Below are positions 1 through 27,551 of a DNA stretch of 27,551 nt, piece by piece (position 1 is the stretch's first letter; each line of letters opens with the position of its first letter). Location of the stretch: positions 1 to 27,551 of IMG/VR virus record IMGVR_UViG_3300034093_001305. One strand, written 5' to 3'. Origin of the DNA: a virus. The notes under the pieces were generated by a model. The model worked only from the letters and a program-made list of their open reading frames with translations. It was not told the DNA's origin and made no database searches. Made by a program: the position numbers and the translations under genes.

Positions 1-196
1 TCGAACCATTGGTTCCGCTCGTTCCATTTGTACCCGAGGTTCCACTTGAGCCATTCGTTCCAGAAGTTCCATTCGTGCCGGAGGTTCCGCTTGTTCCGCT
101 CGTTCCGTCGGTACCCGAGGTTCCACTTGAACCGTTGGTTCCGGACGTTCCATTCGTTCCGCTCGTGCCGTTGGTGCCGGAGGTTCCACTTGTTCC
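1..196 (-). repeat. 9-nt periodic Gly-X-Y coding repeats, left fibre
   Basis: Every ninth base the sequence returns to a GGN glycine codon on the minus strand, encoding GTS, GTN, GSS and GTD triplets. About 22 triplets are visible and the array runs off the window. X and Y are almost always Thr, Ser or Asn, with no proline. Such near-identical short repeats are prone to slippage and to recombination with the array at 27024-27551. Confidence 0.9.
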
Positions 197-370
197 GGAA
201 TATGTAATAGCATACGACGCGGTTTCTGCGTATGAAGATGATATGGCAAAACTCGCGGTTAATTGTGCGGTTCCTATAACAACCAAATTACCGGACACGT
301 TCAAATCTCCGGATATATTTCCGTCGCCTTCTACTATCAGGCCATTTCTGACGATTAGTTCGTTACTCAT
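1..370 (-). CDS. Collagen-like tail fibre or appendage protein, N-terminal part (runs off the left edge)
   Basis: Reading the minus strand from ATG at 368-370 gives 123 codons without a stop, so the gene continues beyond position 1. The first ~57 residues ([15 protein letters not shown]..., then a segment with [14 protein letters not shown]) are a beta-rich N-terminal module of the kind that opens many aquatic-phage fibre proteins. From residue 59 the protein is pure Gly-[11 protein letters not shown] and GTD triplets, about 22 in the window. This indicates a trimeric collagen-like shaft, probably a fibre or capsid/tail decoration used in host contact. It is transcribed in the same direction as the neck operon upstream but separated from it by 114 bases that contain an AT-rich promoter-like motif. 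A second protein of the same repeat type lies at the right end. The fibre class is well supported; its exact place on the virion is not. Confidence 0.85.
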
Positions 371-385
371 GGATGTTTATTATAT

Positions 386-397
386 TATATAAATATA
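386..397 (-). promoter_or_regulatory. AT-rich TATATTTATATA motif ahead of the left fibre gene
   Basis: On the minus strand TATATTTATATA ends 15 nt before the fibre ATG. The same core occurs 2-11 nt before five other genes that follow intergenic gaps (starts 4331, 4432, 5890, 10978, 13964). It may be a phage-specific late promoter or an A/U-rich translation element. It reads TATTTATA in the sense direction, not the canonical T4 late TATAAATA. Confidence 0.4.
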
Positions 398-427
398 CCG
401 CCCCATCCTAAAATTGTTTTTATATCG

Positions 428-445
428 AAAAAGCGTAGCGTTTTT
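428..445 (-). terminator. Weak hairpin with flanking A and T tracts in the 371-484 gap
   Basis: Plus strand AAAAAGCGTAGCGTTTTT can fold as five A-T pairs plus a CG pair, with one bulged G and a TAG loop. On the minus strand it is followed by T residues and lies 40 nt past the stop of the 485-1828 gene. It could end the neck operon transcript, but the stem is weak. Confidence 0.25.
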
Positions 446-484
446 GTCTGATATGTTTTTGGCCAAAATTCGTGCGTTGTCAAA

Positions 485-1828
485 TTAAACCATCATCCTT
501 ATAAGTTTAATAGTCCAATTGCCCGCTATCGGATTTGCTAGTATATTAATATTACCACCAGTGTTGTCTGCGGATAAAAATACAGGAACTGAGCCGATTT
601 GGCTTACTTCTGTGTTATAATATTTAATATAAGTGTTATTCCAAGTTGCGACCATTTCGCTCGTTTTAAAATTCGCACCACCATCGTTGATACTGATAAG
701 CCACTTCCCGGCATTTCCAGAAGAAATAGGGACGCTATCTATATAACCAGAGGCAGATACATTCAACGCTACGTTTGTATTGAATGAACCCGTAGCACCC
801 GCATTACTAATACTGATTGACCCGTATGTAACGGAACCGGACGCGTTAAGATAACTGGCCGTTGCAGCGGAGTTTGCATATGCTGAATAATCCGACACAA
901 ATGCGTGGTTTGAGTTTGGAGATATCCCAATGGGGGTACCATTTCTGGGAGATTGGATATCCATAGTACTGACTGAGAATAAGTCCGGTTTCGCGGCTTT
1001 ATCCGGGGCGGCGGATATGTTAGATGCCTCTGTTCCAAATACGATTTTACGAGGAGTGAATGCCTTCTGAACAACGGACTTATAATTTTCATATCTATTT
1101 GGCAATAGATATGCATATACCATCATACTAAATGTCGTTTTTACTACGCGGTCCTGTCCGGCTTCCAACGAGGTTTCAAAATTATAGTCGGATATAGAAG
1201 TTCTAAACTTGAATCTCTTCTTGTCTCCCCAATAGTCTTCGGTTGAAAAATTAATAGCTTGAATTATTTCATTTCCTTGTTCTACCAAATCCGTCCACAC
1301 GATGTAATCATAATTTATAATAACATGGTCTGGCATTGCAACGGAATATAACTCTTTCACGGGAGAAAACCCAGACATAGCAGAAAACTTATCATATTGA
1401 TTTTTTTCCGAAAACTTTTTCTCCACTGGGTATTGTAAATAACGATTGAATGTAATCAATCCATCATTTCTTTGCATCGTGGTGCGCCTGTATGCAATTG
1501 CCGGACATTGTATTTTTCCGTTCTTATCTCTAATTACACCATCTTTTCTTATTGATTTCCAACGTTCCTCCGATGCGTAGCTTATTGGCACCTTAACCTG
1601 TCTGCCGGAATCGATTATAGTCGGACTTATTACTGTATCTAGGTAAGTAAATATTGCGCCGTCAATATCTATTAAATTTACCGAGAAATCTTTCTCCGTG
1701 TCTTTGTCTCGCCGGACATTCATCGCACGATTCTCCGACACCTTCATCCCAGACATTTCAGTGGAATGATTTATGTTGTTTGGTGCCGGGTTGTTAGCCG
1801 GAGTATTTGTTGGGCCACGCCATGCCAT
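485..1828 (-). CDS. Tail/neck structural protein (candidate tail-completion or sheath-stabiliser type) with a beta-rich C-terminal extension
   Basis: 447 residues. Residues ~45-265 form a conserved block (EKDFSVNLIDIDGAI, KVPISYASEERWKSIRKDG, RDKNGKIQCPAIAYRRT, DHVIINYDYIVWTD, NFSTEDYWGDKKRFKFR). I recall this block from many uncultured T4-like aquatic phages, next to neck genes. By position after gp13/gp14-like genes it could match the T4 gp15-type tail-completion role, but I cannot align it to gp15. Residues ~285-447 differ in style: Ser/Ala/Asn/Gly-rich with SAYANSAATASYLNAS, resembling fibre N-terminal modules, so an extension or fused decoration domain is likely. It starts 3 nt after the stop of the 1832-2242 gene and is the last gene of the operon before the fibre. 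Structural role fairly sure, exact function open. Confidence 0.6.
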   Translation of the reverse strand: MAWRGPTNTPANNPAPNNINHSTEMSGMKVSENRAMNVRRDKDTEKDFSVNLIDIDGAIFTYLDTVISPTIIDSGRQVKVPISYASEERWKSIRKDGVIRDKNGKIQCPAIAYRRTTMQRNDGLITFNRYLQYPVEKKFSEKNQYDKFSAMSGFSPVKELYSVAMPDHVIINYDYIVWTDLVEQGNEIIQAINFSTEDYWGDKKRFKFRTSISDYNFETSLEAGQDRVVKTTFSMMVYAYLLPNRYENYKSVVQKAFTPRKIVFGTEASNISAAPDKAAKPDLFSVSTMDIQSPRNGTPIGISPNSNHAFVSDYSAYANSAATASYLNASGSVTYGSISISNAGATGSFNTNVALNVSASGYIDSVPISSGNAGKWLISINDGGANFKTSEMVATWNNTYIKYYNTEVSQIGSVPVFLSADNTGGNINILANPIAGNWTIKLIRMMV

Positions 1829-1831
1829 AAA

Positions 1832-2242
1832 TTATTTGTTGTTTATTTGATCCCAAATTTGTTGCAGTCCATCGCTTTCATCATATCCACGCCTTGCAGC
1901 AGCATCTACGAACTCTTCATATTTTTTATATTTGCCCGCCATAAAGCCGAGAGCTGTTTCTTTACTTGGTTGTTCTGGTGTAAGACTTTTTAAATATATA
2001 CCATATGTTGCGCCATCCCGGTCTTTTACTATTGCCCGTTGTTCTCCGGTTTTTCTATCCGGTATACTGTCCGATACAAACGTCACGGGGGCACCGGTTA
2101 CAGTAAAAATTTCATCGCCAGCCGCATAATCGCTATGTTTAATTTTATTAATCATACCTTTCATCTGAGATTTAAGGTCTTGATTAAATGCGTCGATATT
2201 CTCATTTTTTATTTGCTCGACGATGGATTTTAATTTTATCAT
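1832..2242 (-). CDS. Small virion-associated protein of unknown function with a leader-like N terminus
   Basis: 136 residues, not recognised as a named family. The N terminus MIKLKSIVEQIKNEN resembles leaders on several other proteins here and contains Ile-Val-Glu, a possible gp21-type cleavage site. The middle (GDEIFTVTGAPVTFVSDSIPDR, GATYGIYLKSL) looks like a small beta barrel. The C terminus is helical and charged (GYDESDGLQQIWDQINNK). The start has a good ribosome site (GAGAGGAAC, about 10 nt before ATG) formed by the end of the gene upstream. It sits between two connector genes in an unbroken operon, so a minor head, neck or tail-assembly role is likely. Confidence 0.55.
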   Translation of the reverse strand: MIKLKSIVEQIKNENIDAFNQDLKSQMKGMINKIKHSDYAAGDEIFTVTGAPVTFVSDSIPDRKTGEQRAIVKDRDGATYGIYLKSLTPEQPSKETALGFMAGKYKKYEEFVDAAARRGYDESDGLQQIWDQINNK

Positions 2243-2245
2243 AAG

Positions 2246-2719
2246 TTAGTCGTTCCTCTCAATTATGTTTAGAGAGGTATACTTGGTATAGTGAGTGTTG
2301 CACACGATAGAGTGACTCTTATCAGCTTGTCCACCCAGAAGTTGTTCTTGTACAACATTATCTATTTCGTAATATCTATCATTCCAGAATATCATATCTC
2401 CAATTTCCGGATAAAATTCCAATTGGCGGAGCATTTTCTCTCGCAATTTAAATATATGATTCTGTGAACGACTTGGTCCGAAATCGTCATATTCGGCTTC
2501 CATGTCTGCACGTTCTATCAATGAAGAAACTTGAACCGACGGCATATACCATTTGCCGGTGGCCTGAGAAGTTTCTCCATATATGTTCGTGGCAGTCTCG
2601 TTTGGGGAGATTTTAAATATCTGGACCAAGTTTTCGATAATATCCCCCATTAGCTCGGCATTGAATTGCCCAACCAAATTTAAATCTCGTTGCGAAAAGT
2701 AACGTCCTCTTAATCCCAT
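2246..2719 (-). CDS. Neck / head-closure protein candidate
   Basis: 157 residues. It opens with GLRGRYFSQRDLNLVGQFNAELMGDIIENLVQIFKI and includes TNIYGE and a C-terminal segment FYPEIGDMIFWNDRYYEIDNV. The last segment is the short beta pattern common in head-closure and neck proteins (G-D-x-I/V...Y-E-I-x-x-V). I recall similar proteins adjacent to gp13-like genes in T4-superfamily phages, where T4 has gp14. Its start overlaps the end of the nuclease gene by 10 nt, so it is translationally coupled. Role as a connector component is inferred mainly from position and the closure-like segment. Confidence 0.55.
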   Translation of the reverse strand: MGLRGRYFSQRDLNLVGQFNAELMGDIIENLVQIFKISPNETATNIYGETSQATGKWYMPSVQVSSLIERADMEAEYDDFGPSRSQNHIFKLREKMLRQLEFYPEIGDMIFWNDRYYEIDNVVQEQLLGGQADKSHSIVCNTHYTKYTSLNIIERND

Positions 2720-3117
2720 ATTAGTTTCCTCATTTGGTCGGTTGTTATTGGAGATTCTTCTCTAATTCTTATTATTTTTATGCCACTCTGCTTGGCCATA
2801 TTAGTTTTCAATTTATCCACTTTCATACTTTCTCGTTGGAATGGATATTTACAATCTTCCTCATTTAACGGATGCCAAAATGTTCCATCAAATTCAAACA
2901 AAATATTTTGGTCCGGAAGAAATGCGTCATAATATCTTCCTCCCATTGGATATTGCGTAATAAAACATACACCCAATTCGTTCAACATGTCGTAATATTT
3001 ACGTTCAAGTGAAGTAAATTTATCTCTCGGATTGAGAGTCTTTTTTATGCCAACGAATCCTAGTAGCTTGATTTCGTTCTTCGTCAGCACTTGGTTTAAT
3101 AATGAAAATGGTCTCAT
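2710..3117 (-). CDS. EDxHD / Vsr-like endonuclease embedded in the neck operon
   Basis: 135 residues with the Vsr/DUF559-type nuclease layout. Glu38 lies in SLERKYYDML, Asp64 in GRYYDAFLP, then FEFDGTFWHP (Glu75, Asp77, His82), followed by a helix with DKLKTNMAKQSG and a final strand IKIIRIRE. The F-D-G-x-x-W-H signature is characteristic of very-short-patch-repair and EDxHD homing nucleases, which cut DNA with Mg2+. It is a stand-alone domain with no obvious DNA-recognition extension apart from the N-terminal ~30 residues. The ATG overlaps the stop of the neck gene (ATGA), and its end overlaps the next gene by 10 nt, so it is locked into the operon. It could be a free-standing homing endonuclease or a domesticated nuclease used in packaging or exclusion. 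Confidence 0.75.
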   Translation of the reverse strand: MRPFSLLNQVLTKNEIKLLGFVGIKKTLNPRDKFTSLERKYYDMLNELGVCFITQYPMGGRYYDAFLPDQNILFEFDGTFWHPLNEEDCKYPFQRESMKVDKLKTNMAKQSGIKIIRIREESPITTDQMRKLIWD

Positions 3118-4331
3118 CCTATATAAATTCCAAGTGGGACCATGCGCAATGTGTCTTGCAATTGTTGAGCCTCGGCGGCGCGAATTTCGAGTTGTGCCTT
3201 ACGACTGGTCGCTTCGAGATTTTCTCTCAATTGTGTCATCAAGTCGGTTTTTTCTGCCGCCGCTTCTTGGCGTAATTCTCCGCCGTCCAAGGTAACTTCT
3301 GCGCCGGGAATTGGAATAGTTTGATATTTCTGGCGGATACTTCCCAACACTTCTTTACACAGAGCGAGAAAATATTTGCGAATCCATTGGCGACCCACGG
3401 AATTAATACTTGCATACGGTATTACATTGTACGGAACATTACTATAATCTCCAATCACGGTCGATGACACAGCCGATCCAGATGCATTGTAATATGAACC
3501 GGACGGAGATATGCCTTGAGCATCTCTCTCGGCCCCAATCAAATATTGGAAATATAGTTTCATCGAATATGTTGGGATTGGGAAAATTTTTATTTTGTTG
3601 TTGACCAACTCAAATCCGTATCCCGACTTTCTTACCATGTCATTAAATTCGATAGCTTGCATACGAAGCAAATCTTCGAATATTGGAGTCATCAAAAATT
3701 GAGTGGCTGGGGAATATCCCGCGAATCCCATTTCATTCAATACATTGCTGTAACTCATACCAGTCATGCTGAATGGGTCGTATATGCGTGCCGCTGCTGG
3801 TGGCATATCATGAAATATTCTACGAATTTCTATGCGGTTGTAACTCTCGCTGACATCTCCCCACAAAGATTGTAAATCGTAGGACTGGGTTCCGGCTGAT
3901 ATATTTATGCTTCCTTTTTTCCAGTCAACAGTTCCACCAACGCCAAACTCCGTGCCGTATCCTTGTGCAAGCTTTATTATATATGGAAGACCGCTACCAA
4001 CAACATTAGTCTGTGTGATGTTTGTGCTTACAGAAGTTCCTTGCAAAACCCCAATATTATTTCGAATGTTAAACTGATTCACCTGTGCACTATATTCGAA
4101 TATTGCTTCTTCGAAGCATGCATAAAAATTGGAATCAATCATTTCTATGTCGGTAATTGGGTACCCAAGTCGGGTAGCCGCCCAGCGGGCCGCTGCCGGT
4201 GCGTCTGTTTTAAACACCGGGTCGAGTTCAAAAAATCCAAATGGAGTACTTCCCGTTACGATTGCTGAACCGGACCCCGGCCAACGAACTCTGTCTTGGT
4301 CAACGTTGTAAGTTATGGATGTGTCTGGCAT
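3114..4331 (-). CDS. Neck protein, T4 gp13-like (head-tail adaptor)
   Basis: 405 residues from the ATG at 4331 (MPDTSITYNVDQDRVRWPG). An in-frame ATG 18 nt further up at 4349 would add only MIYLYN, encoded by the AT-rich promoter-like motif, so the internal start is preferred. Features include an acidic N-terminal segment with ARWAATRLGYPITDIEMID, then DSNFYACFEEAIFEYSAQVN, a middle beta region and NNKIKIFPIP. The helical C terminus (ALCKEVLGSIRQKYQTIPIP, then VTLDGGELRQEA) resembles gp13-type neck proteins that bind the portal after DNA packaging. The final ~50 residues are a charged Ala/Glu/Gln coiled coil. First gene of the neck operon; divergent from the lysozyme gene. Confidence 0.65.
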   Translation of the reverse strand: MPDTSITYNVDQDRVRWPGSGSAIVTGSTPFGFFELDPVFKTDAPAAARWAATRLGYPITDIEMIDSNFYACFEEAIFEYSAQVNQFNIRNNIGVLQGTSVSTNITQTNVVGSGLPYIIKLAQGYGTEFGVGGTVDWKKGSINISAGTQSYDLQSLWGDVSESYNRIEIRRIFHDMPPAAARIYDPFSMTGMSYSNVLNEMGFAGYSPATQFLMTPIFEDLLRMQAIEFNDMVRKSGYGFELVNNKIKIFPIPTYSMKLYFQYLIGAERDAQGISPSGSYYNASGSAVSSTVIGDYSNVPYNVIPYASINSVGRQWIRKYFLALCKEVLGSIRQKYQTIPIPGAEVTLDGGELRQEAAAEKTDLMTQLRENLEATSRKAQLEIRAAEAQQLQDTLRMVPLGIYIG

Positions 4332-4334
4332 ATT

Positions 4335-4345
4335 ATATAAATATA
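4335..4345 (-). promoter_or_regulatory. TATATTTATAT motif, 3 nt before the neck operon start
   Basis: Sense-strand TATATTTATAT followed by AAT and the ATG at 4331. It matches the motif on the opposite strand before the divergent lysozyme gene (4415-4425). The reverse strand of each motif also reads TATAAATA, so each could alternatively be a T4-type late promoter for the gene on the far side, with an ~80-nt leader. Confidence 0.4.
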
Positions 4346-4414
4346 TCATCGTTGCCTATTTACTCTGCTATTGTAAATAAAACGACCGGGTATATACTCT
4401 TTCTTGGTCTCTGT

Positions 4415-4425
4415 TATATTTATAT
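4415..4425 (+). promoter_or_regulatory. TATATTTATAT motif, 6 nt before the lysozyme start
   Basis: Plus-strand TATATTTATAT, then CAGTGT and ATG at 4432. Together with 4335-4345 it brackets the 100-base divergent intergenic region. No Shine-Dalgarno sequence is visible, consistent with a leaderless or very short leader if this is a promoter -10 element. Confidence 0.4.
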
Positions 4426-4431
4426 CAGTGT

Positions 4432-5169
4432 ATGATTAAACTTAAAGATTTGCTCCGGGAGAGTAATATAATAAAAATGGCCCAAGACGAAGTCCAAGAG
4501 GATTACCAACCACCGGCAGACAAAGCACCATACAGTGCACACGAATTAACGCCACCAGTACATGTGGCATATGCCGACCCAGCTGGGTACAAGAACGTTA
4601 AAGGTATGGAACCATATGTGCCAAAAAACACAGATTTCACGGGAATGAGCACGGCAAAAAAATTTGAAGTCTCTGCGAATTTTATAAAATATTTGAAACG
4701 GGTAGAGAACAATATAAAAAAGGGATTCAAAAACGGAAAGTGGTACCCTCACCCGGCGGTCGAAGGTGGAAAAAGTTGGGACATTGGATATGGTCACAAA
4801 ATAACCGCAAAAGACGATATGGCTAAATTCAGAAATGGTTTGACTGAACAGGAAGTCATGGCGTTATTGAAAAATGATATAGAAAAAGCAAAAACGGAAG
4901 TTGAGAATTATTTAAAAAATAATCGCCTGCCTACCAACCTTTCACAACACCAATGGGAAATGTTAATAGATTATTCATATAATTTAGGAACTGTTAGAAA
5001 ATTTCCAGAAATGGTAAAAGCCGTAGTATTCAAAGATTTGTCGAAAGCTAAACGGGAATATAAGAGATTTGGTACATTCGGCGGAACAAAAAAAGAATTG
5101 GGGCGCAATGCTGAATTTTATAACACGTATCTCAAAGACCCAAATGTGTGGAAAAATGGATTGGGATAA
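4432..5169 (+). CDS. GH24-type (T4-like) lysozyme with an N-terminal leader
   Basis: 245 residues. Residues ~82-245 form a phage muramidase domain cleaving peptidoglycan: KYLKRVENNIKK (Glu92, likely catalytic acid), then YPHPAVEGGKSWDIGYGHKIT (Glu111, Asp117, His122), the GH24 signature with Asp where Thr is usual. Helices follow with LSQHQWEMLIDYSYNLGTVRKFP, and the C terminus holds GRNAEFYNTYL. The first ~80 residues are not part of the fold. They begin MIKLKDLLRESN, with no signal peptide or membrane helix, and continue as a Pro/Asp-rich linker. The leader ends in Leu-Arg-Glu, matching the (L/I)-x-E rule of gp21-type proteases. It may therefore be virion-packaged or baseplate-borne rather than a holin-dependent endolysin; no holin was seen. 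First gene of the plus-strand block. Confidence 0.85.
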   Translation: MIKLKDLLRESNIIKMAQDEVQEDYQPPADKAPYSAHELTPPVHVAYADPAGYKNVKGMEPYVPKNTDFTGMSTAKKFEVSANFIKYLKRVENNIKKGFKNGKWYPHPAVEGGKSWDIGYGHKITAKDDMAKFRNGLTEQEVMALLKNDIEKAKTEVENYLKNNRLPTNLSQHQWEMLIDYSYNLGTVRKFPEMVKAVVFKDLSKAKREYKRFGTFGGTKKELGRNAEFYNTYLKDPNVWKNGLG

Positions 5170-5181
5170 TTTACAAAACAT

Positions 5182-5565
5182 ATGAAATTAACTGAAATAT
5201 TAAACGAAATAGTCACAGAAGCCAGTGATATATCAAAGATAACTCAACCAGAACGCAAAAGAATATCCAATGAATTCCATAAGCATCCCGAACTCGGCGG
5301 CACAAAAAAAGTAGATAGTCTAGGAAAAGTATTAACTATAATTACGCAAGCGTTGGATGTGGTCGGGTTTCAATTAGACATGGTCACTGGGGATTTATTA
5401 CTAGGAGAAAAGGGGCAGAGATTGCTTCCATACAGTAGAAAATCAATTGACCCAAAAACAGACCCGATACAGATACAAAATAGCCGTATTAGTTTTACGT
5501 GGGAAAATATGAATCCCGACAAATTCGGGCCTAAGAACATCGAGATTATCGCGTATCCGTCATAA
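5182..5565 (+). CDS. Unknown small protein with a leader-like N terminus
   Basis: 127 residues, not recognised. It starts 12 nt after the lysozyme stop, so it is likely co-transcribed with it. The N terminus MKLTEILNEIVTEAS has Leu-Asn-Glu at residues 7-9, the same leader layout as the lysozyme and the 5890-6408 product. Residues ~50-127 look like a compact alpha/beta domain (SLGKVLTIITQALDVVGFQL, DMVTGDLLLG, and a closing beta strand KNIEIIAYPS). No cysteines, signal peptide or membrane helix. The leader and the neighbours suggest an internal head protein or packaged cargo, but the sequence gives no specific function. Confidence 0.55.
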   Translation: MKLTEILNEIVTEASDISKITQPERKRISNEFHKHPELGGTKKVDSLGKVLTIITQALDVVGFQLDMVTGDLLLGEKGQRLLPYSRKSIDPKTDPIQIQNSRISFTWENMNPDKFGPKNIEIIAYPS

Positions 5566-5573
5566 AAATAGTA

Positions 5574-5602
5574 TTGACGGAACATCTAGTTTTTAGTAAA
5601 GT
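5574..5602 (+). promoter_or_regulatory. Sigma70-like promoter for the lipoprotein gene
   Basis: TTGACG (5574-5579), 17-base spacer, TAAAGT (5597-5602). The -35 box matches 5 of 6 consensus bases and the -10 box 4 of 6. The lipoprotein ATG is only 14 nt past the -10 box, implying a very short leader. Confidence 0.45.
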
Positions 5603-5616
5603 CATAATCGTAATAT

Positions 5617-5823
5617 ATGAAATATTTAAAATTTGTGGCGATTGCATTATTTTCTTTAACTCTCGGTGGTTGCATGGTTGTACCATCCGAACCACGCCAC
5701 CGTATAGTTCAATGCCCACCCCCACAAGTGATTGTGGTTCACGACCATCCTATATATTATTATAGCTATCCGACGATTGGATGGCACATTGGAGTTAGAA
5801 TGCGTCACTTGCATCGTCGATAA
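5617..5823 (+). CDS. Small outer-membrane-type lipoprotein (moron-like; spanin or exclusion candidate)
   Basis: 68 residues. A clear type II signal peptide is present: MKYLK, then the hydrophobic FVAIALFSLTL, then the lipobox Leu-Gly-Gly-Cys with the lipidated Cys at residue 19. The mature part is about 50 residues. It is rich in Pro, His and Tyr (CPPPQ, VVHDHPIYYYSYP, RMRHLHRR), with no transmembrane helix. After lipidation it would be anchored in the host membrane, probably the outer one since residue +2 is Met rather than Asp. Small phage lipoproteins act as outer spanins in lysis or as receptor-blocking superinfection-exclusion proteins (as T5 Llp). No inner-spanin partner is visible, so I slightly favour exclusion. 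It has its own promoter-like sequence upstream and a hairpin downstream, the hallmark of a moron. Confidence 0.7.
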   Translation: MKYLKFVAIALFSLTLGGCMVVPSEPRHRIVQCPPPQVIVVHDHPIYYYSYPTIGWHIGVRMRHLHRR

Positions 5824-5851
5824 GATTCGAGACAATTTGCGTTAGTACGCG

Positions 5852-5874
5852 GGCCGTTTGATATTCAAATGGCC
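5852..5874 (+). terminator. Hairpin terminator after the lipoprotein gene
   Basis: GGCCGTTTGA, loop TAT, TCAAATGGCC: a 10-bp stem with one G-T wobble, followed by TTTATATTTAT. It starts 28 nt after the lipoprotein stop. The trailing T run is interrupted by A, so termination may be partial. Confidence 0.5.
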
Positions 5875-5876
5875 TT

Positions 5877-5887
5877 TATATTTATAA
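5877..5887 (+). promoter_or_regulatory. TATATTTATAA motif, 2 nt before the gene at 5890
   Basis: The motif lies between the hairpin at 5852-5874 and ATG 5890. An in-frame ATG at 5869 exists, but the codons between the two ATGs overlap the end of the hairpin and this motif, which argues that 5890 is the true start. Confidence 0.4.
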
Positions 5888-5889
5888 GT

Positions 5890-6408
5890 ATGATTTTATT
5901 GAAACATCTTCTCAACGAAGTTCTTGATTCGCCTTATAAATACAAACATTCATTTGCAACCGAAGAAATTGACTACGAAGACGAAGAAACAGGGAAAACT
6001 TATAAAAAAGATGTATTAAGTCCCGTTCAAATAATAAGATTCAAAACTGACCATGGCGTTGATTATATGTGGTATGCCAAGCAAAGTAGATTCGATGACA
6101 CTGCGTGGGAAATAGCGTTCGGAGTCCACGAAGGAGTGGAATCGGACGGAACAAACAAATTAAATATCGGACTGACCAAAACCGGAGATGCGCTTAGAAT
6201 ATTTGCCACCATCATTGACATAACAAATAGTTTTGTTGAATTTGACGATGACAATCACGAGATATTGCGATTGACAATGACTGCCAAGGAAGATAATCGC
6301 GCCAACCTTTACATTAAAAGATTCGTTCCATTAATTGAAAATTTTAAGTTGGAAGACGTTAGAAAATTCCACGGTGAGTCGCATATTACGTTAGCTCGAA
6401 CAAATTGA
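5890..6408 (+). CDS. Unknown protein with a leader-like N terminus, convergent to the MCP gene
   Basis: 172 residues from ATG 5890. A start at 5869 would add MAFIFIS, encoded by the promoter-like motif, and is judged spurious. The N terminus MILLKHLLNEVLDSP carries Leu-Asn-Glu at residues 8-10 and matches the leader on the lysozyme and on the 5182-5565 product. The rest looks like a beta-rich domain: VQIIRFKTDHGVDYMWYAKQS, DTAWEIAFGVHEG, LNIGLTKTGDALRIFATII, then RANLYIKRFVPLIENF. I recall similar sequences (x-F-x-T-x-x-G-x-x-Y, W-x-I-x-F) as unnamed small proteins in T4-like phages. No function is assigned. The gene ends 29 nt before a strong terminator and faces the capsid operon. Confidence 0.6.
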   Translation: MILLKHLLNEVLDSPYKYKHSFATEEIDYEDEETGKTYKKDVLSPVQIIRFKTDHGVDYMWYAKQSRFDDTAWEIAFGVHEGVESDGTNKLNIGLTKTGDALRIFATIIDITNSFVEFDDDNHEILRLTMTAKEDNRANLYIKRFVPLIENFKLEDVRKFHGESHITLARTN

Positions 6409-6437
6409 GCAATTTTTTATAACATTTTAGAAAATAA

Positions 6438-6465
6438 AAAAGCCCCCTCTTTCGAGGGGGCTTTT
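6438..6465 (-). terminator. Strong intrinsic terminator of the capsid operon (possibly bidirectional)
   Basis: A perfect 12-bp stem, AAAAGCCCCCTC / GAGGGGGCTTTT, with a 4-base loop. On the minus strand it is followed by a T-rich run (TTTTTTATTTT) and lies 28 nt past the MCP stop. It probably also stops the plus-strand block converging from the left. Confidence 0.9.
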
Positions 6466-6493
6466 GATTGAGGGTTATTCCTTACAAAGTTGA

Positions 6494-8098
6494 TTAGACT
6501 TCGTTCAAGTTGCCGATAACAATCTTACCGTAGAACTCAGGACGTAAGATCTTCTTGGCATAACGTGTCATCACGCCACGACGTGGGGTGAAGTTCACTG
6601 GGTCATACACCAACGGTGTTTGAATCAGTGGGATGTATGGAGCATATACAGCGCCGGTTTCTAGGAAGTTTGTTCCACGGAAACCTACCAACATGACGTT
6701 ATCGGTCATATATGGATTCTTGTAGATGGTCCAACGGTTGTTTAGAGCGCCAACTTTGGCAACGCCCATCGCGAACTTGGCTTGGTCGCCGTCCGTGTTG
6801 GTGCTGAATCCCGGAATGGATTCGATGATGGTAGCAACGTCCGGAGAACAGACTAGGAAGTTAGCTCCACCGCGCAATGTCAATTGGTGAATCTTGTTAG
6901 ATACCTTTTGGATTTTGTTTCCAAGTGTTTGGAACCATGTGCTCTTTACATAAGCTGTGCGATTTGCAGCAGTGTCATAGAATCCGCCCAAGTTGGCGTT
7001 GTATTCAGTTCCGATACGGGCGGACCAGTATTCGGTTGTTGCGGCAGGGGCAGCAGTTACCAACATGTCGAGGATTTCGAGGTCGATTTCCATCGAGACG
7101 TACTCCGACAACAGAGCAGTTAGCTCGGCTTCGGCGTCAATGGAGTGGTAGGCGTTCAAGTCTTGTGCCAACTCTGGTGTCCAGACGGCTTTCAACTTAC
7201 GTGTCTTTGCCACGATGGCTTCGCTCTTTAGCTCCAAGTTAACTTCTGGGATACCAATGTCGTTAGCAATGCCGGTTGCATTTGGCAATCCGGAACCTTG
7301 GTCTTCGAAGTCGCCACGGGAGGTGGCCTCTGGTTGCTTGTGGTAAGCAACTAGGATAGAAGGAGTAGCTCCGATTGCAGAACCGGAAACAACGAACGTT
7401 ACAACGTCGCCGGAGACCGTTGTGAATGCTGGGTAGAAATCAACAATTCCGGAACCGGAAACTGTGAACGCACGGATGCCAGTAGCATCAAAACCGGTGC
7501 TGTTCAAGTTGGCGGTAACGCGGAAGATTTCCTTGTCGGAAACGGACGAAGAAAGTTCTGGGACGAACTTTACGTCGAGGAACGAACCGGTGCTGGCTGT
7601 GCCAGTGACGGTTGTGGTCTGGTCATTGATGGTATAACCAAAGCGACCTTGGCCGTATAGACCGTTGGTTGCGCTGTCGGTGCTGCCCAACTTTGTGCCT
7701 GTGCCACCGAATAGCGACTGTCCGCTAAAGGCTGGCTTACCGGCTTGGTTGGAACCATATTTGAAGTCCAGATAGAATACTAGACCGGAAGGAAGATTCA
7801 TCGGTTGAACCGAGACGAATTCCTTGGCCGCGATTTCGGCGAACACACGACGAACTAGTGGAAGAGCAACGCCCGCCCATTGTTCGGAATTGGTGGAGGT
7901 ACCTGTGCGGGTAGCTTCATCAATTAGTTGTTTTGCTTGGTTCTCCAAAAGGATAGACATATGGGATTTTTCCATATCGTTCTTGACGCCTTCTAGAAGA
8001 CCAGTTTTTTCCCATTTGGCGACTAGGCCACGGGTTTGGGACATGAGTTGAACCATTGGGTTCGATGTCTCGCTGAGTAGTGATTTGATGTCTGACAT
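6494..8098 (-). CDS. 23: Major capsid protein, T4 gp23-like
   Basis: 534 residues, close to T4 gp23 (521). HK97-fold capsid subunit. The N-terminal region (MSDIKSLLSE, then MVQLMSQTRGLVAKWEKTGLLEG and ILLENQAKQLIDEATRTG) corresponds to the gp23 propeptide. The best gp21-type processing site is Ile-Asp-Glu at residues 59-61, before Ala. A conserved core follows (LPLVRRVFAEIAAKEFVSVQ with PMNLPSGLVFYLDF). Near the C terminus are TRYAKKILRPEFYGKIVIGN and a gp23-style closing strand. Strong ribosome site (TAGGAACAAAC before ATG). Last gene before the terminator and directly after the scaffold, the usual gp22-gp23 order. Confidence 0.95.
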   Translation of the reverse strand: MSDIKSLLSETSNPMVQLMSQTRGLVAKWEKTGLLEGVKNDMEKSHMSILLENQAKQLIDEATRTGTSTNSEQWAGVALPLVRRVFAEIAAKEFVSVQPMNLPSGLVFYLDFKYGSNQAGKPAFSGQSLFGGTGTKLGSTDSATNGLYGQGRFGYTINDQTTTVTGTASTGSFLDVKFVPELSSSVSDKEIFRVTANLNSTGFDATGIRAFTVSGSGIVDFYPAFTTVSGDVVTFVVSGSAIGATPSILVAYHKQPEATSRGDFEDQGSGLPNATGIANDIGIPEVNLELKSEAIVAKTRKLKAVWTPELAQDLNAYHSIDAEAELTALLSEYVSMEIDLEILDMLVTAAPAATTEYWSARIGTEYNANLGGFYDTAANRTAYVKSTWFQTLGNKIQKVSNKIHQLTLRGGANFLVCSPDVATIIESIPGFSTNTDGDQAKFAMGVAKVGALNNRWTIYKNPYMTDNVMLVGFRGTNFLETGAVYAPYIPLIQTPLVYDPVNFTPRRGVMTRYAKKILRPEFYGKIVIGNLNEV

Positions 8099-8134
8099 AA
8101 TGTTTGTTCCTATAATTAGGTGTTGATTTTTGGT

Positions 8135-9619
8135 TTACTTACGAATACCGGCTAGCTTTTGGAAGCGGTTTGCCATAATGGCTCCTTCTGTCAAAACTGC
8201 TGGGTTTGTCGGTTTGGTTGATGCAACTGGCTTGCTAGCGAGTCCTTCGGTGATGGTTTTGACGGTTTGTGACATGACCTTCTTAGGGGCTGGTGCCACA
8301 ACTGTCTTTTTTCCACCGAAATTAGATGATTCGGCTAACGTAGCGTATACGAGCTTGGCTTCACGAACCGACTTCGTGAGGTCAAATGACTCTATTACTC
8401 TTAGTTTTTGCTCATTGTTTAGGCTGTGTTGCTTGAACAATTTGTTCGTGTAGAGCAGCTTGGCATTGAGCAGTGTAACTTCATTGATACGGTCCCGTAG
8501 ATAAACAACTGCGCTACGGTATTCTGCTAGTTCCTTTTTCAACGAAATGTTTTCTTTGACGGTTTTTTTGTCGTCCTCGTCGTCCTTGTCGTCCTCGTCG
8601 TCCTCGTCGCCCTCGTCGCCCTCCGGTTTCTTGATATTCTTCAAGAATTGTGGTGGGACTTCTCCTTCTCCTTCGGTGACTTGTTCGGCTTCGTCGTCAC
8701 ACGCAAGAATCTCTTCCAACGAGATTTCTTCATCGAGTTCATTGACTGGGTCGGCGCAATTGACTTCATTTGTGGAATCTTCCAATTCCTTGAGAATTTC
8801 ATCCAGTGAAGCTTCATCGACTACGTCATTCTCCTTGAGAGCGGACGTACCTGAATCGGTTTTCTTAAGACCATCGGAAACTTCGTTGGAAGCGCCCTGT
8901 GGGTCTTCTGTGCCGGAAGCTTTGATGTTCTTGATTTGATTTCCTGTCGCGGTCTTCTTATAGTCAGTAGACGCTGTATTTTCTTTCTTTCCGGGCGGGA
9001 GTGAGCCCTTTGTGGACATAGATGTTGCTTTTACAACCATCTTCTTGCCGGGGTCTGCTGTTTTGTGTCCGGCGGTTGTTTTCTTATAATCTGCGTCACT
9101 TTCGTTCATATGGTTTAGGTCTGATTGTTGTGGGTCTTCTCCGAAAATTTCTTCCATTCTTTCGTCTTCTTGTCCCGACATTGGTGTCGGATCGAGTGCT
9201 GGTGCGCTTGGTGCGCGTGTTGCTGGCTGTCCTGCTGCACCAATTGGCGCAATCGGGTGCTCGGCATCTGCGTCTGGTCCGACTGGGGCATCACCGCCGA
9301 ATGGGGCTCCATCGACGGGTTCTGGTACTTGTCCCATTGCGCCCGGTTGGTCGAGAGGTCCGCCCAATTGTCCGGCTTCATCTCCATCTGGTTCACCGGG
9401 AACCTGTTGTGCCGGAGCTTGTCCGACTTCTTCGCCGGTGTTGCCGTCAGTATTATCTTGTGCGCCGTCGGCGGCATTCAATTCATTGCGGAGTTTTTCC
9501 GATAACATGCTCTGTAGCATTGGGGCGAATTGTTCTTCGAGCGCAAATTTTGCGTTAGATAGTGCAGTGGCGCGGACTGCTTTTGCGTCTGCTATTGCTT
9601 GTTTGAGTAAATCTGACAT
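8135..9619 (-). CDS. 22: Prohead core / scaffolding protein, T4 gp22-like in position
   Basis: 494 residues from ATG 9619 (MSDLLKQAIADAKA), which has AAGGA 11 nt upstream. An ATG at 9664 would add 15 poorly supported residues. The N-terminal helix is followed by ~250 residues of Gly/Pro/Ala/Asp/Gln low-complexity sequence and repeated DYKKT segments. Then comes a very acidic run (EGDEGDEDDEDDKDDEDD). Residues ~365-440 form a coiled-coil block, LKKELAEYRSAVVYLRDRI with LLNAKLLYTNKLF and IESFDLTKSVREAKLVY. The terminal peptide is MANRFQKLAGIRK. The helical block and the basic C-terminal tail match scaffold proteins of T4-like phages, which form the core on which gp23 assembles and are then proteolysed. 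Immediately upstream of the MCP. Confidence 0.85.
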   Translation of the reverse strand: MSDLLKQAIADAKAVRATALSNAKFALEEQFAPMLQSMLSEKLRNELNAADGAQDNTDGNTGEEVGQAPAQQVPGEPDGDEAGQLGGPLDQPGAMGQVPEPVDGAPFGGDAPVGPDADAEHPIAPIGAAGQPATRAPSAPALDPTPMSGQEDERMEEIFGEDPQQSDLNHMNESDADYKKTTAGHKTADPGKKMVVKATSMSTKGSLPPGKKENTASTDYKKTATGNQIKNIKASGTEDPQGASNEVSDGLKKTDSGTSALKENDVVDEASLDEILKELEDSTNEVNCADPVNELDEEISLEEILACDDEAEQVTEGEGEVPPQFLKNIKKPEGDEGDEDDEDDKDDEDDKKTVKENISLKKELAEYRSAVVYLRDRINEVTLLNAKLLYTNKLFKQHSLNNEQKLRVIESFDLTKSVREAKLVYATLAESSNFGGKKTVVAPAPKKVMSQTVKTITEGLASKPVASTKPTNPAVLTEGAIMANRFQKLAGIRK

Positions 9620-9711
9620 AATAGTTTTTATCCTTGTTGTTGGTGAAACTATTAAGAGTTTCAAAAAAGTTTTTATCTGCCTCGCACCAAAGAGTTAGTG
9701 CATTTTATAAT

Positions 9712-9722
9712 AAATAAATATA
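9712..9722 (-). promoter_or_regulatory. TATATTTATTT element in the 145-base gap before the scaffold gene
   Basis: The gap 9620-9764 is AT-rich and contains TATATTTATTT followed by ATTATAAAATG on the minus strand, ~90 nt before the scaffold ATG. It is a variant of the motif found before other units and could start a separate scaffold-capsid transcript with a long leader. Nothing else is seen in this gap. Confidence 0.3.
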
Positions 9723-9764
9723 TACCAATATATGAAAAAATATAAAATACTTGAATTTTTTTAT

Positions 9765-10235
9765 TTATTTTCTTCCAATCTTTGAAACTGCTATCGGCGT
9801 ACCTTCATCTAAACTCTTGATTTCAAAATAACGAGATAATATATGCCCGATGTCTTCGTACGCGGCTTCCATGCGCTGTTGTAGTGCATTTGCCTCTTTA
9901 GCAAACTTCGTCAGTTCATCTGCATATTTTTCCAAATTTTGCATGTTTTTGGTGACGACGTTCTTATCAAACCAACTGTCATCTCCACCTTTTTCGGTTT
10001 CGTGCATAGCCAGTCCGTGAGCGTGCTTGGTAATTTCTTTTAAATTGTAAGCAAGTTCCATCAAACTATGCTCGCGGCGCAATTGTGCTCCGAGTTGGTT
10101 GTATCCACCGATGGCTTCCAATGCGGTAGATTTCTCTTCTCGGGTCCATTGTTTTTCGTTGGTAGGAGTGAGTTGTGGGTTTGGATTTAAAGTTCCCATA
10201 CCCTCAATCAACGGTCTCATTTTTAATATATTCAT
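9765..10235 (-). CDS. Helical core-type protein of unknown function
   Basis: 156 residues, mostly alpha-helical. The N terminus MNILKMRPLIEGMG resembles the leader set, with Leu-Ile-Glu at residues 9-11. It is followed by EEKSTALEAIGGYNQLGAQL, NLKEITKHAHGLAMHETEKG, MQNLEKYADELTKFAKEANA and a short C-terminal tail. A second ATG five codons in (MRPLIEG) is possible. It lies 5 nt after the preceding stop, between the protease region and the scaffold. T4 has prohead-core genes 67 and 68 nearby, so a prohead core or internal head protein is the most economical guess. I do not recognise the family by name. Confidence 0.6.
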   Translation of the reverse strand: MNILKMRPLIEGMGTLNPNPQLTPTNEKQWTREEKSTALEAIGGYNQLGAQLRREHSLMELAYNLKEITKHAHGLAMHETEKGGDDSWFDKNVVTKNMQNLEKYADELTKFAKEANALQQRMEAAYEDIGHILSRYFEIKSLDEGTPIAVSKIGRK

Positions 10236-10240
10236 ATAAT

Positions 10241-10978
10241 TTATTCCGCTGGTGTTTCTTGGTCTGCTTCTGGATTTTTGTCGCTTTTAGTTACCATTGT
10301 GTTCATGGAGGTTAGCAACTCTCCCATACCGGGCAAAACTCTATATGGGGCCACATCGTTTGAAAACAATGCCATATCTTCCGGGGTCTGGATTTTTAAC
10401 TTCTGAGACATTTCTCCCGCCAACGCGTCGATTGTATTGGTCTTGAAGGCGTGATTCAAAATCTTGCCCAATAAATACTGGGTGCCCGGACCTGAATCTA
10501 ATTTAACATATGATTGGTTTTCAATTTCTTGTTCGGCTTGGTCCTTCTCGGCTTTGGCTTTTTCTAGTTCGGCCTTTGCCTTAGTAGCATCAGCCTCTGC
10601 TTCTTCGGGGGATTCTTCTGGTGCCGAATCTGCACCGGCTGGTGCATCTCCCGCAGGGGCGTCAGTAGGCGTATCTTGGTTACCGCCACCTGTGTCCGGT
10701 TGCTGCGGCGCTTCGCTCCCCATCGCGCCGGGGGGAGATTCTTGTGGTTGTTCGGCTGGTTGTGCATCTGGTGCTCCTTGGTCTTTTGGTTGTGCATCTA
10801 CATCCTCTTCACCGGGCTTTTTTTCGACGGCCTCGCGCTTCAATACTTTAGATTTCTTGTTCTTTTTTGCCTCGGCCAAAGCTCCCCAGCTAATGTCAGT
10901 TATTCTTCCAGAATTTGCATTGCTGGCAATGCCAGATATCAATTGCTTAAGGAATGGGTTAGTAATTTTGTTGCTCAT
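10241..10978 (-). CDS. Low-complexity virion/prohead protein of unknown function
   Basis: 245 residues in three parts. An N-terminal helix-rich part (MSNKITNPFLKQLISGIAS, then KKNKKSKVLKREAVEKK) comes first. A ~110-residue Pro/Gln/Ala/Asp/Glu-rich linker follows, running into a charged coiled coil (AKAELEKAKAEKDQAEQEIE). The C-terminal globular part has GPGTQYLLGKILNHAF and PEDMALFSNDVAPYRVLPGM. The linker composition resembles that of the scaffold. The gene follows the protease by 51 nt and has the TATATTTATA motif directly ahead, so it may head its own transcript. A head-assembly accessory role is inferred only from context and composition. Confidence 0.6.
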   Translation of the reverse strand: MSNKITNPFLKQLISGIASNANSGRITDISWGALAEAKKNKKSKVLKREAVEKKPGEEDVDAQPKDQGAPDAQPAEQPQESPPGAMGSEAPQQPDTGGGNQDTPTDAPAGDAPAGADSAPEESPEEAEADATKAKAELEKAKAEKDQAEQEIENQSYVKLDSGPGTQYLLGKILNHAFKTNTIDALAGEMSQKLKIQTPEDMALFSNDVAPYRVLPGMGELLTSMNTMVTKSDKNPEADQETPAE

Positions 10979-10981
10979 ATG

Positions 10982-10992
10982 TTATAAATATA
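10982..10992 (-). promoter_or_regulatory. TATATTTATAA motif, 3 nt before the gene starting at 10978
   Basis: Minus-strand TATATATTTATAACAT immediately precedes the ATG, inside the 51-base gap after the protease gene. It is one of the six closest-spaced copies of the motif. Confidence 0.4.
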
Positions 10993-11029
10993 TATTAATT
11001 TGATAAACCTTCGCGGTGCCTAGCATATA

Positions 11030-11650
11030 TTAACGAATCTCGGATAAAATATCTCTTACCAATCCTTCAATTTTCATATACTTGTCGATTTCGGTGCGGT
11101 CTATCAAAAAGTTTTTGTTCTCACGCAATCTACCTTCATTTAAATTCATATATGCTCCGCGTGTGGACGGAGAAGATACAAGGTCAAAGCACAGCAACTC
11201 AAAGTCCTCTTGAACTTCAACAGTATTTTCCGAGATTTGACGAGTAGAACCGAGCCCACGACTAGAAATGCCAATGCGAATATTGTTGCGAATTAAATCT
11301 CTGGCAATATTTCCACTGGGAGTTGTAAGAATCTCTATAGTCCCCATGACAGTGTCACCTTGCCAATGACAATCCACCACGTTGTGAGAGACATTTTTCA
11401 AATTGATGACAGAGGATTCTGGGTGGTCCAGCTCGCCCAATGCTCTGCGTTCTTTAATAATCTGTTGGTATTTTTCAACCTCGCGCTCCAAAACTGGGCG
11501 TGGATATATACGACCGTTGTGGTTCTTTTCTCCCGCTTTTTGCAATGGACCTTTCAAGGTGAATGGTCCGGAGGTGTGGTTTTTGGCTTCGTTCAACACT
11601 TCTGGTGTAATGTCGAAAGGCATGAAATCTACTAGAAGTTGTTTACTCAT
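11030..11650 (-). CDS. 21: Prohead core maturation protease, T4 gp21-like (S80-type serine protease)
   Basis: 206 residues, near T4 gp21 (212). Herpesvirus-assemblin-like prohead protease. GPFTLKGPLQKAGEKNHNGRIYP gives the first strands, GELDHPES carries the catalytic His76, and IGISSRGLGS carries the catalytic serine (Ser129/Ser130). A following strand holds EVQEDFELLCFDLVSSPS. In T4 this enzyme cuts prohead proteins after (L/I)-x-E. Its own C terminus, VRDILSEIR, contains such a site (Leu-Ser-Glu) and may be auto-cleaved. Strong ribosome site (AAAGGAAAG) provided by the end of the preceding gene, one base before the ATG. Its substrates likely include the MCP, the scaffold and the leader-bearing proteins noted elsewhere. 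Confidence 0.93.
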   Translation of the reverse strand: MSKQLLVDFMPFDITPEVLNEAKNHTSGPFTLKGPLQKAGEKNHNGRIYPRPVLEREVEKYQQIIKERRALGELDHPESSVINLKNVSHNVVDCHWQGDTVMGTIEILTTPSGNIARDLIRNNIRIGISSRGLGSTRQISENTVEVQEDFELLCFDLVSSPSTRGAYMNLNEGRLRENKNFLIDRTEIDKYMKIEGLVRDILSEIR

Positions 11651-11651
11651 A

Positions 11652-12227
11652 TTACTTTCCTTTTAAATTGTTTTTTGACACAAGATTAAATGCTTGTGGG
11701 TACACAAGTCCGCCCAAACTTCTTAATCCGCTTTCTTGTATTGGAGCTTGTGGAGGCAAATCTGCACCGGTTCCGGCGTTCGCCGGGGTCAAATCTACCT
11801 GTATTTTAGAATCTTCTATGTAATATTCCGATTGACCTTTATCATCCGTACCTGAGAATACGACATAGTATTTATCTTTGCTGTGAACATATCGAACGTC
11901 AATTGCAGTCACTGTGAACGTATAATCTTTCACAATATATTGGTCCATAGAACCTCTGGAAGCTTTCGCCATCACATTTTTGTTCAGAAATGTTTTGGAT
12001 AGAGAATCTACGAACTGTTTCTTTACTTTATCTTCCTCCGTTTGAACTTTGGCTTTAAAATTATTAAAATCGGACAAGATATCCACTGCCTTATTGTTTG
12101 GACTTGGTGGCGGAGTGACTGCCGTAGGAGAGCGTCCCGGTGCCGTAGGTGCACCGGCGGATGGGCCATCACCCCATGTGTTTTCGTTTAAAATTTTCTT
12201 TGCTAGTTCAGCGAGATTGATATTCAT
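11652..12227 (-). CDS. Putative internal head protein of unknown function
   Basis: 191 residues from ATG 12227 (MNINLAELAKKILNENTWGDG). An upstream ATG at 12239 would add MENN and lies inside the preceding gene. The internal start follows GGAAAATAAT, directly after the preceding stop, and is preferred. Residues 1-15 form an amphipathic leader ending Ile-Leu-Asn-Glu, a good gp21-type site. A Pro/Ala/Ser-rich linker follows. Residues ~45-155 then form a globular domain with FNNFKAKVQTEEDKVKKQF and beta strands (DYTFTVTAIDVRYVHS, KYYVVFSGTDDKGQSEYYI). It is directly upstream of the protease. No family recognised; a packaged or core protein is inferred. Confidence 0.55.
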   Translation of the reverse strand: MNINLAELAKKILNENTWGDGPSAGAPTAPGRSPTAVTPPPSPNNKAVDILSDFNNFKAKVQTEEDKVKKQFVDSLSKTFLNKNVMAKASRGSMDQYIVKDYTFTVTAIDVRYVHSKDKYYVVFSGTDDKGQSEYYIEDSKIQVDLTPANAGTGADLPPQAPIQESGLRSLGGLVYPQAFNLVSKNNLKGK

Positions 12228-12228
12228 A

Positions 12229-12726
12229 TTATTTTCCAATTTTGTGTATACGTTTGGCTATATTTTTCATTCGGGTGTGCATTTCTTTCATATCCGGTGC
12301 CGTACTTTTCCATAAATTTTCCATCGGAATATCACATTCATTTTTTAGGCGTTCGCAAATGCCGAGTAAATATTCAACCTCGCCCAACATTTTCTTTGCT
12401 TCTTTTATTCCCAATGATACTTTTCGGTGATTTTTCATCAAGTCGCTGTCCTTGAAATTTTTATATTTGCTTTTACCTTCTTCAACTATTGTCAACTCTC
12501 TGCGCAACATTGGAAGACTGTCACCAGATTCTTTTTCCTCCACGGTAGACTTTTCTTCCTTGCCTACCAAGGTATATCCATCCAATCCAACGGTAGCCTC
12601 AGAACCTTTAGTTTTTTTTCGGCCCCAATTTGGAGTGTTGACGCCAGCAACGGCACTAGTACCTGTCATTTCTTCGATGACTTCTTCAACAAGTTCGCGA
12701 ATGATTTTTTTGACGTCGTTTGACAT
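12229..12726 (-). CDS. Unknown helical protein with a leader-like N terminus
   Basis: 165 residues. It begins MSNDVKKIIRELVEEVIEEMTG, an amphipathic helix holding several potential (L/I)-x-E sites (IRE, LVE, VIEE). A low-complexity linker follows, with WGRKKTKGSEATVGLDGYTL. The second half is helical (KYKNFKDSDLMKNHRKVSLG with IKEAKKMLGEVEYLLGICERL, then MKNIAKRIHKIGK). It is one base from the gene before it (TAA-A-ATG), so tightly coupled within the head operon. No named family is recognised; a small head or core component is likely from location. Confidence 0.55.
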   Translation of the reverse strand: MSNDVKKIIRELVEEVIEEMTGTSAVAGVNTPNWGRKKTKGSEATVGLDGYTLVGKEEKSTVEEKESGDSLPMLRRELTIVEEGKSKYKNFKDSDLMKNHRKVSLGIKEAKKMLGEVEYLLGICERLKNECDIPMENLWKSTAPDMKEMHTRMKNIAKRIHKIGK

Positions 12727-12727
12727 T

Positions 12728-13084
12728 TTATCTTTGTGCTCTTGGAATCCAAGTTTTATTCTTCACATCTTTTTCATATCCTGAATAAATACGAGAAAGA
12801 AATTTAAAATGATCTGACTCTCTTTCATAATTACCGTGAACATTGGGCCTATTACGATCACCGTCGACATAGTCCGGTATGTCCTCGTAGCTTATTTCTA
12901 TTTTTTTATCAAGTTCTTCGGCGGTTTTAAAATTATATTTCTTCATTGCCCATTGGGTAAAATCTACTACATCTATATCGGGATTGTTCTTTTTTGCCCA
13001 ATTTTTAAGAATTTCACTCTCAGGAAGTCCATGGATTTCGTTGATTACTTCTTTGATTAATTGTTTTAATTGTGACTTTGTCAT
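12728..13084 (-). CDS. Unknown small protein with a leader-like N terminus
   Basis: 118 residues. The N terminus MTKSQLKQLIKEVINEIHGLP is a basic-acidic amphipathic helix ending in Ile-Asn-Glu, again the gp21-type cleavage pattern. The remainder is polar: SEILKNWAKKNNPDIDVVDF, TQWAMKKYNFKTAEELDKKI, DIPDYVDGDRNRPNVHGNYE and a Trp-Ile-Pro tail. No cysteines, signal peptide or membrane helix. It starts 4 nt after the preceding stop in the head operon. I do not recognise it; the pattern of leader plus small polar body recalls T4 internal head proteins. Confidence 0.55.
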   Translation of the reverse strand: MTKSQLKQLIKEVINEIHGLPESEILKNWAKKNNPDIDVVDFTQWAMKKYNFKTAEELDKKIEISYEDIPDYVDGDRNRPNVHGNYERESDHFKFLSRIYSGYEKDVKNKTWIPRAQR

Positions 13085-13088
13085 ATGA

Positions 13089-13964
13089 TTATTTTAAATT
13101 CTTTAACTCTTTGATAAGCTCGTAACTCAACATCAGTGCGGTGATTTGACTCTCCTTAACCAGCGTACCTTTGGAGATTTTATCCAACTGATTTAACGTC
13201 TCGTCGAGCTTTATTCGCACAATTTCGTTTCCAACTCGGGCCTTAAGTTCATTTATTTCTGTTCGAACTACTGGGATTTCTTGATTGATATACTGACGCA
13301 GAGAGTTTGTATTACTTATATTATTGATGTATTCCCGGATAAGAATTTTCTGCTTATCGTCAAGTCCCTTGTATTTCACATTAAACGAATCAATCAATAG
13401 TTTATACGCCAACAATCTTACTTCCTCGTTCTGTCTTTGATATACCTGCATCAAATCCTTTTTCTCGTCTTCGTTTATTGCGCGAGTTGGAGTCTTTGGC
13501 GCGGCAATACTTTCCACTATACAATTTCTGGCTTTAAATATATCCCGAGGGTCGCATTGCACAGAATTAACAGATTCCTCGAATACTTTATATATGGATG
13601 CTAATAATTTATAATTCGTGATGCTACCTACCAAAAAATCCTCTAACGGATAATTTGCGCCGATTTCCTTTATCAGATTGTACTTTTGTAGATTTAATGA
13701 TTTCTCATCCAGTTTAGTGCGGGTTCTGATGATTGTTTCTAAAAGTCTGTCAGCCGAAGTCTGGTCCTTGGTTTTTTCTTCTAAAATAATCCGGTACAAT
13801 CTATTTTCCTTCCCCAGCTCAGTCGATTCCGAAAAATATTTTCGCAATATATTATTTGCTTTGGAGTCTTCGTTGCCGTTGAGAATGTCTGCGGTCACTT
13901 GACGGACAAGTAGCTCAAATAAAATACCGGCATTTTTATACTTAGAGTGTTTCAGCTTCTTCAT
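13089..13964 (-). CDS. Conserved T4-like-phage helical protein between portal and protease
   Basis: 291 residues, nearly all alpha-helical and charged. It begins MKKLKHSKYKNAGILFELLV then RQVTADILNGNEDS, a start I recall from many unnamed proteins of aquatic T4-superfamily phages. Other marks are FSESTELGKENRLYRIILEE, LNLQKYNLIKEIGANYPLED, a middle segment NCIVESIAAPKTPTRA, and a C terminus LDETLNQLDKISKGTLVKES. It lies directly after the portal gene and carries the AT-rich motif 11 nt ahead. Position between portal and protease suggests a prohead core or assembly factor. It is too long and too helical to be a T4 gp67/gp68 equivalent with confidence. Confidence 0.6.
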   Translation of the reverse strand: MKKLKHSKYKNAGILFELLVRQVTADILNGNEDSKANNILRKYFSESTELGKENRLYRIILEEKTKDQTSADRLLETIIRTRTKLDEKSLNLQKYNLIKEIGANYPLEDFLVGSITNYKLLASIYKVFEESVNSVQCDPRDIFKARNCIVESIAAPKTPTRAINEDEKKDLMQVYQRQNEEVRLLAYKLLIDSFNVKYKGLDDKQKILIREYINNISNTNSLRQYINQEIPVVRTEINELKARVGNEIVRIKLDETLNQLDKISKGTLVKESQITALMLSYELIKELKNLK

Positions 13965-13975
13965 ACTTTTGTTAA

Positions 13976-13986
13976 TTATAAATATG
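13976..13986 (-). promoter_or_regulatory. CATATTTATAA motif, 11 nt before the gene starting at 13964
   Basis: Located in the 47-base gap after the portal gene. The core ATATTTATAA matches the copies before other transcription units, with a longer spacing to the ATG. Confidence 0.35.
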
Positions 13987-14011
13987 TGTCTATATGATAA
14001 AAACTCAATAT

Positions 14012-15958
14012 TTAGATCGGTTTATCTTCATCTTGTATATTAGACTCGTCTAATATGGAGAGATTCTCTGAGATTAATCTGGTCTTCTTCTCGTACCTAT
14101 CCTTAAGAGACCTCTTTATATTCTTTAATTCTTCGTCCAAAGATGCTCCTCTATATATATGTCGGGTTCGTCTATCACTCTTGGAATGTTCAACATTTCC
14201 CTTGTTTCCGAGGATATCTTCTCCACGAGTTTTTGTAAATGTGTCGCTATATAATTGTTTTTTTCCTTCTTGGCTTGGTCTAATTCCACGTTCGCGTTCT
14301 TTGCGGGTTTCTTCGTCAAGTTCTTCTCCGTCCACTTCCTCAACTTCTTCCAACGGCGGCAAATCTCCTCCTTTTGGTTCGCCTTCTCCCGGACTTGGTA
14401 ATTCGGTATTGTCGGCCCCCATATCTAACGGTTCATTTCCCATATCTGGCCCTCCGCCTCCACCCACATCTCCCGGCGCACCGTCTGACATTTTTTGACC
14501 ACTTGTTGCTGGGTCATTGCCTTCTTCAGTAATTTGTGCCATTCTCCACTCACCTTTCTTATCCTTTATAACATCGGTCTGCAATTCTTCAATATCTTCG
14601 TCGGACATCTTAAATACTTTCGAATAAATCCAACGCTTGCTGAATAGATTCGATTCCATCATGTCTTTGGAGACGTTGACTTTACTTTGCCAGATTTCGA
14701 TTTTCTCTTGTTCAAATATCGTGGATGGATTGCTTAGTTCCAATTCGAAATCTACGAGAGATGCGTCTTGATAGCCCTGAACATACAAGTGAACAATTGC
14801 AATCTTGGTCAATTCTGAGACAATGATGCGTTGAATTCTACCTATGGTTCTGGCAAATCGAACGTCTTCTGCGGCCAACGTAGCTTTTCCAGAAATTCCT
14901 TCTTCATATCCAAGAAATGCCTTTGGAATCTTTAATGCGGACATCATCTTGTTACGAATATATTCCAAATCATCAATACCCGTAAATTCCATTCCGGGCA
15001 AAGTATCAATTGTAGTTCCGCTATCTCCCCCGCGAACTGGTAGATAGAAATCCTCCATCATGTTATTTAGATTAAACCGCAAATTATAATCTCCGGTCTT
15101 CTCATCAATATATGGGACTTTTTTGACTTGTCCTATAATTTTTTGCATCGCCGAATCAATCTCCGCCGGGGGAATGTTGCCGACGTCAATCTTGAAAATT
15201 CTCTTCTCCGGTGCGCGTATTATGCGGTGAATTAACATGGCGTCTTCCGCCAGACTTAATTGCTTCCAAACGCGACGGGCGGGCTCAATCATGCTTTTAC
15301 CATACGGCAAAAAGTTACTATCCGAAATCAGCCGGAAGTGCGCGATTTCGAAATTTTCGTATTCCATTCCTCCGCCCAATCCGTCGTGTTGATATTTTAC
15401 GTAGCTTAGGTTTTTGGGGTCGGAACCTTCGACGCGTGTAAGTTCATACGGGCTAATAGGATGTACCCCGTGCACACCATACTCTGGAGATATTTCCAAC
15501 CGTAGGAAAAAATCTCCATACTTACACATGTTACGAGTCCAACTCCACATATTAAATTCGATGTTGAGAATATCATAAAACAAGTTTTCTAGTATTTTTT
15601 TTATATTTTCGTTTTTTGAGCGAATGGTTAACACTTGCCCAAATTCACTTGGCACCAGACATTCATCTGAGTAAATATCCAATGCTGAGGCGATGATTGG
15701 GTCCATATCCATCACGTCGTAGTCTCTGAACAACTCCAATCGAGACGATTGATATGCCATGGACATGTCTCTATTGTGTAAATTATAAGTAGAACTTCTC
15801 AGTCTATTAAATCTGTCTCGCAGACTGTTTCTATCCGTCGCGTACTGAACGTTATCCGTGTCTATAATCTTCAACGTTTTGCCGCCCTTATGACGGGCAA
15901 TAACGTTCGTCGAAAACATCTTCTTTAATCTCGTGAATAAGTCTTTTTGTTCAGCCAT
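14012..15958 (-). CDS. 20: Portal protein, T4 gp20-like
   Basis: 648 residues (T4 gp20 is 524). Forms the dodecameric DNA-entry ring at one capsid vertex. The diagnostic core is LELFRDYDVMDMDPIIASAL then DIYSDECLVPSEFG. Downstream are NMCKYGDFFLRLEI, FEIAHFRLISDSNFLPYGKS and EPARRVWKQLSLAEDAMLIH, then RIIRAPEKRIFKIDVGNI and MSALKIPKAFLGYEE. After residue ~495 there is a long extension: a Gly/Asp/Pro-rich linker, an acidic EEVEEVDGEELDEETRKERE stretch and a basic tail, ending ILDESNIQDEDKPI. This extension accounts for the extra length and could face the capsid interior. It follows the terminase with a 90-base gap. Confidence 0.93.
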   Translation of the reverse strand: MAEQKDLFTRLKKMFSTNVIARHKGGKTLKIIDTDNVQYATDRNSLRDRFNRLRSSTYNLHNRDMSMAYQSSRLELFRDYDVMDMDPIIASALDIYSDECLVPSEFGQVLTIRSKNENIKKILENLFYDILNIEFNMWSWTRNMCKYGDFFLRLEISPEYGVHGVHPISPYELTRVEGSDPKNLSYVKYQHDGLGGGMEYENFEIAHFRLISDSNFLPYGKSMIEPARRVWKQLSLAEDAMLIHRIIRAPEKRIFKIDVGNIPPAEIDSAMQKIIGQVKKVPYIDEKTGDYNLRFNLNNMMEDFYLPVRGGDSGTTIDTLPGMEFTGIDDLEYIRNKMMSALKIPKAFLGYEEGISGKATLAAEDVRFARTIGRIQRIIVSELTKIAIVHLYVQGYQDASLVDFELELSNPSTIFEQEKIEIWQSKVNVSKDMMESNLFSKRWIYSKVFKMSDEDIEELQTDVIKDKKGEWRMAQITEEGNDPATSGQKMSDGAPGDVGGGGGPDMGNEPLDMGADNTELPSPGEGEPKGGDLPPLEEVEEVDGEELDEETRKERERGIRPSQEGKKQLYSDTFTKTRGEDILGNKGNVEHSKSDRRTRHIYRGASLDEELKNIKRSLKDRYEKKTRLISENLSILDESNIQDEDKPI

Positions 15959-16000
15959 AAATTTTACCGATTGTATTTGTATATATATGAGTCTCTATCT

Positions 16001-16011
16001 CATAAATATCA
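16001..16011 (-). promoter_or_regulatory. Variant TGATATTTATG motif upstream of the portal gene
   Basis: Minus-strand TGATATTTATG lies 42 nt before the portal ATG in the terminase-portal gap, after the hairpin at 16026-16046. It is a weaker match to the AT-rich motif and could start a portal transcript. Confidence 0.25.
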
Positions 16012-16025
16012 AATTTTGGGTTTTT

Positions 16026-16046
16026 ATAATGCCAGTGGGGCATTAT
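16026..16046 (-). terminator. Perfect hairpin 2 nt after the terminase stop
   Basis: ATAATGCC / GGCATTAT, an 8-bp perfect stem with a 5-base loop. On the minus strand it is followed by A residues rather than T, so it is not a classic intrinsic terminator. An RNA-processing or 3'-end-stabilising hairpin is as likely. Confidence 0.4.
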
Positions 16047-16048
16047 TG

Positions 16049-17701
16049 TTACAATAGCCATTTTAAATCTATTGGAGACCGCCCGCCACCCGGTCCTCCA
16101 ATTTTCATTTGCCATGGGTCATTATATACTCCATATGGATTTGTTCCACCCGACCTCAATAATGGCCCACTTGAGTTTTTTGTTTGGTCGTTTGACGTTG
16201 ACCCTATCTTTGATATAACAGCGCGAGTAACAGCGTCGGTTTCTTTGCGCAATCTCAGCGCAACGTCTCTTATCCAAAGTCCAATTGCAAGCGACATAAC
16301 TAAATCGTCATTATATCCGGTCATAGCCTCCGCCTTGGCAGATGAGCCCGTGACTTTCCATATAAATACGTTCAATTCCTCTATTAGCCGCTTGCTATGT
16401 AGAATTGGTTCTTTATTTCTTATATAGCTCTCAAGCTTTGATATTAATAATGGTCTAGACTTATTGGACGTGGTAAATCCCGGAGTCATCTTTCTTTCCT
16501 CGGAATTTATTTTGTTTGTCATTTGAGCCTCGACGTCAACATATTGCAAATCTGTTGAACTATAAAATAAGTTGGGATAATTATTATCTATAATCTCTTG
16601 AATTACCGCCCAACCAACATTGGCATTTTCTACTACAACAAGTGCTGTGTTATATTCGGTACCAATCGTCATCAGCAATCTTGCATATTCCTTCGTAGGA
16701 AGTTTTCCTTTATATTCTGCAACTTGTTCCATGGTTTCTATGTCAAGTACTTGACATGCCGAGAAATCCGCAGCATCTCCTCGCGCAACGTCCGCAGATA
16801 TCATATAACTTTTACCGGGCTGGGGATACTCAAATATCCAATATCCTTTATCAAACATTCTCTTTTCGTGTGGCTCCCGCGATTGAGTTTTTTCGTACCA
16901 TTGTAATGTTGGGATATCTACCACGGTGTTACCCGAAGTAGAAAATTCACAATCACATTCCTGTGCAGCGCCTTTTTCTCCCGATAGTTTAGTTTGCTCA
17001 TCTCGCCATTTTTGGTCTCTTTCTGGGTGTAAGTGCCACGGCAAACTTATACGATTCATATCGTTCAAACCTTGCTCGGATTGTACCCATAACTTATGAA
17101 AGAAATTTCCCACGCCATTCGGAGTAGATAGAATAATAGCCTTACCACCAGTCGATAGGGTGTACTGCGCGGACAGCCAGATTTCTTCTATCCCTTCAAT
17201 GAATGCAGCTTCGTCGACGATTAACAAAGACAGCGCGGACGAACGACCGGATGTACCGGCACTCGATGCGGCTTTTATTTGTGACCCATTCTTTAATTTC
17301 AGAGACAGTCTGTTATCTTCCGTCGCGGGAATTTTTAGCCAACTTGGTAAATTATCATTCGCGAATCTAACCTTGGTAACAATCGCTTTCGAAGTCTCCT
17401 GTGTAATACTGAGACATAATATTTCCTTGTCCGAATGAAATGTCATCAACCATAGAGCGTACCCGGATACGAGAGTAGTAATTCCCATCTGTCGGGATTT
17501 TAGAATTATATTTTGATTATGTTTGACGAAATCTTCCAACGCCAAATCTTGGAATGGGTATGTTAAGAATGCCAAAGTGCCCCTCGTCGGATGCTGGATT
17601 TTCACATACTTCTTCATGAAATATATGGGGCCTTTCGCGCATTTTATGTATTCTTCGCGAATGACATCCTTGATATTTTTAGATTTGATAGGCTCAGACA
17701 T
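16049..17701 (-). CDS. 17: Terminase large subunit, T4 gp17-like (packaging ATPase and nuclease)
   Basis: 550 residues. Packages DNA into the prohead using ATP and cuts concatemers. ATPase domain: the adenine-binding segment is near GTLAFLTYPFQDLALEDF, a deviant Walker A KSRQMGITT lies at residues 68-76, and Walker B LLIVDE at 159-164. The coupling motif ILSTPNG is near 190. Nuclease domain (RNase H fold): ISADVARGDAADF with Asp304, VVVENANVGWAV, and the late acidic GYNDDLVMSLAIG. The classic lysine before Thr-Thr is Ile here; a lysine at the start of the motif takes its place, as in other K-x-R-Q-x-G-x-T terminases. The start overlaps the preceding gene by 8 nt. Confidence 0.95.
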   Translation of the reverse strand: MSEPIKSKNIKDVIREEYIKCAKGPIYFMKKYVKIQHPTRGTLAFLTYPFQDLALEDFVKHNQNIILKSRQMGITTLVSGYALWLMTFHSDKEILCLSITQETSKAIVTKVRFANDNLPSWLKIPATEDNRLSLKLKNGSQIKAASSAGTSGRSSALSLLIVDEAAFIEGIEEIWLSAQYTLSTGGKAIILSTPNGVGNFFHKLWVQSEQGLNDMNRISLPWHLHPERDQKWRDEQTKLSGEKGAAQECDCEFSTSGNTVVDIPTLQWYEKTQSREPHEKRMFDKGYWIFEYPQPGKSYMISADVARGDAADFSACQVLDIETMEQVAEYKGKLPTKEYARLLMTIGTEYNTALVVVENANVGWAVIQEIIDNNYPNLFYSSTDLQYVDVEAQMTNKINSEERKMTPGFTTSNKSRPLLISKLESYIRNKEPILHSKRLIEELNVFIWKVTGSSAKAEAMTGYNDDLVMSLAIGLWIRDVALRLRKETDAVTRAVISKIGSTSNDQTKNSSGPLLRSGGTNPYGVYNDPWQMKIGGPGGGRSPIDLKWLL

Positions 17702-18077
17702 AGTTTAATGGTTCGTATTTTGTATATAGCGGATGAGTATGATTGGCCATAACAACTTCCGGAATTTCCTCGTATACGTATTTTCTGAACTGCGATGCGG
17801 CGGCATCTATCACGACTCCCTCGACTTCTACCCAATTATGATCTATTGTATATTCGTCATTGACCTCATCAAGAGGACTAATAAACAGATACGATGCGGG
17901 TTCGTCTAGATGGAAATTTCCCTCCACGTGGTGAGCGATAATCCCCCTAGCCGATAGTTCGGCAACCAATTCCTTAGCTATGAATTCACACGCGCCCTTT
18001 TCCGGATATCTGCTTTTTACGCGGAGAGCAAGTCCGTCGATGAGATCACTTTGTGGCAAGAACTTCGTTAATTGCAT
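17694..18077 (-). CDS. Small papain/transglutaminase-like Cys-His-Asp protein
   Basis: 127 residues. Cys30 sits at the start of a helix (GACEFIAKELVAELSARGI), His80 in a strand (IDHNWVEVEG) and Asp91 in the next strand (VVIDAAASQF). This order and spacing is the layout of papain-like/transglutaminase-like fold proteins with a Cys-His-Asp triad, and related small proteins occur in phage genomes. It could be a protease, amidase, acyltransferase or an inactive relative; the substrate cannot be told. It overlaps the zinc-ribbon gene by 32 nt and the terminase by 8 nt, so the three are co-translated. A packaging-related or regulatory role would fit the location but is inference. Confidence 0.55.
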   Translation of the reverse strand: MQLTKFLPQSDLIDGLALRVKSRYPEKGACEFIAKELVAELSARGIIAHHVEGNFHLDEPASYLFISPLDEVNDEYTIDHNWVEVEGVVIDAAASQFRKYVYEEIPEVVMANHTHPLYTKYEPLNYV

Positions 18078-18678
18078 TGGTGGTCTTTGTTAGCTCCTTT
18101 TGGGCAGACTTAAGTTTTTTTAAGCATGTAACAAAGTCTTTTTCAATGCCTTCTAGAAGTTCTAGGCGGGCTTCGTTCTTCCACTCTTCCACGAGACCGT
18201 TGGAGTTTACGAACGTGATTATCTTATTCTCTTCCAAATACTTCTTACCATCCTTCAATTTTTGTCTGACATCGTTCAAATATGAAATCTCGTTTTCCAG
18301 AAGTTTGCGCGTCTCGTACAATTTATATTTACCTTTTATTTTTAGTTGGGTCTCTTCTTCGACCAAGCAGTCGAAGCACTTCTGCGTCTTGAAAAACATC
18401 TTTCTGTCCAGTTTGTTACCCCAACGAAGTTCTCGCTTACACCCCGAACACTTGTCGTTAGTTTCCAGTCGAACTATATCCATGACTCGGGTTGTACTCT
18501 GTGGGCCGCTTTCCTTCTCAACCCATTCTTTTCCACTCGAATCCGTCCACGTTTCTCCCAATTTTCGAATGATGTATTTGTCTTTTTCTCCCGCATATCC
18601 GACTTGGACAAATGGGCGTTCTCCGTTTAAATAATCTTGTACTATATCAATATTTTTTTTACCGCTGGCTTTTTTCAT
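18046..18678 (-). CDS. Zinc-ribbon / coiled-coil protein upstream of the terminase (small-terminase candidate)
   Basis: 210 residues. The N-terminal segment holds NIDIVQDYLNGERPFVQVGY and KYIIRKLGETWTDSSGKEWV. A four-cysteine zinc site follows: Cys77-x2-Cys80 and Cys101-x2-Cys104 (CSGC, CFDC). The second half is a long helical coiled coil (KLYETRKLLENEISYLNDVR, then LLEGIEKDFVTCLKKLKSAQ). T4 small terminase (gp16) genes precede gp17 and their central domain is coiled coil, so this is the best candidate in the window for the DNA-recognition subunit. No clear gp16 motif is visible, however, and gp16 lacks a zinc ribbon. It may instead be another DNA- or RNA-binding protein. Confidence 0.5.
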   Translation of the reverse strand: MKKASGKKNIDIVQDYLNGERPFVQVGYAGEKDKYIIRKLGETWTDSSGKEWVEKESGPQSTTRVMDIVRLETNDKCSGCKRELRWGNKLDRKMFFKTQKCFDCLVEEETQLKIKGKYKLYETRKLLENEISYLNDVRQKLKDGKKYLEENKIITFVNSNGLVEEWKNEARLELLEGIEKDFVTCLKKLKSAQKELTKTTNAINEVLATK

Positions 18679-18700
18679 AGTGTTGTAACTTTCTTATATA

Positions 18701-18729
18701 TATATACGAAGTTTTAAATTTTTCTCCAA
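18701..18729 (-). promoter_or_regulatory. Weak sigma70-like promoter ahead of the packaging genes
   Basis: Minus strand TTGGAG (18729-18724), 17-base spacer, TATATA (18706-18701), in the 69-base gap before ATG 18678. The -35 box is poor (3 of 6). Spacing is right and the gap marks the boundary between the sugar cassette and the packaging genes. Confidence 0.3.
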
Positions 18730-18747
18730 ATTATGGCTATATTTTCT

Positions 18748-18882
18748 TTATTGCCCACGGCCCCAACCACTCACACCCGTGTAATAAATTATATTGTTGG
18801 TAGAAGTTAATTTAAGACTATCGAACAACTTCTCGGCGACTGATACGTAATTCTCATCGCTGTGGGTTACGTACAAGTTCAT
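18748..18882 (-). CDS. 44-residue coupled gene, possible N-terminal remnant of a glycosyltransferase
   Basis: The ATG at 18880-18882 overlaps the stop of the heptose-kinase gene (ATGA) and the frame is open for 44 codons to TAA at 18748-18750. The product starts MNLYVTHSDENYVSVAEKLF, continues with a NIIYYTG strand and ends GWGRGQ. The T-H-x-D-E-N-Y...N-x-x-I-Y-Y-T pattern resembles the first Rossmann strand, helix and second strand of glycosyltransferases that start with 'vthgdenY'. The rest of such an enzyme is absent. Either a truncated remnant at the cassette edge or a true microprotein. Coupling and codon use resemble the neighbours, so translation is plausible. Confidence 0.5.
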   Translation of the reverse strand: MNLYVTHSDENYVSVAEKLFDSLKLTSTNNIIYYTGVSGWGRGQ

Positions 18883-19610
18883 ATGACAGATACACCGCGA
18901 TGCTTCACCACTTTACTTGCACACTTGTTCGCGAATTTGATTGCCGCCCGGATATCTTCATTTTTGCTATATTCTATCACCAACCCGGCCAAGAAAGAAT
19001 CCCCGGCCCCGGATACGTCAATAACGTCTCCTCGCTCGACTGGGAAATTCTCCCCGAGATAATAACATCCGTCTGCCCCGGATGTTTGAATTATTTTACC
19101 GGCCATCTCGGAGGTTATAACACTCTTAGACCTAGCAAATTCGTGGTCATTTATTTTAATAAATTTAACATACTTAGTCCAAGCCCCCAATACTTTTTTG
19201 GTGTCTAAAAACACGTTGGTATGATTTTTAGAAATATCCTCAATGTCCGACTCGGTCAAAAATCCCTTATCGTAATCGGATATTACAATATAATCGTATA
19301 AATAATTAATATCGCCCAAGTTAATACGTTGCATTTCTTCCGCCGAATCTAATCTAAAAAACATATGATTAGTGGAACTGTGGACATATCGTGTTTTTGT
19401 GATATTATACCAATTAGAATTGGTCACAATGTCACAATCATCTATGGTCGTTTTGATATTTCGATGCACATTCTTTGCCATGCCGGGATTGTCGTTCTGG
19501 TCAACAATCTGTAGGATTGGTACTGGCTTGTCTGGACACATACGAGTTGATGAGCAATAAACATGCACGTCTCGACAACTGTCACCTATCACTAAAATTC
19601 GTTTACTCAT
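18879..19610 (-). CDS. HldE/RfaE-type sugar kinase (PfkB family, heptose-7-phosphate kinase-like)
   Basis: 243 residues of the ribokinase fold, most like the kinase half of HldE, which phosphorylates D-glycero-D-manno-heptose 7-phosphate at C1 on the way to ADP-heptose. Signs: ILVIGDSCRDVHVYC, STRMCPDKPVPILQI (HldE has SRISPEAPVPV), DNPGMAKNVHRNI (GGAANVA-type), YIVISDYDKGFLT, VFLDTKK, and the PfkB signature VIDVSGAGDSFLAG with catalytic Asp204. The end HRGVSVI matches the GTSTV-type close of the HldE kinase domain. It is ~70 residues shorter than that domain (~310), mostly in the lid and first half, and the cytidylyltransferase half is absent. Overlaps TK-B (ATGA) and the 44-codon gene. Confidence 0.8.
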   Translation of the reverse strand: MSKRILVIGDSCRDVHVYCSSTRMCPDKPVPILQIVDQNDNPGMAKNVHRNIKTTIDDCDIVTNSNWYNITKTRYVHSSTNHMFFRLDSAEEMQRINLGDINYLYDYIVISDYDKGFLTESDIEDISKNHTNVFLDTKKVLGAWTKYVKFIKINDHEFARSKSVITSEMAGKIIQTSGADGCYYLGENFPVERGDVIDVSGAGDSFLAGLVIEYSKNEDIRAAIKFANKCASKVVKHRGVSVI

Positions 19611-20089
19611 ATTAGATGCTTGCCGTCTTTTTTAAGACAAATTATTGCCGGTTTCTTCAATAGATGCGCCTCAATCATCGCTCTCTCGGTTTCCTCCGAA
19701 TTTCTCGGGAAAAAGCTGACAATATTCTTGAATAGTGCACATAATCCCGGCGCATTCAATGGTCGGTGTGTAGGGCCATGTGTAGGATAGTCCGAGAATC
19801 CAATTAATGTCACCGGCAAACATTGCTCGTCAATGTCGATTTTAATCTGCTCAAACGGGCGTTCCAGTAGAAATGGGGTGATGGAGTATACCACGGGGCG
19901 AATGCCCTCTAAACACATCCCAGCTGCCATACTAATCATACTCTGCTCACACAGTCCAAGGTTATAAAACCTGTCCGGGAATTGTTGCTTGAATTCGTCC
20001 ATTTCTTGGACCACGTCTCCGGTAAGCAAGAATAGATTTGGGTCTTTCTTTCCTAGAGTTACTATAGTTTTACCAAATGCTTTTCTCAT
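19607..20089 (-). CDS. Transketolase subunit B (pyrimidine-binding domain only)
   Basis: 160 residues from ATG 20089 (MRKAFGKTIVTLGKKDPNLF), 4 nt after the TK-A stop. Longer readings would overlap TK-A with unrelated sequence. This is the Pyr domain of thiamine-diphosphate enzymes: LLTGDV, RFYNLGLCEQSMISMAAG with the cofactor-activating Glu48, RPVVYSITPFLLERPFEQIK, and DYPTHGPTHRPLNAPGL. In split transketolases subunit B is usually ~300 residues, with a C-terminal transketolase_C domain; that domain is missing here. With TK-A it would transfer two-carbon units between sugar phosphates, for example making sedoheptulose-7-phosphate, or build a special sugar precursor. Confidence 0.85.
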   Translation of the reverse strand: MRKAFGKTIVTLGKKDPNLFLLTGDVVQEMDEFKQQFPDRFYNLGLCEQSMISMAAGMCLEGIRPVVYSITPFLLERPFEQIKIDIDEQCLPVTLIGFSDYPTHGPTHRPLNAPGLCALFKNIVSFFPRNSEETERAMIEAHLLKKPAIICLKKDGKHLI

Positions 20090-20093
20090 ATAT

Positions 20094-20819
20094 TTAGGAT
20101 AATTGTTTAAGAATCTCAGCTTCTTCCGCTGCGTTCGGCCACTTGGAGTGCCATTCGGGCTTGTTCTCCATAAAATCCACACCTTTTCCTTTCACTGTAT
20201 TTGCTACAACAAAACGCGGCTTATCGCTGGTGGCTAGCAGCGCCGCCAATATCTCGGACTCGGCGTGTCCATCTATTATAGAAACGTCCCACCCACAAGA
20301 CTGCGCAACTGCTGCGATATTATCTACTGGTAAGATATCGCTGACATAACCGGAGCCTTGAATTTTGTTAAAATCGACTATTATTGTAAGGTTGTTCAAC
20401 TTGTGAAATCCTCCCAATAACAAGCTTTCCCAAGTAGTTCCTTCTTGGCATTCTCCGTCTCCCATTAATACAAACACACGCCCATTCTTTTTCAATTTCT
20501 TTTTTGCGAATGCCATTCCCATACCGGCAGGAAATCCGTGACCCTCGCTACCAGTTGTCCAATGTATTCCATTTGGTATATCCAAGTGTGGATGTCCTTC
20601 CAGTGTAGGATTCAACCCCTTCTCTCGCAAAATTACATAAAGCCCCCAGCAAGAGTGTCCTTTGCTCAAAATGAACTTATCGTCTTTACCAAGGACTCTG
20701 TCATATAAATTTGACAAAATTTCAATTGTTGAAAATGTGCCACCGTAATGATAGCCACCATTTGCTTTCGAGAGCTTATATAAGTCTCTACGTAACTGTT
20801 TTGAGCGTTCGTTTAACAT
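20094..20819 (-). CDS. Transketolase subunit A (thiamine-diphosphate-binding half)
   Basis: 241 residues covering the PP domain of transketolase. Marks: YHYGGTFSTIEIL, KFILSKGHSCWGLYVIL (catalytic-site His in the SKGH loop), PNGIHWTTGSEGHGFPAGMG, and the thiamine-diphosphate motif MGDGECQEGTTWES (GDGE, 120-123) ending at Asn151 in IVDFN. The end, VANTVKGKGVDFMENKPEWH, is typical of subunit A. Split transketolase pairs are common in archaea and in bacterial surface-polysaccharide clusters. The TK-B gene follows by 4 nt and ADH precedes by 3 nt, so all three are one transcript. Confidence 0.92.
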   Translation of the reverse strand: MLNERSKQLRRDLYKLSKANGGYHYGGTFSTIEILSNLYDRVLGKDDKFILSKGHSCWGLYVILREKGLNPTLEGHPHLDIPNGIHWTTGSEGHGFPAGMGMAFAKKKLKKNGRVFVLMGDGECQEGTTWESLLLGGFHKLNNLTIIVDFNKIQGSGYVSDILPVDNIAAVAQSCGWDVSIIDGHAESEILAALLATSDKPRFVVANTVKGKGVDFMENKPEWHSKWPNAAEEAEILKQLS

Positions 20820-20822
20820 ATT

Positions 20823-21833
20823 TTAAATATCAATCATTATTCTTCCACTTTTACCCGAGCGGAGCTGGTCAACTGCGGAGTTGATGTTTAACAGACCGTG
20901 TCTATCTGTGATTAAGTTTTGTAACTTTATTAGTTGGTTCTTGTAGAGATTTAAATATCTGGGAATATCGGAATCCGGGTCAAATCCACCAGCTTGAGTA
21001 GTACGAATGGATTGGCCTCCGGTGGAGAATAGTTTTCCCGGATTGATTACCGTGAGTTGTGAATCTGGTTTCGGTTGGGCCACTAATATGCAACGCCCCC
21101 GGTCGGAAAGCAGAGGCAAGTATCGAGAAACCAAAGCCATGTTGCCGGTGGTGTCTATGATGCAGTCGAATGGACCCGGAAGGTCTGCATATTCATTTCC
21201 ATTAAAAAAGATGCCTCCGTTTCTAGTTACTATACCTTCTTTTTCTGGTGCAATGTCCACTCCATATATTGGATATGCCTGAGATAAACTTGCCGCATAA
21301 ATACAATTTAATCCCACTCCACCACACCCCAAAACCAATACGCTCTCTCCAAATTTTATATTTGCATCTTTGTTTACGACGGCAAATCCGGTTGATAAAC
21401 CACATCCCAAGAGAGCAACAAAATCGTTGTGAGTATCGAGCGCCACTCTGGTCAATCTATTTTCCGATACCACGCTATATTCCGACAATGTCGTAATCTT
21501 CCCACCAGACATGGACTTTCCATTCAACCTATAAACAGGAAACTTGGCTTCTATTCCACTCCCCTTTCTCCAATGCATAACTACCTTATCACCAAATTTT
21601 ACTTTGGTTACTCCCGGTCCTATTGCCTCAACAATGCCACATCCCTCGTGACCGATAAGATGTGGCATGAATTTTTCATTTCCTTTTAGTCCGGCTATCT
21701 CTTGGAGTTGTGCTCCACAAAGACCGCTAACTAACACCTTTACTATAACTTGACCGTAGTCTAGAGTGTTTGGTAGTTCGACATCTTCTATAACTAACGG
21801 TTCGTTCTTTTTATATAAAACGGCAGCTTTCAT
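20823..21833 (-). CDS. Zinc-type medium-chain alcohol/polyol dehydrogenase
   Basis: 336 residues. MDR-superfamily NAD(P)-dependent dehydrogenase that interconverts an alcohol and a carbonyl, here presumably on a sugar intermediate. Catalytic zinc ligands: Cys39 (GLCGAQ), His62-Glu63 (IGHEGCG) and Cys144 (LLGCGLSTG). Rossmann nucleotide motif LGCGGVGLN at 168-176 with Asp in YGVDIAPE, favouring NAD. The four-cysteine structural-zinc loop of classic ADHs is missing and replaced by HWRKGSGIEAKFPVY, a feature of some secondary and polysaccharide-locus dehydrogenases. A promoter-like sequence lies just ahead of it, so it may head a sub-operon ADH-TkA-TkB-kinase. Confidence 0.9.
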   Translation of the reverse strand: MKAAVLYKKNEPLVIEDVELPNTLDYGQVIVKVLVSGLCGAQLQEIAGLKGNEKFMPHLIGHEGCGIVEAIGPGVTKVKFGDKVVMHWRKGSGIEAKFPVYRLNGKSMSGGKITTLSEYSVVSENRLTRVALDTHNDFVALLGCGLSTGFAVVNKDANIKFGESVLVLGCGGVGLNCIYAASLSQAYPIYGVDIAPEKEGIVTRNGGIFFNGNEYADLPGPFDCIIDTTGNMALVSRYLPLLSDRGRCILVAQPKPDSQLTVINPGKLFSTGGQSIRTTQAGGFDPDSDIPRYLNLYKNQLIKLQNLITDRHGLLNINSAVDQLRSGKSGRIMIDI

Positions 21834-21843
21834 GTATAGAAAT

Positions 21844-21871
21844 ATAGTAAACTTTTAAATCTATATGTCAA
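21844..21871 (-). promoter_or_regulatory. Sigma70-type promoter ahead of the dehydrogenase gene
   Basis: Minus strand TTGACA (21871-21866, full consensus), 16-base spacer, TACTAT (21849-21844, 4 of 6). An alternative -10, TATATT, gives a 19-base spacer. Only 10 nt separate the -10 box from ATG 21833, implying a leaderless or near-leaderless mRNA. Confidence 0.5.
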
Positions 21872-21877
21872 GAAAAA

Positions 21878-24625
21878 TTACCAAATAGTTCTTCCACCAT
21901 CAATTATAAGATTGTGTCCTGTTACATATGACGAGGCGTCGGATGCCAAGAATACTGCCCCACCAGCAATTTCGTCGGCGCAGCCAACACGTTTCATTGG
22001 TACCATGTCGGATAGCCCACGTACATACTGTGGATTTGCATTCGCCGCGTCTGCTGGGGGTTTAGGAAAGTGGCCCGGACTTATACAATTTACTCTTATA
22101 CCTTTATCGGCATATTGAACTGCAAGTTCTTTGGTCAGTTGAATAGATGCCGCTTTTGCTGCACAATAAAACGCGGTCGAACTTGGTACAACTTGATATG
22201 CACGTTGGTCTATTCCAATCATTCCATATATGGACGCAATATTAATTATATTGCCATAATTTTTCTTGGTCATTTTTGGTAAAACTACCTGACAGCACAT
22301 GAATTGCTGAGTGAGAATGTTATCCATGCCAGTAGACCAGTCTGCATCTGTCAATTGTTCGAACGGTTTTCTTTTTTCGTTGAACGCATTATTTACTAAA
22401 ATATCTACGTCGCCTATATTGTCTATGACCGATTGGAACTGACTCCTGTCTGTCACGTCGCATACGGTTGGTATAATATTATCTTTTAGAAAATTTTCCG
22501 CTGTTAATAACTTATCTTTTATTTTTGATACATCTCTACCAATAGCATACACTTTTGCACCTTGTGCCACCAGTCCCATGCAAATAGATGCGCCCAAATG
22601 CCCACCCGCCCCAGTGACGACTGCGGTTTTACCTTTCAAATTAAACAGATTATTATAAAAAGATGGGTCGGTTATTAATTTTGTAGACTGTCTTGCTTCT
22701 GGCGAATTATCAATTTTTGGCGGAGGCGTATTTACTACCAAACTTACTTTCTTTTGTTTCTCGGCAGCAATTTCATCAGATGGCCGATTATCCATATAAA
22801 TTAGAATTTCTTCGTAATATTCTAGGAAATGTTCATTGAATAAATCCCATTTTATATCTACGCCATCTACACTACGAACTTCGTAGTTATTAATGGTAAC
22901 TAGATAAGTATCTCTAAATTTACGGAATGCCTCGGTTCTGGGTTCATCTTCTAGATGCCACTCACCAGCAACTTTCTTGACATTTTTCATAATCCAATCT
23001 CTGTTTTCAACCGTGAATATATCATATTCCCCACCCTCACAGTCAATCTTCATGAAATCTATTTTGTCAATCTTAGCCTCCGCCATTATGTCTAATAATG
23101 GAGCCGTCGTGAAATCCTCAACCACACAGTCATACACCAATCCATCTTTTATAAATTGAGGCTCTTTTGATACGCCTTTGTTTACTACGATGACCGGCAA
23201 TCCTTCTAGATTTTTCTTTAATACTTCGGACCTAATTGCACTTGGTTCGACTGCCACGACAAGCTTTGGCTTCTTTCTAAATGCGCCACATGAAAATGCG
23301 CCAACGTGTGCGCCAATGTCCATAACAATATCTCCGTCTTGAACTTCAAACATAGATTCATATACATTGTCCAAGAATATTTCTCTATATAACAATTCCT
23401 TTTGGCCAGTTGTCACCCGGCTTCCCCACTGGAATTTGTGTATTGTGTTTCTGTAGAATGGAGTTTGCAATTTGTCAATTTCTTTAATGACCATTTCAGA
23501 GCTGATTTGTGTGGTGCACTCGAAATTTTTCTTTCGGGGACAATACATCCAATTTCCTTTATCGAATTTGGTAGTGTCATCGTTTGTGCATCCGTGACAC
23601 ACGCTTTTATTTATAACTCTGTGTGGCGTGAAAAACTCTGTAAATCTGTCACCCACTCCACTAATCAATATTACCGGAATTCCAACTGTCCATGCAATCC
23701 ATGATAGACCAGAACTTAGCCCGATGAAAAAGTCAGCCCCACTCAGTTGTTCCATGCGAACTTCGAGTGGGAAATCCCCCGTCTTATCGACCGCTCCTCT
23801 CGGCATATAGTTCATAGACTCTTTACTTCCATACGAACTGTGTCTATCTATGCACCACACCTCATATCCAAGTTGTTTTAAGTATCTAACAACTTCGTCC
23901 CACCCCGTCTTATTGTTCCAGTACTTGAATTGCGCGGTAGATTGCATTCCAATACATACATATTTTTTATCGCCATGCTTCTTTGACCTATCAAATGCAA
24001 ACGTCGGTTTGAAATCTACCATTCCAAATCCTAGTATATCGCTTGCAATATTTGCCAAACACATATGTTGAGGGTTACGTCTTGCACGACCTTGCCAATT
24101 CGAAAACCAACCTATCTTGTATGCCGCATAATAGTCTTCATCCCGCTCATTTACACCGGAAAAAGATATATTTTTATAATTTTCTATAAATATGTTACGC
24201 ATCACTTCGCTAAAAACGACGCAATGTAATTGACATTTATGTTTAAATTGGAATTCGTTTACTGCTCCAATATAAGCAATCAAATCCCCAATTGATTGTG
24301 TATCTAACACTACTTTTACCGGTTTATTTTCTAATGTTAATTTTTCTTCTTTTACCACCGTAGAACCGAGTTTCACGACAACTTTCCAATTTACAAAATA
24401 TTTCGTGTTATCTGCACACCACATATTATTTTTTATAGTGGTAGAATAGGTGATAGAGTTCTTATCCAAGTCTATAAAATCGACTGTATATTCTTCCGGA
24501 ATATCCCCGGTTATATTGACTTTTGGGCCATCTACGAAGCTGATTCGTATATTATTGTGTATGTCTCCCACGTCTGTAGGACTAAGCATTGCATTTTTAT
24601 AACTGTCAATTAGCTCGTACTTCAT
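21878..24625 (-). CDS. Three-domain fusion: TibC/BAHT-like O-heptosyltransferase, FkbM-type methyltransferase, short-chain dehydrogenase
   Basis: 915 residues. Residues 1-~385 resemble the autotransporter O-heptosyltransferase family (TibC, AAH), which moves heptose from ADP-heptose to protein serines. Marks are RISFVDGPKVNITG, DTQSIGDLIAYIG (Asp114 likely general base), IGLSSGLSWIAW, and a metal finger CHGC...YCPRKKNFEC (Cys343, 346, 362, 370), the signature of that family. Residues ~415-575 form an FkbM methyltransferase: VMDIGAHVGAFS, AVEPSA, FMKIDCEGGEYDIF. After a Pro-rich linker (~615-660) comes an SDR: VTGAGGHLGAS, NNAF, IINIAS and Tyr/Lys in YCAAK, with ISPGHF and IDGGRTIW closing. 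The start overlaps the stop of the GT gene (ATGA). I know of no described protein with this domain order; that rests on memory. Confidence 0.85.
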   Translation of the reverse strand: MKYELIDSYKNAMLSPTDVGDIHNNIRISFVDGPKVNITGDIPEEYTVDFIDLDKNSITYSTTIKNNMWCADNTKYFVNWKVVVKLGSTVVKEEKLTLENKPVKVVLDTQSIGDLIAYIGAVNEFQFKHKCQLHCVVFSEVMRNIFIENYKNISFSGVNERDEDYYAAYKIGWFSNWQGRARRNPQHMCLANIASDILGFGMVDFKPTFAFDRSKKHGDKKYVCIGMQSTAQFKYWNNKTGWDEVVRYLKQLGYEVWCIDRHSSYGSKESMNYMPRGAVDKTGDFPLEVRMEQLSGADFFIGLSSGLSWIAWTVGIPVILISGVGDRFTEFFTPHRVINKSVCHGCTNDDTTKFDKGNWMYCPRKKNFECTTQISSEMVIKEIDKLQTPFYRNTIHKFQWGSRVTTGQKELLYREIFLDNVYESMFEVQDGDIVMDIGAHVGAFSCGAFRKKPKLVVAVEPSAIRSEVLKKNLEGLPVIVVNKGVSKEPQFIKDGLVYDCVVEDFTTAPLLDIMAEAKIDKIDFMKIDCEGGEYDIFTVENRDWIMKNVKKVAGEWHLEDEPRTEAFRKFRDTYLVTINNYEVRSVDGVDIKWDLFNEHFLEYYEEILIYMDNRPSDEIAAEKQKKVSLVVNTPPPKIDNSPEARQSTKLITDPSFYNNLFNLKGKTAVVTGAGGHLGASICMGLVAQGAKVYAIGRDVSKIKDKLLTAENFLKDNIIPTVCDVTDRSQFQSVIDNIGDVDILVNNAFNEKRKPFEQLTDADWSTGMDNILTQQFMCCQVVLPKMTKKNYGNIINIASIYGMIGIDQRAYQVVPSSTAFYCAAKAASIQLTKELAVQYADKGIRVNCISPGHFPKPPADAANANPQYVRGLSDMVPMKRVGCADEIAGGAVFLASDASSYVTGHNLIIDGGRTIW

Positions 24626-26742
24626 AGATATAATTCACTTTTAATTAGATTGATATTAGTTGTAAAATCTCCCGGTGTCAAGTACTTTACATTACTATAT
24701 TTCGCATACATGTTTTTATATGCTGGTAAATTGTGTATAAGACAAGGCAATTTCCACGAAATTGCTTCGCGTATAACTAGAGGGGAGGTCTCCATTTTAG
24801 ATGGAAATATCATTAAATCTGCCGCTTGGCAAAACGTATCCACGTCTTTTCTTTCTCCCCAAATAACACAATTATTAGGAAGGGCTTCCATAATAGGTTT
24901 CCAATACTGCTCGAAATTTGACGCTTGATTTCCTATAAAGTGGAATTTGACCTTCTTACCAGTCAGAGCCCGAGCAAGTTCTATTGTCTCAGCTTGATTT
25001 TTCCATGGAGCAAACAGACCTACTTGTATGATATGTTTATATTCCGGGTCAAGTCCTAGAGATTTCTTTGAATTTACCTTGTCTGGCTCAGATATATCTA
25101 TAGGATATTCTACGATACTGTACGGCACTCCGAATTGCTTATAAATATCGGCCTGATATTCAGACACAAACAAAAACTTATCTGGGAAAAATACCTTTTC
25201 TTCGGGTTTAAAATAAATCCCGTGATAGCTCTCAAATAATAGATAATTTCTATCCTTTCTATAAATAGTCTTTGCTATGTCCGAACGAACGAAGGATTCC
25301 GGGAATTCTTCTAAATGAATCACGTCCGGAGAAATATTTTTTATTATTTCCAGCAAATCCTCTTTGGGTCTATCCCCAATACTAGTAAACCTGTCACCCA
25401 AAAGACCTATGATTGCATCGCGCTGTACTACATACTCCGACGCAATGAAGTTATATTCGACACAGTACACCTCAAATTCGTCGTTAAGTAATTGTATTTT
25501 TTTGAGCAAGTACTGTGGAGCCCCGCCCGTAGATAAATGTTGGGCTATATATAAAATCTTTAGTTTTTTCTTGGCCGCATTTATTTTTCTGCTGGAATTG
25601 AAATTTTTAAGTTTGGTGGCTCCAATTTCCCCCACTGCTTCCCAGCTATATTCTCGCCGAATATCGGGAGAATATAACATGGCCCGAGTTTTATGCGAAT
25701 CGTAATTTTTATATGCATCGCGCATCACTTCACCCAGATGTGAAAAATCCGGCTCATAAAAATCCCCGGAACACACCGGAGAAATCTTCTCTCCCATAAT
25801 TCTTACTGGCAATCCTCGATTTTTTGTAAATTCCAGCTGGCCACTGCAATTAGAATATATCACAGGAGTTCCACATGCCATCGCCTCTATCAATGGCAAA
25901 TTCCAACCTTCTCCGCGAGCACAAGAAAGAAAAACGTGCCCCTTTTTTATGAATTTTATATAGTCTTCGCGGGATGTAAAATGTAATATTTTTATACGCG
26001 AGTCTTCAATCCCGAAATGTGCAAGCCTTTCTTCGGTAGTTTTAAATTCATCTTGGGAGAACCTATTGTCTACTGATATAATTAAGTCTACTGGCTCATC
26101 TCGGCCAAACGTTGCGAGAAATGTCCGAATTATTTCAGTTGTGGATTTTCTATACTCCCAGCGACCAAAAACTACAAATTTAAATCGTCCATCTTTATAA
26201 TATTCATCAAACTCTATATTCTCCGGAAAAAATACTTCGGATTCAACACCCGCCGGAACAACCTGTAGTTTTGCTTCCGACATTCCTTGTTTTACCATAC
26301 ATTCTTTTTGCCAATTGCTGGCTACCCAAATCTCATCATATCCTACGATACGGTCAAAGAAGTGCTGTGGAAGTCTGGTAGATTCCCATACCATATATGC
26401 AATCTTTGGTCCTTTATAGCTATCGTAGAAGTAGAACCCGTCTACAATTTCTATTACCAAATTTACATCGAATGGTTCCGTAGGTTGTTCATATATTGAA
26501 TAATCCTTACGTACACCATTATCCCACAAAGTTTGTTTGTATAGAATTTTCTTATCTGTTTCTGTTAGATATGGCTCCTTGTCGTGTGGAGTATTATTTC
26601 CTCCCCACGTCTCACCTACGGTGAAATTGCGCGCTTTTAGGTTGCAATGCTTAGATAATTCTCTTAAAAAATGTCTAAAATGATTATTTAGACCCGTTAC
26701 TCCTATATAGGAAGTGTGTGCGCAAACATTTAAATTACTCAT
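24622..26742 (-). CDS. Tandem GT-B glycosyltransferase (two GT4-like domains)
   Basis: 706 residues in two glycosyltransferase units. Domain 1 (~1-385) has YMVWESTRLPQHFFDRIVGY, DEIWVASNWQKECM, VVPAGVESEVFFP, FKFVVFGRWEYRKST, and the E-x7-E donor motif GEGWNLPLIEAMACGTPVI (Glu278, Glu286). Domain 2 (~393-706) starts LKILYIAQHLSTGGAPQYLL and has a second nucleotide-sugar pocket, MIFPSKMETSPLVIREAISW. Each domain would add one sugar from an activated donor, so the protein may build a disaccharide. Domain 1 is the better-preserved GT4 type. It heads the cassette, with a near-perfect promoter at 26751-26778, and is translationally coupled to the 915-residue gene. The acceptor is unknown: the fibre, host glycan or a sugar on the fibre. 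Confidence 0.9.
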   Translation of the reverse strand: MSNLNVCAHTSYIGVTGLNNHFRHFLRELSKHCNLKARNFTVGETWGGNNTPHDKEPYLTETDKKILYKQTLWDNGVRKDYSIYEQPTEPFDVNLVIEIVDGFYFYDSYKGPKIAYMVWESTRLPQHFFDRIVGYDEIWVASNWQKECMVKQGMSEAKLQVVPAGVESEVFFPENIEFDEYYKDGRFKFVVFGRWEYRKSTTEIIRTFLATFGRDEPVDLIISVDNRFSQDEFKTTEERLAHFGIEDSRIKILHFTSREDYIKFIKKGHVFLSCARGEGWNLPLIEAMACGTPVIYSNCSGQLEFTKNRGLPVRIMGEKISPVCSGDFYEPDFSHLGEVMRDAYKNYDSHKTRAMLYSPDIRREYSWEAVGEIGATKLKNFNSSRKINAAKKKLKILYIAQHLSTGGAPQYLLKKIQLLNDEFEVYCVEYNFIASEYVVQRDAIIGLLGDRFTSIGDRPKEDLLEIIKNISPDVIHLEEFPESFVRSDIAKTIYRKDRNYLLFESYHGIYFKPEEKVFFPDKFLFVSEYQADIYKQFGVPYSIVEYPIDISEPDKVNSKKSLGLDPEYKHIIQVGLFAPWKNQAETIELARALTGKKVKFHFIGNQASNFEQYWKPIMEALPNNCVIWGERKDVDTFCQAADLMIFPSKMETSPLVIREAISWKLPCLIHNLPAYKNMYAKYSNVKYLTPGDFTTNINLIKSELYL

Positions 26743-26750
26743 TCTCCGCC

Positions 26751-26778
26751 ATTATATAACTATAACATAGATTGTCAA
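26751..26778 (-). promoter_or_regulatory. Consensus sigma70 promoter of the glycosylation cassette
   Basis: Minus strand TTGACA (26778-26773), 16-base spacer, TATAAT (26756-26751): both boxes match the E. coli sigma70 consensus exactly. The ATG at 26742 is only 8 nt beyond the -10 box (GGCGGAGA between), so the transcript would be essentially leaderless. It implies immediate use of host RNA polymerase. Confidence 0.7.
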
Positions 26779-26795
26779 GCAATAATTTACTATAA

Positions 26796-27551
26796 TTATG
26801 CCCCCATCATCATAAATATTGGAGAGAAATCTGGCGTAGCCGCAGCTATTGTGCCTGTAACAGTCAATGATCCTGTTATGATTGTATTTCCATTTACATC
26901 CAATTTTGCATTCGGTGTAATTGTACCAATACCAAGGTTAGTGCCGTCATCATACAAGAAATTGCTTGATGATATAGTGTTTGTGCCAGAGATTTTTACC
27001 AGTCGATTTGTTCCGGAGATGGATAATGATGTACCGGACGTTCCACTCGAACCATTCGTTCCGCTCGTTCCATTTGTACCCGACGTTCCGTTGGTACCCG
27101 AAGTTCCACTCGACCCGTTAGTGCCAGAGGTTCCACTTGAACCGTTCGTGCCACTCGTTCCGCTTGAACCGTTGGTGCCAGATGTTCCGCGAGTTCCGGA
27201 CGTTCCACTCGACCCGTTGGTACCGGACGTTCCACTCGAACCATTCGTTCCACTCGTTCCATTTGTACCCGACGTTCCGTTCGTGCCACTCGTTCCACTC
27301 GAACCATTCGTTCCGCTCGTTCCATTTGTACCCGACGTTCCGTTCGTGCCACTCGTTCCACTCGAACCATTCGTTCCGCTCGTTCCATTTGTACCCGACG
27401 TTCCGTTGGTGCCACTCGTTCCGCTTGAACCGTTCGTGCCACTCGTTCCACTTGAACCGTTCGTGCCAGAGGTTCCACTTGAACCATTGGTGCCAGATGT
27501 TCCGCGAGTTCCGGACGTTCCGCTCGAACCGTTCGTACCACTCGTTCCACT
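26796..27551 (-). CDS. Collagen-like tail fibre protein, C-terminal part (start lies beyond the right edge)
   Basis: The minus-strand frame is open from 27551 to TAA at 26796-26798, 251 residues visible with no start. About 176 residues (~58 triplets) are Gly-[11 protein letters not shown], with rare GTR and GTP-free triplets. The last 75 residues are a beta-rich tip: SISGTNRLVKISGTN, FLYDDGTNLGIGTITP, AKLDVNGNTIITGSLTVTG, ending FSPIFMMMGA. The N-A-K-L-D-V-N-G-N segment is frequent in phage fibre tips. No S74 chaperone domain is seen. It lies 54 nt upstream of the glycosyltransferase operon, reading in the same direction. Its Thr/Ser-rich shaft is the natural candidate acceptor for that cassette. 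Confidence 0.85.
   Translation of the reverse strand, partial: SGTSGTNGSSGTSGTRGTSGTNGSSGTSGTNGSSGTSGTNGSSGTSGTNGTSGTNGTSGTNGSSGTSGTNGTSGTNGTSGTNGSSGTSGTNGTSGTNGTSGTNGSSGTSGTNGSSGTSGTRGTSGTNGSSGTSGTNGSSGTSGTNGSSGTSGTNGTSGTNGTSGTNGSSGTSGTSLSISGTNRLVKISGTNTISSSNFLYDDGTNLGIGTITPNAKLDVNGNTIITGSLTVTGTIAAATPDFSPIFMMMGA
27024..27551 (-). repeat. 9-nt periodic Gly-X-Y coding repeats, right fibre
   Basis: About 58 consecutive triplets, mostly GTS, GTN and GSS, running off the window edge. The same triplet vocabulary and near-identical DNA blocks occur at 1-196. Confidence 0.9.
27238..27426 (-). repeat. Three tandem 63-bp direct repeats in the fibre shaft
   Basis: Units 27238-27300, 27301-27363 and 27364-27426 (21 residues, seven Gly-X-Y triplets each). 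Units 1 and 2 differ at one base; unit 3 differs from unit 2 at three. A diverged fourth copy begins at 27049. Recent in-frame duplication is the simplest cause. Confidence 0.9.

Follow-up and report, generated by a model that had tools for sequence, protein, structure and literature searches.

The phage locus described here raises the question of whether a virus glycosylates its own collagen-like fibres, as an earlier note on this DNA had proposed. The window (the whole stretch of DNA analysed, 27,551 nucleotides) comes from a metagenome-derived phage in which a TibC-like enzyme gene adjoins a giant collagen-like fibre gene. All genes listed previously were recovered by ORF calling and Pfam, all on the minus strand, in the order Pro-free fibre, tandem GT4 protein, TibC-FkbM-SDR fusion, zinc-type alcohol dehydrogenase (ADH), split transketolase and PfkB/HldE-like kinase; the TibC-type enzyme gene sits between the fibre and terminase genes. 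The cassette had been read as a coupled, promoter-led run, and its neighbouring genes indeed overlap or almost abut, with a sigma-70-type promoter-like match (TTGACA-16-TATAAT, 12/12, a pattern match only; 26751..26778, minus strand) between the fibre and the cassette, just before the GT4 gene. A circular contig was considered and rejected, as the ends showed no overlap.

The fibre gene is represented in the window by its C-terminal part (26796..27551, minus strand; PF01391), a collagen-like Gly-Thr-Ser/Asn sequence open at the window edge. When read on in the near-identical record L002, the fibre comprised at least 1022 aa and 315 Gly-X-Y triplets, counted in runs of at least eight, with Thr (77%) and Ser (23%) at the X position and Ser (62%), Asn (35%) and Arg (3%) at the Y position. 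Except for this small share of Arg, the composition agreed with the earlier description of a fibre made almost only of Gly-Thr-Ser/Asn triplets. Neither Pro nor Lys occurred in the 315 triplets of L002, and the Pro-rich X and Y positions of ordinary collagens were not encountered. PF01391 scored 93.5 bits over the whole fibre protein (cut-off 27.2), with no single stretch passing alone. The start of a putative second collagen-like gene (1..370, minus strand; PF01391) is cut by the window; in the longer record behind L003, this gene encoded at least 2765 aa and PF01391 reached 377 bits. A beta-helix in this second fibre, an impression gained by eye, was discarded, since the Pfam scan detected only collagen there.

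The fusion gene (24625-21878, minus strand) encodes a 915-aa protein whose residues 1-390 form a TibC/BAHT-like O-glycosyltransferase domain (23456..24625, minus strand; TIGR04414). This family assignment, already made in the earlier note, was upheld by a TIGR04414 score of 322.4 bits against an NCBI curated cut-off of 200, a phmmer match to 4RAP (2.7e-69), and an AlphaFold2 model (pLDDT 82, TM 0.86 to 4RAP) with the N-terminal beta-barrel and GT-B core of the TibC fold. Identity to TibC structures was 34-37% in structural alignments. The catalytic base and four sugar-binding residues of TibC, as given in the parts of PMC4358343 consulted, correspond to D114 (TibC D110) and to T230, K234, R290 and W309 (TibC T226, K230, R286 and W305) of the window enzyme, and its iron-finger C343, C346, C362 and C370 to TibC C339, C342, C358 and C370. 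Across 67 clusters (TibC numbering), D110 and W305 were found in 67/67 and each iron-finger cysteine likewise in 67/67, the constancy of D110 and C358 being partly due to selection because both positions are in the scan patterns. K230 was present in 66/67 and T226 in 62/67, with Ser in the other five, and R286 in only 32/67.

The thumb of the enzyme differed from that of TibC. F265 and V266, which make the dodecamer contact that joins the TibC ring, are replaced by E269 and S270 in the window, at a position where the model is of low confidence (pLDDT below 50 at residues 264-270), and 20 of the 67 clusters had a shorter thumb of 10-13 residues. Since the hydrophobic tip is missing, the window enzyme is better regarded as a divergent branch than as a canonical ring-forming BAHT. 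Pfam detected no autotransporter acceptor family among the main ORFs of the window, the record being a fragment. In the parts of PMC4358343 consulted, TibC modifies Ser and not Thr, and does so on a beta-helix rather than on Gly-X-Y repeats. The earlier note's inclusion of Thr as an acceptor alongside Ser is at odds with this specificity and, by analogy with TibC, Ser rather than Thr is the likely acceptor residue.

The remaining cassette genes encode enzymes for sugar supply or glycan alteration by their family assignments. A 706-aa protein (24622..26742, minus strand) contains two GT4 glycosyltransferase domains (PF00534 in two stretches, E 9.8e-30; N-domain PHROG 2170), and the fusion protein continues with an FkbM-type methyltransferase domain (22700..23350, limits approximate, minus strand; PF05050, E 1.7e-7, residues 436-544) and an SDR oxidoreductase domain (21878..22660, minus strand; about residues 656-915; PF13561, E 3.1e-45). 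These are followed on the minus strand by the zinc-type ADH (20823..21833; Pfam, PHROG 2640), a transketolase-like ThDP-binding (N) subunit (20094..20819; PF00456, E 7.8e-23), a transketolase-like pyrimidine-binding subunit (about 19607..20089; PF02779; the mechanical ORF extends to 20182) and a PfkB-family sugar kinase (18879..19610; Pfam, PHROG 8133). Of the HldE-type kinase named previously, the PfkB family stood; the HldE equivalog did not (98 bits; cut-off 345), leaving a kinase only distantly like HldE domain I. Isomerase (GmhA), phosphatase (GmhB) and nucleotidyltransferase (HldE adenylyltransferase) families were not detected by Pfam among the main ORFs of this fragmentary record. In annotations as deposited, ADH, transketolase and carbohydrate kinase genes are consecutive in cyanophage P-TIM68, and in S-SM2 a single unknown gene interrupts the row; both rows are accompanied by an annotated phosphoheptose isomerase, nucleotidyltransferase and epimerase. 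S-CAM1 carries an HldE-like kinase. By analogy, the company of these genes in P-TIM68 and S-SM2 probably counts towards heptose in the window's cassette. None of the three cyanophages was among the four phage records with TibC. A survey of 74 neighbouring proteins chosen from 123 candidates yielded FkbM (7), GT2 (4) and PfkB (1); the best 25 of 40 Pfam and the best 25 of 82 NCBIfam families included none of the heptose pathway.

Relatives of TibC were numerous in viral contigs (at least 583 stretches in one scan), and the pairing with Thr/Ser-rich collagen, which the earlier note had suggested seeking in other phages, did recur. TibC was found in 18/50 records with Thr/Ser collagen vs. 1/44 with Pro collagen (p 2.4e-5) and in 0/36 arbitrary records; among records of at least 60 kb, the counts were 11/14 and 1/14, respectively. 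These samples derived from 119 starting loci of each type, of which 80 each were eligible; 13 Thr/Ser and 15 Pro-type loci without a verified run of eight triplets and 2 Thr/Ser loci with Thr+Ser below 35% were dropped, records shorter than 15 kb were excluded, and the eligible Thr/Ser records L168 and L170 (104 kb) stood outside the 50. Conversely, a GTS pattern that also accepts Gly-Thr-Thr matched 23/49 TibC records (13/31 by 75% cluster), three bacterial genomes without a match included, vs. 0/36 arbitrary records. Of the 18 records with both, 11 had the Thr/Ser collagen no more than about 10 kb from TibC and 7 had it farther away; in records longer than 50 kb, this proximity was observed in 8/12 (2.25 expected). 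The isolate phage Mel-JY01, which infects Microcystis elabens, has both enzyme and repeat. A tie of the repeat to glycosyltransferases generally was rejected (PF00534, GT4: 18/50 vs. 10/44, p 0.18, not significant). Part of the co-occurrence may be explicable by phage group and habitat.

The enzyme was also paired with the repeat in bacteria. In all seven gammaproteobacterial genomes found to carry the enzyme, which came from three overlapping draws of 369, 8 and 109 genomes, a small (GSS/GTS)n gene was located 143-1024 bp away, while 386 kb of control sequence contained no such gene. The bacterial enzymes of L585-L589 are stand-alone proteins. A weak Ser-rich ORF 5.1 kb from the enzyme in a member of the Schekmanbacteria falls outside this count. 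Judged on sequence, these pairs are the best new evidence for an enzyme-repeat link, and a general association of BAHT-type enzymes with Thr/Ser-rich Gly-X-Y proteins in phages and bacteria is supported.

Closer to the window, the association weakened. The earlier note had held that a cassette occurring without a collagen-like fibre would count against its reading, and this was partly the case within the terminase clade of the window, where TibC was present at 19/31 terminase loci and Thr/Ser collagen at 0/31 within the stretches covered. The 31 had been hand-picked from 80 for their upstream sequence, and at least one further locus with equally much of it (L403) was passed over. For this clade, the result counts against the link being strict. 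Searched whole, four of its records (50-91 kb) gave no GTS-repeat match, and one of 43 kb (that of L018) did. In the window's tree clade, Thr/Ser collagen accompanied TibC in 3/13 rows, one of them weak; this test left out 18 clusters found via Thr/Ser collagen and rows of up to 270 aa, and scored L004 (Thr+Ser 0.35, just under the cut) positive by hand. The 78 GT4-TibC loci (not dereplicated) comprised 14 with Thr/Ser collagen, 16 with low-Thr/Ser collagen and 48 with none in the stretch covered. All 78 non-self loci among the best 80 of 344 for the GT4 N-domain carried TibC, for which reason this domain was unusable as a TibC-free control. Some TibC relatives accompany Pro-type collagen.

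These counts bear on a second interpretation, namely that virions are glycosylated but that the clade's enzyme acts mainly on some other structural protein, Ser/Thr-rich or beta-helical, with collagen being incidental. A Ser/Thr-rich protein (about 1300 aa; 927 aa where one contig is cut) is separated from TibC by 77-102 bp at 15 loci, which belong to two clusters. In L018, L025, L029 and L033, TibC has Ser/Thr-rich proteins near it that appear Ig-like or Pro-Thr-rich by eye. In one tree, the outside row closest to the window's clade was E. coli TibC (87/88, branch not starred), which did not hold that place in the second; the acceptor could therefore be another fibre or a beta-helix, the fold that part of the second fibre had resembled by eye. 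What this interpretation leaves unexplained is the contrast of 18/50 vs. 1/44 and the bacterial pairs, and GTS-type repeats were found elsewhere in 10/11 L036-cluster records searched whole (in G160 as a single Gly-Thr-Thr match). We consider it unlikely, at perhaps one chance in a few.

A change to LPS or capsule on the host surface that blocks superinfection is a more improbable explanation. Such loci typically hold GT4, FkbM and sugar enzymes, and the parts of PMC7029224 consulted, which mention rfaE, propose superinfection block for glycosyltransferases beside tail-fibre genes in pelagimyophage hypervariable regions. TibC and AAH are, however, protein O-heptosyltransferases, the enzyme gene of the window is flanked by fibre and terminase genes, and in bacteria the enzyme pairs with a repeat protein. 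Hypermodification of phage DNA by the glycosyltransferases is scarcely credible: the first GT4 domain matches PF20706, a family 4 glycosyltransferase in conflict systems, but Pfam detected no DNA-base modification family in the fragment's main ORFs and we know of no DNA-modifying precedent for a TibC domain.

The cassette is thus, with some confidence, a candidate phage protein O-glycosylation module for the phage's own virion fibres, acting on Ser and probably with a heptose-type sugar. Self-glycosylation as originally proposed gained from the BAHT/TibC assignment and from the enzyme-repeat link in phages and bacteria, and lost where the enzyme of the window's own clade usually has no Thr/Ser collagen nearby and where Ser, not Thr, is the likely acceptor. 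In the mechanism that we infer, the TibC-like domain would transfer a sugar, most likely a heptose donated by ADP-heptose or a closely related sugar, onto Ser of fibre proteins, the likeliest acceptors in this phage being the triplets Gly-Thr-Ser and Gly-Ser-Ser encoded in the giant collagen-like genes. Extension of the glycan would fall to the tandem GT4 protein and its methylation to the FkbM domain; the SDR, ADH, transketolase pair and kinase would supply or alter the sugar, with the absent heptose steps presumably covered by the host or by genes outside the contig. Glycosylated Thr can stabilise a triple helix. The sugar could take the role of proline, stiffening a Pro-free triple helix, and the glycan may also protect the fibre or change its binding. 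The recurrence of the same enzyme with the same repeat in phages and bacteria suggests a route to sugar-coat collagen-like proteins. More tentatively, and against the balance of our expectation, there may be a dedicated 'glyco-collagen' system in which Pro-free Gly-Thr-Ser/Gly-Ser-Ser repeats need a cognate BAHT-type enzyme for stiffness or protection, the bacterial pair being its minimal form and phages having expanded the repeats to giant glycosylated fibres. If true, glycosylated fibres would occur in many phages, overlooked by current annotation; Gly-X-Y repeats would form a second class of BAHT acceptor besides autotransporter beta-helices; and sugar-stabilised Pro-free collagen would be open to a direct two-gene test in laboratory E. 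coli.

The open-licence PMC literature, as far as consulted, contained no description of a collagen-like phage fibre combined with an enzyme of the TibC type, and the known systems each share part of the arrangement. The glycosylated collagen-like shaft of Bacillus BclA resembles the proposed fibre, although its glycan is rhamnose-based, unlike the heptose-type sugar proposed here. BclA is glycosylated on Thr, its repeats contain Pro, and no BAHT enzyme is known to be involved. Mycobacteriophage virion glycans are reportedly made by phage-encoded enzymes. They are situated on capsid and tail-tube C-termini (Freeman et al. 2023, as cited in the parts of PMC12619734 consulted), whereas the window has a BAHT-type enzyme and Gly-X-Y fibres. 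The cyanophage modules of P-TIM68 and S-SM2 share ADH, transketolase and kinase with the window and additionally hold isomerase, nucleotidyltransferase and epimerase genes, the first two of which Pfam did not detect among the main ORFs of the window. Mimivirus L230 is a lysyl hydroxylase-glycosyltransferase. Mimivirus collagen glycosyltransferases, a case of a virus glycosylating its own collagen (PMC9546862, parts consulted), target hydroxylysine and belong to a virus that infects amoebae, whereas the window combines a BAHT-type enzyme with a repeat devoid of Lys. The closest relatives are the BAHT enzymes themselves (ETEC TibC and AAH; TIGR04414, PDB 4RAP/4RB4), which have the fold, catalytic base, four sugar-binding residues and iron finger in common with the window enzyme. 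The latter differs in being phage-borne and fused to FkbM and SDR domains, many of its relatives being fused to GT4, and in having neither a visible autotransporter partner nor a hydrophobic thumb tip.

The window, classed as a linear record of 27,551 bases, contained T4-type terminase, portal, prohead protease and gp23 capsid genes. The gene run claimed in the earlier note (approximately 18879–26742) and the collagen-like fibre adjoining it were confirmed, with every cassette gene on the minus strand in the order collagen-like fibre end, promoter-like match, tandem GT4, TibC-FkbM-SDR, Zn-ADH, two-part transketolase and PfkB-family kinase, the last separated from the terminase by two unknown genes. 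The promoter-like element between the fibre end and the tandem GT4 gene was a pattern match only (12/12). A phage lysozyme gene (4432–5169, plus strand; PF00959, E 1.5e-10) was surrounded by minus-strand structural genes.

Residues 1–390 of the 915-aa fusion protein scored 322 bits against TIGR04414, the autotransporter O-heptosyltransferase family (curated cut-off 200), phmmer matched TibC (4RAP) at 2.7e-69, and an AlphaFold2 model (pLDDT 82) superposed on 4RAP with a TM score of 0.86. The base and the sugar-binding residues of TibC, as named in an excerpt of PMC4358343, were kept (D114, T230, K234, R290 and W309), as were the four iron-finger cysteines. The fibre beside GT4 reached at least 1022 aa when extended with the near-identical record behind L002, and that at the left end of the window, which has two long segments of Gly-Thr-Ser, came to 2765 aa or more in the longer record behind the near-identical L003 (L613, 2074–10368). 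A beta-helix in the latter was a likeness by eye and was not found by Pfam. The three records have six contig ends in all, five of them within collagen repeats, so the fibre ends may be two genes or parts of one.

The enzyme family was widespread among viruses: one alignment-based IMG/VR scan gave at least 583 stretches encoding a TibC relative, from which 79 loci were retained. At 75% identity, viral records and four loci from genome contigs formed 67 clusters, 52 of which had at least 300 in-frame residues ahead of the TibC domain; TibC lay downstream of a GT4 N-domain in all 78 non-self loci among the best 80 of 344. D110, W305 and the iron-finger cysteines (TibC numbering) were invariant over the 67 clusters, although D110 and C358 sit within the scan patterns and owe their constancy partly to selection. 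K230 was retained in 66 clusters. The thumb was shortened in 20 clusters, and the thumb tip, which joins the ring in TibC, was unconserved. Since the donor-site residue R286 was Arg in only 32 of the 67 clusters (otherwise Thr 14, Val 8, Ile 6, Leu 3, Ala 3, Cys 1), there are hints that branches may use different sugars; all nine window-clade members printed had Arg.

Viral records of at least 15 kb with verified Gly-Thr/Ser triplets were compared with those with verified Gly-Pro-type triplets. TibC occurred in 18/50 Thr/Ser-collagen vs. 1/44 Pro-collagen records (Fisher p 2.4e-5; total length alike, 2.79 and 2.25 Mb), and in 11/14 vs. 1/14 of those of at least 60 kb, whereas generic GT4 gave no significant contrast (18/50 vs. 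10/44). A GT4 match lay just upstream in 14 of the 18 double-positive records (one match below cut-off), and the equal length of the GT4 and TibC ORFs indicated a fusion there. Conversely, the Gly-Thr-Ser pattern, which misses Ser-first repeats, was found in 23 of 49 TibC records collected without regard to collagen and in 13/31 after clustering 47 of them (p 8e-6 vs. 0/36); 36 records selected with an arbitrary 15-base pattern contained neither TibC nor the Gly-Thr-Ser pattern. Repeat and TibC were at most about 10 kb apart in 11 of the 18 and not so in seven. Among the 12 records above 50 kb it was near TibC in eight, against 2.25 expected for one randomly placed repeat gene (p 0.0003, or 0.017 with two repeat genes per record).

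Of 50,697 deposited phage records four matched TibC, two of which agree in length and position; one is an isolate, Microcystis phage Mel-JY01. Upstream of its fusion gene, a 1,016-codon frame contained a 447-residue Thr/Ser-rich Gly-X-Y run of the Ser-first type. Two antisense genes cover most of this frame in the Mel-JY01 annotation (L007, 1–3052); in Thr/Ser collagen repeats several frames stay open, and wrong-strand calling is easy.

The link was not a simple one. A tree was labelled for in-locus Thr/Ser collagen in 54 rows, none picked through collagen: it was present in 27, including five bacterial loci added later, and absent from 27. The label changed nine times (eight forced by well-supported branches) vs. 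18 when shuffled; it was thus clustered, yet gained or lost repeatedly. The check on whether the cassette occurs without a collagen fibre gave a mixed answer: among 31 loci of the window's terminase clade that include upstream sequence, 19 had TibC and none had Thr/Ser collagen. In a 13-row tree clade, in-locus Thr/Ser collagen was confined to the window, L004 and, weakly, L033, and the record of L018 had Gly-Thr-Ser matches away from the locus. E. coli TibC was nearest to the window's clade in one tree (87/88) but not in another. Two relatives have more of the window's cassette. L356 shares GT4, TibC, FkbM, ADH and kinase with the window, and its GT4 is preceded by a 217-aa protein in which the part remaining on the contig showed no collagen; L361 shares GT4, TibC, FkbM, SDR and both transketolase parts, and its contig ends at GT4. 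Collagen was low in Thr/Ser in 16 of 78 GT4-TibC loci (best 80 of 344); in the phages of L443–L447, L459, L460 and L507, several such stretches were Pro/Gln-rich. Because relatives adjoin such collagen or other Ser/Thr-rich proteins, the enzyme probably accepts more than collagen. In 15 loci forming two clusters (L036–L044, L046–L050, L053), TibC had a candidate for another acceptor 77–102 bp away, a Ser/Thr-rich protein roughly 1300 aa long.

TIGR04414 searches of three overlapping genome draws gave matches in 2/369, 1/8 and 6/109, or seven distinct genomes, taken as gammaproteobacterial on the record titles of L089 and L090 and because draws had been centred on these two, both already found with the phage profile. 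Each of the seven had a short gene 143–1024 bp away from the enzyme match, and L585 a second at 1184 bp. Read by eye, the product of the short gene appears to start like a lipoprotein (..GCGG.. or ..AACN..), and towards its end carried (GSS/GTS)n in 7/7, with an acidic stretch after the repeat in four and inside it in one. Three of the four short genes from L585, L586 and L588 passed the Pfam collagen cut-off and one missed it. Under the same rule, 386 kb distant from the enzyme in three of these genomes held no comparable repeat ORF. The neighbours scanned in L089/L090 were non-phage genes (Rieske oxygenase, histidine kinase, response regulator, transporter, DUF6502), and two other pairs sat in contigs 308 and 290 kb long. 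The lipoprotein-like protein and TibC-type enzyme of L585–L589, L089 and L090 formed a two-gene unit, possibly a system of its own. Its GSS and GTS triplets (Y = Ser in 85%) match those of the phage fibres, and no other evidence for Gly-X-Y repeats as TibC-family acceptors is as good as this pair.

On balance, we lean towards the cassette being a phage module that O-glycosylates fibre Ser, with the collagen-like fibres the likeliest acceptors here. The claim that the phage decorates its own fibre was supported in part, as to the TibC/BAHT assignment and the Thr/Ser-collagen link; the acceptor in the window's phage is one we infer from the neighbouring position, the kind of repeat and the broader pattern. 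The main points are the widespread phage enzyme family and the bacterial repeat-enzyme pair.

The ADP-heptose pathway starts from sedoheptulose 7-phosphate, which transketolase is able to produce. The window's kinase fell far below the HldE cut-off, and later steps of this pathway were not found in the window. Transketolase chemistry, the conserved ADP-heptose site and cyanophage gene sets together favour a heptose-type sugar. Cyanophages S-SM2 and P-TIM68 also carry ADH and transketolase, along with kinases of the window's family (56% and 51% identical to the window's kinase), and adjoining genes bear the annotations phosphoheptose isomerase, nucleotidyltransferase and epimerase; in S-CAM1 a heptose kinase and an ADP-heptose epimerase are annotated.
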